Assembly (NCBI GenBank): GCA_015521115.1
Contig: WAOT01000014.1
Span: 1 to 64,000 of the forward strand
Length of the DNA stretch: 64,000 nucleotides
Source of the DNA: Desulfurococcales archaeon
Lineage (GTDB): Archaea > Thermoproteota > Thermoprotei_A > Sulfolobales > Acidilobaceae
Direction of reading: 5' to 3'
Shown: piece by piece, positions 1-64,000 of the stretch
How positions within the stretch are numbered: the first letter of the stretch is position 1
How the letters are laid out: each line of letters starts with the position of its first letter
Program-made: the position numbers and the translations under genes
The notes under the pieces: model-generated
Told to the model about the DNA's origin: nothing
What the model saw: only the letters and a program-made list of their open reading frames with translations
The model's database searches: none

Positions 1-27
1 ATGTGTGGAGCTCGCTGGGATAAATCG

Positions 28-3000
28 TTACTTTACTCTCCTTATCCATATTACCAGCCTTTTACCGTCGACCTCCCATTCCTTCATGTAGTATCCGCTA
101 CCTCCCTCCCCGACTACGATCTTCTTAGATCTTGTCTCGTTAGCTATGTACCCTGCATGCCTCTCTACAGCTCTAACTAGCTCCTCATCACCTTTCAGTA
201 TTGTCTCTATGAAGGCATCAACCGGTAGGTCTAGATCCTTTCTCATCGCCTGTATTCTCCTTACAATCTCTCTAGCGTACCCCTCTAGTATCTCCTCCTC
301 GCTGAGCCTCGTATCTATTCCTACTAAGCCGAAGTCCGTCTCAGTTACGGTGAGCCAGGATGGATATGCAATTTTGAGGTTTACATGTCTGGGCTCAATT
401 CTAACGTTCTGCCCCTGTATTACAGTTTCGTGGTACCCCTTTGATACTATGTCTTTAGCTACCTGCTCCTTGTGGCTTTCAATATACTCTACTAATTGTC
501 TTGTCAGGTGCTTGAACTCTGGGCCTATAGCCCTGTAGTTTGGCTCCACATCATAGACCCTCTGCTCCTCAAAGAAGTTGAACCCTACCACTTCGATGGA
601 CTTAGTGTTTAGGAGCTGCTTCAATAGGCCCTCCATGGACTTTATACTCTCCGCGACTCTCTCATCCTTTACCGCTATGATAACCCTTCTAACAGGCCTT
701 CTCAGCTTTATTCCAGCCTTGTTCCTCGCTTCAGCGGTTGCCTCGAACAGCTTCTTAGCATTCTCCATGTTTCTCTCCAGTTCGTCGTTGATCCATTCCT
801 CGTCGGGGAGTGGCATGTCCATTAAGTGTATCGACTCGGGGAGGTAAGGCTCTGCCGGTCTAATGAACTTCTGGTAGAGGTATTCTGCTGTGAATGGTAT
901 AAATGGGGCTGCCATTAGGAGCCAAGTTTTCAGGGTGTGGTATAGTACTGTGTACGCTGCAATCTTACTCGGTGTCTCTCTCTCCTCCCATACCCTCCTC
1001 CTAATCAGCCTTATGTACCAGTGGCTGAGATCTTCTACGGGGAAGTCCTTGACAATTTTAGCTGCCTCGTGTGGTCTCAGGTCTTTCATTACCTCGTGGT
1101 ACTCCTTGAGGAGTCTATTAAGCCTAGAGAGGAGCCACCTGTCCTCGATACCCATATATTGTTCGATGTCTTCGAGCTTGTATTTTGTCGGGTCGAACTT
1201 GTCTATGCCCATATATGTGGAGGCGAATGTGAACACATTCCACATGATCGTAAACGTCTTCCTCATAAAGTCGAGCTTCTTCCAGGAAAACCTTAGATCC
1301 TCCCATGTCACGTTGCTGAGTGCCCATAGCCTTATAACGTCTCTGGGCACCTTCTGCACTAGCTCCTCGAAGGGCACATAGTTGCCCAGTGATTTGTGCA
1401 TCTCTCTCCCTTTCTCGTCGAGAACGAAGCCGTGGACTAGGACTTTGAGGTAGGGCTTCTCGTTGAAGCCTATCACTCCGCTACGGAGGAGGCTGAAGAA
1501 CCAACCCCTTATCTGGTCGTGCCCCTCAACGATGAAGTCTACAGGCTTCAGCCTCTCGTATAACTCCCTCCTCCTAGGGTATCCGAGGCTTGCGTAGAAC
1601 GCTATACCACTGTCGAACCAGACGTCCATGACGTCCGGAACTCTCCTCATCACACCCCCACACTTGGGGCATTTCAGTGTGACCCTGTCGATCCAGGGCC
1701 TGTGTAGGTTCTCGGGCCTCCTTCCCCCCATACTCTCTATTTCATCCACGCTACCTATTACATGAGTGTATCCACACTTCTCACATACCCATACGGGGAG
1801 CGGGATACCCCAGAATCTCTGCCTAGATATCACCCAGTCCCTGACCTCTTTGAGGAGGTTTAGGAACCGGATCTTAGCCCAGACAGGCCTCCACTCTATA
1901 GACTCGGCCTCGTCAACAAGCCTCTCTTTAAGCTTTCTAACGTTTATGAACCACTGGTCTGTAGCCCTAAGTACTAATGGCGTCTTACATCTCCAGCAAA
2001 CGGGGTACCTATGCGTGACAGTGGAGAGGTGGAATATTGCGCCTCTAGCCTTTAGATCCTCTAGGATTGCCTTATTGGCCTCTGTCCTGAAGTATAGTCC
2101 TCTATATTTTCCCGCAGCCTCAGTCATCCTTCCCTCGTTGTCGACAAGTGATATTACCGGTGCTCCGACCTTCCTTTCATTTACTTCAAAGTCTATCTCA
2201 CCATGGCCAGGAGCTGAGTGGACTAGCCCTGTACCCTCAGCCGCAGAGACAGCATCGGGATCCGTTACAACCCTGTGGTAGGGGGCCAAGACCCTCTGAG
2301 CGTCAACTAAGTCCTCGAGGGGGTGCTCGTACTCTAAACCTTCGAGATCAGATCCCCGGAGGACTTCTACAACCTCATAGTCCTTAACGCCTGCCTCCTG
2401 CATCACCCTCTCGAGCCTGCTGCGAGCGAGTATGAGCTTCTCTCCGTCAACTCTTACCTTCACATACTCTAGGTCGGGATGCGCCATTACGAAGGCGTTT
2501 GCTGGGAGGGTCCAGGGCGTAGTTGTCCATATTAGGAGGTACTCATTGTCTGTGCCTTTTACCTTGAACTTGACGTATACGCTGGGATCTTCGAGATTCT
2601 TATATTCACTCACCTCATAGTCGGCTAGCGTTGTCTCACACCTTGGACACCAATGCACTACTCTATGGCCCTTGTAGAGGAGGCCTTTCTCCCAGGCCTT
2701 CTTGACGAGCCACCATCCGGACTCGACGTATTCGTCCTCATATGTAATGTATGGGTTGTCCCAGTCCATGAATACTCCGATCTCCTTGAACTGCTCTGTC
2801 ATTGCCTCCAGGTTTTCCCTAGCATAGTCTCTACATTTCATTACGAACTTGTCTATCCCCACTTTCTCGATTATCTCCTTCTTCGTCTTTATCCCCAACA
2901 TCTGCTCGACCTTAACCTCAATTGGGAGGCCGTGTGTATCATATCCTGGCTTGTCCCATACGTTGTACCCCATCATGCGGAAGTATCTTAGGAGACTGTC

Positions 3001-3213
3001 TTTAATCACTTTATTCCAGGCAGTACCTATGTGTATGACCTTTGCGCTGGCGTAGGGTGGGCCGTCGAGGAAGTATAGCTTCCTGGGGCTCGACATCGAC
3101 TTCTCTTTAACCTTCATATAAATTGAGTTCCTCTCCCAGAAGTTCTTTACCCAGTCCTCTAAGCTGAACTGGTCGTATTTCTCCCTGCTTAACTCCTCCC
3201 TGACAGGGGCCAT
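28..3213 (-). CDS. ileS: isoleucyl-tRNA synthetase
   Basis: Class Ia aminoacyl-tRNA synthetase that charges tRNA-Ile in the cytosol. The 1061-residue length matches archaeal/eukaryal-type IleRS. The HIGH signature appears as HIGT at residues 61-64 after GPPYAS. The CP1 editing domain carries [11 protein letters not shown] near residue 230. The KMSKS loop is present as HKSLGN near residue 605. Cysteine pairs of zinc-binding type occur (CWRC; CEKC with CPKC). The C-terminal anticodon-binding part ends in a basic tail. It begins 7 bases after a 118-residue gene that reads the same way, so the two are probably co-transcribed. Identification is secure and the gene is complete. Confidence 0.97.
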
Positions 3214-3220
3214 ACTGGTA

Positions 3221-3577
3221 TCACCCCATAGTGTCGATCCAGTCGACCTTCACGTGAGGCGATCCTATTTTCACTCTAACTATCCCCGCTATTTCCTCCT
3301 CATGCCCAGGCTCCTCTAGGAACACCTCTATGAAGCGGAAGTCGGGGTGAACCTTTGAGGGGTGGTCTACTACCTCGGTGTTGAACGTCTTCTTTATTTC
3401 TTCTATTACCTCCTTATGTACTTCATCGTCAAACACGCTATAATAGACTCTGTAGAGTCTACGCATACTCGGCACCTCCAGCCATGGGATTGTCAACTTG
3501 GCGTAGTTGGAGGCATAAACCTTTAGCGATTTCGATAGCCTACTAATCCCCCGCCTTTCCCACCATAAATCCTCCAT
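3221..3577 (-). CDS. conserved-looking hypothetical protein upstream of ileS
   Basis: A 118-residue protein of mixed alpha/beta character with no signal peptide or membrane segment. It is rich in charged residues, with a run of acidic residues (EEPGHEEE) near residue 92. I do not recognise a family. It ends 7 bases before the IleRS start on the same strand, so it is likely the first gene of an ileS transcript. A role linked to translation would be a guess from position only. No TATA-like box is obvious beyond the AT-rich divergent gap shared with the next gene. Confidence 0.6.
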
Positions 3578-3601
3578 TTAACATTTAAAAGGGTGAAAGT
3601 G

Positions 3602-3609
3602 CATATAAG
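3602..3609 (+). promoter_or_regulatory. TATA box for the AbrB-ACT gene
   Basis: The sequence catataag is centred near 3605. An archaeal start site about 26 bases downstream falls near 3631, at the first in-frame ATG codons of the regulator gene. This predicts a very short leader and helps choose among three close ATG starts. Confidence 0.55.
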
Positions 3610-3636
3610 CTTGGATAAGCCGGGATGGTGATGGGT

Positions 3637-4077
3637 ATGGAGAGCACTCCCAGTATGAAGCATAGAATAACCTCCCTTGTTAAGGTTGACTCTAAAGGGC
3701 GTATAACCATTCCTCAGCCGATACGTGAGGCGCTAGGAATAGAGCCGGGGATGCTTGTAGTACTCATAGCTGACATAGGGAGAGGGGAGATCCTAGTATC
3801 ACCCGTCGCGACCCGAGGAGACAAGCTTTATACGTTTGAGATCGAGTTTAGAGACGTTGCAGGCTCGCTAGCAAAACTATTATCAGTCTTCGCCAACGCT
3901 AAGGCTGACATACTCGCCTCTAAATGTGCCAGCATAATCCGAGGTGAAACGGCCGGCTGCACCCTTGTAGTCGACCTCTCACCAGCAGAGAAAAGCGTGG
4001 ATGATATTGCTAAGGAGCTAGAAGCGTTAGATATTGTAACCGTAGTGAAGTACAGGAGGTTTGAAGGGTTCCAGTAG
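3637..4077 (+). CDS. AbrB/SpoVT-type DNA-binding domain fused to an ACT-like domain
   Basis: Probable transcription regulator. The N-terminal part has the swapped-hairpin AbrB pattern (VDSKGRITIPQPIREALGI). After a short linker, the C-terminal part looks like an ACT ligand-binding domain (RDVAGSLAKLLSVFANAKAD followed by two more strand-helix elements). ACT domains usually bind amino acids or related small molecules, so an effector-gated regulator is a reasonable inference. ATG codons at 3625, 3631 and 3637 are all in frame. I prefer 3637 because ggtgat lies just before it and the TATA position places the transcript start near 3631. It overlaps the downstream phosphatase gene by 17 bases, so the two are probably coupled. 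Confidence 0.8.
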   Translation: MESTPSMKHRITSLVKVDSKGRITIPQPIREALGIEPGMLVVLIADIGRGEILVSPVATRGDKLYTFEIEFRDVAGSLAKLLSVFANAKADILASKCASIIRGETAGCTLVVDLSPAEKSVDDIAKELEALDIVTVVKYRRFEGFQ

Positions 4078-4960
4078 GCGTAGTGTCACAATCTTTATTC
4101 CTCAGAACCGAGCATACCAGGAACCGGTGCTTTCAACATTGAACGAGCCCGGATATGAAGACCTAGAGGAGCTGAGGAGAGTAGCCTACAGGATCGCAGG
4201 AGAGGCCGCCGCCTACCTAAGAGATTTAGCTTGTTCAGACGAGAGCTTAGCTAAAAGCCTCGGCGGCGAGACAGTGCTTGCCGACGCAATCGCTGAGGAC
4301 TACATAATATCGGCCTTACATGAAGAGTTGGGACAGGTAAGGGTCGTAACAGAGGAGAAGGGGGTTGTTGGGAAGGGTGATATAACTGCAGTAGTAGACC
4401 CTCTAGACGGCAGCAAGAACTACCTCAACTGCATACCATGGGCGTCTGTTTCTATAGCCTTTGCACCTACTGGCGGAACCCTTAACGACGTCCTCGCAGG
4501 AGCCGTTGCACCGATCTTCTACGGCGATATAATCTCGTTTGCACGAGGCGGGGGCTGCAGGATCGGGCACTACAGGATAAGGGAGAAGGGTGAGCCCCAG
4601 AAGTATGTCTTTGTATACATAGACCACCCTGAGGCAGCCGAGCTCGTAGCGAGAACCATAGCACTACTCGGAGGTGGATACAAGGTCAGAAGCCTTGGGA
4701 GTGCCGCCCTAGAGCTAGCATACACCGGACTAAGGAGGGCAACAATGTTCCTCGACCTCCGGAGTAAGCTGAGGAATGTTGACGTGGCTGCCGCCTTCGG
4801 TATTATTCGAGAGTGCGGAGGTTTTGTGAGAGTAATTGAAGGGCGAGAGCAGGATATCTCCATTGATAGGGTAGTGAGGGTGGGAAACATCCTTGCAACG
4901 CCCACCCCCGATGTGTATAAAAAACTTGATAATTTATTTAGAAAAATATTTACCTCTTAA
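4061..4960 (+). CDS. inositol monophosphatase family protein (likely fructose-1,6-bisphosphatase/IMPase)
   Basis: Mg-dependent, Li-sensitive-type sugar phosphatase fold. The metal-binding motif DPLDGSKNYL is clear, preceded by the acidic pair in TEEKG. The second signature NVDVAAAFGIIRECGG supplies the last metal ligand. Archaeal members often hydrolyse both inositol-1-phosphate and fructose-1,6-bisphosphate; which one applies here cannot be read from sequence. The TTG start at 4061 lies inside the preceding gene with aggaggt immediately before it, which is very tight spacing, so a slightly later start is possible. The last 40 bases are very AT-rich compared with the body of the gene. It converges with a small AsnC-domain gene, overlapping by 11 bases. 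Confidence 0.85.
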   Translation: MKGSSRRSVTIFIPQNRAYQEPVLSTLNEPGYEDLEELRRVAYRIAGEAAAYLRDLACSDESLAKSLGGETVLADAIAEDYIISALHEELGQVRVVTEEKGVVGKGDITAVVDPLDGSKNYLNCIPWASVSIAFAPTGGTLNDVLAGAVAPIFYGDIISFARGGGCRIGHYRIREKGEPQKYVFVYIDHPEAAELVARTIALLGGGYKVRSLGSAALELAYTGLRRATMFLDLRSKLRNVDVAAAFGIIRECGGFVRVIEGREQDISIDRVVRVGNILATPTPDVYKKLDNLFRKIFTS

Positions 4961-5201
4961 CCGGGAAGCCCAGAAGGGTCTCAGTTCTCTTAACCCCGGG
5001 GAGGTTCCTAATGTATGTGACTATATCATTGCTCTCCGCGAAGGAATCGACATCAAACCTGACTACAACATCGTAAATACCGTAGGTCACAGTCACATCA
5101 GTTATCTTCTCCCGATAGGGGCTATCCCATATTCTCTTTGCGACCTCATGCTCCTGTCCAACTTCCGTAGCTATCAGGACATAACCTATTATCTCCCCCA
5201 C
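4950..5201 (-). CDS. stand-alone Lrp/AsnC effector (RAM) domain protein
   Basis: An 83-residue protein that corresponds to the C-terminal ligand-binding domain of Lrp/AsnC regulators without a helix-turn-helix. It has the beta-alpha-beta-beta-alpha-beta order, the VTVTYGIYDVVVRFDVD strand-turn-strand and the IRNLPGVKRTET segment typical of the family. Such single-domain proteins form octamers that bind amino acids and may modulate full-length Lrp proteins. It reads against the phosphatase gene and overlaps its end by 11 bases. Confidence 0.8.
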   Translation of the reverse strand: MGEIIGYVLIATEVGQEHEVAKRIWDSPYREKITDVTVTYGIYDVVVRFDVDSFAESNDIVTYIRNLPGVKRTETLLGFPVKR

Positions 5202-5350
5202 TTTAGTCCCACCCCTTTCTAGTTTTACTTGTTATTATCGGGCATTTTTACCGTTGCCAGTGCACACCCCGCCAACCATAAACTCGGCTCCCGCTTTTGA
5301 GTTCACCTCTGGGGGATAACTTAAGGGCCCTATAAGACCTCCTAGAACAG

Positions 5351-5446
5351 TAGGGGCCGCGCTGCTGAGACTCGGAGGCACATCTGATCCCCGGTTCAAC
5401 CTATGCAGGGGATGTGATGGTAGGGCCGGCGCTGCTGAGCGGCCCA
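5351..5446. ncRNA. candidate structured RNA or repeat element (GC-rich, self-complementary)
   Basis: This non-coding stretch lies between the AsnC-domain gene and pelota. Two near-identical 19-mers (5351-5369 and 5421-5439, 17 of 19 matching) are spaced 70 bases apart. gggccgc at 5354-5360 can pair with gcggccc at 5439-5445. Inside are a 6-bp stem (5387-5392 with 5408-5413) and a 4-bp stem (5381-5384 with 5416-5419) separated by a 2x2 internal loop. An alternative 6-bp hairpin uses 5423-5428 and 5440-5445. A 70-codon reading frame on the minus strand spans it but looks like chance. The strand and function are unknown. Confidence 0.4.
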
Positions 5447-6508
5447 CTACGAACTTCTAACGGGGAACCTTAGGATCGCGACAGCATCACCTAGCGGCCT
5501 GAGTTTCTCCCCTATCGGTGAGTCCTCCGGTACGAGGTATACCTTTCCCCCGTATCTCTCAACGTTTTCTATGAGCTCCTCCGCCTTTCCACTTATCTCC
5601 TCGTTAATCGAGTATAGGGTCGAGTCCACGATTATCAACTCCTTAACAGCTCCTATCTCAGAGGCTCGCAGACAACTGTCTATACCGAAGGCCACGAGTT
5701 CTGGGTTCCTGGCTGCAACGATCATTGCCTGTTCCAGTACCCTCTCCGCCTGGGCCACGCTGAACTCTTTAAGGAGCATCTCGAGCGTCGGCCTTCTCAG
5801 TAGCTCCTCGATCCCTGCCCTCCCCCCCATTGAGAGGCTGTCTACCGAGACCTTCAGGTGGGGGTTGAGAACCCTGACTTTCCCGGCAACCTCATCTTTT
5901 AGGTGTCCCGGGCCCCCGATGACCACCAGGTTGGCGTTATACTGTTTGGCCGCCTCTACTATTCTCTTCGCAATCCGATCAATCGCAGTCTCAAGCTTCT
6001 GCTCGCGCGAGGGGTCGTCCTTCCCGGGAAGACGGAGGTACTCGTCGGCCACTAGCTTGTAACCATGAACAGATAGGACGGCAATAGCATACTCATCATA
6101 GTCAACCGCTGCGATTACCGCACGGCCCTTGGGACCCGATGATCTCAACTTCTCCAAGACCTTAGGGGGCCAACCACCCTCTCTCTCGATCTCTAGCTCG
6201 GTGCCGGGGGTCACAATAATGGACTGGTGCTTCCCCTTAATGCCATACCTCTCGGGCCCCTCAACTATTACTCCAAAGATCCTCAGCCTGCCTGTGAAAG
6301 GCTGGAAGCTAACGTCTTTCACGCGTATTTTCACTATGATAGGCCTCTTCTCCTTCCTCTGAGAACCTCTTATTGAAACATCTCTTACTGTTCGAGCCCT
6401 TACATAATCGCCGGGCCTCAGTACCGTCTTCAGAGTCCAGAGATCCTCCTCGCTCTCCGGTTTTATCCTGAGGCGGTCGCTTCTTTTCGAGAGCACCTCA
6501 ACCTTCAT
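5447..6508 (-). CDS. pelA: mRNA surveillance protein pelota (Dom34)
   Basis: Release-factor-like protein that rescues stalled ribosomes together with aEF1A/ABCE1. The N-terminal Sm-like domain has the ESEEDLWTLKTVLRPGDYV pattern and the VRDVSI segment. The middle eRF1-like domain includes VIAAVDYDEYAIAVLSVHGY, and the C-terminal domain has ELIIVDSTLY and the GDAVAILRFPVR ending. The catalytic GGQ of true release factors is absent, as expected for pelota. The 353-residue length is typical. The start is an ATG just upstream of an AT-rich gap. Confidence 0.95.
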   Translation of the reverse strand: MKVEVLSKRSDRLRIKPESEEDLWTLKTVLRPGDYVRARTVRDVSIRGSQRKEKRPIIVKIRVKDVSFQPFTGRLRIFGVIVEGPERYGIKGKHQSIIVTPGTELEIEREGGWPPKVLEKLRSSGPKGRAVIAAVDYDEYAIAVLSVHGYKLVADEYLRLPGKDDPSREQKLETAIDRIAKRIVEAAKQYNANLVVIGGPGHLKDEVAGKVRVLNPHLKVSVDSLSMGGRAGIEELLRRPTLEMLLKEFSVAQAERVLEQAMIVAARNPELVAFGIDSCLRASEIGAVKELIIVDSTLYSINEEISGKAEELIENVERYGGKVYLVPEDSPIGEKLRPLGDAVAILRFPVRSS

Positions 6509-6553
6509 GCCTCGTCCCGCTGTCTACAGGTTAAATATTAGTGATGGGGGCGG

Positions 6554-9001
6554 TTACTTTGCCGCTATATAGACCCCTTCCCCTATCCTCGTTAGACCTT
6601 CACGTTCCTCGGGGACAACTTCAATTTTGGCCTTGTGCATCTCAGCTAGGTCTCCTAGTGCTGGTTCTAGGATCTTATCGACGTAGATCGTCTCCTCTAG
6701 GGGGTCAGATAGCTTTAGCCCCTTGGATTTCTTATACTGCCAGATGGCTTTGTCCACCTCTATTATAGCTTTAGCAAGCTTGGCTAGCTCCTCTCTCTCC
6801 CCTTTCTCGAACATTGGTTCGGGGTAGAGCTGCCTGTGGACTGTTTTTCCATAGAGCTTCCTGAAGGCGTAGTCCGTTACGAATGGCATTATTGGTGAGA
6901 GCGCTATGAGGGCTCTACGGAGCATCGTGTGGATCCCCTTCCATGCTGCCTCCTGTTCTCCGGGGCTATACTTGCCCTCCCTGTTGTATGCCCTGGACTT
7001 TACTAGCTCTATGTAGTGTGAAGCGTAGATGTCCCATATGAACTCGTATAAGAGGTTTGTAGGCTCGTATACGTCGAGGTCTGAATAGGCTTTATCGGCT
7101 TTCTCGAGGTATTCGTCTTGTAGCGCTAGGAATGCCTTGTCTACCAACGTTAGTCCTGCGCTATCTGGCTCGGGGAATGCTGAGGCGAACCTTGCCAGGT
7201 TCCATATCTTTGTTGCAAAGTTCCTACCGGTCTTTACCTTGTTCTCGTCGAACCTGTAGTCGTAGCCTAGTTTCGAGGCTATGGCTGACCAGTAGCGGAA
7301 GGCGTCTGCCCCATACTTGTCGATTACCCAGTCCGGGTCTATAACGTTACCTAGGCTCTTGTGCATAGGCCTACCCTTCGGGTCTAGGCCCATACCGGTT
7401 ATCCTTACCCAGCGGAAGGCAGGCTTTCCTAGTAGCTGGTATACGCGGAGGATCGTGTAGTAGAGCCAGGTTCTGATTATGTCCTGACCTTGGGGTCTCA
7501 GCGTGTTCTTGAACGCCTTCTCGAAGAACTTGTTGTTCCTCCTCCACTGTGTGACGTATAGCACGCTTATGCTTGAGTCGAACCATGTGTCGAATACTTT
7601 CTTCTCACCCTCAAGGTAATCTTTGGGGGCACCACAGTATGGACACTTATCCCACGGGGGATCGTTCTTCCACGGCCTATAGTATTTGCCCGCCTCGGGT
7701 ACGAGCTTGGCACCACACTTCTTACAGTGCCATATTGGTATCTCGGTGGCATAGTACCTGTCTCTTGAGATCGGCCAATCCATAGTTATACTGTCAATCC
7801 AGTCGTAGAGCTTCCTCCTGTGCATTTCTGGCCTGAAAATCATCCTACTCGCGATCTCCTTGATCTTCTCCCTGAACTGCAGCTGCTTTAGGAAGTACTC
7901 TTTCCTATAGATTATTTGGAGCGGGGTCTTACACCTCCAGCATACGGGGACTTTATGCTTGATCTTCTCCTTCTTCTCGAGGAGCCCCTCCCTTTCCAAG
8001 ATCTCGGCTATCTTCTCCCTCGCCTCATGCACCGGGAGGCCTGCTATGGGGCCTGCCTCATCTCTCATAGTGCCGTCCGGGTTTATGAGCCACTTCGGTT
8101 TTAGGCCGAGCTCGAAGAAGAGTCTAACGTCGCTTTCATCGCCGAAGCTGCATATCATCATTAGGCCTGTGCCGAAGTTGGGGTCGACTGCTGGGTGCTC
8201 GATGATCTTTACCTCATGCCCGTATATTGGTGCTATCGCAGTCTTACCCCTATACCTTTTATAGCGTTCATCGTCGGGATGATACGCTAGTGCCGCACAC
8301 CCTGCCAGCAGCTCTGGCCTTGTTGTCGCCACTACTAAGTACTCGTCTGTGTCCTTAACCTTATACTTCACATAGTAGAGATAGCCCTCCTCCTCCTTAT
8401 ACTCGATCTCGGCCTCCGCTAGAGTTGTCCTACAGCGGGGACACCATCTCACAGGCCTAGTATCCTCGTAGATGAGCCCTCTCTTGTAGAGCTCTATAAA
8501 GGTGGCCTGGGTTAAGACTCTGTACTTGGGGCTGTCAGTCCCGTCCTTCCAGTAGTCGAAGGAGCACCCCATCCTTCTCCAGACCGATACGATCTCCCTC
8601 TCGGCCTCATCTAAGAACTCCTTACATAGCCGCAGGAACTTCTCACGGCCTTCAGGGGTCTTAGCCATCTCATGGGCGTAAACGCCCTTCTTCTTCTCTA
8701 CCTGAACCTCCACGGGGAGACCGTTTCTGTCCGCATAGAACGGGACAACGACATTATACCCCTTGAGGCGGAAGTAACGGGCTACCATGTCTATCTGCGC
8801 ATAGTGGGCTGCGCCCGCCACGTGCCATTTGCCACTTGCATATGGGGGTGGGGTGTCGATAGCGATTACATCTCTAGGATCATCGGGGTTCAGGTTCGAC
8901 TTATGCAAACCCTCCTTCTCCCACAGCTCTATAAGCTCAAGCTCGAACTCGGGCTTCCACCTCTTCTCCTTAATTCTTCTCTCAAACTGTCCGGAGCACA
9001 T
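6554..9001 (-). CDS. valS: valyl-tRNA synthetase
   Basis: Class Ia synthetase charging tRNA-Val. It carries HIGH-equivalent HVAG after PPPYASGKW, the editing-domain motif VATTRPELLAG and the KMSKS-equivalent HKSLGN. Zinc-type cysteine pairs are CPRC, CWRC, CKKC and CPYC. The reading frame is open up to 9145, but the extra N-terminal residues look unlike the family. The first good start is the ATG at 9001, which has ggggag about 9 bases upstream; an ATG at 9022 is the alternative. The divergent membrane-protein promoter also lies inside the upstream part of the frame, which argues against the longest form. About 815 residues result. Confidence 0.95.
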   Translation of the reverse strand: MCSGQFERRIKEKRWKPEFELELIELWEKEGLHKSNLNPDDPRDVIAIDTPPPYASGKWHVAGAAHYAQIDMVARYFRLKGYNVVVPFYADRNGLPVEVQVEKKKGVYAHEMAKTPEGREKFLRLCKEFLDEAEREIVSVWRRMGCSFDYWKDGTDSPKYRVLTQATFIELYKRGLIYEDTRPVRWCPRCRTTLAEAEIEYKEEEGYLYYVKYKVKDTDEYLVVATTRPELLAGCAALAYHPDDERYKRYRGKTAIAPIYGHEVKIIEHPAVDPNFGTGLMMICSFGDESDVRLFFELGLKPKWLINPDGTMRDEAGPIAGLPVHEAREKIAEILEREGLLEKKEKIKHKVPVCWRCKTPLQIIYRKEYFLKQLQFREKIKEIASRMIFRPEMHRRKLYDWIDSITMDWPISRDRYYATEIPIWHCKKCGAKLVPEAGKYYRPWKNDPPWDKCPYCGAPKDYLEGEKKVFDTWFDSSISVLYVTQWRRNNKFFEKAFKNTLRPQGQDIIRTWLYYTILRVYQLLGKPAFRWVRITGMGLDPKGRPMHKSLGNVIDPDWVIDKYGADAFRYWSAIASKLGYDYRFDENKVKTGRNFATKIWNLARFASAFPEPDSAGLTLVDKAFLALQDEYLEKADKAYSDLDVYEPTNLLYEFIWDIYASHYIELVKSRAYNREGKYSPGEQEAAWKGIHTMLRRALIALSPIMPFVTDYAFRKLYGKTVHRQLYPEPMFEKGEREELAKLAKAIIEVDKAIWQYKKSKGLKLSDPLEETIYVDKILEPALGDLAEMHKAKIEVVPEEREGLTRIGEGVYIAAK

Positions 9002-9115
9002 ACCTTCTTCTCCCCTTTCCATGCTGCACATTGCACAGCCTATCCCATATTGCCAAGACCAAGAAGATGCTAATAGACTCCTACCATAAATGTTATTGTC
9101 GCCGTGCCTCCTCAG

Positions 9116-9123
9116 CTTATACA
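9116..9123 (+). promoter_or_regulatory. TATA box for the small membrane protein gene
   Basis: cttataca is centred near 9119.5; adding about 26 bases gives a start at 9146, exactly the ATG of the next gene. A leaderless transcript is predicted. Confidence 0.6.
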
Positions 9124-9145
9124 ACACCGGGGGGCATGACGCCAA

Positions 9146-9631
9146 ATGGAGGATGTGGGTGCCTCAGACGAGCATGTGATAGATGAGAGGGTAGATGCGG
9201 AGGGAGAGGTTCCATTAGCTGTCTACATCGTTATAGCATTCTTCGTCTCACTCGTCTTTCTCACGCTAGGCGGAGTCGGAGGGCCAAGGCTTGTCAGTAT
9301 CGTGGCGTGGGGTCTCCTCGTAGTGTATATACTAGTTGTAACGAGCAAGGACTATGAGATGTACTCTTGGATAGTAGCTCTAGCCCTCCTCACTCTACAC
9401 GTGGGTGCCGTCTTATCATACTATTCCCACCCAGAGATACTACCGTTCTTCATAATAGAGAGGGATATAAAGGATGGCGTCGTCGTCCATGAGAGTGTGA
9501 ACTTTGACTTTGTACAGCTTGTTATACTAGCAGAGATCATCCGCTACCTGATATCACGAAAAAGATATAAGAGCCCCGCCGGTTATGAAACCAGTCTGGA
9601 CTCGGGCGGGGAGGAGGCCGCGGTAGTATAG
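9146..9631 (+). CDS. small integral membrane protein, function unknown
   Basis: A 161-residue protein with an acidic N-terminal tail of about 25 residues and three clear hydrophobic segments (around residues 25-48, 52-70 and 76-92). A fourth weaker one follows near residue 130, and the end is charged. I do not recognise the family. The ATG coincides with the predicted transcript start, suggesting leaderless translation. Its last 15 bases overlap the 5' end of the tRNA-Glu gene, and the probable tRNA promoter lies inside its coding region. Confidence 0.6.
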   Translation: MEDVGASDEHVIDERVDAEGEVPLAVYIVIAFFVSLVFLTLGGVGGPRLVSIVAWGLLVVYILVVTSKDYEMYSWIVALALLTLHVGAVLSYYSHPEILPFFIIERDIKDGVVVHESVNFDFVQLVILAEIIRYLISRKRYKSPAGYETSLDSGGEEAAVV

Positions 9632-9694
9632 CCCGGCCCAGTATGCGGGCCTCTCGAGCCCGTGACCCGGGTTCAAATCCCGGCCGCGGCACCA
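9617..9694 (+). tRNA. tRNA-Glu (anticodon CTC)
   Basis: The cloverleaf can be drawn in full: acceptor GCCGCGG with CCGCGGC, a D stem of GTAT/GTAT with G-T pairs, anticodon stem CGGGC/GCCCG around loop CTCTCGA, and T stem CCGGG/CCCGG with loop TTCAAAT. CCA is encoded after discriminator A. No intron is seen. A TATA-like sequence (gatataag) lies near 9563-9570 inside the upstream coding region. The first 15 bases overlap the end of that gene. Confidence 0.95.
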
Positions 9695-9720
9695 GGCGCG
9701 GGCTCCCTTACGTCCCCGCC

Positions 9721-10782
9721 CTATGATTCTCTAGCTGCCTCAAAGGACGCCCTTCTGAGCGCTCTCTCTAGCATCCTCTCCGTCACATCACTACCCACTC
9801 TAGCTACTGCAATGTTTCTGTGGCCTCCGATATCCTCCACTATCCCGCTCTCATAGAGTTTCCTCATGATCTTCTCGGCCTCCCCCTTGCCCGACCTGAT
9901 TATTAGGAGCCTGCTCCCATCATCTTTTTCAACAAAGACTGCTACTGGCATGTTTACTATCTTGTAAATGTTTGACGCTAGGGCGCTAGCTCCCCGACCC
10001 TCCCATTTGCCTCTGGCGTCCACAAATTTAATATAGCCTAGGTTTCGTGAGGACATTGCAAGGTTCATCGCTGCCTCCTTTATTCTCTTGTCACTCTCGC
10101 TCGAGATCTCCATGCCCAGCTTTAGGAGAGACTTCTTCCCCGCTTCACCTTCTCTTGATGGCACTTTAACCTTGATCTCCTCAAAGGGTAGCGGGTTTGA
10201 GACCCATTTAACATACTTGACCCACGCCTGCTCATCCCTTAGCTGGTTCAAGGCCTTAGAGATTGAGGCAGCCAGATTAATAATGCCGGGAGCTACCTCC
10301 TCCTTTGCAGGCTTCCTCTTCCCACCTTCCAAGACTGCCACTGCCTTCACGAACTCTCTCAGCCTAGGTGTGAGTTTCACCCCAAGACCCTCTAGGAACT
10401 TCTGAAGGACTACCGATGTTGGGCTCCGTCCTACAACCACGAACACGTTGTACTCGTCTTCTAATTTCCTCATTGCCTCTATAGTGGATGAATGGTGGTC
10501 GAAGTAGTATATCTTTGAGCCGCATTCTCTGAGGTGTTTAATTGTCTCCTCTACTTCAGCAGTAAATGGTATGTCTAAGATCACGACGATATCCCAACAT
10601 AGTCCCTCCTCAGCGATCTTCTTGATACTTCTTGGCCCTGCTGGTATTAGGCACGGCTTAACCCTCTCAGCTAGAGGGAACTTCCCCCGGTGGTGTTGTG
10701 CGTAGAGGATTATCGCTGCTGAGACAACACCGTCCGCGTCCCAGTCTGCTATTACTGACACCTTACACTCCTGTTCTACCAA
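9721..10782 (-). CDS. DHH-family phosphoesterase (RecJ/Cdc45-like)
   Basis: Metal-dependent phosphoesterase or exonuclease-type protein. Motif I is ADWDADGVVSAA near residue 12, followed by the ILDIPF segment and the DHH motif in YYFDHHSS. A C-terminal DHHA1-like region contains GKWEGRGASALASNIYK and a glycine-rich IGGHRN. In Archaea the family includes the GINS-associated nuclease and RecJ-like proteins, but this one is shorter (353 residues) than GAN. An oligoribonuclease or RecJ-like role fits equally well. The start is TTG at 10782. It is convergent with tRNA-Glu. Confidence 0.8.
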   Translation of the reverse strand: MVEQECKVSVIADWDADGVVSAAIILYAQHHRGKFPLAERVKPCLIPAGPRSIKKIAEEGLCWDIVVILDIPFTAEVEETIKHLRECGSKIYYFDHHSSTIEAMRKLEDEYNVFVVVGRSPTSVVLQKFLEGLGVKLTPRLREFVKAVAVLEGGKRKPAKEEVAPGIINLAASISKALNQLRDEQAWVKYVKWVSNPLPFEEIKVKVPSREGEAGKKSLLKLGMEISSESDKRIKEAAMNLAMSSRNLGYIKFVDARGKWEGRGASALASNIYKIVNMPVAVFVEKDDGSRLLIIRSGKGEAEKIMRKLYESGIVEDIGGHRNIAVARVGSDVTERMLERALRRASFEAARES

Positions 10783-10855
10783 CGTCTACCCCATTGATAT
10801 TCGAATCTACTGTCTGCAGCCCTAATTAATTGAGTAGGGGTCGTGCTGGGGAGAG

Positions 10856-13741
10856 CTACGGTCTCGCACTCCTTCTCTCCGATTTCCAGAACCTCCTGTT
10901 TGAGGCGTATTCCTCAACGGCTTTGAACAGCTCTTTATAATATGCTTTCTCTCCCCTGTCCACGAGCGCTGAAAGTATTCTTCTCGCCCTTGTCGGGCCC
11001 ACGCCATACGATGATAGTGCCTCAACAACTCGCGGTATTAATCCTTCCCTATAATATTCGACAAAAAGTCTAGCCCTCGCTAGGATCTCTGATACAAGCT
11101 TCGCCTTTTCTCCCCTCATCCTCTTACCCTTCTTATACTCTCTAAACACTTCTACAGCCTTCCTCCCCCATTCGGAGTCGGGTAGTACAGCTATCATCCT
11201 ACTCCCACATTTGGGGCAAGCAAACTCTGCCCCAATAGAAGAAGCACTTCTCCTCCATGTACTCCCACATGTTGTGCATAGGAGTACAACCGTCTTCAGG
11301 CGTAGCCTCCTCCTGTGACTTTCTATAAGCGTATCGAGGGCTACACTCTTCAAGTCGATGGCCTTGTCTCTTCTCATGTATGGGTTCAGGAGAACCTCCT
11401 CGGAAAGCGGTGATGGCCCGCTCACAACGCTTATCTCTCTAATGTTGTCTAAAAACGTGTTTAGAGCGTTGAAATCGAGTTTATCATAGATAATCTCCCT
11501 GAGGGCCTCCCTCTCCACCACGCTTCCCCGGTAGGCATTCTTGATCTTCTTGGCCATTTCCCATGAGACGCCCTTGTCCGGGTCAATTACTCCCATCCTT
11601 TTTGCTACCTGTATGAATCTGAGGGTGAAGGCGTCACTCTCCCTTACTGCTGACTCTGCTAGGAACCTCCTCTGTATGCCGCTCATTTCTGAGGCTACCT
11701 CGAGGGCCTTCTTTATGAGCCTTCCGGGGGGCTTAGCCGGCCCTCTAAATACGATAGCGTATGGTATGTAGTCAAACAGTACGCTGACCCTAAAGTGGTT
11801 ATGTAGAACTTGTGATAACAGTGTTGCGAGGGCGAAGTTACCCTTACTGCCGAGACATGTAAAGAGCACTGTATAGCTTTGGCTCTCCTCAACGACTGGA
11901 GTGAAGGGGCCAAGCTTGTGGCCCATCCATTTCTCGACAGTACCCTGAACTATATTAATTATTCTCTCAATATCTTTCTCTTCAAGCTTTCTAGATTTGA
12001 GGAGGCGTGCGCACCCCTCTGGGTCTGACATGCAGAGGCTCATGATACTGCATACCTCTCGTGCGACCTTGTAGTCAACGGGTATTAGCTCTCCCTCCCA
12101 CGAAGGTATGTGGGCTTGTGGGACTCCAACGGGCTTAGCCTCTATCTTAGACCTCTCCACGTCAATATCAAGTGCCTGCCAAACTCTTCCCGCTAGTATG
12201 AAATAGAATTTCCCCTTATCAGAGCTCTTCAGGAGCCTTGCCTCAACAAACCTCTCGCCCAGCTCTCCCACTTTCGACCCTGATATTATGTCGTATACGA
12301 TATAATTGTTCTCGCTGGGGATCATTGAGACCTTGTAGAAATAGCGGAATGCCCGGGATCCCAGTCTTAGATTGCCTTCCGGAGAGACTCTTAGAACCCT
12401 CACACCTTCCAGGTGCTCTATTGTCTCCTCTAGATCCTCTACTCCTAGGTATTGGAAGGGGGCGGTCTTGGTGAGGAACGAATAAATGAAACCGGCACTC
12501 ACCTCCCTGTCCTCTAAAACTATACCGGTGACCTGATGGGCTAGAGCGTCTAGCGGGTTGAAATGTATCTTCAAATCCTCTAGGGCGTTAACCTCCGCTC
12601 TAGACGCTATAACGCTCGACTCTAACAGTTCGAAGAGGTTGTTTGAGGTAACAATAACTGCCCTACTCGTCTCCCCGAACCTGTGGCCAGCGCGCCCAGC
12701 CCTTTGAGTCATGGTTATAACGCTACGGGGGGAAAGGAACTGTATGACTAGGTCAACACTACCTATATCTACTCCTAGCTCCATACTCGAGGTGGCGACA
12801 AGTATCTTAATATCTCCCTCTTTAAATCCCCGCTCAGCCTCTTCTCTGACCATCCTCGAAAGGCTTCCGTGATGTACTGCTACCTTATGCTCGGTGTACT
12901 TTGAGATCTCTGAGGCTAACATCTCCGCGGTCGCCCTAGTGTTAACGAATACCAGGACTTTGCCCCTAACACCCGATGCTATCTCGGCCACCCGCTTAGC
13001 TGCCTCGCTCCAGAACTTTTCACCCTCTTCTACGCTAGATACTCTTATATCGTACTCTTTGGGGCTGGGGTCAACGACGACCTCTACATGTCTCCTCCCT
13101 GCAAGGAGTTTTACTGCGTGCTCTCTAATTGTCCGTTCTGAGAGGGTTGCTGAGAGGGCTATCCTCTGGATCCTATACTTTGAGAACCTCTGGAGTCTCT
13201 CTATAATGACTGCTAGCTCTGAACCCCTTTCGCTATCTATGAATTCGTGGAGTTCATCTACAACAACCCATCTCACGTTACTCCAGTATTTTCTCAGGTT
13301 TTTAACGGTCAATAGAAGGTTTAAGCTTTCAGGGGTAGTTATCATTACGTGAGGCGGCTTAGCAGCGAACTTCTTTCGTAGAGACTGTGTTGTATCCCCG
13401 TGTCTAACCATTACGGAGAAACCCGTTGCCTCGACGAGCCTCTTAATTCTACTTTCTATGTCACGGTTGAGAGCTCTAAGCGGCGTCACATATACGAGTA
13501 CAACTCCCTCATCACATTCTCCCCGATCCCTACACTTCAACATGAGTGTTAGTATTGGTAGGAGTGCTGCCTCAGTCTTTCCGCTCCCCGTTGGAGCCAC
13601 TATGAGTGTATTGTACCCCCTCAGGATAACGGGTATGCTCTTCTCCTGTACCGGGAGTAGGCTAGTATATCCTAGTTTACGGGCTACTTTCACAAGCCTT
13701 GTATCTAGTAGTTTGATGGCACCACTTTCATCAGTCGCCAC
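10856..13741 (-). CDS. Lhr-type DEAD/DEAH-box superfamily 2 helicase with C-terminal zinc motif
   Basis: ATP-dependent helicase of the Lhr group. Walker A is APTGSGKT at residues 49-56, the Walker B box is DELHEF near residue 160, motif III is SATLSERT, and motif VI is QRAGRAGHR. A winged-helix and Lhr-core-like region follows. Near residues 820-850 there are two CxxC pairs (CTTCG and CPKCG) forming a probable zinc ribbon, and then a basic C-terminus. Archaeal Lhr proteins act on branched DNA and RNA-DNA hybrids in repair. The GTG start at 13741 is the first in frame and lies just before the AT-rich divergent gap. Confidence 0.9.
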   Translation of the reverse strand: MATDESGAIKLLDTRLVKVARKLGYTSLLPVQEKSIPVILRGYNTLIVAPTGSGKTEAALLPILTLMLKCRDRGECDEGVVLVYVTPLRALNRDIESRIKRLVEATGFSVMVRHGDTTQSLRKKFAAKPPHVMITTPESLNLLLTVKNLRKYWSNVRWVVVDELHEFIDSERGSELAVIIERLQRFSKYRIQRIALSATLSERTIREHAVKLLAGRRHVEVVVDPSPKEYDIRVSSVEEGEKFWSEAAKRVAEIASGVRGKVLVFVNTRATAEMLASEISKYTEHKVAVHHGSLSRMVREEAERGFKEGDIKILVATSSMELGVDIGSVDLVIQFLSPRSVITMTQRAGRAGHRFGETSRAVIVTSNNLFELLESSVIASRAEVNALEDLKIHFNPLDALAHQVTGIVLEDREVSAGFIYSFLTKTAPFQYLGVEDLEETIEHLEGVRVLRVSPEGNLRLGSRAFRYFYKVSMIPSENNYIVYDIISGSKVGELGERFVEARLLKSSDKGKFYFILAGRVWQALDIDVERSKIEAKPVGVPQAHIPSWEGELIPVDYKVAREVCSIMSLCMSDPEGCARLLKSRKLEEKDIERIINIVQGTVEKWMGHKLGPFTPVVEESQSYTVLFTCLGSKGNFALATLLSQVLHNHFRVSVLFDYIPYAIVFRGPAKPPGRLIKKALEVASEMSGIQRRFLAESAVRESDAFTLRFIQVAKRMGVIDPDKGVSWEMAKKIKNAYRGSVVEREALREIIYDKLDFNALNTFLDNIREISVVSGPSPLSEEVLLNPYMRRDKAIDLKSVALDTLIESHRRRLRLKTVVLLCTTCGSTWRRSASSIGAEFACPKCGSRMIAVLPDSEWGRKAVEVFREYKKGKRMRGEKAKLVSEILARARLFVEYYREGLIPRVVEALSSYGVGPTRARRILSALVDRGEKAYYKELFKAVEEYASNRRFWKSERRSARP

Positions 13742-13825
13742 TGCTTTCCCTCTCTAGAGCTCTGGCACTTTAAGTTAGAGTGATTTAACGGGAGGGATAA
13801 AGGTTGTAGGAGTGGGGGCCGGCTA

Positions 13826-15184
13826 GTGCCTGTGGTCGTCTTCAACCGATACCGATTTGTTCAGCACCCTTGTGTTAGACGCAGTCTTACACGTCTTATT
13901 GTAGGTGGTTTAGTCTATCTCCTAGCAATCCCTGCTCTGCTCAGTGTAGTGCCTGACCAGGCGACTATGAGCCTATACTCTAGTCTCGTGAGCCAGGCTT
14001 TAGTCCTAATACTACTATTAGTTGGCTCAGCCGCCGTCTTCGTAATCTCAGGGCCGTTGGGTAGTGCTTCAGCCGCCCTAGGCTTGGGCTTTATGAGTTG
14101 CGCCCTGAACAGTGCTGGCTGCAAAATCTCATGGGTGACCGCCTCACTCTATATGGTAATACTAGTTCTGGGAAAACGGGGTAGAGAGGCACTGCTTGAT
14201 CATTTGGGTTTGGCTAGGTGGAGGCTCACACCTATACTTGTAGCGATTACTACTTCAGGTCTACTTGCCCGTCTAATGAACGTGTATGATATCGAGAGGT
14301 TAGCACTCCTTTATACGGCAGCCCTCCTGTCAGGCCTCTACTCTTCACCAATAAGCACCACACCGTTCAGGGCTCTTGTCTTTGGCGTGTTGAGCGGCAT
14401 ACCGCTAACATTGTGGGTTCCCGTATTCCTATCAAGCTCCCTCCCGTTAGACGCTAGCCAAATATGCGGCGAGGGCGTTAGAGTGGGAGACATTGTCGGG
14501 CTACGACTAGGAGCTGCCAGCGGAGGGCGGGCACTGTCAAATACCTTGAGGCTGGTATGCGCAAATGGTCATGCGGTCTTCCAAATACCCAGAGATACTG
14601 GTAGTTTGCGTATCCTCCTCGTGGGTTCGGGCCCTCTCCCACTTATAGTAAAACCACTATTAATTATAAAATTTATAAATAAAAAAGTAGATTTTAATTT
14701 AATTGAAAAAGATTTAATAACTGCCTCTGGGGCCATTTCCGAGGGAGGGATAGGCGTTGTTAAAATAGGAAATACAGATCCCCAAGAGATCATGGCTTCA
14801 ATGAGCCTAGTATTAGGCTATGCCTCAGAGCACAACATCCCTGTAATAATAGACTCCTGCAACCTAAGCAATTATAGCGTGCTAAATGCAGCACTAGATC
14901 TTATCGGAGGCACATCCATCCTACTATTAAGGATATGCACCCTCCCCACACAACCTATACTCTCTAAATTCACAGGGATCTCATCAATACGAGTAGCGTG
15001 CAACACAAGAGATCTAGAGATAATCAGATGGGCGCTCACATCAATACTAGGTGTAGAGGCGACCCCAAAGGGGGTCGGGGAGTTGTCAGATCTCCTGAAA
15101 AGGGGTTTATGTATAGCCTCCAACGTATGCTCCGGAGTGCCTGGCGCGTTTATACCGGCGAAAGACTCTTTAATCAATATATAA
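13826..15184 (+). CDS. two-part membrane protein of unknown function
   Basis: A 452-residue protein. Residues about 20-210 hold seven or eight hydrophobic segments. The rest is soluble-looking alpha/beta with repeated strand patterns (LRILLVGSG, IGVVKIGN, IPVIIDSCNL, TSILLLRICT). No P-loop or other catalytic motif is visible. From 14644 to 14722 almost every codon ends in A or T (Ile/Lys/Asn/Leu/Asp-rich), a sharp local change from the surrounding GC-balanced usage. The GTG start at 13826 is a weak call. A probable TATA box for the next gene overlaps its stop codon. Confidence 0.55.
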   Translation: MPVVVFNRYRFVQHPCVRRSLTRLIVGGLVYLLAIPALLSVVPDQATMSLYSSLVSQALVLILLLVGSAAVFVISGPLGSASAALGLGFMSCALNSAGCKISWVTASLYMVILVLGKRGREALLDHLGLARWRLTPILVAITTSGLLARLMNVYDIERLALLYTAALLSGLYSSPISTTPFRALVFGVLSGIPLTLWVPVFLSSSLPLDASQICGEGVRVGDIVGLRLGAASGGRALSNTLRLVCANGHAVFQIPRDTGSLRILLVGSGPLPLIVKPLLIIKFINKKVDFNLIEKDLITASGAISEGGIGVVKIGNTDPQEIMASMSLVLGYASEHNIPVIIDSCNLSNYSVLNAALDLIGGTSILLLRICTLPTQPILSKFTGISSIRVACNTRDLEIIRWALTSILGVEATPKGVGELSDLLKRGLCIASNVCSGVPGAFIPAKDSLINI

Positions 15185-15227
15185 CCTCTCAAACCCTCAT
15201 CCCACGGTAGACGCAGAGGGGTCAGAA

Positions 15228-15665
15228 ATGCTTGTTTACGAAGATGAGGCGTCTGAGATTGAGGAAGGAGAGGTTGGAGCTAATACTGAAGAGTTCCTAG
15301 CGGGGGTAGGAAAAATAGTCCGTAGAATTGAGGAGAAAGGAGCCAAGGCTGCTGAAGAGCCAGAGGAGATTACGGAATACGGTGTCGTCATATATACGGT
15401 GAGCTCACGTATAGTAGAATATATGTTAGAGCAGGTCGACCTCTACGATAGAGTACTGTCTGGAGAGCTCCCCCTAGATCAGGCGCTAGAACTAGTTAAG
15501 AAAAGCCATGCTGAGGCCTTGGAGATCCTCAAGGCTGATATGAAACCAGCTACTAAGAAGACAAGTAAAAAGAAAACAAAGAAGAAAACAACTAAAAAGA
15601 AAACAACAAAGAAAAGTAAGAGTAAGAAGAAGGCGAAGAAAACGTCCTCAAATTCTTCAGAGTAG
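15228..15665 (+). CDS. rpo13: probable RNA polymerase subunit Rpo13
   Basis: A 145-residue protein with an acidic N-terminal half, a short helix-turn-helix-like core (EYMLEQVDLYDRVLSGELPL then a helix) and an extremely lysine-rich tail from about residue 108. From memory of the family, this order matches Sulfolobus Rpo13, whose core reads similarly (a helix ending in ..WDNLLNGKISVDEAKRL..) and which also has an acidic head and a Lys-rich DNA-contacting tail. Rpo13 sits in the crenarchaeal RNA polymerase near downstream DNA. The acidic head is longer here than in Sulfolobus. aggggtcag before the ATG is a ribosome-site candidate. A generic low-complexity nucleic-acid-binding protein remains possible. 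Confidence 0.6.
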   Translation: MLVYEDEASEIEEGEVGANTEEFLAGVGKIVRRIEEKGAKAAEEPEEITEYGVVIYTVSSRIVEYMLEQVDLYDRVLSGELPLDQALELVKKSHAEALEILKADMKPATKKTSKKKTKKKTTKKKTTKKSKSKKKAKKTSSNSSE

Positions 15666-15669
15666 GGGT

Positions 15670-16074
15670 TTACTCTACTGCAAACAGTTTATATCTCTTT
15701 ACCTCGACCTCATATCCCAGCTCCTTAAGCCCTTCTATTATTATGTCTTCTGGAACTCTCTTGTCGAAAACTACGATAACCTTCTTCTTACCTCCCTCTT
15801 TTATCAATTTCACCTTATCAACTATAACCCTCCCAAGGATCATATCGTTCATGCTCTTCTGTGGAACTAAGTAGTCTTTGAACTTCTTTCTCATGACATC
15901 ATAGAAGGCGTCAAAGTTTCTTACGATCCTGAAGAACTCGTTAACATCGTTTGGTTCCATCCCAAGTCTGTCAACGACATACTTAACCAGCCTCTCAGCC
16001 TCTTCGACGCTTAGCTCTACACTCTTGTACTTACCCATGTCTATTTCTACCGTTTTCACCGCCACTGCCCACAC
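15670..16074 (-). CDS. conserved-looking hypothetical protein
   Basis: A 134-residue soluble alpha/beta protein with helices in the first two thirds and a VKLIKEGGKKKVIVVFDKRV strand pair near the end. It ends in a beta-alpha-beta unit (GLKELGYEVEVKRYKLFAVE). No family is recognised. The frame opens with GTG at 16074; an ATG twelve codons in is an alternative start. It is convergent with the Rpo13-like gene (4 bases apart) and divergent from PCNA across an AT-containing promoter gap. Confidence 0.6.
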   Translation of the reverse strand: MWAVAVKTVEIDMGKYKSVELSVEEAERLVKYVVDRLGMEPNDVNEFFRIVRNFDAFYDVMRKKFKDYLVPQKSMNDMILGRVIVDKVKLIKEGGKKKVIVVFDKRVPEDIIIEGLKELGYEVEVKRYKLFAVE

Positions 16075-16155
16075 CCGCTCTAGAGAGCGTGGGCGGCGGG
16101 CATATTATGTGCACCCTCTTTATACAGTTCTAATGGGAATAGTGTAAGCGGGTGT

Positions 16156-16911
16156 TTGGGAGTGATTAGGGTAGTTTATGGTGCAGCGTCCAAGTTCAAG
16201 TATGTAACGCAGGCCCTCGCTAAGATAAACGATGAGGGGATATTCTTCTTCACCCCTGAAATGTTAGCAGCCAACGTCTTAAGCCCCGATAAAGTCACTA
16301 TGGCTATACTGAAGATGCCGATAACGAGCTTTGACGAGTTTAGTGTTGACGAGGAGATCGCTCTACTTGTAAGAATAGATGAGCTGAACAAGGTTATAAA
16401 GAGGGCGACACGTAACGATAACCTCATACTCGAATATGACACTGAACAACAGATGCTGAGTGTATCCCTCGCTGATAGAAAAACCGGAGTCCTCAGGCAG
16501 TTCGAGGTCACATCCACCCCATTGGCCGAGGCCAAGTTTAAAGAGCCTAAGGCAGAGTTCACTGTTAGAGCCCAGATGGAGACTGACGACTTCAAATCCA
16601 TCATCCAAGACGCAAAAGTCGTGGGCGACCTGATAGTTTTCGAGGCGAAGGAGGATATGCTAATCGTAGAGGTAGAGGGAGAGGAGAAGATGTACAGGTG
16701 GGAGATGAGAGAGGGAGACCCGCTCATAATGCTAGTAGTGGAGGAGGAGAGCAAGAGCGCCTATACAAGGCAGTCGCTCGAGGCTGCAACAAAGCCTACG
16801 GGTGCTGCTGAGACCGTGAAGCTAAGCTTCTCAACCGACTTCCCACTACAACTGGAGTTCACACTACCAAACGGGGAGAAGCTCGTCATGTATACCGCTC
16901 CCTCAGTCTAA
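16156..16911 (+). CDS. pcn: DNA polymerase sliding clamp (PCNA)
   Basis: Replication processivity clamp. The 251-residue length and the two-domain repeat with a central interdomain linker (near residues 118-130) match archaeal PCNA. Recognisable segments include the N-terminal helix FKYVTQALAKINDEG and the C-terminal FSTDFPLQLEFTLPNGEKLV. Crenarchaea usually have three PCNA paralogues that form heterotrimers; which subunit this is cannot be told here. The start is either TTG at 16156 or GTG at 16162. tttatacag at 16119-16127 is a TATA candidate. The stop overlaps the neighbouring zinc protein gene by 4 bases. Confidence 0.93.
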   Translation: MGVIRVVYGAASKFKYVTQALAKINDEGIFFFTPEMLAANVLSPDKVTMAILKMPITSFDEFSVDEEIALLVRIDELNKVIKRATRNDNLILEYDTEQQMLSVSLADRKTGVLRQFEVTSTPLAEAKFKEPKAEFTVRAQMETDDFKSIIQDAKVVGDLIVFEAKEDMLIVEVEGEEKMYRWEMREGDPLIMLVVEEESKSAYTRQSLEAATKPTGAAETVKLSFSTDFPLQLEFTLPNGEKLVMYTAPSV

Positions 16912-17216
16912 CTTTTCCTCCTCTTCCTCCTACCCGCTCTACCCGCCTTACTGACGCTTATCGTCTCAATAATGCTCTCGTCAACTGTGAGTACACGCCG
17001 TGGAGCCCTTCTCCTCCCCTCCCCACTGAGGATTTCTGTCTTCAACACTATTTTGAGAGGCGTTCGCCTGCATGTAGACACTATCCCCAACGAATATAGG
17101 GATATGTAACAGTAGGGGCAAAGCTTCATGCTCCTCCCACCGACCAAGCACTCCGCTGTAGGCGTTCTACGGCCGCAAAGGTCACACCTATCCCATGAAA
17201 GAGTGTTTCGGGGCAT
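16908..17216 (-). CDS. small zinc-ribbon protein with basic tail
   Basis: A 102-residue protein with CDLCG near residue 11 and CPYC near residue 36, a treble-clef or zinc-ribbon spacing. A short middle domain follows, and the C-terminus is strongly basic (GRAGRRKRRKS). The N-terminal ribbon resembles that of archaeal MBF1 (multiprotein bridging factor), but the helix-turn-helix that should follow is absent, so the assignment is only a similarity. ggaggtga sits 8 bases before the ATG. A conspicuous three-way-junction sequence lies in its presumed 5' leader. Confidence 0.65.
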   Translation of the reverse strand: MPRNTLSWDRCDLCGRRTPTAECLVGGRSMKLCPYCYISLYSLGIVSTCRRTPLKIVLKTEILSGEGRRRAPRRVLTVDESIIETISVSKAGRAGRRKRRKS

Positions 17217-17263
17217 CCAATGTTCACCTCCAGCGTAAGCCCCTCATCCCTCACCGCGGGCTA

Positions 17264-17324
17264 CCCCAACGGGCCTGCCGGAGCGGTGTGGCCCGCCGCG
17301 GATGCCGCGGCTCATAGGTTGGGG
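17264..17324. ncRNA. candidate structured RNA: perfect three-way junction
   Basis: Three perfect helices abut without linkers. P1 is ccccaac (17264-17270) with gttgggg (17318-17324). P2 is gggcc (17271-17275) with ggccc (17290-17294). P3 is gccgcgg (17295-17301) with ccgcggc (17305-17311) around a 3-base loop. The only unpaired junction bases are tcatag (17312-17317). It is far richer in GC than its flanks, as is usual for RNA genes in hyperthermophiles. On the minus strand it lies in the leader of the zinc-ribbon gene, and a TATA-like taattaag near 17352-17360 would start transcription about 25 bases before it. No tRNA T-loop, C/D or ACA box was found. Confidence 0.5.
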
Positions 17325-17352
17325 CACCATCTATAGTGGTATACCGCCACCC

Positions 17353-18117
17353 TTAATTAGGAGGTTGGGCCTTAAACAGTTGTTTGAAGCGGACTGCGTC
17401 ATAGTATGAATATACATTGTTGAACATCACGTACACCCTCTTTGAGGTTAGCCCTTCCACTATCTCTAATAATCTCCTAAGATCATCATCAGTATATTTG
17501 TATTTATAGTTTACTTCTTTTCCTCCCAAACCGTGGAGTCTCCCATATGCTATGTCTGCCTCCGCCGGTGGGAGCCGTCCTCTTAAGAAATCTCCGGCTA
17601 TGATCACGTCGTACTCGTTGGCTATCTTAGACAGTAGCTCTCTATTGTCCCACCATTCCCCTCTCGGCTCCCATGCCAGTAAGTGCCCGCGTCGGGGGGC
17701 TTTGCTTAGGAAGTTGGTGACTGATTTGATGTTGTCGCGTGTAGGTGTGAAGGAAGCAGGCGTCTGGAGGACTATTATTCTCGCTTTCAGAGCTTCCGCC
17801 GCGTTGAGTGTCTCCTCCCATGCCCACCAGACTTCTTCGGTATCCTGGAAGGAGCCATAGTTCTCTACTCTGCCTGGAACCTCTCTCTTAAGCCTCTTCC
17901 ATAGCATCTTATTGTAATTGTGTGTCACTAGCATCCACGCTTTGACAGTAAACTCGAAGGTCTCGGGTGCCTCCTCCCGTAACCTTATCAGCCTCTCCCT
18001 GGGGGGAGGGTCGTAGAAAGTCTCCTGGATCTCGACTGCGTCGAGATCCCTGAAGATGAGCTTACGGCTCTTAGAGAAGCCGCAAGTCCCTACTATGACC
18101 TCTTTCATTAGAGCCAC
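17353..18117 (-). CDS. DUF72 (YecE-like) TIM-barrel protein
   Basis: A 254-residue protein with the DUF72 hallmarks: GTCGFSKSRK at the N-terminus, VEIQETFY, FEFTVKAWMLVTH, a middle strand with LQTPASFTP, LAWEPRGEWW, YGRLHG and the closing YVMFNNVYSYYDAVRF. The family has a TIM-barrel-like fold and is widespread, but no reaction is firmly known. It may bind nucleic acid or a nucleotide. The ATG start lies next to the gap shared with signal peptidase. Confidence 0.85.
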   Translation of the reverse strand: MALMKEVIVGTCGFSKSRKLIFRDLDAVEIQETFYDPPPRERLIRLREEAPETFEFTVKAWMLVTHNYNKMLWKRLKREVPGRVENYGSFQDTEEVWWAWEETLNAAEALKARIIVLQTPASFTPTRDNIKSVTNFLSKAPRRGHLLAWEPRGEWWDNRELLSKIANEYDVIIAGDFLRGRLPPAEADIAYGRLHGLGGKEVNYKYKYTDDDLRRLLEIVEGLTSKRVYVMFNNVYSYYDAVRFKQLFKAQPPN

Positions 18118-18181
18118 CCGCCAACCTAATATTTTACAGGTTAGCCTTTGAGGTTAAGAGGAGGACGCTCCCCGGTGAAGC

Positions 18182-18643
18182 GTGTTGCAGGGCGGCTATG
18201 GTGGCAGTAAGGGCGAAGGCATTGCCGGTAAAGTTATCGGGTACCTCATAGTGATTTTCGTCATAGCATCTATAATCCTAGTAGTCACTGGAACCGTTAA
18301 AATAGCCGTGGTTGAGGGAATAAGCATGGAACCCACGTTCCATACAGGAGACATGGTGTTCCTCAAGAAAACTTCTCCCGATAATATAAAGGAGAATGAC
18401 ATTGTAGTGTATAGTAGGGGGACGAAATACATTATACACAGGGTGATAAAGGTAGTCAAACTACCCAATGGGGACTACTGCTATATTGTAAAAGGCGATA
18501 ATAACCCTGTCCCCGATCCCCCTGAAAAACCCTGCAAATCAGGTATTCCGTACACAAGAATAGTGGGGGTCGTCCGGACTCTTCACGGAATACCCTTCAA
18601 GGTGCCCTATCTCGGAGGCATTTCTGTAGCGATTCGGGGCTGA
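18182..18643 (+). CDS. signal peptidase I (archaeal/ER type)
   Basis: Membrane serine protease that removes signal peptides on the outer face of the membrane. One N-terminal transmembrane segment spans about residues 17-38. The catalytic serine motif GISMEPT follows, and then IIHRVIKV, in which histidine replaces the lysine of bacterial enzymes as in archaeal/eukaryal SEC11-type peptidases. The GDNN segment and Asp-containing C-terminal region (VVRTLHGIP) complete the family pattern. The 153-residue length fits. The GTG start has ggtgaag upstream. A TTG one codon later is an alternative. Confidence 0.9.
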   Translation: MLQGGYGGSKGEGIAGKVIGYLIVIFVIASIILVVTGTVKIAVVEGISMEPTFHTGDMVFLKKTSPDNIKENDIVVYSRGTKYIIHRVIKVVKLPNGDYCYIVKGDNNPVPDPPEKPCKSGIPYTRIVGVVRTLHGIPFKVPYLGGISVAIRG

Positions 18644-18672
18644 GATCTCCCCCACTAATAGGCCTTCCACAG

Positions 18673-20778
18673 CTATGTTGTGAGACTGCTTGAAAGGTTT
18701 TGAAGGACGTAGGAGGCGACCTCTGACACCCATCTGCCGGCTTGCCCCCTGAGCGAGGCTACGAGCCTTAGTGCTTCACGCTTATCAATTTCAAGCCTTT
18801 CCATTATCTTGGGGAGGTTCTCTTTCAGTCTCAGAAGAGCTCTCCAATGCAGCTCACACAGCCCATAAGGGGACTCTCCGGTAGACTCTCTCCCACAGAT
18901 GGGACATTTTTGGGGCGGTTCCTTCATGCCGAGGGATATCGCTAGCCTATCTCCTACGTATTCGAGTTTTTCTCTAAACCCCTTCAATAGTTCGTCTAGC
19001 TCCTCTACGGTTACCCCTACTACCTCTCGCCCCGTTATTTTACCCATTCTGACGTCCTCTAGCATTGCCTCGAGTTTCCGTGTGAGGTCGGGCTTTGATA
19101 GGTCGGGGAATAGTTCTTCTATGACTCTAGCAACCATCATGCCCAACTCTGTCACAACTGTTCTATTTCCTCTCGCCTCCAAGTAGCGGCGTTTGAATAA
19201 CGTCTCAATTATCCTGGCCCTCGTGGCCTCAGTCCCTATTCTTTGAGCTTCCATCCATGTTAGTAGGCTTGTCTTAGAAAGTTCAGGAACCCTTCTAACC
19301 CACTCTCTCCTCACGCTCACACTCCTAATACTAATCCGGGCTCCACTTGGTAAAAGTGGTATACGCTCACCTGAGGGTTGAGCGTAGGGATAGTATGCAA
19401 ACCACCCCTCCTCCACCACTGTTATCCCTCTTGCCTCATACTCCCTACCGCTTGAGTCTACTAGAATGAGTTGAGTCCTGGAAATCGTAGCGTAGCTTGA
19501 GAATGCAGCTAGGAACCTCCTAACTATGAGATCATATATGAGTGCGTGGTCGCGGTCTAACGGCTTCTTGGGCGGTACACCTGTTGGGTGGATTGCGGGG
19601 TGTGCCGGGTCGTCCTTGGGGCCTTGGACGGGCCTTAGGATCCCCTTAGTTTCGTTGAGGAGCCTCCTCGCTAGGTCACTATAACCCGGTAGATTTGATA
19701 GTGAATCAATGATTTTTTTATAGTTAATTGTTGGGGGCAATTTCTGGCTGTTCGTCCTTGGATAGCTTATCAGTGCGTCTAAATAGAGATCCTCCGCTAT
19801 AGACTGGGTCTTCATGGGGCTGAACTTGTAGAGTCTAGCTGCCTCCTTCTGAAGATCCCCTAGATTGAATGCGGGAGGAGGCCTAACTCGGGATTCCGCA
19901 CGTTTGGATGTTGATACTATCAGTCGTCCTTCGGCTCTGAGCTGGGCAGCTATCTCCTTTGCCTCCGAGACCCTCTCCGGCCTCCACCCGTGTGGTCTCG
20001 CTGTGAACTCTATCCCGGAGTATGTAAGTTTGACTGTTAGGTTGAATTGTGGTAGGGGGACTGAGAGGTTTATCTCCTCCCACCTACGCACCGCCTCAAC
20101 TATTGTCGGGCTTTGGACTCTTCCTGCACTCAGAATAACCCGTCTACCAGTCGCTCTCCTGACAGCATACATCAAGGCCCGGCTCACGTTAATACCCCAC
20201 AGCCAGTCGACTTCATGCCTCGCTTTCCCCGCCTCGACAAGGGACGTGTCTGGCGGCTCTAGGTTATGGAAGGCTCTTCTTATCTCTATAGGGCTTAAGC
20301 TTGAGAATTTCATCCTCCTGTATCGTTTTATGTCGCCAAAAGCCTCTATTATCATGTACCCTATGACGCTCCCCTCTATGTCGTAGTCGCAGGCGTTTAT
20401 GTAGAGGTATGCCCCTGGTAGCAGGTATTCCATCAGCCTGTAGAACTTCCTCGTATACCCAGCGTTCTTGTCGAACTCGAATAGGGGCCTCCACTCGTAA
20501 GTGTACACGGGAAACCCTCTCGCATCATTGTGGGGGCCGAAGAGGTGGCCAGCGCTTGGAGCTACTATATACTTTGTGCCGTCAACCCAGATAACCCAGT
20601 AGGGGATATTGTTATACCTACACTTAACCGGCCTCCCAAGTGCTTGGGCAATTTTCTCTCCTGCCTTTGGCTTCTCAGCTACTATAGCTACATACCTCCC
20701 CTGGGGTCTGCACGCTGAGGGTTGCTGTCCCCTAGTAAACTGCCCACGGCGTCTCGAGTAGTGGGGTCTACGGTACAA
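18673..20778 (-). CDS. topA: DNA topoisomerase type IA (topoisomerase III-like)
   Basis: Relaxes or decatenates DNA through a 5'-phosphotyrosine. A Toprim domain starts near residue 28 (VAIVAEKPKAG) with the metal motif INACDYDIEGSVIGY. The LSAGRVQSPT segment and the catalytic tyrosine in LISYPRTNS (near residue 337) follow. The HPAIHPTG loop and the EATRARIIETLFKRRY helix are typical. A zinc finger (CPICG then CELHW) near the C-terminus is present. 701 residues is normal for archaeal topoisomerase III, and no reverse-gyrase helicase domain is attached. A TTG start has gaggtgac close upstream. It is 10 bases after the site-2 protease gene in an rpoK-protease-topA cluster. Confidence 0.93.
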   Translation of the reverse strand: MYRRPHYSRRRGQFTRGQQPSACRPQGRYVAIVAEKPKAGEKIAQALGRPVKCRYNNIPYWVIWVDGTKYIVAPSAGHLFGPHNDARGFPVYTYEWRPLFEFDKNAGYTRKFYRLMEYLLPGAYLYINACDYDIEGSVIGYMIIEAFGDIKRYRRMKFSSLSPIEIRRAFHNLEPPDTSLVEAGKARHEVDWLWGINVSRALMYAVRRATGRRVILSAGRVQSPTIVEAVRRWEEINLSVPLPQFNLTVKLTYSGIEFTARPHGWRPERVSEAKEIAAQLRAEGRLIVSTSKRAESRVRPPPAFNLGDLQKEAARLYKFSPMKTQSIAEDLYLDALISYPRTNSQKLPPTINYKKIIDSLSNLPGYSDLARRLLNETKGILRPVQGPKDDPAHPAIHPTGVPPKKPLDRDHALIYDLIVRRFLAAFSSYATISRTQLILVDSSGREYEARGITVVEEGWFAYYPYAQPSGERIPLLPSGARISIRSVSVRREWVRRVPELSKTSLLTWMEAQRIGTEATRARIIETLFKRRYLEARGNRTVVTELGMMVARVIEELFPDLSKPDLTRKLEAMLEDVRMGKITGREVVGVTVEELDELLKGFREKLEYVGDRLAISLGMKEPPQKCPICGRESTGESPYGLCELHWRALLRLKENLPKIMERLEIDKREALRLVASLRGQAGRWVSEVASYVLQNLSSSLTT

Positions 20779-20788
20779 TATGTCACCT

Positions 20789-21889
20789 CTACCCCGTTAT
20801 GGGCACAGGTAATGTTAGGACTAGGAGCACCACGTATACTACTCCAGCTAGGGCTACCACAGGGTCTCGAGAGCTTGTAACACCCATGGCAGTTCCAGGA
20901 TGCCCCCTCCTCTGGGAGTAGAGGAAGAAGAGGGCTAGTAATGAGAATAGGGTTAACATAGGCCATCGTGCGGAGGCTAGAAGCAGTATACCCACAGTAA
21001 GGTAGCTAACGACCTTATGACCCCTATACCCTAGTATCCCCCTAATCACGTGTCCCCCGTCCAAGGTCGCCACCGGGATGAGGTTGAGGAACGTAACGAA
21101 AAACACGACATACGCTGCGAAACCCACCGGGCTCAGGACGAGAACCTCATGTGGCCCCACAGGAGCAGGAGGGGGGATGAGCATGTACACTAGGGGTACT
21201 AGTGGAATAACACCTGAAACCGCCGATGCGGGGAGAACTATGCTCGTTTTCACGCCCCATAATGCGAACGGTATAGCGGCTAAGAAGCCTGCTAGAGGCC
21301 CCATTACGGCCGAGAGGACAAGCCCGCGAGTATTGGGGGGCAGCCATCTCAGGTTTATGATAGCACCAAAGGTTCCGAGGAAGCCGAGCTGTAGTGGCGG
21401 TGCTGGTAGGAGGTATGGGATGCTAGCTGGTGTGCTAAACTTCTTGAGAGTGAACCAGTGCCCGAGTTCGTGAATTATGAGAGGTACTAGCAGGGCCACA
21501 AGATAGCCTAGAGGCGTCCATGCCAAGCTCTTCGATGGAGCGACTTCTGAAGTCAGCGCGTCACCCGAGATATAAACTAGCACTAGAGTAGTAACAGCCA
21601 GTACCGCTCCCAGCGTCAGCTTAGACTTATCTTCCCCCTTTTTCAGTAGAAGGAGGAAGATGCCATTCCTCCTTATTGTGAGCCGAGGATAACACCCCTT
21701 CTTCACTAGACTCCTATAGGCTAAGTTGAGGTTTGTGGACCAGGGCATCCGGCCCTTGGGCTCCACTATTTTTATCTCCGCGGCGTTATGGGACACTCTA
21801 CTCGCTTCTTCAGATATTTCGAAGTACCTCTTAACCTCGCTTATGCATTCAGCTACAGGCTCCTCTGGGGGGTTAATAGCGGTAGCCAA
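20789..21889 (-). CDS. site-2 protease family (M50) membrane metalloprotease
   Basis: Intramembrane zinc protease. The zinc motif HELGH sits in the second or third hydrophobic segment (LVPLIIHELGHWFTLKKF), and the third ligand occurs in ATLDGGHVIRG. About seven or eight hydrophobic segments are visible after a soluble N-terminal region of about 70 residues with a strand-rich pattern. Substrates are unknown. The TTG start overlaps the end of rpoK by 17 bases and has gggagg four bases before it, so translation is probably coupled to rpoK. Confidence 0.9.
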   Translation of the reverse strand: MATAINPPEEPVAECISEVKRYFEISEEASRVSHNAAEIKIVEPKGRMPWSTNLNLAYRSLVKKGCYPRLTIRRNGIFLLLLKKGEDKSKLTLGAVLAVTTLVLVYISGDALTSEVAPSKSLAWTPLGYLVALLVPLIIHELGHWFTLKKFSTPASIPYLLPAPPLQLGFLGTFGAIINLRWLPPNTRGLVLSAVMGPLAGFLAAIPFALWGVKTSIVLPASAVSGVIPLVPLVYMLIPPPAPVGPHEVLVLSPVGFAAYVVFFVTFLNLIPVATLDGGHVIRGILGYRGHKVVSYLTVGILLLASARWPMLTLFSLLALFFLYSQRRGHPGTAMGVTSSRDPVVALAGVVYVVLLVLTLPVPITG

Positions 21890-22220
21890 TTTTCCTCCCT
21901 AGCTCCAGCAACAGTTTAAGCGGTATTGCCTGCGACTGCCCTCCCGGTAGGTATCGGTAGACTGAGAGGGGTAGTATACCGTTATCCACCTCGTACCTAG
22001 CTATAACTAGCGGGTCAGTTGAACCCACAACCTCAGGCGGAACAAGTGGGGGTATCCCAAACTCGAGTTGGAACGCTCTTATCCCTATAATACGAGCCCT
22101 CTCATACTTAGTCAGATACGGTGGGCCTATCTTTATCTGCTCGTCTATGATCGGGTAAGCACTGTAGTACTCGTCCTCTCCAGCCATCTTCCTATCCCCT
22201 TGGAAGGTTCTGAGTGTCAT
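21873..22220 (-). CDS. rpoK: DNA-directed RNA polymerase subunit K (Rpo6)
   Basis: Small core subunit homologous to eukaryal Rpb6 and bacterial omega. The signature LTKYERARIIGIRAFQLEFG is followed by PPLVPPEV and then the conserved ending (LVIARYEVDNGILPLSVYR). The 115 residues include a variable N-terminal extension and an extended C-terminus. It heads a cluster with the site-2 protease and topoisomerase genes. It is separated from the upstream thermosome gene by about 90 bases. Confidence 0.93.
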   Translation of the reverse strand: MTLRTFQGDRKMAGEDEYYSAYPIIDEQIKIGPPYLTKYERARIIGIRAFQLEFGIPPLVPPEVVGSTDPLVIARYEVDNGILPLSVYRYLPGGQSQAIPLKLLLELGRKIGYRY

Positions 22221-22308
22221 AGCCTGAGGCTAGAAAACTTTAACCCTTATTGGGGGCGGGACTAGTGTCCCTCTAAACCCCGGGAAAAAGGAGATCCGGT
22301 TAGCTTGG

Positions 22309-23970
22309 TTAGAAGTTGAACTCGGGCTTGCTGCCCGTCTCTTCCTCTTCCTCCTCGCCCTTCTCGCCCTTCTCCTTCTTGGGGGCTGCAGCAGCTATTA
22401 CGTCGTCAATCTTTAGTAGGCTGATCGCCGCCTCGCTAGCGCTCTTGATGACCTGCTTCTTTACTAGTATCGGCTCGTATACGTTGATCTTTAGCATGTC
22501 CTCTTCTATCTTGCCCTCCATTACGTTCACTCCGGCGAACTTGTAGCCCTGGTTGTGTAGTGTCTTGAGCTGTAGTATCACATCTAGAGCGTCCATTCCT
22601 GCGCTCTCGGCTAGTACTGTGGGTATGACTTCTAGGGCCTCTGCGTATGCCTCGATCGCCATCTGCTCCTTACCGCCAACAGTCCTTGCGTAGTCCCTCA
22701 GCTTCTCTGCGAGCTCCATCTCTACTGCGCCGCCGCCTCCCACTATCTTGGGCTCTCTTAGTATGTTTCTGAGCGCGTGGAGCGCGTCGTTGACGTTCCT
22801 CTCAGCCTCGTCTAGGAGCATGTCATTGGCTCCCCTTAGTAGTATGGTCACGGCCTTGGGCTCCTTTGTTCCCTCGATGAATATCATCTTGTCCTCTCCG
22901 ACTTTCCTCTCCTCTACGAGGTCTGCGTAGCCTAGATCCTCGGGCTTTAGATCCCTTAGGCTCGTCACTATCTTCGCGCCTGTTGCCCTGGCGATCTTCT
23001 CGATGTCGCTCCTCTTCACCCTCCTAACCGCCATAATACCGTGCTTAGCCAGGAAGTGCTGTGCGACCTCGTCGATACCCTTCTGGGTTATGACTACATC
23101 TGCTCCTATCTCTGCTATCTTGTCCACCATTTCCTTGAGGAGCTTTGTCTCCTCCTCTAGGAACCTGTCTAGCTCGTCGATGTTGGTTACCCTGATCTTT
23201 GTTGTTATGTCGGGCTTCTGGATCTCTAGGGGCGCGTCCAGCACTAGGATCTTAGCGTTCCTCTTTAGCCTGGGCATCTTCGGGTGCACTACCTCCTTGT
23301 CAATAACGACTCCTCTCACGAGCTGTGAGTCGAGGAGGCTTCCTCCCTTCTTCTTCTCTATCTTAATATAGTCTAGGTCGACCTTGTAGCCCCCGTCGGT
23401 GGGCTCGGCTACCGTTCTTATAGCCTTTATGACTATATCAATTATCTTCTCCCTCTCGGGGCCGTGGCCAATTATCTTGCTTGATAGGGTTGTTTCAGCT
23501 ATTCTCCTAAGAACAGTATCGTCCTCCACGTTTATGGGCTCACCGATAGTGTCGAGAACCTCGAGTGCCTTCTTCATAGCCTTTATGTAACCGCTTATTA
23601 TTATTGTCGGGTGTATGTTCTGGTCTAAGAGCTTCTCAGCCTTCTCTAGCATTGTACCGGCCAGCACAACTACCGAGGTTGTACCGTCACCGACCTCAGC
23701 GTCCTGAGCCTTAGCGACCTCAACGAGGAGCTTGGCGGCTGGGTGCTGAACCTCCATCTCCTTGACTATCGTGGCACCGTCGTTGGTGATTACTATGTCG
23801 CCGAAGGCGTCAACAAGCATCTTGTCTAGTCCCCTAGGCCCGAGGCTCGTCTTGAGCAGCTCGGCTAGAACTTTGGCTGCCAGTATGTTTGACCTCAGGG
23901 CCTCTCTACCGTATGTCCTCTGGGTGCCCTCCTTTAGAATCAGTACGGGCACACCTGTTCCCATGGCCAT
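22309..23970 (-). CDS. thermosome subunit (group II chaperonin)
   Basis: ATP-dependent protein-folding chaperonin, very highly expressed at high temperature. Typical segments include [13 protein letters not shown] near residue 42, the ATP-binding [12 protein letters not shown] near residue 94, and [19 protein letters not shown] and [10 protein letters not shown] in the C-terminal equatorial domain. The tail is acidic and ends in phenylalanine, not in the GGM repeats of bacterial GroEL. 553 residues is full length. Desulfurococcales carry several paralogues; I cannot assign alpha, beta or gamma. A TATA-like tttttata on the minus strand near 24040-24050 is a likely promoter. Confidence 0.95.
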
Positions 23971-24106
23971 TGCTTATCACCCTCTCAGTGTTCACTCTGC
24001 TCCCATTGGATTCCAAGCTCTTTATGTCAGACTACTTCTATAAAAAGCTTTCTCTAGCGTGGCGGTGTATAAACCTCCACACACACCCGCACACCCGGGG
24101 ACGGTA

Positions 24107-24961
24107 TTGAAGAAGTGTAGTGTCTGCGGTAGGAGACAAGCAGTGTACAAGAGGACATACAGTGGTGAGCTCCTCTGTAAAACATGCCTTGAAAGAGCCG
24201 TCATTAAAGGTGTCCGGAGATCTCTTGCAGAGGCTCACGCGCTCAGACCGATGATGAAGCTACTCCTCCCGCTGACCTTCTCAAACCCCCTGGGTTCTCT
24301 CGTGCTGGCTAGTGTACTCCCAAAGGTTGAGAGGCAGTATAATGGGAGGGTCACCCTAGCTCTACCCCAATCACTCTCCACCGATGTTGACGAGGAAGTA
24401 TTGACTAGGAGTGGTCTAGATGTCGTCCATGTCAAACTGGAACCGGAGAGACCCCCTAGCAGGGATCCGATAGAGTGCTGGCGGTTCGACAGGAGATGGG
24501 CACTAAGAACGGCCTTTCAACTATCTCAGGACGCAATAATACTGCCCCTCACTAGAACCGATCTCAACCTCCTACTAATCCACACAATACTGTCCGGGAG
24601 ACCCGAAGGATTAAGCGAGGCACTACCCTCGATAACCTGGACAAAACCCCCCATAATTAGTGGACTCTCAAAGCTAGAAGGAGAGATCGTCGCCGCCTAC
24701 TCTGCGATTAACAAGATCAACCCCCCACAAGGGTGTAACCCAGACCTATGGGCCTCTAAGGAGCTGGTATACTCAGTAGCCCGGAGGAGGCCCGAATTAG
24801 AGTTTAGCTCTCATAAGAGCCTAACTCTGCTACTGGAGGGCCTCACAAGATCCCTACACCCCCGCCACTGTAGAATGTGCGGGGGCTTTACCGTTGGAAA
24901 CGGTGACGTGTGCCAATACTGCTCTAAGCTGGATCTTAACGCCTACCTTGTTACCCGGTAA
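24107..24961 (+). CDS. TtuA/Ncs6-like protein with degenerate PP-loop
   Basis: The domain order is that of archaeal tRNA 2-thiolation enzymes: an N-terminal zinc finger (CSVCG ... CKTC), an N-type ATP-pyrophosphatase-like middle, and a C-terminal zinc finger (CRMCG ... CQYC). At the place where active enzymes have SGGKDS followed by LVLL, this protein reads SNPLGSLVLASVL, so the ATP-binding glycines, lysine and aspartate are lost. It is probably a catalytically dead paralogue or a partner subunit. The frame is open from GTG 24059, but gtgtataaac at 24066-24075 would start transcription near 24096, favouring TTG 24107 directly before KKCSVCG. Confidence 0.65.
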   Translation: MKKCSVCGRRQAVYKRTYSGELLCKTCLERAVIKGVRRSLAEAHALRPMMKLLLPLTFSNPLGSLVLASVLPKVERQYNGRVTLALPQSLSTDVDEEVLTRSGLDVVHVKLEPERPPSRDPIECWRFDRRWALRTAFQLSQDAIILPLTRTDLNLLLIHTILSGRPEGLSEALPSITWTKPPIISGLSKLEGEIVAAYSAINKINPPQGCNPDLWASKELVYSVARRRPELEFSSHKSLTLLLEGLTRSLHPRHCRMCGGFTVGNGDVCQYCSKLDLNAYLVTR

Positions 24962-25730
24962 TACGTGCTCTAGCAGCACGCTCCAGCAACTCCCTCTCAC
25001 TCCTATTAAGGTATATCTCGATATAGAAGCTGAGACTCCTAGCCGCGCTAGGAGGCCACAGCCTCTCACCATCATAGAGAACAAAGCCAGCGGATACCGC
25101 TTCAAGAGCGGCCACAGGAGACCTCCCCGCTAACTCCTCCAGTAGTTCTTGGAACCCTATCCTTTCCTTGAGATCACGTTCACTTACCTGAGCACCGCAG
25201 ACAGCACATCTTAAGTCGGGTGTTACAGCTCTGAAGCCGCAGTATGGGCATTCGACGGGTGTAGGTCTCCCGTATCTCACCCAGAGGTAGCGTAGTGTGT
25301 CTATCACGTGGTCGAGACCCAACTTCTTAGCAAGCGGATAGAGCTTGGGTGCCGCTCTACCTGCGATCTCGGGGGCGTATGAAACTATGAATTCCACCTG
25401 CTCTGGAGTCAGATCTTCTCTTTGAAGTAGCTTAGCTGCTATAGCCTTTAATATTAATTGTTTATTTCTTATAATATTCGATACAAGTGAGTCAATAGAA
25501 GGCTTGGTAGCTCTCTGTTCTGCAATACTTGATACAATATCTTCAATTAAATCTTTTATAGAATCAATATCAATTCCAATATAATCAAGACCCAAGCTCT
25601 CAATAACCCTCTTGGAGACCTCAGGCACTACAGTCTTCATGTCCAGAGTCCACTTCTTCCTCGTCCTTGAGCGCGTCCTCTTTTTCCTACCACTCTCCTC
25701 CTTTTTACTGGAGCGCTTACGACGGGGCAT
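24951..25730 (-). CDS. crenarchaeal-type zinc-ribbon hypothetical protein
   Basis: A 259-residue protein. The N-terminal 27 residues are extremely basic (a likely nucleic-acid-binding tail), a long helical region follows, and a zinc ribbon (CPYCG ... CAVCG) is found near residues 160-178. The end is helical with an ELLERAARARI pattern. I do not know the family. Between 25440 and 25605 the codons swing strongly to A/T endings. It converges with the TtuA-like gene, overlapping by 11 bases. Confidence 0.6.
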   Translation of the reverse strand: MPRRKRSSKKEESGRKKRTRSRTRKKWTLDMKTVVPEVSKRVIESLGLDYIGIDIDSIKDLIEDIVSSIAEQRATKPSIDSLVSNIIRNKQLILKAIAAKLLQREDLTPEQVEFIVSYAPEIAGRAAPKLYPLAKKLGLDHVIDTLRYLWVRYGRPTPVECPYCGFRAVTPDLRCAVCGAQVSERDLKERIGFQELLEELAGRSPVAALEAVSAGFVLYDGERLWPPSAARSLSFYIEIYLNRSERELLERAARARITG

Positions 25731-26066
25731 TGACTCCTACCTCACTACAGGCCTCGTGATGGCGGGGACACCAAGTGGAGAGTAGTATTGTCGTGAGGTT
25801 CTAAACTTGATATTATGTCTAGAATACCATGTATTGACGTCCTTATCTGGTATTACCTCCCAAGTCTTTAACGTGAGGTGTATGAGCTCGGGGCGCGGTG
25901 CTTCAAAATCACTAGAGAAGGGGACACCCCCTCAGCATGTGCCAGAATCCGAAACAAACCTGGAAAGCTATCTGTCCAGAGAGGGGGAAGACCAGCTCCC
26001 AACAAGTCACACCGGCCATCCAGCTCTCCAGTAGCAGCTGGCTTCCCAGTATGGAGGTGAAATAAT
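25731..26066. other. long intergenic region upstream of ribonucleotide reductase
   Basis: 336 bases with no convincing gene. A 75-codon frame at 25807-26034 has no recognisable content. A 6-bp hairpin, ccagct with agctgg around 26018-26040, lies just before the strong ribosome site ggaggtgaaat of the reductase gene. If the promoter is far upstream the transcript would have a long structured leader. I found no cobalamin riboswitch core. Confidence 0.35.
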
Positions 26067-29000
26067 ATGATACCTTCAACAGTAATTAAGAGGAATGGAA
26101 GAGAGGAGCCCTTCCTACTTTCAAAGTTAAAGAAATCTATTAGAAAAGCTGTACTTGGAGCAGGCCTCGGGGAGGAAGCCGTCTACGAGCTAATAGACAC
26201 GCTTCTCTCCGAAATAGATGAGCCCAAGGTCTACTCCTCCGTTCTCGCAGACAGGATTGAAAGAATAATGGTGGAGAAAGGGGTAACAGACCCACGCTGG
26301 TTTGAAGCCGCAAAGAGGTATGAGCTCGCTCACATCTATAACGACGTATACGGCAAGAATGGATGGAAGGATTTCGACGAGAGAGACCTCCTATTAACAT
26401 TTAATGCGATCAAGGTGCTCGAAGCTAGGTACCTACTTAAAGACCCGGAGACCTGGAGGTATAAGGAGACCCCTCAAATGATGTTTAGAAGGGTTGCAAA
26501 ACACTTAGCAGGAGTCGAGAAGAACTATGGGAAGAGCGAGGAGGAGATCAAGCAGATCGAGGAGGAGTTCTATAACCTAATGAGCACACTCCGCTTCATC
26601 CCCAATAGTCCGACTCTGATGAATGCTGGAACTAGGCTCAAGATCCTCTCCGCTTGCTTCGTAGTCCCAGTAAGAGACTCCATGACCACACCCGACGGAG
26701 AAGGTATAATGGACGCTGTGAGAGCCCAAGTCCTAATCCACCAGAGTGGCGGTGGAACAGGGTTCGATTTCAGCGAGCTAAGACCCGAAAACGACATAGT
26801 AACCAGTAGTGGAGGACTAAGTAGTGGGCCTCTAAGCTTCATGAGGCTCTTCGACGTAGCCACCGATGTAGTAAAGCAAGGCGGTAAAAGGAGAGGCGCA
26901 AACATGGGCGTCATGCATGTGTGGCACCCAGATATCGAGAAATTCATCGTATCCAAGACGGGCGAGCTGAAAGATACACACCTCCAGAACTTCAACATTA
27001 GTGTAGGCTTCTACAACGCGTTCTTCAAAGCCGTAGAGGAGAGAGGAAAGTGGCCCCTCATAAACCCGAGAAAAACCGACATTAAAGGAGAGAAAGACTC
27101 GAGATACTATGCTATAGTAAGAGCACGCCACTACATGCATGAAGAGTGGGTGCAAGAAGTAATTCTGAGAGAGTTAGAGGAGAACGGTGGCAGTATCGCA
27201 TTAGAAGATAGCCTAATAGTAACAGTAGACGAGGCGCTAGCTATAGCCGAAGAGCAGGGAGCAATCACAAGATACGTCAACGCGGAGGATCTCTTCAACA
27301 AGATCGTAAAGGGGGCATGGGACAGTGGAGACCCTGGATTCTTAAACATAGACGAGATAAACAGGAGGCACCCTACCTGGTACCTAGGAAAAATAACAGC
27401 AACCAACCCATGCGTCTCAGGTGACACGAGGATATTGACTCCTAACGGGTGGATAGAGGCGAGGGAGCTCTATGAGAGGGCTAGAAAAGAGGGTAAAGCT
27501 GTTCCCGTCGAAGTCGATGAGGAATACCTAGGCGAAGGAGGAGAACCAATAGCCTACGAAGTCACCATAATAACAGGTGATGGAGAGGCCCCCGTCTATA
27601 AAACAGCACATGGGGAAGATCTCCATCTCCAGATCCCTAGGGCGACCAGGGCTTGGATTTGGTATGTAGGGAGAAAGCCCGGTTTGAGGATAAAGACCGA
27701 GGAGGGCTACTCAATAACAGTAACATATGAGCACAAGTTCCTAACCCCTGCGGGGTGGAAGCAGGCTAGCGAGCTGAAGCCCGGAGATAAGATCCTACTA
27801 GGACGAATACATCCAGCATTTGTTGACAATACAATCTATGGGGAGAATGACTTAGACGAAGATGTAGCTTTTGTCTTGGGATGGCTAGCAGGTAACGGGA
27901 CACTAAACACAAATTACGTGGCCTGGTACTTCAGCCAGGAAGACACCATAGCGGAGGAAAGGGTTAGGCAGGGACTAGCTAAGATCGGTGGTAACCCCTT
28001 ATCACATACCTACATACTTAGCGAAGGCGAACATAAGATACAGTACAACAACGCATCCAGAGTCTACAAGAATATAGTAGCACTGATAGGAGCAGGAGGG
28101 ATGAGCAATAGTAAGGAGAGGAGGCTACCCGAGATAGCTTGGAGGCTTAGCCCCAGGGCTCTAAGAGCGTTCCTGAGAGGGTTGTTCACAGCAAACGCCT
28201 ACATAGATTATGACAAGGCTATAAGACTCACAAGCCGGTCAAAGAGGCTCCTAGAGGAAGTCCAAATACTCCTCTCAACGCTAGGGATCTACTCTATAAT
28301 CTACGATAGGCCATATTCGTATGAGTTGGTCATAAAAGGATATAGTAGGAAGTTATTTAAATTATTAATTGGATTTGAAGATATTAGAAAAATCGAGAAA
28401 CTACAAATTAAAGATGTGGAAAAGGATAGCATCTGGGCAACCATAGAGTCTATTGAAGACGTCGGCACCGTAGACTTCTACGACTTCACTGTGCCAAGGA
28501 CACACACATACATTGCAAACGGTATAGTCAACCACAACTGCGGGGAGGAGCCACTACTTCCTTGGGAGGCGTGTAATCTGGGTAGTATTAACCTTGAGAA
28601 GTACGTTATTGAGAGGGACGGGAAGAAGTTTGTTGACTGGCAGGGTCTCGCACGCGATGTTAGGCTTGCCATTAGATTCCTCGATAATGTTATCGACGTG
28701 AATATACCGCCCCTATCTCAGATTAGGAGAGCTAATCTGAGGACTAGGAAGGTAGGTTTAGGTGTTATGGGTTGGGCGCGATTCCTAATTATGCTAGGCA
28801 TACCTTACGACAGCCCCGATGCTGTGAGGCTAGCATGGAGTGTCGCAGAGTGGATTGCTTGGAACGCGTATGAGGCTAGCGTCGAATTAGCCAGGGAGAA
28901 GGGGGCGTTCCCTGCTTGGCGACCTGATCTCTACAGGTGGCTTCACGAAACCCTGCCCTACCACTCACCCGAGGACTATCTGAAGGTCGTTGCAGGCGAG

Positions 29001-29897
29001 ACTGGTAGGGAGGAGTTCATTGCTCCTCCAAGTGATAGGTTAAAGGAGATCCTGGCCGATAAACCAGAGACCGATTGGGATGACGTTAAAAGGAAGGCCT
29101 CAAAGTATGGTCTTAGAAACGCTGCACTACTAAGCATAGCTCCAACGGGATCCATAAGCATTATAGCGGGGGCCAGCTCAAGCATAGAGCCCCTCTTCGC
29201 TCTAGCATTCCTGAGGAGGGTTGCTGTAGGCGAATTCATAGAGGTTGATAAACTGTTCCTGGAGGAGCTCAGGAGACGGGAGATGGATGAGCCAGAAGTA
29301 TTCCTCGAGATCGCTGAGACAGGAAGCGTCCAGCATCTGAAATGGATCCCCAGAGGCCTCAGGCGGCTTTTCAAGACAGCCCATGACATAGACCCAGAAT
29401 GGCACCTCCTCCACCAGGCCGTATGGCAGGCATGGGTTGACGCGGGTGTCAGCAAAACCATAAACCTACGCCACGACGAACCGGTGGAGACGGTAAGGAA
29501 GGTATACCTGCTTGCGTGGAAGCTCGGAGTAAAGGGTACAACAGTGTATAGAGATCGTAGTAAGAGCGAGCAGGTCATCTACTTCGGGCTAAAGAAGAAA
29601 AAAGAGAAAAAAGATGAAACGAGGAGGGAAGAAATAGAAGAGGTTAAAATAGAATACCTCGAGGATGGACGCAGGGTAGTAGAACCGCTAAGGAAGAGCG
29701 AGGATGGGCCATCACTAATAATAGAACCCGCACCCCAGTCTAGCGAGGTGGAACAAGCAGGGAGAACTGCAGAAACAAAACACCAGACCCGACATACGCC
29801 TGGGAGGAAGAAGCTGAGGCTCGGATCCGGGAAAATTAGAGAGGTAATCGCAGTAGCAGAAGACTATGCGGGCGGTTGCCCCACATGTGATATTTAA
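26067..29897 (+). CDS. nrdJ: class II (adenosylcobalamin-type) ribonucleotide reductase with intein
   Basis: Makes deoxyribonucleotides. An N-terminal ATP-cone (residues about 1-90, [19 protein letters not shown]) precedes the NrdA/NrdJ barrel ([52 protein letters not shown]). The active-site loop NPCGE is interrupted by an intein at residues 449-824. After it come [39 protein letters not shown] and the redox pair CPTC at the very C-terminus. The mature extein is about 900 residues. No small beta subunit is seen nearby, and the C-terminal layout fits the B12-dependent class. The ggaggtgaaat before the ATG is a strong ribosome site. Confidence 0.93.
27411..28538 (+). mobile_element. intein in ribonucleotide reductase with inactivated LAGLIDADG endonuclease
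   Basis: A 376-residue protein intron. It begins at Cys 1 ([10 protein letters not shown]), has the block B histidine in TYEHKFLT, and ends VNHN before Cys +1, so all residues for self-splicing are present. The inserted endonuclease domain shows block C as LGWLAGNG and block E as LRGLFTANA. Active enzymes have acidic residues there (typically ..GDG and ..ADG), so both catalytic acids are replaced by Asn and homing activity is probably lost. The host residue +1 is the NPCGE cysteine that carries the thiyl radical. Confidence 0.92.
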
Positions 29898-29964
29898 GGT
29901 AATAATACCAGAGAGGATTAACTATTTCACTATCCCCCCACATTCTTTCCCCCGGTGGATCTAG

Positions 29965-30549
29965 GTGCGGGTAAAGGGTAAGGTTATCGCCGCCGTCCTA
30001 GTAATAATATTAGTAGGGGTGGGCGCTTTGATCTTCGGGCTAAAGAGGAAAGGTGGAGGCGAGCTTGTAGATCCCTTCTACGAGTCCATGGTCAAGGGGG
30101 CACCAAAAACCCTACACGTTACAACTGATGCCATTGCAAACGGTAGATTCATAGTCGACTACACATGCGATGGCAGGGATAAGGCCCCTACAGTAACAGT
30201 TAGCGGCATACCCTCGGACGCTAAGGCTCTAGCATTAGTAATGTACGATCCCGACGCTCCCATCGGGACATTCGTACACTGGCTACTGGTGGTTAAAGGG
30301 CCCTTCAACAGCGACACCGTCCAGGTTACCTCGGACATGGGAGTTGAGGGCCGGAACGATTTCAGGAGTATCGGTTATGGTGGCCCCTGTCCGCCGAGAG
30401 GACATGGCGATCACAGGTACTTCATACTCGTTATGGCGCTAGATAAGGAGCCCACGCTGCATCAGGGGTTCACTGTAAAAGACTTGAAAAAGGAGGTCGA
30501 AGGCAACGTCATAGCCTGGGGCTACGTAATGGGCAAGTACTCTAGATAA
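29965..30549 (+). CDS. PEBP-family (YbhB/YbcL-like) protein with N-terminal membrane anchor
   Basis: The first 30 residues form a membrane anchor, so the domain probably faces outside. The rest is a phosphatidylethanolamine-binding-protein fold: YTCDGRDKAPTVTVSG, ALVMYDPDAPIGTFVHWLL and the GGPCPPRGHGDHRYFILV pocket are the family signatures. Bacterial and archaeal members have no firmly known ligand; kinase or protease inhibition has been proposed for relatives. The GTG start has a GGTGG sequence upstream. Confidence 0.88.
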   Translation: MRVKGKVIAAVLVIILVGVGALIFGLKRKGGGELVDPFYESMVKGAPKTLHVTTDAIANGRFIVDYTCDGRDKAPTVTVSGIPSDAKALALVMYDPDAPIGTFVHWLLVVKGPFNSDTVQVTSDMGVEGRNDFRSIGYGGPCPPRGHGDHRYFILVMALDKEPTLHQGFTVKDLKKEVEGNVIAWGYVMGKYSR

Positions 30550-30625
30550 CCGCTGGCAGAACACTTCCTTCCGGGCAATCTTATTAGCATACAGTTCCCT
30601 GCCTAAATCAATTGGATGGTGGGAG

Positions 30626-31795
30626 ATGCTGCTCACTTACCCCTACAGGTTTGAAACGTATGGCGCCGTGAAGATCCATGACGTGGTCAACGTGCTAGAA
30701 CTAGATTCCACTAACTTCAGAGGGTTCAAGGGCGTCTACAGTGTATCGTATGATACACTCGAAGACTATGCCCACAGAACCGCTATTGTTATCCCAGTTA
30801 AGAACGAGGATTTCCTCACACTTGAAGGGGTATTGACCGCTGTCCCACACGCCTCCCTCATAATACTCATTTCGGGCTCCTCTAGGACGCCTGTAGACGT
30901 CTACAAGCATGAGGTAGACCTGGCAAGGAACATCCACGCTAACACCAGGAGAGGTATAGTGGTAGCACACCAGAGAGACCCCGTGTGGGCTGACGTGCTC
31001 AAGGGGACACCACTAGAAGATATGATCGGAGAAGATGGGCTCGTGAGGAAAGGCAAAGGAGAGGGCATGCTACTAGCAGTACTCATAGCGGCAGCATTAG
31101 GCTACGAGTATGTAGGCTTCATCGATAGCGACAACTATGTGCCCGGCAGCGCCCATGAATACTCTTGGATATACTATGCGGGCTTCAGCCTCGACAGGGG
31201 CCCATACACTATGGTTCGGATAAAATGGCCGTTCAAGGGCAAGCTCGCAGCAGGAGACATGTATCTTAGGAGGAGAGGACGTGTCTCAAGGATAACCAAC
31301 ACGGTGCTAAACTACGCGCTCTCAATCCTCAAGCACATCGAGACAGATATTGTCAGGACAGCTAATAGCGGGGAGCATGCTATGAGCGTAGAACTAGCTC
31401 TCAAGATGAAGTGGGCCGGGGGCTTCGCCATCGAGCCCTACCAGTTGGTATACCTCCTAGAGACATGCTATCTAGGCCTCGACGACGGGATGTGTGACTT
31501 CCTGCCCCAGGGCGTCTCGATCTACCAGGTTCAGAGTAGGAACCCGCATATACACGCTGAGAGGAGTGATGAGCATATAGTTGAGATGATAGTGAAGAGC
31601 CTGGCAACAATATACTACTCCAGGCTAAACAATGACATGGTAACGAAGAGGATCAAACAGATCCTGCAGAGCTATGGCTGGGAGAAACCCCTTCCAAAGC
31701 TCCGCGTGTATGACCCTAGAGGTATAGACCCGACTAAAGTTGTCGCACGGTTCCTAGCTGAGAGCCCAGAGGCCTACTTCCTAGAGGCGAAGTAG
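30626..31795 (+). CDS. mpgS: mannosyl-3-phosphoglycerate synthase
   Basis: GT55 glycosyltransferase that joins GDP-mannose and 3-phosphoglycerate, the first step to mannosylglycerate, a solute protecting proteins from heat and salt. Visible marks are AIVIPVKNEDFLTLEGVL, the ISGSSRTP segment, VRKGKGEGMLLA and the metal-binding FIDSDNYVPG. 389 residues is typical. A ggtgggag ribosome site precedes the ATG. It is followed after 2 bases by the matching phosphatase gene, so they form an operon. Confidence 0.95.
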   Translation: MLLTYPYRFETYGAVKIHDVVNVLELDSTNFRGFKGVYSVSYDTLEDYAHRTAIVIPVKNEDFLTLEGVLTAVPHASLIILISGSSRTPVDVYKHEVDLARNIHANTRRGIVVAHQRDPVWADVLKGTPLEDMIGEDGLVRKGKGEGMLLAVLIAAALGYEYVGFIDSDNYVPGSAHEYSWIYYAGFSLDRGPYTMVRIKWPFKGKLAAGDMYLRRRGRVSRITNTVLNYALSILKHIETDIVRTANSGEHAMSVELALKMKWAGGFAIEPYQLVYLLETCYLGLDDGMCDFLPQGVSIYQVQSRNPHIHAERSDEHIVEMIVKSLATIYYSRLNNDMVTKRIKQILQSYGWEKPLPKLRVYDPRGIDPTKVVARFLAESPEAYFLEAK

Positions 31796-31797
31796 CA

Positions 31798-32634
31798 GTG
31801 AGCAGCTTCCTAGTGTACACTGATATAGACCACACAATGCTTGGCAGAGGCGGAAACGCTAGAGGTATATCTAAGACGGTTCGCACATATGAGAGTCTAG
31901 GGGTTCCTGTTATACCTGTGACTGCCAAGTCTATAACTGAGATAGTTGCTGTCAGGGAAATGCTTGGGCTAGGATCCTCCGGGAGACTGATAGCAATAGC
32001 AGAGAGTGGGGCAGCGGTCTACGCTACAGAAGCGATACTACCATATGCAGACGGTGTAAAGAAGGTGGGAGACCTGCTTCTAGAGTACGTGAAACTATAC
32101 CCTGAAGAGATAACGCTAGAAGAAATAGACAGGGCGGCACAGAGGGCCTTCAATGAGGCAGGCTGTAATCCGAAGCCAAGAGATGTATCAGAAATGGATC
32201 CTCAAGAGCTCTCAGCCATAACTGGCCTCCCACTCAACCTGGCACGCCTAATACCTGTGAGAGACCACATGAAGATTTACTTCTCAAGGGATAGGGCATG
32301 CAAGGAGAGGGTTAAGGAGATCCTCGAGTCTAGAGGGCTCTACGTGGGTTTGGGTAGGAACTTCATACATGTGGGAGCGCACAGGGGTAAGTTGTATGCA
32401 GCCAATTGGCTGAAAACCTCGACACCCTACTTATCCCATAGAGGGGTCATAGCTTTCGGCGACTCAGAACCGGATAGAGGGCTTCTGGAGGAGGCCGATA
32501 TCCCTGTAGTGGTGCCTCCCGAGGAGGGTTCTCCCCTAAGACTGGCCCGGGGCGATTACATGATAGCACCTGGGCCTCCGCCTGAGGGCTGGGTCTCGGC
32601 GTCAGAAATCATAATATTAAATTATATTATCTAG
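31798..32634 (+). CDS. mpgP: mannosyl-3-phosphoglycerate phosphatase
   Basis: HAD-superfamily enzyme that dephosphorylates mannosyl-3-phosphoglycerate to mannosylglycerate. Motif I is YTDIDHTML at the N-terminus. VIPVTAKSITEI matches motif II and FGDSEPDRGLLEEAD is the C-terminal metal motif. Its position directly behind mpgS supports the specific role. The GTG start lies two bases after the synthase stop. The last 30 bases are very AT-rich. Confidence 0.92.
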   Translation: MSSFLVYTDIDHTMLGRGGNARGISKTVRTYESLGVPVIPVTAKSITEIVAVREMLGLGSSGRLIAIAESGAAVYATEAILPYADGVKKVGDLLLEYVKLYPEEITLEEIDRAAQRAFNEAGCNPKPRDVSEMDPQELSAITGLPLNLARLIPVRDHMKIYFSRDRACKERVKEILESRGLYVGLGRNFIHVGAHRGKLYAANWLKTSTPYLSHRGVIAFGDSEPDRGLLEEADIPVVVPPEEGSPLRLARGDYMIAPGPPPEGWVSASEIIILNYII

Positions 32635-32713
32635 AACCTGGGGGCCTCATCGTTTAGCCTGCTCCCCATCCCTTTAACTGTCGGTGCCGGCGATCGTGTT
32701 CATCGGCCCCATA

Positions 32714-33142
32714 TTATTCAAGTGATAGGAGTACGACGGCTATTATTGCTAGTATAACGCCGACCTCCTGTCTAATGCTAAGAGTCTCCCCGAGGATGAG
32801 CCTTGAGAGAACGACTGTCACAGCAGGGTATAAACTTGTGAGGGGTACAACTATTGATGCTTTACCGCCCCATTCCATGCTGAGGACGAGCAGTATGTAT
32901 CCTAGCGTTCCTGCAAGACCCGTGATGAATGATAGAGCAAACCACCTCCAACCTGCTTCTTGAGCCCATGACAACCCCTTAGCAACCGCAACAATAGCGA
33001 CCACAACCACGATAGCAGTATTAGTAGCAACATAGACCTGATACCAGGTACCTCCCTGGGAGACCCTCTTAAGAAGTACCCCCCACAGTCCCCACAGTAG
33101 GAGTGTGGCTAGTGCTGCTATAACCCACTTCATACCCGCCAC
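32714..33142 (-). CDS. single-domain EamA/DMT-superfamily transporter-like protein
   Basis: A 142-residue protein with four or five hydrophobic segments and the EamA ending (PLTSLYPAVTVVLSRLILGE followed by a last membrane helix). Most DMT transporters have two such units in one chain; this is a half-size form that would need to dimerise. The substrate is unknown. It is divergent from the RNase P RNA gene. Confidence 0.82.
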   Translation of the reverse strand: MAGMKWVIAALATLLLWGLWGVLLKRVSQGGTWYQVYVATNTAIVVVVAIVAVAKGLSWAQEAGWRWFALSFITGLAGTLGYILLVLSMEWGGKASIVVPLTSLYPAVTVVLSRLILGETLSIRQEVGVILAIIAVVLLSLE

Positions 33143-33170
33143 CTCCCCGGCGACCGCTCAAGAATCCAAC

Positions 33171-33178
33171 ATTATTTA
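33171..33178 (+). promoter_or_regulatory. TATA box for RNase P RNA
   Basis: attattta is centred near 33174.5; adding about 26-27 bases predicts a start near 33201, which is where the first long helix of the RNase P RNA begins. Confidence 0.6.
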
Positions 33179-33201
33179 CCGCTAGAACGCTGAACCCCCT
33201 A

Positions 33202-33540
33202 ATATGGGGCCTGCCCCGGCTGGCGGCTACGGCCCGCGAGGGCCGAGGAAACTCCACCCTCCCCGCGGCGCCCGGGCCCCGCAAGGGGCGCGGGTGAGAC
33301 CCGCGGCAACGGCACAGAAACGACACGGCCCCCGCGAGGATGGCAATGACCCCGCGAGGCCCTTCGGGCAACCGGGGGGCAGTAACCGGGGGAGGACTCC
33401 GGGGGATGCGGTGAAACGGCCGCCCCCGGGGGAGCAAGGGCTGGAGGGGATGAGGGCCGCGCGAGCCCTCCGGCATGGTCCGCTGAGTCGGATGCCGCCG
33501 TAGTACAGAAGGTGGGTTATAGCCGGGGCAGGCCCTATAT
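33202..33540 (+). ncRNA. rnpB: RNase P RNA
   Basis: The catalytic RNA that matures tRNA 5' ends. A nearly 20-bp P1 helix joins 33202-33221 with 33521-33540. The universally conserved 5' core is present as gaggaaactcc (33240s), then the gggtgagaccc and cgcggcaacggcacagaaac core, and finally acagaaggtgggttat near the 3' end. GC content is far above the flanks, as expected for a stable RNA in a hyperthermophile. Several reading frames over this region are chance. The strand is fixed by the order of the conserved regions. Confidence 0.95.
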
Positions 33541-33579
33541 TTAGCACAGGATTTAACAGTTGACCGCTTTATCCTAGTA

Positions 33580-34713
33580 GTGGCTATGGAGAGATGGGAG
33601 ATGCCTGCCATCACCGATGCTTACGGCCGTCCTCTCAATAATCTAAGGATAGCTGTGACAGACGAGTGCAATTACCGCTGTATATTCTGCCATATGGAAG
33701 GTGAGAGTAGTGAGGGCCCTGCCAGGCCTGGTGCCGGTAGAGCTATTCTTACCCCGGAGGACTACTGGCTAGTAGCGCGGGCTGCATCGCTGGTGGGCGT
33801 CTCAAAGTTCAAGGTTACCGGGGGCGAACCCCTGCTACGCCATGATATAGTGGGAATTGTCGAAAACATACACCAGGCATCCCCTCAGGCTGAGATATCT
33901 ATGACGACGAACGGGTACTTCCTAGCTAAGCTTGTGGGAAAGCTCGTTAATGTCGGGCTTAAGAGGGTTAATGTATCCATACACAGCCTCAGACCCGAAG
34001 TCTACAAGTTCATAACCGGGATTCCAGGCCTCGACAGGGCACTCAAAGGCCTCAAAGTGGCAGTAGACGCTGGGCTTGGAGTTAAAGTGAATATGGTTGT
34101 AATGAGGGGGTTAAACGAAGACGAGATACTCACCATGGCAGAGTTCGCTGCAAAGCATGGAGCTACACTACAGTTAATCGAGCTACACCCTGTGGGTCTT
34201 GGGGCAAAGTTCTTCCGAAAATACCACTATCCTCTCGAGAAAGTCGAGAAAACATTAGAGGAGCTCGCCTCGCGGGTGGAGAGGAGGAGCCTCCACAACA
34301 GGCCCATCTACATACTCCCAGGCGGTGTACGAGTCGAGATCGTCAAGCCAGTATCAAACCCGTTGTTCTGCGCTGGGTGTACAAGGGTAAGACTCGGCCC
34401 CTATGGGGATCTCCTGCCATGCCTTAACTGGAGAGGGCCACGCCCTATAATAACACCGATATTGAGGAACTCTTCATTGACTGCTGAGGAGAAAGTTGTG
34501 GAGATCGCTGAGGCACTAGTAGATCTCGTCGCTTCAAGGAAGCCGTTCTATATGTGCACGTTGAAGAACTGCCCGACCAATGGTAGAGTACGGCTGGGGA
34601 GGATATCGCATGCTAAGAGGGCCTACTATGAGAGGTTGAAGATGGAGTTAAGACGCCAGCTAGTATCAACAAGAGCCCGAGAGAGTATAGCCCGAGGGCG
34701 GGCCGGTAAATAA
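33580..34713 (+). CDS. moaA: GTP 3',8-cyclase-like radical SAM protein (molybdenum/tungsten cofactor synthesis)
   Basis: First enzyme of molybdopterin synthesis. The radical-SAM cluster motif CNYRCIFC is near residue 28, preceded by NNLRIAVTD. KVTGGEPLLRHDI and RVNVSIHSL are typical, and a second cluster motif FCAGCTRVRLGPYGDLLPC appears near residue 265. It is longer than most MoaA (377 residues) because of a C-terminal extension, and it lacks the usual Gly-Gly ending, so a related cyclase is not excluded. Start: GTG at 33580 or ATG at 33586. Its last 101 bases overlap a membrane-protein gene on the other strand. Confidence 0.8.
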   Translation: MAMERWEMPAITDAYGRPLNNLRIAVTDECNYRCIFCHMEGESSEGPARPGAGRAILTPEDYWLVARAASLVGVSKFKVTGGEPLLRHDIVGIVENIHQASPQAEISMTTNGYFLAKLVGKLVNVGLKRVNVSIHSLRPEVYKFITGIPGLDRALKGLKVAVDAGLGVKVNMVVMRGLNEDEILTMAEFAAKHGATLQLIELHPVGLGAKFFRKYHYPLEKVEKTLEELASRVERRSLHNRPIYILPGGVRVEIVKPVSNPLFCAGCTRVRLGPYGDLLPCLNWRGPRPIITPILRNSSLTAEEKVVEIAEALVDLVASRKPFYMCTLKNCPTNGRVRLGRISHAKRAYYERLKMELRRQLVSTRARESIARGRAGK

Positions 34714-35401
34714 CAGGTTCACCTCCCAGGAAGACAGCTCCTAAACTCCCCACGAGTGCCCCCATAAAAACTAGGCCGGAGTCAAGCTTGAAGGGGCAGC
34801 CCCTCCACTCTAGAGCCCCTGACCCGGCAAGTACTGTAATGTAGGCTAGGAGGGAGAGGGCAACCATAGGTTGTACTCCAAGCGGTAGGAATATGAAAAT
34901 GGAGAGGGATCCTAGGAGGGCATAAGGGCTCTCTGCCAGGGCAGCTGCTAAAACCGAACCGAGTAGCACATAGCCTGCCGATAGGATAACGTCCGCTTCC
35001 GCCGTATAGGAGAAGGCAACTATCAGAGGCGCATACATGGCCCCAAAGGCCGCTAGACCTGCTCCCCAGCCGCCCGTTAAGGCCGCTACAGCTGTTGCTA
35101 TATATCCTAGACCGATGGAGGAGGAGATCATTAGCACCCCATACCGTCCTCCACCTGTAAGAGAGTAGGCTATCGAGAGAGCCCAAGAGGCTGTCCCGAG
35201 GACGAGGATTGTCCACCTGTGAGACGAGCTCTTTACTTGGTGTAATGCTACAGATAGGGTCACAATGGACACTGCAGCAGGAATATACGGGTAGAGGGAT
35301 TCTGAAGCAACGGCGAGTAGAACGAGTAAGCCGCTTCCCGCCGATAAGAGGCAGGGCATATCAATTCTCCTACAACCCGATGCCAACCTCTTACACCCCA
35401 A
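34613..35401 (-). CDS. integral membrane protein next to heme O synthase
   Basis: 262 residues with about eight or nine hydrophobic segments and short loops. I see no conserved histidines of the heme A synthase type, so a CtaA role is not supported. It overlaps the heme O synthase gene by 11 bases on the same strand, so the two are probably translated together and the protein may serve oxidase assembly or heme handling. Its C-terminal membrane helix is encoded in the 101-base overlap with moaA. Confidence 0.6.
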   Translation of the reverse strand: MGCKRLASGCRRIDMPCLLSAGSGLLVLLAVASESLYPYIPAAVSIVTLSVALHQVKSSSHRWTILVLGTASWALSIAYSLTGGGRYGVLMISSSIGLGYIATAVAALTGGWGAGLAAFGAMYAPLIVAFSYTAEADVILSAGYVLLGSVLAAALAESPYALLGSLSIFIFLPLGVQPMVALSLLAYITVLAGSGALEWRGCPFKLDSGLVFMGALVGSLGAVFLGGEPVIYRPALGLYSLGLLLILAGVLTPSSTSHSRPS

Positions 35402-36287
35402 CCAACCCTAGGATAACCCTCTCCAATGGTAGGAGCACGAAGATTATGCCTAGAGTGGGGCTTGCCAGCTTGACGATCCGCCTAGCCCCCTCCCTGCTAG
35501 GGCTCGATAGGAATCTGAGAACGGCCCTAATAGCGCGGAGGCCAACAATAGTCGAGACCACCCCCGTCGTGAGCCCGTATCCTGCTAAGGCGGCAAAAGC
35601 CCATACAAGCGATAAGAGAGATAATAGTGAGGCGAGGCTTATGAGGCCGTAAGCCCTGTCGCCTAGGCAAGCATATATTGTGGGGACTCCTGCGTCCATG
35701 AAGTCCTTACTATAGGCGTAGTGTATGAATGAGACGTGGAGTGGCTGCCACACGTATACCATGCCGGCCATTAAGATCCCGAGCATGTCAATACTACCGG
35801 TTGCAGCGGCCCACCCGCCCAGAGCGGGCATGCTCCCCGCAACACTACCCGCAAGCAACGCCCAGGCAGTGTGCCTCTTGAAGAGCTCCGTGTAAGCGAT
35901 AATGTCAAAGTAGAGCCCCACGAGCGTGGTTAGTAGAACCCAAGTATTTATCAGGGAAGCCGCAACTGTGCCAATTACTATTAGAAATACTATACCCGTT
36001 AAGGCTTCGAAGGGAGTGAGGCCCCCACTAGGGAGTGGTCTAGACCTAGTCCTACTCATAACCCTATCTATATCCCTCTCCAAATACATGTTCAGGGCTG
36101 TAACCCCTCCAGCGCTCCCAAGCCCTGTTATGAAGAGGAGTGCCAGGAGCTCCACGTTGAGGCTGCCACCTGCTGCAAAGTACGCCCCGAACATAGTGAC
36201 CATTAGTAGGGCTAGCTGTACAGGCTTTGTCATGGCTAACAGCATTATCACTTTGTCCAACACTCTTGCCATCATCTGCACACCCAA
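35391..36287 (-). CDS. ctaB: protoheme IX farnesyltransferase (heme O synthase)
   Basis: UbiA-superfamily prenyltransferase that adds farnesyl to heme b for heme-copper oxidases. The signature ALNMYLERDIDRVMSRT followed by RPLPSG contains the Asp residues binding the prenyl diphosphate metal. The second loop is FIHYAYSKDFMDAGVP. About nine membrane segments are seen in 298 residues. Presence of this enzyme indicates a terminal oxidase and use of oxygen by the organism. The oxidase genes themselves are not in the window. Confidence 0.92.
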   Translation of the reverse strand: MGVQMMARVLDKVIMLLAMTKPVQLALLMVTMFGAYFAAGGSLNVELLALLFITGLGSAGGVTALNMYLERDIDRVMSRTRSRPLPSGGLTPFEALTGIVFLIVIGTVAASLINTWVLLTTLVGLYFDIIAYTELFKRHTAWALLAGSVAGSMPALGGWAAATGSIDMLGILMAGMVYVWQPLHVSFIHYAYSKDFMDAGVPTIYACLGDRAYGLISLASLLSLLSLVWAFAALAGYGLTTGVVSTIVGLRAIRAVLRFLSSPSREGARRIVKLASPTLGIIFVLLPLERVILGLVGV

Positions 36288-36348
36288 CTAGGGGCCTCAG
36301 TGTACGTTTTTAGCTGAGGCCAAAAAGCTATGTGTATGGGGCCTGCTG

Positions 36349-37107
36349 ATGGTAGTATGGGACGAGAATCCCCCTTCAATGCCCATGCCTCTAGTGACGT
36401 ACTCGCTTATCATCTTAAACGTGGCTGTATTTCTAATAACTGCCACTACAACCATTCAGGGAGGATTAACACCTTGGCCGTCATCCAATGATATCCTGTC
36501 AAGATATGGAATGACTCCGGCATACGTGCTGGAGGGTAGGAGACTTTACACTATATTCACGAGCATGTTCCTGCATGCGGGGCTAACCCACCTATTAGGC
36601 AACATGCTGTACCTCTTCGTCTTCGGGGATAACGTTGAAGCTGTAATGGGCAGGAAGAACTTCATAGTCCTCTACTTCTCCTCCGGAATAGGCGCAACAC
36701 TCTTCCATTTGACCAGTATGAGCCTCATACCACCCGAAAAGGCCTACGAGATGTACCTTACTACAGGCGTGACACCGTGGCAGATCCCCGCAGTTGGGGC
36801 GTCAGGAGCTATCTCGGGAGTGCTAGGAGCGTACCTCCTTCTCTTCCCTCATAGCGAGCTGAACTTCATAACATTCGTTGGCCCCCTCCCAGTAGTTCTC
36901 CGCCTGCCGGCGGCAGTCTACATAACAATATGGTTCCTCTTCCAACTGATATACGGTATAGCCACGCTAGGAGCCGGTATTGTGGCCGGGATCGCCTTCT
37001 GGGCTCATATTGGTGGGTTCATAACAGGTCTCGCTCTTGCCCCGATCCTCGTCGATAGAGATAGGCTTAGGTATATGATTTTTAGGAGTTCCGCTATCTC
37101 CACATAA
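36349..37107 (+). CDS. rhomboid-family intramembrane serine protease
   Basis: A 252-residue membrane protein. FLHAGLTHLLGNMLYLFVFGDN is the second-helix signature, GASGAISGVLGAYL contains the catalytic serine (GASG), and AHIGGFITGLAL supplies the catalytic histidine. Six hydrophobic segments fit the core fold. Substrates are unknown. The gene is followed by an AT-rich gap of about 95 bases. Confidence 0.92.
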   Translation: MVVWDENPPSMPMPLVTYSLIILNVAVFLITATTTIQGGLTPWPSSNDILSRYGMTPAYVLEGRRLYTIFTSMFLHAGLTHLLGNMLYLFVFGDNVEAVMGRKNFIVLYFSSGIGATLFHLTSMSLIPPEKAYEMYLTTGVTPWQIPAVGASGAISGVLGAYLLLFPHSELNFITFVGPLPVVLRLPAAVYITIWFLFQLIYGIATLGAGIVAGIAFWAHIGGFITGLALAPILVDRDRLRYMIFRSSAIST

Positions 37108-37180
37108 TTAAATATATTATCATTAATTTATAAATATATAGTTAAATTAGACGGATTACCATTTAACTCTCCCCCATGAA

Positions 37181-37194
37181 CCCCCATATGGGGG
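37181..37194. promoter_or_regulatory. perfect 14-bp palindrome upstream of the CitG-like gene
   Basis: cccccatatggggg is an exact palindrome ending 9 bases before the TTG start at 37204. AT-rich sequence at 37108-37160 precedes it. It could be an operator or an RNA hairpin hiding the start. Confidence 0.35.
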
Positions 37195-37203
37195 GTACCC
37201 TGG

Positions 37204-38022
37204 TTGACTCCGGTGGGAGAGGCATACCTTCTAACCCTGTCAGCACCGATAAAGCCGGGAGCCGCACACCGGTTGGTCGCAACACCGGAGTTTGAGATTA
37301 GGCTAGTCGAGTACCTGGCTGTAGAGGGATACTTGCATAGAGCATATGAGAACGGCTCAAAGCTTGCCAGAGGGACAATCGACGGTTCAAAGCTCGGCTT
37401 AGGTAAGCTTATAGGTGAAGCTCTAAGGAGCGCCTTCGAAAAGACCGAAGTCAGGCCCATAACCGGGCTCATCGCTGGTCTTATACCGGTCTCGGCCGCC
37501 TTCGGCTACTACGTGCAGCATGAGAGCATAACGCCCGAGGAGGCGTTGAGGAGGATAATGATCTCCGGGCTATACAACTCCCCGCCCCAGGAGACGCTAG
37601 CGCTCGTTGAGGGGCTAGAGGCAGTAAGTGACTCCCCCCTCCTGCTACACCTAGAGGATAAGGGGTTTACAAAGAACCGAATACTCCTAAACAAGATAGG
37701 CCTAGGAGAGCTGTATGAAGTATTAGTTGAGAAGGACACAGGATTCCTCTTGAACTATAAGGGCCTCTCACTCATCCGCGAGCTGGAAGCAACAATAAGA
37801 AAAGGCCAGAACACGTTGCACGGCATAGTGCTGGCTTACGTTCACTTGCTTAAGAAGATAGCGAATGTTAGAGTAGATGCGGCCAAATTAACAGTTAAAG
37901 AACTCGCACGTCTAGACAATACCCTTAGGGGGAAGTCCGACTATAACAGGCTCCTAGGTGGGGTGGCTATTGCACTGGCGCTTATACTCTTTTCCGAGCC
38001 GCTCCACCTACCTCAACCTTAA
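37204..38022 (+). CDS. CitG-family (triphosphoribosyl-dephospho-CoA synthase-like) protein
   Basis: The first half matches the CitG pattern: PIKPGAAHRLVATPEFE, then a helix with YLHRAYENGSKLARG, and later GLIAGLIPVSAAFGYY. The CitG reaction makes the prosthetic group precursor of citrate or malonate lyase, but archaeal homologues occur without those lyases and their real substrate is unknown. Start TTG at 37204, with GTG at 37213 possible. The end overlaps the convergent amidohydrolase gene by 41 bases. Confidence 0.6.
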   Translation: MTPVGEAYLLTLSAPIKPGAAHRLVATPEFEIRLVEYLAVEGYLHRAYENGSKLARGTIDGSKLGLGKLIGEALRSAFEKTEVRPITGLIAGLIPVSAAFGYYVQHESITPEEALRRIMISGLYNSPPQETLALVEGLEAVSDSPLLLHLEDKGFTKNRILLNKIGLGELYEVLVEKDTGFLLNYKGLSLIRELEATIRKGQNTLHGIVLAYVHLLKKIANVRVDAAKLTVKELARLDNTLRGKSDYNRLLGGVAIALALILFSEPLHLPQP

Positions 38023-39193
38023 CCCCGCCCGCCCTCGAGAGGGCCTCCATCATATACTCTTCGAGCTCTTGCCTGGCGGGTATGTGGGGCATCTCGCCTG
38101 TCCCATACACGTCGACTGCATACGCTATTGTCTCCCTAGTCGTCTTTATGATATCATCGAGTGTCTCTCCCGAGAATACTAGCCTTCCCTCTTCGACTGC
38201 TATGTTACCCGCAACGCTTACCAGCCTCGGTAAGCCTCCGCCCCCCAAAACCTTCTTCAAAGAGCCATCGTACGCTATAATATCACCTGCATATGGTATG
38301 CCGTAGTCCTCATACCCCCCTACGGTAGCTTTGAATAGGACTTCCCCCTCTACCCCCTTGTACAGCTTCAATATAAACGGAATCTGTGACCCCGTGGTGC
38401 CGATGAGGTGTGGCCAGTCACTGCCGAAGCTTGTTATCCTGTTAAAGTCGTCTAATATCCTACGGTATAGGACAGCGTTCGACCCTGGGCACGAGGAGCA
38501 CCGTGCACCTACATCCCTATAATCATCATCAAGGCAGTGCACAGCTATCAAGCTCAGGTTATCGAGACAACAGGCATAGGATAGGAAATCCCTCTTCTCA
38601 CTAACTCCCTCACTAAGATGCATCCCAAGCGGTGCACGCATTCTAACCGCTAACCTCATCGACTCAGAGATGAAGTCTGGCCCGCCGTAGGCTAGGCTAT
38701 GCACGAAGACGCCGACCCTCAGTAGGTCGTCCCTCATGAATTTCCTGTACCTATCGAATAACGCCTCGAGTTCCGAGGGCGATACCCATCCCTTCCTCTT
38801 CATTACCGTGGGTAGTACGACTAGTCTAGGCCTCACAGGTAGCTTAATGAAGGCCTTCAAATTAGCCTCAAACCTCCCAGTAAATGCTATCAATGTCGTC
38901 CCTTCGAGAAGAGCACGTTTGAGAGCTAGCTCGGCCAGGGCGGAGGATAACCCTATATCGGCTCTTATAGCAGCTTCATCAACATTTAGCTCTCTCAGCA
39001 GGAGCCACTCATAGCTGCTACTCCAGTACAATCCATGCCTGAGCCCTGCGTCTATTACTTGTGGGTGTGCGTGGGTATCGCTGAAGCCCGGCAGGATTAC
39101 AACATCGTAGTAAGTGTCTATGGGGAAGGGGATAGAGAAGCCCTCCTTAACCCTCCCCCTGATAACGGCGATATCCGCCTCTAGGGTCGGCAA
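37982..39193 (-). CDS. amidohydrolase-family metal-dependent deaminase/hydrolase
   Basis: A TIM-barrel amidohydrolase. The metal motif is FSDTHAHPQV, with further ligands in GMHLSEGVSE (His), IAVHCLDDD (His) and TSFGSDWP (Asp). Beta-sandwich pieces lie at both ends (IAVIRGRVKEGF and GNIAVEEGRLVFSG). This layout resembles chlorohydrolase/deaminase members acting on purine or SAH-type substrates, but the substrate cannot be fixed. The start lies near an AT-containing gap. Confidence 0.8.
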   Translation of the reverse strand: MPTLEADIAVIRGRVKEGFSIPFPIDTYYDVVILPGFSDTHAHPQVIDAGLRHGLYWSSSYEWLLLRELNVDEAAIRADIGLSSALAELALKRALLEGTTLIAFTGRFEANLKAFIKLPVRPRLVVLPTVMKRKGWVSPSELEALFDRYRKFMRDDLLRVGVFVHSLAYGGPDFISESMRLAVRMRAPLGMHLSEGVSEKRDFLSYACCLDNLSLIAVHCLDDDYRDVGARCSSCPGSNAVLYRRILDDFNRITSFGSDWPHLIGTTGSQIPFILKLYKGVEGEVLFKATVGGYEDYGIPYAGDIIAYDGSLKKVLGGGGLPRLVSVAGNIAVEEGRLVFSGETLDDIIKTTRETIAYAVDVYGTGEMPHIPARQELEEYMMEALSRAGGVKVEVGGAARKRV

Positions 39194-39345
39194 TCACACC
39201 ACCCACTAGTCTTTATCTAAGGACAGTCTACAGCTAGACTTAATAAGACAAGCAATTGAACCTCAACGCAGCACATTCACTATACTTGCTAACACCTAAA
39301 ATCCTAAACGCTAGAGATAGATCTCAACCCAGCGGGGATGCAGTC

Positions 39346-40731
39346 ATGACAAGGGTAGTCATTATTGGTGGTGGCGCCGCGGGAATGGCGGCTGCCTCTC
39401 GTGTAAAGAGGCTCAGGAAAGACTTTGACGTTGTTGTATTCGAGAGAACGCCATATGTTAGCTTCGCACTCTGCGGGATCCCATACCTTGCGGGGTGTAC
39501 AGTCAAGACTTTAGACGAACTCCTCTACTATCCTCCCGAGTTCTTCGTGAAGAAGAGGGGCATAGACCTTAGGCTGAGGACGAAAGTAACCAAGATCGAC
39601 CCCAGCGGTAAGACCTTAACCTATAAGAACCTAGAAACAGGAGAAGAAGGCGAGCTCGAATGGGACTACCTAGTCCTGGCTCCCGGTGCTAGAAGCAGGG
39701 CACCCGAGATATGGCCAGAGATTAAGGAGCTTGAAAACGTCTTCTACATAACACACTTAGACAGTGGTGAGAGGATAAGGAGCTATGCCCTCAAACTCAA
39801 GCACGGATCAAAGGCTGTGATAGTCGGGGCCGGGTATGTCGGCCTTGAGATGGCAGAGAACCTGTCCAACCTAGGCATGAAAGTTACGGTTGTCGAAGCA
39901 CTCCCTCACGTAGCCCCCAGGACACTAGATCCTGATTATGCTGAGATCGTTGAACAACACCTGAAGGAGAAAGGCGTAGAGGTGATAACAGGGGCTCCAG
40001 TCAAAGAATTTAAGGCGGTGAACGGGAAGGCTAAGGCGATTGTCACTGATAAAGGCGAGATCGAAGGCGATCTCTTCGTTGTCGGTGTCGGTATAAGACC
40101 CAACACAGAGCTGGCCCAACAGATAGGTGCCAGAATAGGTGAAACAGGAGCAATATGGGTAGATGAGAAGCTCAGGACATCAGTGAAAGACGTCTACGCG
40201 GTCGGTGACGCCGTAGAACATACAGACATTGTGACAGGAAGAAGGGTCTGGAGACCCTTCGCCCCAGTAGCGAACAAGATGGGCTATATAGCGGGTTCAG
40301 TTATCGCGGGTAGAGACGCTGTCTTCATGGGTAGCGTTGGGACGAGCACGTTTAAGACGTTCGACATGGTTGTCGCTAGAACAGGTCTCTCCGCAGAGGA
40401 GGCTAAGAAACTTGGATATAATGTGGAGGTCGCAAGTCTCGAGGGCTACACAAAAGCACACTACATACCCGGCCGCACCAAGGTCTACCTTAGAGTTATA
40501 GCAGATACTGACACAGGAAGACTCCTAGGAGCCCAGAGCGTTGGAGCCACGGAGACCGTACTGTGGAGGATTAACGTGATAGCCTCCCTACTAACGGTAA
40601 AGGCTACCGTCTGGGATCTCTTCTTCTCAGACATAGGCTACGCTCCACCGCTCGCCCCAGTCTGGGATCCCCTCATAATAGCTGCAAGACTCCTCATGAG
40701 AAAGCTAGGGGAGAGACCGAGAAAACAGTAA
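39346..40731 (+). CDS. CoA-disulfide reductase / NADH oxidase-type flavoprotein
   Basis: FAD- and NAD(P)H-dependent oxidoreductase. The N-terminal FAD motif is VVIIGGGAAGMAAASRVKRL. The redox cysteine lies in SFALCGIPYLAG, the second dinucleotide fold is AVIVGAGYVGLEMAENL, and the FAD-closing motif VYAVGDAVEH is present. A C-terminal dimerisation domain follows. Hyperthermophile relatives reduce CoA disulfide or sulfur compounds, so a role in sulfur or redox metabolism is likely. The frame is open from 39256, but the ATG at 39346 directly precedes the FAD motif and has gcgggg upstream. 461 residues. Confidence 0.9.
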   Translation: MTRVVIIGGGAAGMAAASRVKRLRKDFDVVVFERTPYVSFALCGIPYLAGCTVKTLDELLYYPPEFFVKKRGIDLRLRTKVTKIDPSGKTLTYKNLETGEEGELEWDYLVLAPGARSRAPEIWPEIKELENVFYITHLDSGERIRSYALKLKHGSKAVIVGAGYVGLEMAENLSNLGMKVTVVEALPHVAPRTLDPDYAEIVEQHLKEKGVEVITGAPVKEFKAVNGKAKAIVTDKGEIEGDLFVVGVGIRPNTELAQQIGARIGETGAIWVDEKLRTSVKDVYAVGDAVEHTDIVTGRRVWRPFAPVANKMGYIAGSVIAGRDAVFMGSVGTSTFKTFDMVVARTGLSAEEAKKLGYNVEVASLEGYTKAHYIPGRTKVYLRVIADTDTGRLLGAQSVGATETVLWRINVIASLLTVKATVWDLFFSDIGYAPPLAPVWDPLIIAARLLMRKLGERPRKQ

Positions 40732-40763
40732 AGACAGCCGTCCAACATTTTCCCTTAACGGAA

Positions 40764-40846
40764 GGGCCGCGGCCCCCCGCTCCGCGGGGAGACCCCCGAC
40801 AGGGGGTGCAATGACCCGGAGCCGGCTTCTACGCGGCCCGACACAA
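40764..40846 (+). ncRNA. candidate H/ACA-type guide RNA
   Basis: The GC-rich gap holds a lower stem gggccgcg (40764-40771) with cgcggccc (40832-40839), followed one base later by ACA (40841-40843). An upper stem gctcc/ggagc (40779-40783 with 40818-40822), a possible kink-turn (gaga against atga) and an apical 5-bp hairpin ccccc-gaca-ggggg complete a single-hairpin H/ACA shape. The distance from upper stem to ACA is somewhat long unless extra pairs form. No rRNA target was tested. Confidence 0.5.
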
Positions 40847-40851
40847 ACGAT

Positions 40852-41274
40852 TTATTCTAAACCCCCTATGGCGAGGCTCACGTAGACCGTGTCACCGTCA
40901 CGTAGTCTAAGCGTTTCTCTAAGGTACTTGTCTGAAATGACCTCAACCACATCACCCTTGTAAACCGTTATCTCCGGCTTGACACCATAAGCTGGGAGAC
41001 CGTTGACATAGAGTGGGTAAACGACTACCCTAGCGAGCTTTGCCCCTTCAACAGGGGGAGGGTTGACTATGATCTTGGGAACAAGCCTGAGGCAATCGTT
41101 GAAAACATCTACATACTTCGGAGCAAGCCTTATATTAAGGGTTCCCGGGTAAGGTGTGAAACCTAAAGCTTTCCTAAACATTTTGGCGTAGATGCTCACA
41201 TAAAATGAACCCTCTCCCCTACCGCTGAAGACCTGCCCCGGAAACCCCCTAGCACATTGTTCTTCCATTGACAT
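40852..41274 (-). CDS. ribK: CTP-dependent riboflavin kinase (archaeal RibK)
   Basis: Makes FMN from riboflavin using CTP in Archaea. Motifs are GQVFSGRGEGSFYVS at the N-terminus, LGFTPYPGTLNIRL, and the end segment VEVISDKYLRETLRLRDGD with the barrel-closing strands. The start at 41274 gives about 140 residues, the usual size; the frame is open further up to 41358 but would run into the divergent promoter. gcggtgg lies upstream of the chosen ATG. Confidence 0.9.
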   Translation of the reverse strand: MSMEEQCARGFPGQVFSGRGEGSFYVSIYAKMFRKALGFTPYPGTLNIRLAPKYVDVFNDCLRLVPKIIVNPPPVEGAKLARVVVYPLYVNGLPAYGVKPEITVYKGDVVEVISDKYLRETLRLRDGDTVYVSLAIGGLE

Positions 41275-41316
41275 TACAGTCCACCGCTCATAACGGGATG
41301 GGAGCCCCCGTAAACC

Positions 41317-41324
41317 CTTAAAAT
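41317..41324. promoter_or_regulatory. shared TATA element between divergent genes
   Basis: cttaaaat can serve both directions (attttaag on the other strand). Adding about 26 bases gives starts near 41347 for the surface-protein gene and near 41294 for ribK, both just before the chosen start codons. Confidence 0.45.
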
Positions 41325-41364
41325 TGAGGGTCTCAGCCTCTTCTGTCTCCAGGTGCATGGTGCG

Positions 41365-42561
41365 ATGAGAGCCAAGCGGAGGATTACACTTGGAGCATTA
41401 GTGGTCGCACTACTCCTAGTATCGGTACCACCCCTCGCTAACCCAGCCAGCGCGCAAGAAACCCAACAGGCATTGAGGCTCACCCACATTCTAGTGAATA
41501 ACACTATAGAGGTAAACACGACATTCTACGACCTCAAATATGACGCTAGAGAGGGTGGTATAACATACCTCAGAATAAGAGACGACTTTGGCGTGGAAAA
41601 TACCCTCATAACGCCAAACGCTACGAAGCCCCTCTTACAGGTCACGGTAAATAATACGGTATTAAATAATGGTAACCTCACAATAGTCGGGGAAATGCCT
41701 GATAGAATGCTCGTGCTAAGCGCCTCCTACACCACGCCCCAGGGGGAGAGCATTGAGGTTATGCTTACCCTCTACAGCTGGACACCACTAATAAGCGTCT
41801 CGATACTAGCCAACTCCTCAATGCCTAACACGGAGATATCACTTGTAGCCTACAACTTCACCGATAATATTACCTCAGTTAAGAGAGTCTACCTCTACAG
41901 GTCTGGATCGAACATAAGCAAGATGCTCGTCCAGGGAGTTGGAGAGTACCAGATCCCCGAGGGGCAGGAACCCATAGTCCTAGGATCAGCTACCATTAGG
42001 GGCAATGCCACACAAAACCAGACAGCTAACGCTAGCTTACTCTTCTTCTACGGGACACACTTTATAGAGGGGCTCCCAACTAAGTTCGCCTACACCACAT
42101 TGGGCTCGACCTCGGGCACTAACGAGACCTTCGACGAAATAACAATATATTATAATAATACTAATAATATAAAATTTGACTTTATGGCTGCCAGCTACAT
42201 ATACGCTATAACACTCTCCCCACCCTTCCCCCTAGCCCTGGATGCCGCTTTCAACATAGACAACTACCTCTTCAACTCTACACGTATTGGAAAGACTATA
42301 AGCGAACTAAACAATAGAATAACGGGACTCAACAACCAGATAACAAATCTCTCAGAAAGGATCCAGCAGTTGAACGACAACCTATCGTACTGTGAGGGTC
42401 AAATAGACCACTACAAGCAGGAGGTTCTGAAATGGAAGAACTCTACGCTACAGTGTGAGAGCCTGAGGAAGAAGACTGGGCTCGTTGAGATAGGCGTATT
42501 CATTATAGGAGTCATTCTGGGCGTGATTGCGGGAGCATATCTGATTTCATATAGAAAATAA
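41365..42561 (+). CDS. secreted, membrane-anchored surface protein with coiled coil
   Basis: N-terminal signal peptide (basic RAKRR, hydrophobic core, PASAQ cleavage region), a large beta-rich domain with many N-x-S/T sites, then a coiled coil of about 50 residues (ISELNNRITGLNNQITNLSE and on). One C-terminal transmembrane helix and a short basic tail end the protein. This layout resembles crenarchaeal S-layer stalk proteins such as SlaB, but I claim only the architecture. From 42136 to 42185 there is an AT-rich codon island. A GTG at 41353 is an alternative to ATG 41365. Confidence 0.7.
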   Translation: MRAKRRITLGALVVALLLVSVPPLANPASAQETQQALRLTHILVNNTIEVNTTFYDLKYDAREGGITYLRIRDDFGVENTLITPNATKPLLQVTVNNTVLNNGNLTIVGEMPDRMLVLSASYTTPQGESIEVMLTLYSWTPLISVSILANSSMPNTEISLVAYNFTDNITSVKRVYLYRSGSNISKMLVQGVGEYQIPEGQEPIVLGSATIRGNATQNQTANASLLFFYGTHFIEGLPTKFAYTTLGSTSGTNETFDEITIYYNNTNNIKFDFMAASYIYAITLSPPFPLALDAAFNIDNYLFNSTRIGKTISELNNRITGLNNQITNLSERIQQLNDNLSYCEGQIDHYKQEVLKWKNSTLQCESLRKKTGLVEIGVFIIGVILGVIAGAYLISYRK

Positions 42562-42581
42562 ATTTATGAATAAAAATAATG

Positions 42582-43964
42582 TTATTCTTCTACTACTAAT
42601 ATCCTTATGAGGCGCCCAATATCCTCTATATCCTCTAACTTCCAGGCACGTGCTAGGAATTCTCTTGCCTTGCCCTCGGGGATGAGGCCACTTGTAATTT
42701 TGAGGAACTTCTTCTCTACATCGCTTCTGCTCATTGGGTTCTTGAAGTGGCCCGGCGGGTATATGGACTCCTCTTCAACTACTCTCCCGTCTTTGAATTT
42801 TATGATTATCTTGTTTCCTATGCCTTCAGGGTAGATCTCATCATACTTAGGGTTAACCTCTATTGTCATCTTCTTCATGAGCTTCCTTACATCCTGGGCA
42901 AGGTATCTTTGCGGTTTGAACGTGTCGATCCAGATCTTCCCGTCTATGAGCGCTGCAGCTGTGATATAGGGTAGGCTGTGGTCTGCGGTCTCTCTAGTCT
43001 TTGGATCCCATTTTTCGGGGTCTTTCACTATGATCTTGTAACTTACAGTGAACGTCTCGACCTTAACGCTCTCGACCTGATCGGGGTCTATTCTCCCGAC
43101 TTTGTCCACGATCTTGAGTGCTGCCTCGACTGCGGACATCGAGTGATACTCTACGGGCCAGTACTTTATGCTTGTCTTCATTAGCCTGTAACCGTCCTTT
43201 CCTAGTGGTGGGAGCTCGAACTTCTCCCCGTTTAATGCCACATTGAAGAATCCGAACTCTCCCTCAAAAACCGGCTTCGGCCCTGTCATGCCCTTCCATG
43301 CTAGGAGGGCTGCGAAGAGCCCGTTCCTGGACGCGTGGGCTGCTGCGCAACCCTTCCACATGCTAAGCTCTCCAGCCCTAGTCTGGCGGAGGGCTAGGCT
43401 GGTGTTAGTAGCTATGTTTATCGCCTCCTCAGTCTTGTCAACGTCGAGTCCCAAGACCTTCGCCGCACCAGCAGCGGAGCCTATGTTAATGTAGACGGTG
43501 TGATCCCATCCTCTACCCCTAACACTATATGCGTCTGCCAGCGCTCCTATGATCTCGTACGCGGCAACTATACCCTCAATGACCCTCTCGGGAGGAGCAT
43601 CAACTATCTCTGCTGCCGCGATAATAGCGGGGATAGAGTCGCTTGGGTGTAGTGCCTCCTTAGAGAGGTATGTGTCGTTGAAGTCGAAGTACCTGCAGGC
43701 GCACCCGTTAGCGAAGTCTACAAGGTCGGCAGTGCCCCTCTTCCTTGTACCCCATATTGTTGCTGGAATGCGTGTAGCAGAGGAGGACTCTGCCAGCCAC
43801 CTAGCGATCTTAACCGGCTCCTCATAGAAGGCTCCAACCGCGACGCCGACCGTGTCAATGAACCTCTTCTTGACCTCCTCTATGACCTCATCTGGGATAT
43901 CTTTTATTGATAGGGAGACAACCCATTCGGCGATCCTCCTGGCTATAGTCTTCTCGAACAACAC
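42582..43964 (-). CDS. MmgE/PrpD family protein (2-methylcitrate dehydratase-like)
   Basis: A 460-residue enzyme of the MmgE/PrpD fold. Recognisable segments are RFIDTVGVAVGAFYEEPVKI, FANGCACRYFDFNDTYL, HPSDSIPAIIAAAEI, the RAGELSMWKGCAAAHASRNG helix and the KYWPVEYHSMSAVEAAL segment. The family dehydrates 2-methylcitrate or decarboxylates aconitate-like acids. No methylcitrate cycle neighbours are visible, so the substrate is open. Confidence 0.88.
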   Translation of the reverse strand: MLFEKTIARRIAEWVVSLSIKDIPDEVIEEVKKRFIDTVGVAVGAFYEEPVKIARWLAESSSATRIPATIWGTRKRGTADLVDFANGCACRYFDFNDTYLSKEALHPSDSIPAIIAAAEIVDAPPERVIEGIVAAYEIIGALADAYSVRGRGWDHTVYINIGSAAGAAKVLGLDVDKTEEAINIATNTSLALRQTRAGELSMWKGCAAAHASRNGLFAALLAWKGMTGPKPVFEGEFGFFNVALNGEKFELPPLGKDGYRLMKTSIKYWPVEYHSMSAVEAALKIVDKVGRIDPDQVESVKVETFTVSYKIIVKDPEKWDPKTRETADHSLPYITAAALIDGKIWIDTFKPQRYLAQDVRKLMKKMTIEVNPKYDEIYPEGIGNKIIIKFKDGRVVEEESIYPPGHFKNPMSRSDVEKKFLKITSGLIPEGKAREFLARAWKLEDIEDIGRLIRILVVEE

Positions 43965-44058
43965 TCATCCCCCATCCACAATTCGTGTCTACATTTAGTT
44001 GCCGCCTCCCACATTATAACCTACACATGGGGGAACCCATAGACAGGGGTTCGATAGA

Positions 44059-45084
44059 GTGCCGATGGAGTACCTTAGCGACCCTGTGAGGCTCGCCCAG
44101 AGAGCTCTGGGAGTACGTGTCCCGCTAGAGGATCTCTTATCCGAGGAGAAGGTCATAAAATCTGCCGAGAACATCCTTGCATCCATAATCAGGGATTCTA
44201 AACTCCCCGTAGTTGACGGGACACTTCTAGACAAAGCTCTAGCGTTCCACGCATCTATGGCTATAGCTGCTGCCACAAGGAACGCTATTGTAATGAAGAG
44301 GTTAGCGGATGCTATCTTTGAGGACGCATTACAGCAATTAGAGCGGGCCAGCGAGGACGAGCTACTGCGGCTAGCGCGATGGCTTGGTCTACCACTCGAG
44401 AGGGGGGACGAGTATCTAGAGTGGCTAGTAGAGCCTTCGGGAAGGGTGCTAAAGCTCCTCTTGCAGTATTCAATACCTGTTGAAAGGTATCTCGAGCTTG
44501 TTGCGCCAATCGACGATGCTACACTGCACCTATCTAATTCGTTCTTGAAAAAGGGGCTTGTATACTTGGATCGCAGTAGGCTCGCACTATTAACCTCTTA
44601 TGCTATAAAATTGAAAATTGTTAATAAAATAGAAGAATATAGAAATATTGAAAATAAAGTTATAAGGGAGGCTGCGATGCGGGTACTCGCTATACTCTCA
44701 ACTCAACGGGTTAGAGACAGGATCAGAATCGAAACCCTCCCCAGCTGTATTAGGAGGGTCATTGAGAACGGGGCTAAGACCGACGAAGAAGTTTACACGC
44801 TACTCGCCTTCCTACACTATATCAAGCCAACACCCCACGATATAGAGGAGATACTCGTTAGGTCAGGGATCGCGCCCTTAAGCGCTGCGGAGAATATTGC
44901 CCACGCTCTACTCGCTATATCAACTAAGACTTTCACTCCTTACAAGTGCAGTTCTGAGCCAGGAAGAATAGCGTGTCCTGAGGGGTGTGAGGGCCTCTTG
45001 AAAGAGTACTACTCTAATCTGAACCGCAGGGCCCGGGCTCAGAGGAGATCTCCTGGGAGAAGAGGTTCAGCCTCTCACGGTTGA
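44059..45084 (+). CDS. priL: DNA primase large subunit
   Basis: Regulatory subunit of the archaeal/eukaryal primase, binding PriS and the template. The sequence has the helical core (RLALLTSYAIKLKIVNKIEE) and the iron-sulfur region with four cysteines: one in LPSC near residue 229 and three in the tail (YKCS, ACP, GC near residues 297-310). EVYTLLAFLHYIKPTPHDIE is typical of the family. An AT-rich island covers 44588-44665. Start GTG 44059 or ATG 44065. Its last 71 bases overlap the convergent taw3 gene. Confidence 0.85.
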   Translation: MPMEYLSDPVRLAQRALGVRVPLEDLLSEEKVIKSAENILASIIRDSKLPVVDGTLLDKALAFHASMAIAAATRNAIVMKRLADAIFEDALQQLERASEDELLRLARWLGLPLERGDEYLEWLVEPSGRVLKLLLQYSIPVERYLELVAPIDDATLHLSNSFLKKGLVYLDRSRLALLTSYAIKLKIVNKIEEYRNIENKVIREAAMRVLAILSTQRVRDRIRIETLPSCIRRVIENGAKTDEEVYTLLAFLHYIKPTPHDIEEILVRSGIAPLSAAENIAHALLAISTKTFTPYKCSSEPGRIACPEGCEGLLKEYYSNLNRRARAQRRSPGRRGSASHG

Positions 45085-45643
45085 TCCCGACGATCTCGTT
45101 GGACATGTCTACGAGCCTCTCTATTGAGGAGAGGGAGTTCCTGTATAGTGGAACGCAGTCAAGGATAAGGGGGGAGACTAGCTGTGCACTACTCATTAGC
45201 TCGACAACTATGCCCGAGACCTCGTTATGTGATATGATGCCGCTATGCTTAAACCCGAACTTCCGCGCCTTCTCTATAAGATACTGGGCACACTCCAAGC
45301 TCTTCACACGTACATGGAAAATGGGTGGGGAAACCTTGAACCAAAGGTAGCAGAAGCTGTTGTTGGACAACGTTCTCAGTACATCTTCAATTCTTACTTT
45401 ATCGTGAGTCTTGTATACCACGATTGAGGATTCGTCCCCTCTCTCCCATGGATAGCGGGAGGCGACGATCATAACTCTCCCAATGCAAGTGCTTGTCGTT
45501 GCAAGCTGTGGGAGAGAGTTTAGTTTCTCAAGTATCTCCTCTATGCCAGGATCGAGGTATCCGATATCCCTCTCTCTTAGTAAAGACTCGGGGAGCCTGC
45601 TCTTGATGTCTTCCCATGCCTCTCTACGCCCCATCCCTCTCAC
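45014..45643 (-). CDS. taw3: tRNA wybutosine-synthesis methyltransferase Taw3
   Basis: TYW3-like enzyme acting on the modified G37 of tRNA-Phe. The family pattern begins with the LATTSTCIGRVMIVA strand (equivalent to the SSCSGR motif), then VSPPIFHV, GFKHSGI and VELMSSAQLVSPL. 209 residues is typical. It overlaps the end of the upstream Trm5/Taw2-type gene by 4 bases (GTGA), so the two modification genes are coupled. Confidence 0.88.
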   Translation of the reverse strand: MRGMGRREAWEDIKSRLPESLLRERDIGYLDPGIEEILEKLNSLPQLATTSTCIGRVMIVASRYPWERGDESSIVVYKTHDKVRIEDVLRTLSNNSFCYLWFKVSPPIFHVRVKSLECAQYLIEKARKFGFKHSGIISHNEVSGIVVELMSSAQLVSPLILDCVPLYRNSLSSIERLVDMSNEIVGINRERLNLFSQEISSEPGPCGSD

Positions 45644-46503
45644 CCCACTAAGACGTCTAAAACCACTTGATCAGTCCTAGGGCCCACCTTCCTTACCCTC
45701 CTGGCCAGGTTGAACCTATAGGTGTCTACCCCTAGCTCGTCTAGTCTAGCGGAGAGCTGGGCTCTTGCAATCTCTAGGGGGTTCTCCCCCTTAGCGTACT
45801 TTATGTGAAGGTACACGTGGAGCCATCCCCTCCCATTACTGAGGGCCTTCAGTGCGTAGGGTAGGTAGTCCAGGGCGAGCTCTGGGAGGGGCATTAGAAC
45901 TCTGTCGGCTGTGTTTGATAGGGATTCCTCTATCACTTTAGCTGCATCACCTAGAATGGGTTCAACTATGGCGTTAACCTTGTTGAGAGCGACGTTCTCA
46001 ACCATAAGCCTATATGCATGGGGGTTGATATCGATACTATATACCTTCTTAGGCCGGGCCTTGCAGGCTATTATGATTGAGAAGAGTCCTGCTCCCGCGA
46101 ACATGTTTACGATGACTTCGCCTTCACCTACTAGCTTGGCTATCCTCGCATGCTCATAGTTCAATCTGGGCGTTATGAATACCTTAGCTATATCAACCTT
46201 GAACCTGCATCCGTGCTCTTTATAGATAGTCTCGGTACGTCTCTCACCCGCAAGATGGGTTAGAGACTCACGCACTCTATAAGGCCCCTCCACGGGAGAA
46301 GACGCTAGCCAGACTGACTTGATATATGGTAGCTGCTCTATTAGCCTGCTTGCTATGTTTCTAAGTACGTTCAAGCTGACATAGGGAGGAGCTTTTATGA
46401 CCGCTATATCCCCGACTATGTCAATTCTCTTCCATATTCTTGCCGCTAGCTCCTCTCCAGCAACCTCTTTAGCTATTCTCCTGATTATCGAACACCTCTT
46501 CAA
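45640..46503 (-). CDS. Trm5/Taw2-family tRNA G37 modification enzyme
   Basis: Class I SAM-binding enzyme. The cofactor loop VNMFAGAGLFSIIIA, the acidic end of strand 2 in YSIDINPHAYRLMVENV, and DRVLMPLPELALDYLPYAL are visible. Trm5 methylates G37 to m1G; Taw2 transfers the aminocarboxypropyl group of SAM in the wyosine pathway, and both share this fold. The NLP motif of classical Trm5 reads MPLP here, and the protein is short (287 residues). Coupling to taw3 favours a wyosine role. The TTG start at 46503 follows gggagag. Confidence 0.75.
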   Translation of the reverse strand: MKRCSIIRRIAKEVAGEELAARIWKRIDIVGDIAVIKAPPYVSLNVLRNIASRLIEQLPYIKSVWLASSPVEGPYRVRESLTHLAGERRTETIYKEHGCRFKVDIAKVFITPRLNYEHARIAKLVGEGEVIVNMFAGAGLFSIIIACKARPKKVYSIDINPHAYRLMVENVALNKVNAIVEPILGDAAKVIEESLSNTADRVLMPLPELALDYLPYALKALSNGRGWLHVYLHIKYAKGENPLEIARAQLSARLDELGVDTYRFNLARRVRKVGPRTDQVVLDVLVG

Positions 46504-46568
46504 CGCTCTCCCAGCCCCAAACCCCGTTATAGCCCTCTGACTACCAGTAGTGGTGTGGGGTGGGTTGA

Positions 46569-46823
46569 ATGGCCATTGAGGAGACAGCCAGGCTACTAGA
46601 GCTAATAAAAAAGTTGGATCCCCAGCATAGAAAGGTTGCCGACTATTTTATGAAATATGTTAGCGTAGGTGACTTGAGGGCAGTTCTTGACCTGAAAAAG
46701 CTTGGAGTAAGCGATCCTAAGTCTGTAATCGAGGATCTCATAGAATTAGGTATACTTGAGAGGGGCGTGGACTGTTATAACATCTCGAAACCCCTCCGGG
46801 AGTATATCTTTAGAAAACGCTAG
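46569..46823 (+). CDS. small winged-helix-like protein
   Basis: An 84-residue, wholly helical/beta-wing protein: two helices, then SVGDLRAVLDLKKLGVSDPK, IEDLIELGILERGVDCYNIS and a closing basic helix. This is the order of a winged helix-turn-helix, so DNA binding or a small protein-protein adaptor role is likely. The precise family is not recognised. ggtgggttg sits before the ATG. Confidence 0.65.
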   Translation: MAIEETARLLELIKKLDPQHRKVADYFMKYVSVGDLRAVLDLKKLGVSDPKSVIEDLIELGILERGVDCYNISKPLREYIFRKR

Positions 46824-46830
46824 CATCATA

Positions 46831-47907
46831 TCACAGTCTAACCTCCTTTGAGACCTCCACCCTTTTACCTAGGACATATCCGATTAAGGTGACCACTGCT
46901 GATGAAGGCTTTGCGGGCAAACGGGAGATGTCGGCCATTAGTTCGACTTCTGCAACACTACCCGCCTCTAGGGCCCTCAACTTTTTCTGGGCTAGCTGGC
47001 CTCCCAACGCTACTAAGGATACTATTGCTCTCTTTAGTGTCACATCTCCCTCATTCTTCACTATAACCTTAACCTTAACCCTGTCCTGCACTAGTTCTGT
47101 CGAGACTATCTCTATATCAACCCGGCTCTCCGGCAGCTTCACCTCCTCTAGGACTATGTCTGTTATGACGGCCCTTTTTGGATAGAAGGGATACTCGTGT
47201 TTCATGTACTTGATAGAGACTGGTATTAGGTTGCCTCTATAGGTGAAGGGTACTCTAATAGGGAAGCTTCCAAGCCCCTGGATAGCCCCTGAGCTGGCTC
47301 CTGCTACGACCACTTCAAACTTTGACTCGTGATATGGGCTGTGGATAATCAGACTGGCCGTTCTAGCCCCGCCAAAACTGTTGTAGAAGGGAGGATATTC
47401 CACGCTGACCTCCCCGGGTTCTAGAACCTTTGCCCCTGTTAGAGCCGAGATCGCATAGCGTGCCCCCTCCACCTCGTACAAGAGTATGAATGTGGCGTCC
47501 CTAAAGTAGACGGGCTGGACGAGGTCGTATATGAACTGGAGCCTGTGGAACCAGCCCTTACCCAACCTCTTCGCCAGTATGGGTCTCACGTCGTACGCTG
47601 CCTTGTGGTATTTTGTCTCGTCGAGTTCGACGGTGAACTGTGGTTTCACCTCCCTCGTAACACTGGCACCGTCAAGAAGCACCTTTACTCTAAGCGGTAG
47701 GCTGGCTGTAGTCGCTGCCTCCAGGCCTAGTGTCATGTAGGCGTGCACAAGCTTGCCCTCAGCAGGAGGCAGGTGTGCCCAGAGGGTTAGCTTGCTGGTG
47801 GCTCCGGGCCATGACCCTAGTGCCTCTCTTCCAACAAGCATCTCTACCTGTGTTACCCCTCTGCCAACTTCGGCTATGAGTTTATCAAGGGCTCCCTCCA
47901 TTACCAT
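46831..47907 (-). CDS. hypothetical beta-rich protein with CARDB-like C-terminal domain
   Basis: 358 residues, almost entirely beta in pattern. The last 95 residues look like a CARDB/immunoglobulin-like domain (VKVKVIVKNEGDVTLKRAIV then a strand and VAEVELMADI). No signal peptide or membrane anchor is visible, which is odd for such domains. Family not recognised. The adjacent minus-strand gene for an HhH-like protein lies about 75 bases away. Confidence 0.55.
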   Translation of the reverse strand: MVMEGALDKLIAEVGRGVTQVEMLVGREALGSWPGATSKLTLWAHLPPAEGKLVHAYMTLGLEAATTASLPLRVKVLLDGASVTREVKPQFTVELDETKYHKAAYDVRPILAKRLGKGWFHRLQFIYDLVQPVYFRDATFILLYEVEGARYAISALTGAKVLEPGEVSVEYPPFYNSFGGARTASLIIHSPYHESKFEVVVAGASSGAIQGLGSFPIRVPFTYRGNLIPVSIKYMKHEYPFYPKRAVITDIVLEEVKLPESRVDIEIVSTELVQDRVKVKVIVKNEGDVTLKRAIVSLVALGGQLAQKKLRALEAGSVAEVELMADISRLPAKPSSAVVTLIGYVLGKRVEVSKEVRL

Positions 47908-47981
47908 ACCCCGCTATAGCAGGGTTATCTGAGTCAGAGTTAAGAGGTTAAGTGCAAGTTGGAGCAGGCTACCGGCCACCA

Positions 47982-48992
47982 CTAATACCACCATGTGTCT
48001 ATGAACCGGTGCTCACTAACCATGTAGAGAGGCTCCCTCACAGCCCTGCATATCGGGGCAAATATACAACTGTCCCCAGCACACCCGCCTATCCTCCTAC
48101 ACCCTTCACTGCAGCCCGCCTTGCAGGTTGGAGCATCGCGTGTGCAACATTTCCTGCCAAACTGCCATAGAAGATCGTCCATGACGAATGGATCCACACC
48201 CCCAGCCGCTGATGCTACCTTATACGCTATCCTGGCAGCATACCGGACTATCACATCCTCTTCAGGGGTGAATGGTATGCCCGCCGCGATCTTCTCAAGC
48301 AGCTCTCCATCAACCCTTACTATACCAGTTCTAACTGCTATCCTAGCTAGGTGGTTGTCAACTGGAACCTCTTTATTTTGTGGGTCAGCAATTGGGAGAA
48401 CGCCCCTTCTTTCAAGGAACTTAGCGAGCAGGAACGGCTTCTTCTCCACAGGATCCTGGTACGCGGTGAACACTTTGAGCAAGTCTATGAAACCCTTGCC
48501 TACCCCCTTACGTAGGAAGCCTCCACTCTCTACAATGATTTTATACGCTAAACCGTCGAAGAGTTTCGAAAGTTTGATACCTAGATCCCGTAGGAGAGAT
48601 GCTCTAACATGTGGGTCGGGAGGTTTAGCGATACCGCCTTCAGGCTTAGGTGCTGAGAAGAGTAGTTCTATATCCTTTGCTGTTATCTTACTAAGTCTTT
48701 CAGCCGTGAAGAACTTGGGATCCTCGTCTAAGATCTTTCTCCCGAGCCTATAGAGGAGATCGGCTCCATGGAAGAACTCGCCCTCTACTAAACCCTCATA
48801 TGGCCTGCCCGGTCTGCTAAGTCGGTGGTCAAGTGCTACCATAACGAGGAAGTACATTGCAATAGTTTCCCTAGATGAGGTGGGTGGAGGATAGTATCTA
48901 GGGTCGGTGAAGCCGTCTATACTTGCTCCCCTAAGGTGCGCGCCTAGGAGTTTCCCGAACCTCTCGGCCCTCTCATAATCTATCCATACCAT
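47982..48992 (-). CDS. HhH-GPD-like protein with C-terminal cysteine cluster
   Basis: 336 residues. The middle segment VPVDNHLARIAVRTGIV and the later helix VMDDLLWQFGRKCC resemble base-excision glycosylases, in which a conserved VDTHV helix precedes an iron-sulfur loop. The C-terminus then has an unusually dense cysteine run (CC, C, C, C, C, C, C across about 30 residues), enough for one or two clusters. The N-terminal half is unlike known glycosylases. I infer a DNA- or RNA-base-acting or nucleoside-handling protein at low certainty. Confidence 0.5.
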   Translation of the reverse strand: MVWIDYERAERFGKLLGAHLRGASIDGFTDPRYYPPPTSSRETIAMYFLVMVALDHRLSRPGRPYEGLVEGEFFHGADLLYRLGRKILDEDPKFFTAERLSKITAKDIELLFSAPKPEGGIAKPPDPHVRASLLRDLGIKLSKLFDGLAYKIIVESGGFLRKGVGKGFIDLLKVFTAYQDPVEKKPFLLAKFLERRGVLPIADPQNKEVPVDNHLARIAVRTGIVRVDGELLEKIAAGIPFTPEEDVIVRYAARIAYKVASAAGGVDPFVMDDLLWQFGRKCCTRDAPTCKAGCSEGCRRIGGCAGDSCIFAPICRAVREPLYMVSEHRFIDTWWY

Positions 48993-49005
48993 TCTGTTAT
49001 CCCTC

Positions 49006-49455
49006 CTAGACTAGTATGAGGGTCTTCCTCCTCCCCTCATCCATTAGATAGACATGCCTTCTTTTGATCGTGTAGATCGAGATTCTGTCCTCGGATATGA
49101 CTGCGTGATCGTAGAGGCTACCGCTTGGCGGGTAGATTGTGAGATAGAACGCCACACCCTCTAGTGGGGTGTAGGATATCCCGTATCCGCCTAGGTAGGT
49201 GTCAACACTCGTTTGATATACTACACCCTCTCCTACTTCTTTCCCCTTAAGCGGGAATGCGAGGTCGATGTATACGACCTTATACTGGGCTCTGGGGCTT
49301 TCTTCGTGCTCCCTATAACCCTCAAATAGGCCTTCAACAGTGACCTGCCTCTGTCCAAGAGCAATCCTACTATTAGAGCCCTCTATCACAAGTCCTTCCA
49401 CGCTCTCGAAGACTATGAGGAAGCCTTCATTCCAGCGGAACGATATTCTCTTCAT
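49006..49455 (-). CDS. hypothetical beta-rich protein
   Basis: 149 residues with alternating strands throughout and no membrane segment. The last strands contain a basic SIYTIKRRHVYLMDEGRRKT pattern. I recognise no family. It sits 13 bases upstream of the HhH-like gene on the same strand, so the two may share a transcript. Confidence 0.5.
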   Translation of the reverse strand: MKRISFRWNEGFLIVFESVEGLVIEGSNSRIALGQRQVTVEGLFEGYREHEESPRAQYKVVYIDLAFPLKGKEVGEGVVYQTSVDTYLGGYGISYTPLEGVAFYLTIYPPSGSLYDHAVISEDRISIYTIKRRHVYLMDEGRRKTLILV

Positions 49456-49547
49456 CCTCTACTCCCACTTGCTCCACCTTTTAGGGCTCGAGGAATAATA
49501 TTGTGTGCTAAAAACTTGCTCCTAATGCCGTTGGAACGAGCCTATCA

Positions 49548-50057
49548 TCAGGTGTCCCATGTCCGGTTTAATAGTGTTCTAATAACGTCCTCGATCTGTG
49601 CTAGGATCTTGAGACCCTCTTTAATGATACTATCGGCTGTGTTTTCCTTTTTTCCTCCTGATAGCTTGAGGATTTCTCCTCCTACATGATAGAGTTCGTA
49701 GGCTGCACTACAGAGAGGGCTCTTTTCCTCAAAACCGCATAGGCCGCCTATGACTATTCTCAACACTCTCATGGCTTTATCGGAATCTGCTATGTTAACA
49801 CCCCACTTTACTACATCATCGATCTCTATGCTTAGGAGCTCTGCAGTCCCAACATATTGGGGTGATTGGCTGTTTAACGCTACTGAGAGGACTTCAGCTA
49901 CAACGGCGGCGACAAGATTTCTCCAGGCCGCCTCAACCTCTATAAGGCCGAAGAGGCCGGACTCTAGATCCGGTGACTCCAGCCTCTTCCTAGCCCTAGA
50001 GGCCCACATCTCAGCCATCTTAACGTTCCAAGATATACTGCTCAACAGGGAGGCCAT
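49548..50057 (-). CDS. all-helical hypothetical protein (HEPN/PaREP1-like pattern)
   Basis: The chosen start at 50057 has gggagg about 9 bases upstream; the frame is open to 50120. About 169 residues, nearly all helical, with a long charged helix near the N-terminus (WASRARKRLESPDLESGLFG and continuing) that resembles HEPN or PaREP1 families of thermophilic Archaea. Those include RNA-binding and toxin-like proteins, but no antitoxin partner is visible here. Confidence 0.5.
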   Translation of the reverse strand: MASLLSSISWNVKMAEMWASRARKRLESPDLESGLFGLIEVEAAWRNLVAAVVAEVLSVALNSQSPQYVGTAELLSIEIDDVVKWGVNIADSDKAMRVLRIVIGGLCGFEEKSPLCSAAYELYHVGGEILKLSGGKKENTADSIIKEGLKILAQIEDVIRTLLNRTWDT

Positions 50058-50178
50058 GAGCCTGCTCCTCCCGTCAGAGCTCGCCCCATGAGCGGGGCCA
50101 CGCAAGACACTACACCCCACTTATACACTCAAGTATAACTCTTCCAAGCCTAATTGCCTAGACGGGTGTAGTGGGGGC

Positions 50179-51342
50179 TTGCTCGGGCCAAGGATCAGCA
50201 AGGCGGTTATAGTGAGATACTCTGAGGTGGCCGTGAAAGGGTGGAGGACGAGGAAGAGGATGGAGCGGCTCCTAGTGGAGGCTATAAGAAAGGCGCTCCA
50301 GAAGTGGAGGGTAGGCAATGGTAGCATCGAGATCATGCCGGGGAGAATAGTCGTCTGGAACCCAGAAAATGTCGAGCAGGCCGCCTTAGCAGTGGCACAC
50401 GTGTTTGGCGTTAAGAGTGTCAGCCCCGCTTACGCGTCGAACTTCGAGGACTTAGAGGATATAGTCTCTCTAGGAGTAAGCCTGTACGGCGACCGCGTTA
50501 GGGGCAGGATCTTCAGGGTGAGGGCGAGGAGAGCCGGTCAGCACGACTTCACAAGTAAGGATGTAGAGAGGGAGCTGGGGGCAGCCCTCCTAAGTGCTGG
50601 AGCCCGAGGTGTTGACCTTGAAGCCCCCGAGTATACCGTTTATGTCGAGGTTAGGGATAACACTGCATTCTTCTACGACAATATCATCCAGGGCCCCGGG
50701 GGGCTACCGCTCGGAAGTGAGGAGCCTGTCCTGGTACTCTTCAGTGGAGGGTTCGACTCAACTGCTGCCGCCTGGCTCATTATGAGGAGAGGAGCACCTG
50801 TAGGTCTAGCGTTCTATGACCTAGGCGTTCCCGAAGCGTGGCGTGTTGCGAGGGAGGCTGCTGAGGAGCTGGCTAAGAAATGGGTGCACTGGGGTAGGTT
50901 GACCCTCTACAGGATACATTTTGAGGAGGTTCTAGCAACACTAATGAGATCAGTGAAAGGGGAGTATAGACTGCTCGTGCTGCGCAGGCTAATGCTAGAA
51001 CACGCCTGTAACCTCGCCGTGAAGGAAGGCTATGAAGCGTTAGCTACTGGCGAGAGTGTTGGGCAGGTAGCAAGCCAGACCGTTAGAAATATACGCCTTA
51101 TAGGGAGCAACACCTGCCTCCCAGTACTCCGCCCAGTCTCGGGCATGGACAAGGACGAAGTAACCAGCTTGACCATGAGAATAGGCCTCTACGACATAGT
51201 CTCCCACCAAATTGAGGCGTGCAGGGGGAACCCGGTACCTAGAGCATCTATAAGGATATTCTACGAAGAGCTGGAGAAGGCTAGGAGAGCTGTCTCAGCA
51301 ATCTTAGACAATATAGCCGTAGAAAGGGAAGAAATAACGTGA
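50179..51342 (+). CDS. thiI: tRNA 4-thiouridine synthetase ThiI
   Basis: Introduces s4U at position 8 of tRNA and can feed thiazole synthesis. A THUMP domain (residues about 1-165, YSEVAVKG, VEAIRKALQKW) is followed by the ATP-binding PP-loop LVLFSGGFDST near residue 187, GLAFYDLG and the ATGESVGQVASQT motif. No rhodanese domain is attached, as in many Archaea; the cysteines in the PP-loop domain (NTCLPVLRP, IEACRG) would carry the chemistry. The TTG start at 50179 is the best in frame. Confidence 0.92.
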   Translation: MLGPRISKAVIVRYSEVAVKGWRTRKRMERLLVEAIRKALQKWRVGNGSIEIMPGRIVVWNPENVEQAALAVAHVFGVKSVSPAYASNFEDLEDIVSLGVSLYGDRVRGRIFRVRARRAGQHDFTSKDVERELGAALLSAGARGVDLEAPEYTVYVEVRDNTAFFYDNIIQGPGGLPLGSEEPVLVLFSGGFDSTAAAWLIMRRGAPVGLAFYDLGVPEAWRVAREAAEELAKKWVHWGRLTLYRIHFEEVLATLMRSVKGEYRLLVLRRLMLEHACNLAVKEGYEALATGESVGQVASQTVRNIRLIGSNTCLPVLRPVSGMDKDEVTSLTMRIGLYDIVSHQIEACRGNPVPRASIRIFYEELEKARRAVSAILDNIAVEREEIT

Positions 51343-51428
51343 GCGGGGGATGCGTGGAAAGGAGGGCCTGACCCTCCCTATACGCCTGGAATGATGATGC
51401 CCTCGATCAATAAGCCCCGCTAACCGTG

Positions 51429-52232
51429 TCAGTAGATGCGGGCCATCTCCCTCCTCGCCTCCTTCAAGTGCTTTTCGACTATGAGGAGGTGGGAACCGAC
51501 CTCTACCAGCACGTTATCACCGTACAGGAGGCTCTCAGCCTTAGCACACATCGAGTAGACTGAAGATGCATCCTCAACACTTCCCACTTGGAGGCCCATC
51601 AGTGGGGGCTGGCTCATGTCATAGACCACTATCGACGCCCTGTCACCCTCCCTGATAACCGGGGGGTTAACGCCTACCGCTTTCGCGAAATCCATACTCC
51701 ATGTGTACGGATCGTCTAAGCGGGCAAGCTGCCTAGAGGGGCACACGAGAGGATCTACGGGTAGATCTGAGAGTGGCACAACCCTCTCGAGCTTGGGGTG
51801 CTGCTCGACCTCCCTACACTCTCCCGGAATTACTGCACCCATAGGCGCTCCCAGCTTCTCCGCTAGCGATGTCGCCACCGAGATGTCGGATACGACCAGG
51901 AAAACCCTCCCTATGCCGCGCGTATGTGCTTCGAGGAGTGCTGGGAGCGAGAGGATCTCCTCGTTAACCCTCCTCCTGACCTCACACGAGACTATTGGGG
52001 GAACGGTGCAATTCCTGCTTTTCACTAGGTACCCGATAGGATCTACTGGAGCAACAAGTGCAGGCCCTATGAAGCGGCCAGGCCCTCCTATTATGAGCGA
52101 GGCGAATGTGTACTCCTCTGGCGGGGTTCCCGAGCCCATCTCAATTATCTTACCGTTCTTCATGTAAAGATATGCATCCCTCACAAGCTCCTCGCCCGTG
52201 AATAGCATGTCGCCCCGTATTAGGACGTCCAC
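51429..52232 (-). CDS. amidohydrolase-like protein lacking metal ligands
   Basis: The first 65 residues form the composite-domain strands of amidohydrolases (MDVLIRGDMLFTGEEL, YMKNGKIIEMGSG, FIGPALVAPVDPI), but where active enzymes have PGxxDxHxH this one has no histidine pair. Later barrel ligands are not visible either, and the chain is only 267 residues. It may be a scaffold or an inactive relative. Start GTG at 52232 with a gggggat ribosome site. Confidence 0.55.
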   Translation of the reverse strand: MDVLIRGDMLFTGEELVRDAYLYMKNGKIIEMGSGTPPEEYTFASLIIGGPGRFIGPALVAPVDPIGYLVKSRNCTVPPIVSCEVRRRVNEEILSLPALLEAHTRGIGRVFLVVSDISVATSLAEKLGAPMGAVIPGECREVEQHPKLERVVPLSDLPVDPLVCPSRQLARLDDPYTWSMDFAKAVGVNPPVIREGDRASIVVYDMSQPPLMGLQVGSVEDASSVYSMCAKAESLLYGDNVLVEVGSHLLIVEKHLKEARREMARIY

Positions 52233-52324
52233 TGGTAATCCCCCAAGAGTATAAGCCTTATCGGCACACCCTTATACGTGAGGTTGAGGGTCAAGGCACC
52301 CTTAGGAGTGGATGGGCGATTGAG

Positions 52325-53872
52325 ATGTCAGAAGCGGCTGGCCGGGTGTATGTGGCCGATCTGAGTGCTATACTGGATGGCACAGTGATAAGGCTGCTAG
52401 AGCAGGGCGAGATAGCGGGGCGGCTATTGATACACCGTGTCATTATCGAATACCTGTACTCACAGGCTAGACTGGGGAAAACGGTTGGGATAGCCGGTTT
52501 AGAGGATGTGTCAAAGCTTGCATCATATTCGTCAGATCTAGTTGAGGTCGTAATAGTAGATGATGATAGGTGGAGGAACTTCAGGGAGCTAGATGAGGAG
52601 ACTGTTAAGAGGGCTATAAGAGAGTATGCCTGGAGATCCCAAGCCACACTGATAACCAGTGACTCCCTTCAGGCAAGAGCCGCTAAAGCGCTAGGAGCTG
52701 ACGTGCTCCTAATAGAGCCGGGCCGTGAGAGGGGAGGCCTGAGAATAGAGGAGTACTTTACAGAGAAGACTATGAGTGTCCACCTCAAAGAGGGTGCACC
52801 ACCCATAGCGAAGATCGGCCGCCCAGGTAGATGGGCTTTCGTTAAGCTGAGTAGCGAGCCCCTCACGAGAGCTGAGCTGGAGGCTATAGCGAGGGAGATA
52901 ATGGAACACGCTTCTCGCATGGAGGAAGGATTCATAGAGATCGACAGGTTCGGGAGCACAATCGTCCAGCTGAGAGACTATAGGATAGTGATAACACGGC
53001 CCCCACTCAGTGAGGCATGGGAGATAACCGCGGTCAGACCGGTAAAGAAGCTTAAACTAGAAGACTACAACCTACCGGAGAAGCTCCTGAACAGGCTGAT
53101 GGAGAGGGCTGAGGGCATCCTAATTGCAGGCGCCCCTGGAATGGGTAAGACGACCTTCGCACAGGCACTGGCCGAGTGGTATGCCTCCCACGGGAAAGTA
53201 GTGAAGACCATAGAGTCTCCCAGGGACATGAAGCTCCCACCAACAATAACACAATACTCTAAGAACTACGCTGACCTGGGAGAACTACATGATATCCTCC
53301 TACTCTCCCGACCCGATTACACCGTCTACGACGAACTCAGAAGCGACGAGGACTTCCGCCTATACGTCGACCTGAGACTGGCAGGTATAGGGATGGTGGG
53401 AGTAGTCCACGCTACAACCCCTATCGACGCAATCCAGAGGTTCATAGGTAGAGTTGAGCTGGGAATGATACCTAGCATAATAGACACCGTCATATTCATA
53501 GACAAGGGCGAGGTCTCCAAGGTGTTAGACATAAGCATAACGGTCAAACTACCAACCGGTCTGAGGGAGGCCGACCTCGCAAGGCCTGTGGTAGAGGTTA
53601 AGGACTTCCTAACTGGCGAGCTCGAATACGAGATATACACCTTTGGAGAGCAGACAATGGTCATACCCGTTAAGGGGAGGAAGGCTGACAAGACGGACAT
53701 GATAGCTAGACTAGTCAAGAGGATAATCCCGGAGGCCGAAGTCGAGGTCAGGGACGGGGTTCTAATAGTAAGGATCCCAAGGCATACTCCAAGGCTGACA
53801 GCTAGGAAGATTAAGAGGATAAGAAAGCTAGCGGAAAAGAACGGGCTAGAGGCGAGGATAATACCCTTCTAA
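52325..53872 (+). CDS. PINA-type PIN-domain/KH ATPase
   Basis: Fused PIN nuclease-like domain and hexameric ATPase. The PIN part (residues about 1-140) has VADLSAILDGTVIR and TLITSDSLQARAAKALGADV. The ATPase part has Walker A in AGAPGMGKTTFAQAL, a Walker B-like YDELRSDEDFR and VVHATTPIDAIQRFIGRVELGM, and the chain ends with KH-like strands. In Sulfolobus, PINA binds Hjc and drives Holliday-junction branch migration. Here the Hjc gene lies immediately downstream on the other strand, overlapping by 4 bases, which supports that role. The ATG has a gcgattgag upstream. Confidence 0.88.
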   Translation: MSEAAGRVYVADLSAILDGTVIRLLEQGEIAGRLLIHRVIIEYLYSQARLGKTVGIAGLEDVSKLASYSSDLVEVVIVDDDRWRNFRELDEETVKRAIREYAWRSQATLITSDSLQARAAKALGADVLLIEPGRERGGLRIEEYFTEKTMSVHLKEGAPPIAKIGRPGRWAFVKLSSEPLTRAELEAIAREIMEHASRMEEGFIEIDRFGSTIVQLRDYRIVITRPPLSEAWEITAVRPVKKLKLEDYNLPEKLLNRLMERAEGILIAGAPGMGKTTFAQALAEWYASHGKVVKTIESPRDMKLPPTITQYSKNYADLGELHDILLLSRPDYTVYDELRSDEDFRLYVDLRLAGIGMVGVVHATTPIDAIQRFIGRVELGMIPSIIDTVIFIDKGEVSKVLDISITVKLPTGLREADLARPVVEVKDFLTGELEYEIYTFGEQTMVIPVKGRKADKTDMIARLVKRIIPEAEVEVRDGVLIVRIPRHTPRLTARKIKRIRKLAEKNGLEARIIPF

Positions 53873-54336
53873 CCAAGATACCTGTCTAACCTTTCGCTCC
53901 GACGGAATAGGATTTCCTCTAATTCAACAAGCTTCAACCCAGCCTCCGGCCTATCAACCCTTAGCCTCCCACCACGCGTTTCATGGAGGCCGTCTAAGAA
54001 GTGAAAACGCCACCCCCTATACGCTATCTTAACCGCGACTACAGCCCTCCCGCCACTCCTCTCCTGAAGTTCCCGGAGGCCCACGACCTGGTGTGGTGGG
54101 ATATATATGGGTCTCCCCTCCCTCCCCTTCTTCACCTCTATGATAAGCACTACGCCTTTCTTAACCGCAATTAGATCAGGCTGAAACCTCCTCCTAGCCG
54201 CGGATCCGCTCGAGGGCCCCCTAACTACAGCGTAGCCCCTATCCCATAGTAGGTTTGCTAGCTCGTTCTCAAGCCTGGTGGCGTCCCGTTTTGACACCAA
54301 GAGCCACGCACCATTATGAGAGGGAGTAGTGGACAA
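53869..54336 (-). CDS. hjc: Holliday junction resolvase Hjc
   Basis: Archaeal four-way-junction nuclease. The fold signature is NELANLLWDRGYAVVRGPSS, RFQPDLIAVKKGVVLIIEVKKG (PD-ExK with the catalytic D, E and K), and the HQVVGLRELQERSGG helix followed by VVAVKIAYRGWRFHF. 155 residues is slightly longer than the usual 130-140. It converges on the PINA gene with a 4-base overlap. Confidence 0.9.
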   Translation of the reverse strand: MSTTPSHNGAWLLVSKRDATRLENELANLLWDRGYAVVRGPSSGSAARRRFQPDLIAVKKGVVLIIEVKKGREGRPIYIPPHQVVGLRELQERSGGRAVVAVKIAYRGWRFHFLDGLHETRGGRLRVDRPEAGLKLVELEEILFRRSERLDRYLG

Positions 54337-54428
54337 GGATAACTGTAGCGTGGGTTAAGGGTATGTTAATATATGCGTAGATATTCACTCTCCTTATATG
54401 CCCTTAATAGAGCGGGTGGTGGACTAAC

Positions 54429-55226
54429 TTGGCTGAAGCTGGGCCTTCAGGTTTAACATTGGAGATACTGTTCTTAGCGTTCATAGCACTAATATTCCTA
54501 TCTATGAGCATAAAAATTGTTAAAGAGTATGAGAGAGCAGTCATATTCAGGCTTGGGAGGCTCCTCGGGGCCAAAGGCCCAGGGATCTTCTTCATAATAC
54601 CGTTCATAGACAATTTCGTCAAAGTAGACCTCAGGATCGTCACCGCCGACGTACCGGAGCAGAGGATAATAACTAAGGATAACGTGACCGTCGGCGTCGA
54701 CGCAGTAGTCTACTATAAGGTAATGGATCCCGAGAAGGCGGTGACGGTCATAAGCAACTATCACTACGCAGTCCTAATGCTAGCCCAAACAACATTAAGG
54801 GACATCCTCGGACAAGTGGAGCTCGACGACCTACTAACTAAGAGAGAGGAGATAAACAAGAGGCTACAGGAGATCCTAGACACCCTCACAGACCCCTGGG
54901 GGATAAAGGTAACAGCTGTGACGATAAAGGAGGTGAAACTCCCCGAATCAATGCTGAGAGCGATGGCCAAACAGGCAGAGGCCGAGAGGTGGAGGAGGGC
55001 AAGAATCATAGAGGCGGAAGGAGAGAGGCAGGCAGCAAAGATAATGGCAGAGGCAGCAGAGTTCTACGAGAGGCACCCCGCCGCTATGCGGCTAAGAGAG
55101 CTCCAGACACTTGTAGAGATAGCTAAGGAGAAGAACCTCATCGTTGTAACACCCCACACCACAACCCCACACGGGGACATCGTCGCTATAGCGAAAGGCC
55201 TATCCCAACTGCCCGAGAAAGGATAA
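54429..55226 (+). CDS. stomatin/prohibitin-family (SPFH) membrane protein
   Basis: An N-terminal membrane segment (residues about 6-25) is followed by the SPFH domain (YERAVIFRLGRLLGAKGPGI, VDLRIVTADVPEQRIITKDN, LRDILGQVELDDLLTKREEI) and a coiled C-terminal region rich in RRARIIEAEGERQAAK. It forms membrane ring complexes. The next gene encodes the NfeD-type protease that cleaves stomatin in Pyrococcus, only 3 bases away, so they form the classic pair. The TTG start lies after ggtggtgg; two TATA candidates are at 54366-54374 and 54393-54400. Confidence 0.93.
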   Translation: MAEAGPSGLTLEILFLAFIALIFLSMSIKIVKEYERAVIFRLGRLLGAKGPGIFFIIPFIDNFVKVDLRIVTADVPEQRIITKDNVTVGVDAVVYYKVMDPEKAVTVISNYHYAVLMLAQTTLRDILGQVELDDLLTKREEINKRLQEILDTLTDPWGIKVTAVTIKEVKLPESMLRAMAKQAEAERWRRARIIEAEGERQAAKIMAEAAEFYERHPAAMRLRELQTLVEIAKEKNLIVVTPHTTTPHGDIVAIAKGLSQLPEKG

Positions 55227-55229
55227 GGA

Positions 55230-56705
55230 GTGAGGGAAGCTACCACACACAAGCTACCGAGAGGTGTCGAGGTAGTGTTTACTCCCCCCAAGAAGGCATT
55301 GGTTCTGACACTCTTTTTCCTTATAGCCACCGTACTCGCAACAGTAAGTCCTAGTGCAGCCCAGAACGGGACAACCCCTAATGAGCCCCTAGGCATGAAA
55401 TACTGTGGCAACGTTGAGAAGAAGTATGGTATAATTGGGGATGCAAGTAACACACCATACGAGGTGGTAGTCCGCAAGTTCTACTACATAAAGATTACCG
55501 GGGTTATAGACCAGAGCACTGAGGAATATGTAGACTATGCCATAACCGCGGCCGAAACGGAGGGCGCAGGCCTCATTATACTCCTAAACACTCCGGGAGG
55601 ATATCTAGAGTCCGCAACTAACATAGTCGTTAGAATAAACCGGGCTAAGATCCCTGTAATCGCGTTCGTATTCGGGAAGTGGGCAGAAAGCGCTGGCACC
55701 CTAATACTTGTGACATCACATGTCGCCGCAATGCAGCCCGGCACTATCATAGGGTCAATGCAGCCGGTCCTCTACGACCCTCAATCAGGGGTCTATAAGC
55801 CGGTCAACGAGTCTAAGATCATAAACCCGATTATAAAGATCCTATGCGAGCATGGCGCAACGAAGGGGAGGAACGCCACCGCCCTCGTTAGGTTCGTCCT
55901 TAAAAACGATAATTACGGCGCTACAGAGGCTTTCAAGTACGGTGTTATCGACGTCATAGCCAATAACACGGAAGACCTTCTATACAAGTTAGAGGGGAAG
56001 GTGGTAGCACTTCCATCCGGTTCCAGTGTTGCCCTGGAATATGATGGTTCCCCCATCGAGGAGATACCGCCTACGCCCAGGATAGCTCTAGTCCACGCCT
56101 TATCAGACCCGATCCTATCCGGTATCCTACTCAGCCTGGGAACACTGATCCTCATATTTAGTATTATTAGCGGTCATCTGGCCTATGCCACGATTGGGGC
56201 CCTCCTACTACTGCTAGGCCTTGCAGGCACCGGGTATAGTGTTAACATGGTGAGTCTCTTACTCATAGCCCTCGGAGCCCTTCTCGTTGCTATAGAGCTA
56301 CACACTCCAGGCTTCGGCATATTCGGTGGGGTAGGAATCGTAATGCTAGTGTTCGGTATAGTACTCCTACCTACAGGGGGCGGGTTCGCCATCGCCAGCT
56401 CCTACGCTAACACGATTCTCTACGCCCTCTACGCTATAGGGGCTGCAGGGGGAGCGCTCACAGCGCTCATGGTATACAAGCTCATACAGGTTAGGAAGAG
56501 GAAGCCGATAGTATGGTCAATAGTGGGCGCTGAGGGGAGAGCTATAGACGATATTCCTCCCAACGGGGAAGGGTTCGTGATTGTACAGGGAGAATACTGG
56601 AAGGCCACATCCGACGAGGAGATAAGGAAGGGAGACCGCGTTATTGTAGTCGAGAAGAGGGGGCCGATACTCGTTGTCAAGAGAGTTAAGAGTGGTGGGG
56701 GTTAA
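55230..56705 (+). CDS. NfeD/ClpP-like membrane serine protease
   Basis: A signal/anchor segment (residues about 20-40) is followed by a ClpP-like protease domain: LLNTPGGYLESATNIV, the catalytic serine in WAESAGTLILV and the oxyanion loop GTIIGSMQPV. Then come four or five membrane segments and the C-terminal NfeD OB-fold (GEGFVIVQGEYWKATSDEEI). Pyrococcus relatives cleave stomatin, encoded immediately upstream. The GTG start overlaps the SD region formed at the end of the stomatin gene. The stop overlaps a small minus-strand gene by 4 bases. Confidence 0.93.
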   Translation: MREATTHKLPRGVEVVFTPPKKALVLTLFFLIATVLATVSPSAAQNGTTPNEPLGMKYCGNVEKKYGIIGDASNTPYEVVVRKFYYIKITGVIDQSTEEYVDYAITAAETEGAGLIILLNTPGGYLESATNIVVRINRAKIPVIAFVFGKWAESAGTLILVTSHVAAMQPGTIIGSMQPVLYDPQSGVYKPVNESKIINPIIKILCEHGATKGRNATALVRFVLKNDNYGATEAFKYGVIDVIANNTEDLLYKLEGKVVALPSGSSVALEYDGSPIEEIPPTPRIALVHALSDPILSGILLSLGTLILIFSIISGHLAYATIGALLLLLGLAGTGYSVNMVSLLLIALGALLVAIELHTPGFGIFGGVGIVMLVFGIVLLPTGGGFAIASSYANTILYALYAIGAAGGALTALMVYKLIQVRKRKPIVWSIVGAEGRAIDDIPPNGEGFVIVQGEYWKATSDEEIRKGDRVIVVEKRGPILVVKRVKSGGG

Positions 56706-56887
56706 GAGTCAATTTCTTTCTTAATTTTAACCATAGCGTCTCTGATCTTCTCTACAGTGTAAAACATTGACAGGACTATGCCCTTATGTTTGGACTCTTT
56801 CGAGATCCTAGATATATCTGATTCGAGTATCTCCAGCTGAACCATCACAGCATCTACCAGATCCCTAATGTCGCCCTCCACCTGCAA
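56702..56887 (-). CDS. small helical protein next to nucleoside phosphorylase
   Basis: 61 residues, predicted as two amphipathic helices (VDAVMVQLEILESDISRISK and VEKIRDAMVKIKKEID). It begins 10 bases after the nucleoside phosphorylase gene on the same strand, so it is likely real and co-transcribed. It may be a dimerisation partner or a helix-bundle protein; no family is known to me. Confidence 0.5.
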   Translation of the reverse strand: MQVEGDIRDLVDAVMVQLEILESDISRISKESKHKGIVLSMFYTVEKIRDAMVKIKKEIDS

Positions 56888-56897
56888 GCACCCGCCG

Positions 56898-57671
56898 CTA
56901 CTCCAGTTTTTTAAGCACCTCTATCGCGACCATATAAAGTATAGTCTCCTCCCTCGCCACCCGCTCCAAGTCAGCCTCGAACTCGTCCATGCTCCTCACA
57001 ATGGTCGACTCGGCGAACGGCTCCGTAGCCCCCGTCATAACGAGCAGGGATATTGCCTCCAAGCCGGGCAGCTCATACTGCATGGCATAGAGGGGAGCAC
57101 TCACAGAGTCTGCAGCGGCTATCCACCTCCTCCCCGTGAGGCCGCGGATCTTCTCAATATAGTGCCTTAAGTGTGGTGATGCCACAGTAACTGTTACCCC
57201 ATAGACCCAGTTGAAGTCTGAGAACCTGCTCTCTATCATCTCCCTGAACACACTCTCTATCCTATAGGAGGGTAGAAGTGGGAGCTGGCCTGCAATAGCC
57301 CGGCTAACGTCATCCATCGGCACAGCTCCCCTGACAACTAAAGCCGCCCTGGAGGGCATCTTCCTTGAAAGCCTATGCCCCCCGGAGATCGCTACCACCT
57401 GCCGCACACCGAACGCGTAGAGCTCCGACACGGCTTCCACAACGGCTTGGGGGTAGGGAGGGATCTGGACTACGATCACATCAGTGTCCGCCTGGCGCCC
57501 TGCAATACTCCTAAACCCTGTCTTCCCACTCCTCTCACTGGTTATCCTCTCAATACCCTTACGGATATTATCGAACGCCTGGCTACTATCAACTAGGACT
57601 GCCTTACTGATCCCGCTGACTCCATAAAGCCCTGTGATCGTCCCGACACCCATATACTCCATCACAGGCAC
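56898..57671 (-). CDS. nucleoside phosphorylase-family protein
   Basis: A PNP/UDP-phosphorylase-like fold: GVGTITGLYGVSGISKAVL, GVRQVVAISGGHRLSRKMPS, GAVPMDDVSRAIAGQLP, GVTVTVASPHLRHYIE and the ELPGLEAISLLVMTGATEPF region that holds the substrate-binding Glu. Such enzymes cleave nucleosides with phosphate. The distance from canonical motifs is appreciable, so a non-canonical substrate is possible. ATG starts at 57671 and 57662 are both plausible. Confidence 0.7.
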   Translation of the reverse strand: MPVMEYMGVGTITGLYGVSGISKAVLVDSSQAFDNIRKGIERITSERSGKTGFRSIAGRQADTDVIVVQIPPYPQAVVEAVSELYAFGVRQVVAISGGHRLSRKMPSRAALVVRGAVPMDDVSRAIAGQLPLLPSYRIESVFREMIESRFSDFNWVYGVTVTVASPHLRHYIEKIRGLTGRRWIAAADSVSAPLYAMQYELPGLEAISLLVMTGATEPFAESTIVRSMDEFEADLERVAREETILYMVAIEVLKKLE

Positions 57672-57746
57672 CCCGGGGGGTCACATTTATAACTAGACCC
57701 GGGTTAGGGTATTACGGGAGGGGGGAATAAAAAGGGGGGTGAGCAT

Positions 57747-58133
57747 ATGATGAGCCAGCTAAGACTAGCGAGGAACACCCAGCAGTTTAGGGTAGTAGGC
57801 AAGCACGTCTACGGGAACCTAATAGGATGCCGTAATATAAACGCCCTAAAAGACCCGGAGACGCTCGAGAACATTGTACGTGAGGCTGCCAGAAGGGGCA
57901 ACATGACAGTGCTAGATGTAAAATCGTGGAAGATCGGTGAGGGAGTAAGCGTTGTAGCAATCATACTCGAGAGCCACATAACAATACACACCTGGCCCGA
58001 GTACGGGTTCGCTACCGTTGACGTCTACAGCTGCGGAGCCCACACAGACCCACAGAAGGCTTTCAACTACATAGTCAGCGTCCTGAAACCCCTAAAGATA
58101 GAGAGGAGCATAGCAGACAGGAGCTTGGAATAG
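57747..58133 (+). CDS. speD: S-adenosylmethionine decarboxylase-family proenzyme (SpeD or arginine decarboxylase)
   Basis: Pyruvoyl enzyme for polyamine synthesis. The self-cleavage serine lies in [20 protein letters not shown] (after the Glu, before His), and [16 protein letters not shown] follows. Cleavage would give a beta chain of about 69 residues and an alpha chain with the pyruvoyl group. In Crenarchaea a paralogue of the same fold decarboxylates arginine, so either activity is possible; that should be tested. A ggggtgag ribosome site precedes the ATG. Confidence 0.85.
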
Positions 58134-58138
58134 GAGAA

Positions 58139-58169
58139 CCCCCAGGGGGGCCACAACCTGCCCTGGGGG
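58139..58169. repeat. 9-bp inverted repeat downstream of speD
   Basis: cccccaggg (58139-58147) and ccctggggg (58161-58169) form a perfect hairpin just after the speD stop. It could protect the mRNA end or be a protein site; crenarchaeal terminators are normally T-rich, and none is evident here. Confidence 0.4.
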
Positions 58170-58283
58170 CATACAGGGGGCTACAAGAGCCAGACTTCAA
58201 TTGACCCAAACCTTTTTGCACCCTCTCACCGCGTCTCTCCTCACAGACACATAATATAACTGGAACACACACCAGAGCACTGG

Positions 58284-59525
58284 GTGACCCTGTTGGCCGG
58301 TGAACTACTCGACAGGGCGTTTAACTATGCTGTTGAGCTCCTCAAGGAGCTCATAAGCATTCCTACAGTATCACCCGCAGGCGACAACTATGATAAGGCT
58401 GCCAACCTTCTAGCAAGAGAGCTAGAGAAACTAGGCTTCTCGGTAAAAGTGGTTGAGGTAGACAGGGACTACCAGAAGAGGGAGTGTAAAACTGCCAGCG
58501 ATAAGCCACGTTACATAGTGATTGGTAGACTGGGAGACAAGGGTAAAGTAGTGCATGTTAACGGCCACTACGACGTCGTCCCCGGAGGCCCCGGATGGAC
58601 TGTGACGGAGCCGTTCAAGCCGGTTGTCAAGGAGGGAAGACTCTACGGCAGGGGAGCTATTGATATGAAGGGCGGCATAACCGCCGCGATCGCAGGTATA
58701 AAGCTAGCTCTTGACAGTGGCTACTACCCCAAGGACAAGATCATAGAGATGGCGTTCGTCCCAGACGAGGAGATAGGGGGCAAGTGTGGGACTGGATACC
58801 TCGTGGAGAAAGTTCTAAAGAAGACCCCCGAATACGTCATAATACCAGAGCCCAGCGGGCTAGAGGCACCATGGCACGGCCATAAGGGAGCCCTATGGGC
58901 TGAGATCAGGGTCTATGGTAAAACTGCCCACGCGAGCACGCCCTGGAAGGGGGTCAACGCCTTCACAGCTGGAGCCAGGCTCGCACTAGAACTGGAGAGG
59001 GCGTATAGCGTGTTACTCTCAAACAGGAGAACAAACTACAAGATCACTCCACCCGACGCAGTATACTCGACATTCATGCTCGGCGGCGTTGCAGGCGTCC
59101 CACAGGGTAAGACAAACCAGGTTCCCGGGGAGTTTAGGTTCACAATAGATAGGAGACTCATACCCGAAGAGACGGTCGAGAGCGCTAAAGCAGAGCTGGA
59201 AGGACTTGTTAAATGGGTCTCAACAGGCCTAGGCATACTGTCCTATTCTATTACGTACAAGGAGGAAATGCCTCCTGTGGTCTCAGAACCGGGAGAATTG
59301 TATGAGGCCCTGCGGAGGGCTGCGCTCAAAGTGGGAGTAGAGGTCAAAGAGCCGGAGCTGTGTCCTGGAGGCCTCGACCTGAGGTACTACGTTGAAAAGG
59401 GCTCCAAAGCACTCTCATATGGCCCCAAGGGCGACACCGCGCATGCCCCAGACGAGTTCATAGAGCTTGATGAGCTCAAGAAATTAGTTCAGATCTTCGC
59501 AAACCTCTATATGGAGAGGCTCTAA
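58284..59525 (+). CDS. M20-family metallopeptidase (ArgE/DapE/ACY1-like)
   Basis: Zinc-dependent deacylase or dipeptidase. Metal-site motifs are VVHVNGHYDVVPGGPGW and YGRGAIDMKGGITAAI, with EEIGGKCGTGYLV carrying the catalytic Glu and metal ligand. The lid domain has the HGHKGALWAEIRVYGKTAHAS region, and the C-terminus has the last ligand in GDTAHAPDEFIEL. The substrate (N-acetyl amino acid, succinyl-diaminopimelate, peptide) cannot be told. The GTG start at 58284 is the best in frame. Confidence 0.9.
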   Translation: MTLLAGELLDRAFNYAVELLKELISIPTVSPAGDNYDKAANLLARELEKLGFSVKVVEVDRDYQKRECKTASDKPRYIVIGRLGDKGKVVHVNGHYDVVPGGPGWTVTEPFKPVVKEGRLYGRGAIDMKGGITAAIAGIKLALDSGYYPKDKIIEMAFVPDEEIGGKCGTGYLVEKVLKKTPEYVIIPEPSGLEAPWHGHKGALWAEIRVYGKTAHASTPWKGVNAFTAGARLALELERAYSVLLSNRRTNYKITPPDAVYSTFMLGGVAGVPQGKTNQVPGEFRFTIDRRLIPEETVESAKAELEGLVKWVSTGLGILSYSITYKEEMPPVVSEPGELYEALRRAALKVGVEVKEPELCPGGLDLRYYVEKGSKALSYGPKGDTAHAPDEFIELDELKKLVQIFANLYMERL

Positions 59526-60136
59526 CCCACAACACTTATCCCTAGAACCGCTCGGAGCACATAAGCTATTATGAGGGCGACGACACCCATACCTAACACT
59601 CTCAAAGTCGACTTCACAATGCCCTCACCGCTTATCCTCCCCAAATAGAACCCTAGGAATGCCATCTCAGCCACGCTTATCACTATGCTAGCATAGTAGG
59701 CTGCCATGACATCAATGTGCAGTACGTTAACAAGGAAGAATGGTAGGGTGGCTAGGAGTGGGAATAGTATGATACCTAACCCGCTCCATAGCGCGACATA
59801 TATTGGGATGAGGCGGACTGCCTTCCAGTACACACTCTCCTTTAGGGAGCTGGCCACCTTCCTCTCGAGATCCCTATACTCCCTAAGCCTCTCCGCCTTC
59901 TCAGAGACGTAGACTCCCAGCATGCCGCTAACAACACCCATAGCCAGGGTACCGCCTAGCATTCCTGAGGCGTGGACTACGGGATCCATATTCATAGTAA
60001 AGCTCCCTATGTTTACGCCGAGTGCGGCTACTATACCGTCTAGTGCGTTTGTGACGAACATTCTCCTAGCTATCGATGAGACGTCCGGATTAGCACGGAG
60101 TACCACTCTTAGATCCCGCAGGAACTTTCGTGTCAA
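59522..60136 (-). CDS. VIT1/CCC1-family metal ion transporter-like membrane protein
   Basis: 204 residues with five hydrophobic segments. TNALDGIVAALGVNIGSF matches the first VIT helix, and GTLAMGVVSGMLGVYVSEKAERLRE matches the second helix and following cytoplasmic helix of vacuolar-iron-transporter-like proteins. Iron or manganese transport is likely by family. It converges with the M20 gene, overlapping by 4 bases. Confidence 0.8.
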   Translation of the reverse strand: MTRKFLRDLRVVLRANPDVSSIARRMFVTNALDGIVAALGVNIGSFTMNMDPVVHASGMLGGTLAMGVVSGMLGVYVSEKAERLREYRDLERKVASSLKESVYWKAVRLIPIYVALWSGLGIILFPLLATLPFFLVNVLHIDVMAAYYASIVISVAEMAFLGFYLGRISGEGIVKSTLRVLGMGVVALIIAYVLRAVLGISVVG

Positions 60137-60262
60137 CCCGCCGGATCAGCCCTCCAGCGCTCTCACGCTACGTCTCAAAGGTTACCGGCTTTGAGGAATA
60201 TAAAGTATGGGGGGTATGGGCGGCGACATTATGTCGCCCCTCGGAAAACACCAGGTACTTGA

Positions 60263-60556
60263 TTATTTCCTAACAGGCCTCCTTGGCTGGGATCTCCTGG
60301 GCCTACCGGTCTTTACTGGGATCCTTCTAGGAGTGTATATTATCTGTTTTTTCCCGTTTAATAGTGTGAAGACCTGGATCTTCCCATCATAGGGTTTCAG
60401 CAGTAGTTTCTCGCTCACCACCCTGGTGCCGCAAACTGGGCATTTGTAGTAGCGTGTTATCCTAGTCTCTCCCTTACCGTTTCGCTCTTTTTCCACGAGG
60501 TACATCATAGGTGTCCCACATCTTGGACATGAGACTATCCCGTTGGAACCAGCCAT
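60263..60556 (-). CDS. small zinc-ribbon protein
   Basis: 97 residues with CPRCG near residue 10 and CPVCG near residue 39, a zinc-ribbon spacing, and a basic proline-arginine tail (GRPRRSQPRRPVRK). It is probably a nucleic-acid-binding protein; no closer family is recognised. The start is the ATG next to the shared upstream gap. Confidence 0.6.
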   Translation of the reverse strand: MAGSNGIVSCPRCGTPMMYLVEKERNGKGETRITRYYKCPVCGTRVVSEKLLLKPYDGKIQVFTLLNGKKQIIYTPRRIPVKTGRPRRSQPRRPVRK

Positions 60557-60766
60557 TGTTTTTACACCCCACCTACTGCCTCCACAACTGTTTTATCACT
60601 ATGTTTCTCAGACTGCTCCCCCACGCTTTCCACTCAGATCCTTTTTGTCTTCCCTGAAGTAGGGGGTTGCCCGTTTAAACTACTGGTACTGTCGCGGGTC
60701 TATATAGGATTCGCCCTTCCCGGGCAGGAACCCGTTTTTAACATGTCGCCACCCAACATATAGTGG

Positions 60767-60774
60767 TTTAATAA
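60767..60774 (+). promoter_or_regulatory. TATA box for the CBS-domain gene
   Basis: tttaataa is centred near 60770.5; about 26 bases downstream is 60797, followed by ggtgat and the TTG start at 60811. Confidence 0.5.
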
Positions 60775-60810
60775 CGCGATAGGGAGAAGGTATAGGGCGG
60801 TGATTGGAAG

Positions 60811-62658
60811 TTGAAGGTGTGGGAGGTACTCAGGGAGCCTAGAACAGTGCTACTGCCTAACACCCCACTGGTCAGAGTGAGGGCTATTATGAGGCTTACG
60901 GAGGAGCGTATAATACCGATAGTTAAGGACGAGAAAACGAGAAAACTCTACGGTTTTGTTACCCGCATTGAGGCCATCATTCCGACAAGCACTAGGAGCA
61001 ACCTCAGGGTCGCTGATGTAGCACGAGATCTTCCTGTCCTCAAGCAGACGGACAGTGTTGACAGGGCTGTCAAACTCTTGAGGGAGTTCAAGACTGATAG
61101 TGCGCCCGTCGTTGACGATGAGGGCCGCCTCGTCGGGATAGTGACTTATACAGACATAATCAGGGCTTTCATGGAGAGGGGGTTCAAACCTAAGGCTGAG
61201 ACCGTGTCTGAGATAATGACCACCAAGAACCTGGACAAGTACATTGTTGAACACAACGAGAAGATCAATAAGGTGTGGAGCAGGTTCGTCTTCCGCGGGA
61301 TACCGGGTATTGTCGTTGTTAGGAGCAAGGAGGAGCCATACCCTGTAGGTGTCATAACACCGTACGACCTGATCAGGAAGGGGAGATGGAGGTTCCACAG
61401 AGAGATAAAGCATGGAAAAATAGTGACGCAGGCAAAGGTCAAGAGGATAATGACAAGAGGAGCGGTCGTAGCCACCCCCGACACGCCGGTCGAAATGGTG
61501 GCCAAGGTAATGGTAGAGAACGACTTCTCCATAATACCAGTCGTGGACGAGGAAGGCAGAGTAATAGGAGTAGTGACGCAGGAGGACATAGTGAGGACAT
61601 ACATGGAGGGCGCAAAGCCCGGCGCGGTCAGGGTCGCCCCACTACCCATGCCAAAGCCAGTCGCAGTGGAGGAGCGCCCAAGCTACATGACAGAGCAGCA
61701 GCTCATAACTGAGGTAGCAGCCAGGCCTAAGGAGGAGTATAAGGAGATAGGGATAACAGCAGGTGACATAGCAAGAGAGGAGCTCCCAGCGATCTCAATA
61801 AACGACACGGTAGAACACGCTAGGAAGGAGATGCTGAGGAGGAAGACAAACTACCTCCTAGTAGTGGACGAGGCGGGAAGGATCGTTGGAGTCGTATCCA
61901 AGTGGAACATGCTGAAGGCTATAGCGCTCAAGGGCCCCATATGGAGGAGGACTGTGCACGACAAGTTCTTCATAGACTATGTGATGAGTAAGGTTATACC
62001 AAAGGTGAAGGCAGATGAGCCGCTCGAGAACGTGGCCCTCAAAATGTTGAGTAACCAGGCCGAGGTCGTCATTGTTGAGGACGAGAACGGGGAGACTATA
62101 GGGTTCATCACTAAGGACGACCTTGTAGACGCCTACGCGGCACACCACATAGGGGACGTCAGGGCTAGAGACCTCGTCGTGCCAAGGAAGCTCTCAACAG
62201 TACACCCCCACCACAGCCTAGCACATGTGATAAACAAGATGAGGAGCCTCCTGCTAGACGCCGTCACAGTAGCAGAGGGGAACATAATTTACGGCGTAGT
62301 CTCCGCCAACAGGTTACCCTTCATAGCGACAGAGGACTCACTAAGGGCCAGAAAGAGTAGGAGGCTCATATGGGTCAGGAGGCTCGTAAGAGCGGGGATA
62401 AGGAGAGCCAGGTTCGTCAAGATAGCACCACTAGTAGCTGCAGACGCTATGACACCGGTCAAGAAACCTATCAGAGAGGATGCTACCATAGTAGAGGCGG
62501 TACAGGCCATGAAAGAACAGGGGGTAGACGGGCTACCAGTTGTAGACTCCGAGGGCCGCCTGATAGGCACGCTAAGCAAGAACTCCATACTGAGAGAAAT
62601 GGCGAGGCATGCGAGGATCAGGGTGGAGGAAGTCAGGGAGAGGCCTGCGGAGGCCTAA
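60811..62658 (+). CDS. eight-CBS-domain protein
   Basis: 615 residues made almost entirely of CBS motifs. Eight copies can be counted from repeated starts such as RVADVARDLPVL, TVSEIMTTKNLD, KVKRIMTRGAVV, TAGDIAREELPAI, DYVMSKVIPKV, RARDLVVPRKLS and ADAMTPVKKPI, each closing with an IVGVVT-like strand and a helix. They would pair into four Bateman modules that bind adenosine nucleotides or SAM. No fused catalytic domain is present, so it is a pure sensor or scaffold. The TTG start is preceded by gcggtgatt. Confidence 0.88.
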   Translation: MKVWEVLREPRTVLLPNTPLVRVRAIMRLTEERIIPIVKDEKTRKLYGFVTRIEAIIPTSTRSNLRVADVARDLPVLKQTDSVDRAVKLLREFKTDSAPVVDDEGRLVGIVTYTDIIRAFMERGFKPKAETVSEIMTTKNLDKYIVEHNEKINKVWSRFVFRGIPGIVVVRSKEEPYPVGVITPYDLIRKGRWRFHREIKHGKIVTQAKVKRIMTRGAVVATPDTPVEMVAKVMVENDFSIIPVVDEEGRVIGVVTQEDIVRTYMEGAKPGAVRVAPLPMPKPVAVEERPSYMTEQQLITEVAARPKEEYKEIGITAGDIAREELPAISINDTVEHARKEMLRRKTNYLLVVDEAGRIVGVVSKWNMLKAIALKGPIWRRTVHDKFFIDYVMSKVIPKVKADEPLENVALKMLSNQAEVVIVEDENGETIGFITKDDLVDAYAAHHIGDVRARDLVVPRKLSTVHPHHSLAHVINKMRSLLLDAVTVAEGNIIYGVVSANRLPFIATEDSLRARKSRRLIWVRRLVRAGIRRARFVKIAPLVAADAMTPVKKPIREDATIVEAVQAMKEQGVDGLPVVDSEGRLIGTLSKNSILREMARHARIRVEEVRERPAEA

Positions 62659-62772
62659 CACCTATTTCCCGCCCATTACAAGATCTCATAGTAGGGCTAT
62701 GAGAGAGGTGGAGCGACCCAGAGCCCCGCCAGGGGGCGGTGAAGAGCGACTATCCACCGAGCCCCCAGTAAC

Positions 62773-62781
62773 AGTTATAAG
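62773..62781 (+). promoter_or_regulatory. TATA box for the CAT-anticodon tRNA
   Basis: agttataag is centred near 62777, giving a start near 62803 and a 5' leader of about 27 bases before the tRNA. Confidence 0.5.
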
Positions 62782-62829
62782 CCAGCCATAAGGTAGGATA
62801 CAGTATGGAACAAGCCAACACGTAGTGAA

Positions 62830-62906
62830 GGGCCCGTAGCTCAGCCCGGTAGAGCGCCCGGCTCATAACCGGGTGGTCGGGGGTTCAAATCCCCCCGGGC
62901 CCACCA
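62830..62906 (+). tRNA. tRNA with anticodon CAT (elongator Met or Ile2)
   Basis: Acceptor GGGCCCG with CGGGCCC, D stem GCTC/GAGC, anticodon stem CCCGG/CCGGG around CTCATAA, T stem GGGGG/CCCCC with TTCAAAT, and an encoded CCA. The anticodon stem lacks the three G-C pairs of the initiator, so it is either elongator tRNA-Met or tRNA-Ile2 whose C34 would be changed to agmatidine. No intron is visible. Confidence 0.93.
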
Positions 62907-62922
62907 CCCTCCTCGCACCACT

Positions 62923-63606
62923 TTACTCCACCACATGGCGGTTCACACCCGGGCCCCTGCCGACTGCTAATGCCCTCCTAGCCAGAGAGCGAATAAGTAG
63001 TGCAGCAACAAGTTGGAGTGGGAGCACGAATGATCCTACCGCTAGGAGCGCTCCCGCCACTGTGAGCCCCAGGCCTTCATACGTCTCATTAATAGTAACA
63101 TTCTCGAGTCGTGATAGGAAAACGCCGAAGAGTGTTGACCCCGCTATAAACGCTATAAGACCTGACACGACCAATATTATACTAATAAAAACAAATAAGC
63201 TTGCCAGGACATCATTATCGCTCACTAGAAAAATCATGCCGGCGGCCATTAGAGGCAGTCCTGCCAACTGTGATAACAGTCCCTTCCACATATATGATGC
63301 TCCCTTCAAACCCCACTCAAACCGGCGGCCCAGACTGTCGAGGACTTTTCTCCCCGCGTCACGCCATTTAACCAAACCGTAAACATATACTCCATAACCT
63401 ACAATTGAGAGTATAAGCCCTAACGAGACGAGGAATGCGATACCTACTTCAAGATCACGGGATATTATAAGTAACGATCCCGTCAAGCCCGTAAGACCAA
63501 GCCACGAAAGTAGAGCTCCTGCAGCTACAAGAGATGCCCCATCCCCGAGCAGTCTAAGAGCATCCATTATATGCGGATTAACACCCTTCTCCGACATTTT
63601 AATCAC
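62923..63606 (-). CDS. DUF973-like multi-pass membrane protein
   Basis: 227 residues with five or six hydrophobic segments; GYGVYVYGLVKWRDAGRKVLD and MAAGMIFLVSDNDVLASLFV resemble crenarchaeal DUF973 proteins, whose function is unknown. An ATG at 63606 is the first in frame. A short AT-rich tract lies at 63165-63205. The gene converges on the CAT-anticodon tRNA, ending about 16 bases after it. Confidence 0.6.
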   Translation of the reverse strand: MIKMSEKGVNPHIMDALRLLGDGASLVAAGALLSWLGLTGLTGSLLIISRDLEVGIAFLVSLGLILSIVGYGVYVYGLVKWRDAGRKVLDSLGRRFEWGLKGASYMWKGLLSQLAGLPLMAAGMIFLVSDNDVLASLFVFISIILVVSGLIAFIAGSTLFGVFLSRLENVTINETYEGLGLTVAGALLAVGSFVLPLQLVAALLIRSLARRALAVGRGPGVNRHVVE

Positions 63607-63732
63607 ATGAAAAGAACTTTAACCATGGAGAAATAAAAACAATGCGGTACAGGCAGAAAATTGGAGAGGTCTTCTAAGGCGCCACCTCGACTACTACCTA
63701 ATCATCACCTAACCACAGCTATATATCTTAAA

Positions 63733-64000
<268 letters not shown>

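Follow-up and report, generated by a model that had tools for sequence, protein, structure and literature searches.

A conserved crenarchaeal small RNA gene with the features of a circularly permuted H/ACA guide and a predicted target at 23S rRNA U2493

The window, by which we mean the whole 64,000-nucleotide stretch analysed (positions 1 to 64,000 of contig WAOT01000014.1 from a Desulfurococcales archaeon), carries on its minus strand a gene for a zinc-ribbon protein of 102 residues with a basic tail. This protein has no Pfam or NCBIfam family and has relatives in 51 of 98 genomes, and in most genomes with relatives its gene adjoins the RNA described here and the genes for PCNA and a DUF72 protein. 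A second protein without a Pfam family, of 134 residues, is encoded at 15670-16074 (minus strand); its gene is conserved as a neighbour of PCNA in most relatives and, in the family that we label f7, immediately follows the RNA. The window also holds an archaeal RNase P RNA (33211-33531, plus strand), a tRNA-Glu (9617-9694, plus strand) and a tRNA-Met (62830-62906, plus strand). A preliminary description had placed an RNA with a perfect three-way junction at 17264-17324, correctly locating it upstream of the zinc-ribbon gene on the minus strand, and had suggested that it might be a small RNA or a leader switch of that gene.

The three helices of the junction, of 7, 5 and 7 bp, are indeed present and form the minimum-energy fold of the isolated 61-base piece. 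This piece is structured beyond chance, as had been proposed: the plus strand folds at -39.9 kcal/mol (z -3.4, with 1 of 200 shuffles as good), and the minus strand at -36.3 kcal/mol (z -3.4) in much the same way. However, the junction is no longer the minimum-energy fold once 20 bases of flank are added on each side, and over the conserved boundaries of the RNA the minus strand reaches -51.8 kcal/mol with the conserved stems P0, P1 and P2, compared with -34.3 kcal/mol for the three-way junction. In an alignment of 21 relatives read in the minus sense, 12 pairs change on both sides against 5.4 in shuffles, none of 500 shuffles reaches 12, and unconstrained RNAalifold on this alignment returns the same rod core. 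The junction itself fares poorly in these relatives. Its 5-bp helix (GGGCC/GGCCC) is identical to P2 and covaries, but its two 7-bp helices show no pair changed on both sides and are broken in many relatives. The junction fold is an artefact of excising 61 bases, and that it should be the functional fold is virtually out of the question.

A first search, using 201 bases around the element against 98 relatives, gave matches of about 85 bases in many genera of the window's own family and in a second family, and these matches extend beyond the low-coordinate end of the span first reported. Delimited by a covariance model (R1) and two alignments (A1 and A2), the conserved RNA is about 88 bases long and lies on the minus strand (Table 1), so that the earlier span covers roughly two thirds of it but misses its 3' third (17239-17263). 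R1 matches the window at 17237-17326 with 95.9 bits on the minus strand versus 10.5 bits on the plus strand; no other permuted relative in the window is convincing, the next R1 match reaching 15.9 bits (57654-57729, E 0.08). The RNA is single-copy in the window's own genome, which rules out a repeat element, and, as the preliminary description had stated, it matches no Rfam family. Conservation in relatives, which that description had named as a check, was found: R1 detects the RNA in 60 heat-loving archaea, out of 214 genomes of the order; the carriers belong to five families (f1, f4, f7, f9 and f10), and twelve-odd genera of the same order are without it. R1 found no such RNA outside these five families when run on 398 sampled genomes of the phylum, and a looser search of 38 match-less genomes returned only two weak, unconvincing matches. 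These two, in genus g11 (L171 and L172, at 22 and 17.8 bits), were not accepted, having no clear ANA triplet at the right spacing. The RNA nearly always occurs once per genome. Genome G005 has two copies (L113, 3765-3853, and L114, 3797-3884) that differ slightly in their guide arms and may reflect duplication or contamination.

Across the 60 copies, 90% of the expected pairs are formed, two-sided changes occur at 18 of 24 pairs, and covariation scores 0.455, compared with 0.150 for shuffled and at most 0.102 for slid alignments. The structure supported by these sequences is a rod consisting of an outer stem (P0), a kink-turn, P1, an internal loop, P2 and a variable loop. In the transcript the parts follow one another as P0, the kink-turn strand CC-NRU-GA, P1, YAUCCGCGG, P2, ACA, the variable linker, P2', nnGGGUAGn, P1', GA-GG and P0'. 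Stem cells hold 71 G-U against 14 A-C combinations, and this large excess of G-U identifies the minus strand as the RNA strand. A TATA-like peak of A+T content (0.92 across 60 relatives) lies at -29 from the first model position and, given the usual archaeal TATA spacing, would put the transcription start at the 5' end of P0. A pairing of AUCC with GGGU across the internal loop was tried and rejected: only 75.7% of its cells are paired, versus 96-97% for P1 and P2, and it is broken in the AAUC type. Because of this weaker pairing and its loss in the AAUC type, we reread the two strands as guide arms.

Table 1. Coordinates of the RNA, its predicted parts and related features. Positions are those of the window unless a locus label is given.
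Feature	Position	Strand	Evidence
Whole conserved RNA, P0 to P0'	17239..17326	-	Covariance model on window; alignments A1, A2
TATA-like box of the RNA gene (TAATTAA); overlaps the stop codon of DUF72	17353..17359	-	A+T peak
P0, 5' strand (GCCCC)	17321..17325	-	Both-side changes in 4/5 pairs (A1) and 5/5 (A2)
Kink-turn bulged strand CC-UAU-GA	17312..17318	-	Three-base bulge and GA; GA facing GA in 50/60
P1, upper stem, 5' strand (GCCGCGG)	17305..17311	-	Both-side changes in 7/7 pairs (A2)
Putative 3' guide arm of pocket (C-AUCCGCGG)	17296..17304	-	Pairs with 23S CCGCGGUU before U2493
P2, lower stem, strand then ACA (CGGGCC)	17290..17295	-	Both-side changes in 4/6 pairs (A2)
ANA box (ACA), 15 nt past P1	17287..17289	-	ACA 58/60, AUA 2/60; spacing 15 nt (58), 16 nt (2)
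Variable linker from ACA to lower stem, putative joint of the permutation	17276..17286	-	6-21 nt; column identity 0.36, versus 0.99 for ANA
P2, lower stem, other strand (GGCCCG)	17270..17275	-	Pair changes in A2
Putative 5' guide arm of pocket (UUGGGGUAG-C)	17260..17269	-	Pairs with 23S CUACCUC after U2493-G2494
P1, upper stem, 3' strand (CCGCGGU)	17253..17259	-	Pair changes in A2
Kink-turn non-bulged strand GA-GG	17249..17252	-	Kink-turn count in 60 copies
P0, 3' strand (GGGGC)	17239..17243	-	Pair changes in A1, A2
Neighbouring zinc-ribbon gene, outside the RNA	16908..17216	-	Shares the RNA's strand in f1 only
Canonical-order H/ACA RNAs of family f6	L154 1501..1573; L152 1501..1571; L151 1501..1572	+; +; -	Rfam HgcG, below gathering score

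Archaeal H/ACA guides carry an ANA box 14-16 nt from the upper stem, a GA stem of 8-11 layers and a kink-turn 5-6 nt above the pocket (PMC4652768; PMC7991803). The RNA of the window and its relatives shows this set of features. P2, the internal loop and P1 correspond to lower stem, pocket and upper stem, with covariation and in rotated order; the triplet after P2 is ANA in every one of the 60 copies, always within the 14-16 nt range; and P1 ends, on the side away from the pocket, in the kink-turn. The 6-7 pairs of P1 and two G-A pairs give a GA stem of about 9 layers, which stays at 9 unless a variable pair beside the pocket is counted, most productive guides having 10. Both guide arms surround a U-N in a stable RNA, 23S rRNA, at U2493, a match that is weak in genome G026. 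What is not found is a continuous hairpin followed by a 3'-terminal ACA, since the ACA lies in the loop of P2 and the ends of the RNA lie in P0; we therefore call it a variant and not a canonical H/ACA member. If the unconserved linker is taken as a joint and P0 as an opened apical loop, all the rules hold, and the RNA becomes an H/ACA unit with its halves exchanged. The C (RUGAUGA), D (CUGA), C' and D' boxes of a box C/D sRNA, by comparison, were not seen: no CUGA is conserved, and the GA elements sit within one kink-turn.

The ordinary archaeal H/ACA order is lower stem, 5' arm, upper stem, kink-turn, apical loop, kink-turn, upper stem, 3' arm, lower stem and ACA. In the proposed arrangement the apical loop would be open and hold both ends of the RNA, the linker of 6-21 bases would join the ACA box to the lower stem, and folding would return every part to its usual place. 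The kink-turn is the predicted binding site of L7Ae, and the stems and ACA box are those of Cbf5, Nop10 and Gar1; the pocket would then present U2493 of 23S rRNA (E. coli numbering) for pseudouridine formation. From comparative sequence evidence, the minus-strand small RNA gene at about 17239-17326 very probably specifies a pseudouridylation guide of the H/ACA type whose parts are circularly permuted. It also seems likely that it represents a natural circularly permuted H/ACA class in five crenarchaeal families, linear, with both ends at the kink-turn and the ACA in a closed loop, and guiding a predicted pseudouridylation of U2493. We infer that the RNA is transcribed, bound by these proteins, directs modification and acts as a linear molecule without joining of its ends.

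Targets were scanned in the 11 genomes that hold both a guide and a 23S rRNA, with each arm fixed at one base's distance from the upper stem, following the 10/5/9 fold, and with 500 shuffled guides per genome for comparison. This stricter fixed-arm scan supersedes an earlier one that used loose offsets. In 10 of the 11 genomes, each offering 709-1211 uridines, the top-ranked one is the U in 5'-CCGCGGUU-U-G-CUAC. None of the 500 shuffled guides is as good in G017, G025, G063, G072 and G097, and a single one is in G082 and in G176; the result is weaker in G113 (15/500), G012 (24/500) and G102 (49/500). In G026 the site ranks second and 266 of 500 shuffled guides are as good, which is not significant. 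The window's assembly is without rRNA, and its guide was tested via G017, whose arms are identical. When each guide's best rank among the reference rRNAs is used, the site comes first in at least one of them for 56 of the 60 guides. Its position, checked on E. coli rrlB, corresponds to U2493 in E. coli numbering, which we place in helix 89, next to the peptidyl transferase centre.

Guide and target change together in part: at its fifth base, the 3' duplex has G-C in G017, G025 and G063, G-U in G012 and U-A in G072, G082 and G176, with a mismatch in G113, G102 and G097. Arms of the AUCC type are mismatched (U-U) at their second position. In the guides of genera g4 and g12 (L121, L122, L124 and L126) the 3' arm has drifted to AUCCGGGG, so that it is mainly the 5' arm that matches U2493, and these guides possibly have a different target. 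No pseudouridine at 2493 was found in the searchable literature, whose coverage is incomplete.

We also rotated 17 of the sequences to canonical order and built from them a second model, R2, whose E-values are a guide only, the joins being random four-base sequences and a few apical regions having been trimmed by hand. R2 matches RNAs of another family, f6, over its full length, with a lower stem, pocket, upper stem, GAG/CGAUGAG kink-turn and 15 nt to the ACA. These RNAs are in normal order and have other guide arms, and Rfam assigns them to HgcG/Pab40 (E 2e-10, 1.2e-6 and 0.003, below the gathering score). The R2 matches together with this independent assignment show that the permuted RNA, once rotated, picks out genuine H/ACA RNAs. 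The Rfam HgcG model (RF00064) gave no match to the permuted RNAs of the window, L073, L079 and L119, and a canonical-order form of the same guide was found in none of the 214 genomes.

Comparison with described systems places the RNA closest to the archaeal H/ACA guides with a kink-turn, such as the Pyrococcus Pab RNAs with 10/5/9 and 10/6/9 folds (PMC4652768). Shared with them are a lower stem then ANA, a two-arm pocket, an upper stem with 14-16 nt to the ANA, a kink-turn, and an rRNA target with an unpaired U-N; the RNA differs in having its ends at the kink-turn and its ACA inside a closed loop, not at the 3' end. HgcG/Pab40 (RF00064) belongs to the H/ACA class and HgcG-like RNAs are what the rotated model recovers in f6, but HgcG has the normal order and other guide arms. 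The H/ACA-like sRNAs of Pyrobaculum (PMC4652768) are likewise crenarchaeal H/ACA variants of unusual shape, but they are without a lower stem and keep the normal order. A canonical guide for position 35 of tRNA-Tyr is known in A. pernix (PMC4652768), and its target is unlike that predicted here. sRNA24 of Nanoarchaeum equitans (PMC3491384) is an archaeal guide RNA gene in permuted order; it is, however, a single case of the C/D class that needs a circle for its order, whereas in the proposed H/ACA arrangement, spread over five families, the fold restores the order. No permuted H/ACA RNA was found in the searchable literature, again with incomplete coverage.

The genomic neighbourhood bears on the suggestion that the RNA is a structured 5' leader of the zinc-ribbon gene, acting as a riboswitch or letting a protein (the zinc-ribbon protein, or L7Ae via the kink-turn) control translation. 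Kink-turns in leaders are a known route of regulation by L7Ae (PMC5539422), and in f1 the RNA and the zinc-ribbon gene share a strand, with the gene second; in the window its start codon lies about 20 nt past the RNA, and the two may share a transcript. In f9, f10 and f4, however, the RNA occupies the same place and is oriented toward DUF72, and away from the zinc-ribbon gene wherever one was found; in f7 it is divergent, toward another gene; and in G013 the RNA and the zinc-ribbon gene are 2 kb apart. A leader would keep a constant place upstream on the strand of its gene, and the shared strand is seen in f1 only. Since orientation to the gene flips between families, the RNA is not the zinc-ribbon leader, and the TATA-like box stays put with the RNA where the orientation flips. 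A leader would moreover leave the guide arms and the ACA spacing without explanation, and we consider this reading, including the leader switch of the preliminary description, exceedingly unlikely.

A kink-turn RNA of some other class, for example an L7Ae-bound structural or regulatory RNA whose likeness to H/ACA guides arose by convergence, would fit the permuted ends, which are seen in no described H/ACA RNA. It is nevertheless very improbable: the ANA, the 15-nt spacing, the pocket, the kink-turn and a first-ranked rRNA target would all have to coincide, and the rotated model finds H/ACA RNAs that Rfam recognizes. A nearer alternative is an H/ACA-type guide that becomes active only once its ends are joined into a circle, as with the permuted C/D sRNA24 of N. 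equitans. Archaea have circular guide RNAs, the sole reported permuted C/D sRNA is circular (PMC3491384), and P0 brings the ends of the RNA together; yet the TATA-like box puts the transcription start at P0, and joining is needless when the fold already restores the order. We regard the circle as rather unlikely, and it parts from the linear permuted guide that we favour in the last step only.

If the linear permuted guide is real, it would provide a widely conserved circular permutation in guide RNA outside the C/D class, it would mean that the guide particle depends on the fold, with strand order dispensable, and a functional site of the archaeal ribosome would gain a predicted modification. 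Such a class would be invisible to H/ACA searches and to Rfam because these look for a hairpin and then ACA. The predicted partner gene cbf5 is present in each of the 10 genomes searched for it, including that of the window. On contig 20 of genome G000, cbf5 lies in two adjacent pieces (53180-53374 and 53389-54162), as it does in several relatives, an arrangement consistent with the known crenarchaeal cbf5 intron.

Follow-up and report, generated by a model that had tools for sequence, protein, structure and literature searches.

Loss of the catalytic endonuclease acids is a recognized phase in the history of such parasitic inteins, with published precedents in PhoVMA and yeast VMA. PhoVMA of Pyrococcus horikoshii (7qst; PMC8966425) resembles the intein described here: it is archaeal, keeps the endonuclease fold and has lost the LAGLIDADG acids, and it displayed neither cleavage nor detectable DNA binding. 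Unlike our intein, it is located in another host gene, its block E acid has gone by deletion rather than by an Asp-to-Asn replacement, and its inactivity was shown by assay, whereas ours is predicted from sequence. According to PMC1508164, inactive copies of yeast VMA lack one or both Asp. As at the site described below, active and acid-less copies of yeast VMA and of fungal PRP8 share one site in that account, and related species occur with and without the intein; the hosts, however, are eukaryotic and the genes are different. According to PMC8772380, metal ligands flank the Aquifex R2 intein, which increases iron loading. Among the literature matches listed, no title or abstract opening dealt with the present intein.

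The window analyzed here is a stretch of 64,000 nucleotides from a Desulfurococcales archaeon (assembly GCA_015521115.1, contig WAOT01000014.1, positions 1 to 64,000 of the forward strand). On the + strand it carries an intein-interrupted nrdJ (26067-29897), assigned by family models to the class II (B12-dependent) ribonucleotide reductases with an ATP cone; the Pfam barrel domain of ribonucleotide reductase scored 481 bits on the whole protein. A single ORF of 1276 residues runs from the N-extein through the intein to the C-extein in an unbroken frame. The intein itself (376 residues, 27411-28538, + strand) lies between NP and CGE of NrdJ. Searched alone, it matched Pfam Intein_splicing with 67.1 bits (E 2e-18) and LAGLIDADG_3 with 56.6 bits (E 3e-15), so that the match is not due to chance, and the NCBIfam N-terminal and C-terminal intein models cover residues 1-112 and 356-376. 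The intein that a sequence-only reading had placed in ribonucleotide reductase is thus confirmed by the ORF, the domain models and the point of insertion.

The residue set of a class 1 intein (Cys or Ser at position 1, a block B TxxH, a C-terminal His-Asn, and Cys, Ser or Thr at +1) is present throughout. On the + strand, these residues are the N-terminal splice nucleophile Cys1 (TGC, 27411-27413), block B His108 (CAC, 27732-27734), His375-Asn376 at the C-terminal splice junction (28533-28538) and Cys+1 (TGC, 28539-28541), in agreement with the complete set reported earlier. The block labels and the role of His108 follow general usage for inteins. Cys+1 is the cysteine of NPCGE, the thiyl-radical residue in this enzyme family. 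From these intact residues we infer that the intein splices autocatalytically. The NCBIfam NrdJ model NF006207 (PRK08332, vitamin B12-dependent reductase) aligned its positions 860-1241 with intein residues 1-376 (289.7 bits). Over the whole protein, its best stretch (model 804-1585) continued from extein through intein to extein, indicating the same insertion site; the whole-protein score of 797.7 was below the model cut-off of 2400. Thermococcales are presumably the source of this model, whose span would include the active PI-PfuII.

An AlphaFold model built from two aligned sequences reached a pLDDT of only 41.6 and was not used; with six aligned sequences, pLDDT was 82.8 and pTM 0.79. Both the splicing and the endonuclease domains were retained in the predicted fold. 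The best fold matches included TliVMA (7qss, Z 29.4, 331 residues aligned, rmsd 3.7; 7qsu, Z 29.2), PI-PfuI (1dq3, Z 28.0, 335 aligned, rmsd 4.3) and the inactive PhoVMA (7qst, Z 25.4, 307 aligned, rmsd 3.6), all extending over residues 1 to 376, and 2cw7 (Z 26.3), also among inteins with a nested endonuclease. The top five Foldseek hits were the same entries as the best fold matches. A Hint fold was indicated by the Intein_splicing score and by the NpuDnaB intein (4o1r, Z 17.6, 137 aligned, rmsd 2.2), and an endonuclease fold by I-Tsp061I, which matched residues 146-337 of the model (2dch, Z 16.9, 174 aligned, rmsd 3.1).

The endonuclease domain, delimited by alignment and predicted structure (residues 146-337, the partition used for the rate tests; 27846-28421, + strand), has its two LAGLIDADG helices in one chain, at residues 150-162 and 248-262; block C was read over 12 residues and the second block over 13. 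The acid expected at the end of each helix is missing, the last residues being Asn162 and Asn262. Both are encoded by AAC on the + strand (27894-27896 for block C, 28194-28196 for block E), and both positions are Asp in all nine intact copies of the same subgroup. Position 263 is Ala in the window, where the intact copies have Gly. A stretch of about 20 residues lying between two beta strands, kept in 9/9 intact ingroup copies, is also gone at 28317-28322 (+ strand), in the second repeat of the endonuclease (second half of the intein). In the LAGLIDADG fold, the deleted hairpin should face DNA. Catalytic acids might have been supplied from neighboring positions, but no substitute was found within 14 alignment columns: at the places of the acids lying in that range in the window (149, 150, 151, 266 and 268), the nine intact copies, which have the catalytic Asp besides, show an acid in 9, 8, 9, 9 and 9 cases, and therefore none looks like a stand-in. 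The claim that both endonuclease acids were lost is thereby upheld. By fold the domain is a LAGLIDADG homing endonuclease, but it is predicted to be catalytically dead, and the intein would no longer cut DNA.

A patch of 24.8% G+C is found in the intein at 28320-28420 of the window, adjoining the missing hairpin. It was considered as a trace of recombination and set aside as largely compositional, because in 26 of 29 copies the corresponding segment has a lower G+C content than the remainder; among the 29 compared, its AT-richness was strongest in the window copy.

Same-site inteins were collected in several searches. In 98 related genomes, matches were obtained in 30, with eleven (L007-L017) at the same NrdJ site, and a motif scan detected no same-site intein among the remaining loci fetched from this search. 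Further searches, of 214 genomes of the order and of 398 sampled within the phylum, gave matches in 20 and 27 of them, respectively, all genome sets overlapping; a named record, identical with copy L008, and a viral contig also contributed. The resulting set comprises 40 inteins inserted at this NP/C site, after exclusion of same-locus duplicates, of L081 (cut off) and of L079, L080, L100, L101, L103 and L104, judged by eye to be in other host genes. A motif scan of the remaining loci numbered below L106 revealed no same-site intein. In one genome (G161), two NrdJ-like genes each contain an intein (L076 and L081), L081 being the one cut off. The genome of the window contains other inteins as well (L002 to L005, G000 contigs C53, C19 and C7), in host proteins that resemble topoisomerase VI subunit A, MCM and RtcB; by eye, only the RtcB-like intein shows GDG and ADG acids.

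Cys1 and Cys+1 were present in 40/40 copies, and the C-terminus was His-Asn in 37 and Leu-Asp in three. Both endonuclease acids are intact in these three (L017, L097 and L098). Two copies are mini-inteins, of 157 and 163 residues. The other 38 have an endonuclease domain, with both acids kept in 22, both lost in 12 and one lost in 4, counting as lost two unsure block C readings (L015, whose aligned residue is Glu, and L092, with a wrecked block). Judged by these aligned residues, the window copy is not special, being one of 16 without one or both acids. Asn was the replacement in 8 of 14 losses at block C and 5 of 14 at block E, and it occupies both catalytic positions in four copies (window, L073, L075 and L096). 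The nearest copy among those collected is L006, from Desulfurococcales archaeon isolate S012_22 (WAKG01000065.1), with 74% identity over the alignment; it occupies the same NrdJ site but keeps both acids and the full hairpin.

The tree of the 38 inteins requires a minimum of 11 switches of state, from intact to lost or the reverse, with at least 6 changes for block C Asn and at least 4 for block E Asn; these counts carry no direction. Smaller trees gave 12 (29 rows) and 11 (30 rows) intact/lost changes; nine forks were poorly supported in each of these, and four in the 38-row tree. Asp is regarded as the ancestral state from its role in active enzymes. That role is also described in PMC8966425.

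The intein tree was discordant with the host-gene tree. Among the rows compared, the window extein was nearest to that of an intein-free congener (82.0%), and the window intein to one from another genus (73.9%). For L012 and L082, intein identity was 73.3% and extein identity 44.8%. A survey of relatives for an intein-free nrdJ, proposed in the sequence-only reading, was successful: the site is uninterrupted in three of four congeners (L127, L133 and L134). The fourth (G003) contains an intein, L010, which is 58.1% identical, groups with L013 and has lost both acids; to judge from this grouping, it is a separate lineage from the window intein. Taken together, the discordant trees, the empty sites and the L010 copy point to movement between lineages and to repeated loss of cutting. 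Vacant sites in near relatives, combined with horizontal movement, are what the degeneration stage of the homing cycle predicts.

A 49-kb IMG/VR contig (L109, IMGVR_UViG_3300003981_000003) encodes a class II NrdJ (3660-7673) with a same-site intein, both acids intact, along with a tail-tube protein and a primase-polymerase, and is probably derived from a tailed archaeal virus. Its intein groups with the cellular L070, L071 and L073 (support 94/96, 38-row tree). Such a virus offers a plausible vehicle for intein movement, and it may infect archaea or have carried this intein lineage. L109 was the only one of 11 motif-tested viral loci with a same-site intein (12 collected, L114 left out), and a second viral scan using its intein as query recovered the L109 contig alone. 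A provirus carrier, sought by tail-tube search in seven genomes, was found in none. The L070 and L071 contigs were rejected as viral candidates, their Pfam-matched proteins being cellular (tRNA synthetases, GHMP kinase, MutS-like ATPase). Sigma-70 promoter models are unsuited to archaea, and the promoter scan was not used.

The degree of decay after acid loss was assayed with rate triples, each made of a lost, an intact and an outgroup copy; these share rows, so they are not independent, and they include 13 of the 16 lost copies (L088, L095 and L096 left out). The lost copy had changed more in 13/13 triples for both domains, significantly in 10 for the endonuclease and in 4 for the splicing domain. 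Among eight intact-intact control triples, one reached significance for each domain (L069, endonuclease 32:14; L083, splicing 23:10). The endonuclease-versus-splicing contrast was significant in five triples (L010, L073, L015, L075 and L092) and non-significant in eight, including that of the window. For the latter, the ratios were 20:13 in the endonuclease (p 0.3) and 19:10 in the splicing domain (contrast p 0.79). The window branch thus displayed no endonuclease-specific speed-up, its triple being one of the three without a significant endonuclease speed-up. The triples show relaxed selection on the endonuclease in several other lost copies; for the window copy they do not, and they give no support to neutral decay there.

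Conserved columns were also compared in nine intact and ten lost ingroup copies, using the 75 endonuclease columns invariant in the nine intact ones, with the two catalytic acids omitted. Ten of the 75 had changed in the window (6 substitutions and 4 gapped cells from one deletion), versus 3 to 41 in the other nine lost copies and 0 to 9 of 75-84 in leave-one-out intact controls. In the splicing domain, 1 of 64 conserved columns had changed in the window and 0 to 12 in the other lost copies. In PMC1508164, the dS/dN ratio is usable for yeast VMA and fungal PRP8; here it was dropped because synonymous sites were saturated against L006 (pS 0.94 in the endonuclease), dN being 0.18 in both domains alike. 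The window endonuclease thus appears otherwise little decayed, and its loss was probably recent. The sequence-only reading had proposed that the element has finished its homing cycle and is kept only for its splicing. Lost acids, kept splice residues, the lack of nearby substitutes and the empty sites in congeners agree with this proposal. The word "finished" does not hold as well: with so few conserved columns changed, close to the range of the intact controls, and similar ratios in the two domains, "recently disabled" is a better description.

Altogether, we consider it very likely that the window intein was acquired by transfer, lost cleavage recently and has been maintained through splicing. 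Horizontal transfer would have brought a class 1 intein, with a two-repeat LAGLIDADG homing endonuclease nested in it, into an intein-free nrdJ allele. Cleavage would then have been lost when each catalytic Asp was replaced by Asn and part of the hairpin was deleted. The intein would have survived because unspliced NrdJ would have a broken active-site segment, so that splicing would be under selection and cutting would not. The remainder of the endonuclease domain has scarcely decayed, which suggests that the loss is recent.

It is unlikely, in our opinion, that the endonuclease fold has instead been under selection since cleavage was lost, either through Hint-HEN mutualism, in which the splicing domain depends on it, or through residual DNA binding, with Asp-to-Asn favored as a fold-preserving change. 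The low number of substitutions and gapped cells in the window endonuclease would fit such selection. So would two results from post hoc tests in which related copies were treated as independent: the block E Asp is missing as well in 7 of the 9 ingroup copies that have lost the block C Asp, whereas of the other conserved endonuclease cells 162 of 675 had changed (Fisher p 0.0012), and block C Asp was replaced by Asn in 7 of 9 cases versus 1 of 11 changes at other conserved endonuclease Asp columns (p 0.0045). However, the Asn excess is weaker against the conserved Asp columns of both domains (5 of 21, p 0.0125), and weakest when the two catalytic columns are taken jointly (10 of 17 versus 5 of 21, p 0.046). 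Moreover, 14-41 of the 75 conserved columns had changed in eight of the ten disabled ingroup copies, mini-inteins exist at the same site, GAC to AAC is a single transition, and the inactive PhoVMA has no detectable DNA binding (PMC8966425). Cutting itself might also have been selected against, with the fold kept as a splicing scaffold or DNA binder and not as decaying junk. In favor of this are the minimum of six changes for block C Asn, the joint loss of the two acids, more frequent than change at other residues of equal conservation, and the near-complete conservation of the remainder of the window copy; we regard this as improbable too.

Much less likely still is the proposal, made in the sequence-only reading, that conditional splicing acts as a temperature or redox switch regulating NrdJ and hence dNTP supply. 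A precedent is the Pyrococcus horikoshii RadA intein, in which a vestigial endonuclease loop governs temperature-dependent splicing (PMC5790916); Cys1 and Cys+1 could also be redox-sensitive. However, a second class II NrdJ, of 754 residues and with an uninterrupted NPCGE, is present on another contig of the same assembly (L106 2338-4602, G000:C58; the estimated contamination of 2.81% bears on the membership of this contig), so that dNTP supply would not have to depend on splicing of the interrupted copy. With the site empty in three of four congeners and filled by a different lineage in the fourth, such a switch is not supported. A role in NrdJ maturation, as reported for the Aquifex R2 intein, would suit an insertion within what we take to be the active-site motif, but it is highly improbable: the Aquifex case concerns a metal site in a different subunit and class, and closely related NrdJ proteins manage without an intein. 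Finally, an assembly or sequencing error, conceivable for a sequence taken from a draft assembly of 59 contigs, would have to produce two codons and an in-frame loss of about 60 bases, with Asn at both places in three more genomes (L073, L075 and L096), and is equally hard to believe.

One such intein is ordinary; the NrdJ site as a whole is a good natural experiment. Its 40 inteins at the same residue range from intact copies through losses of one acid and of two acids to mini-inteins, and it also offers empty sites and two separate copies within one genus, as well as an intact copy on a viral contig. This series would let the order and speed of endonuclease loss be measured.
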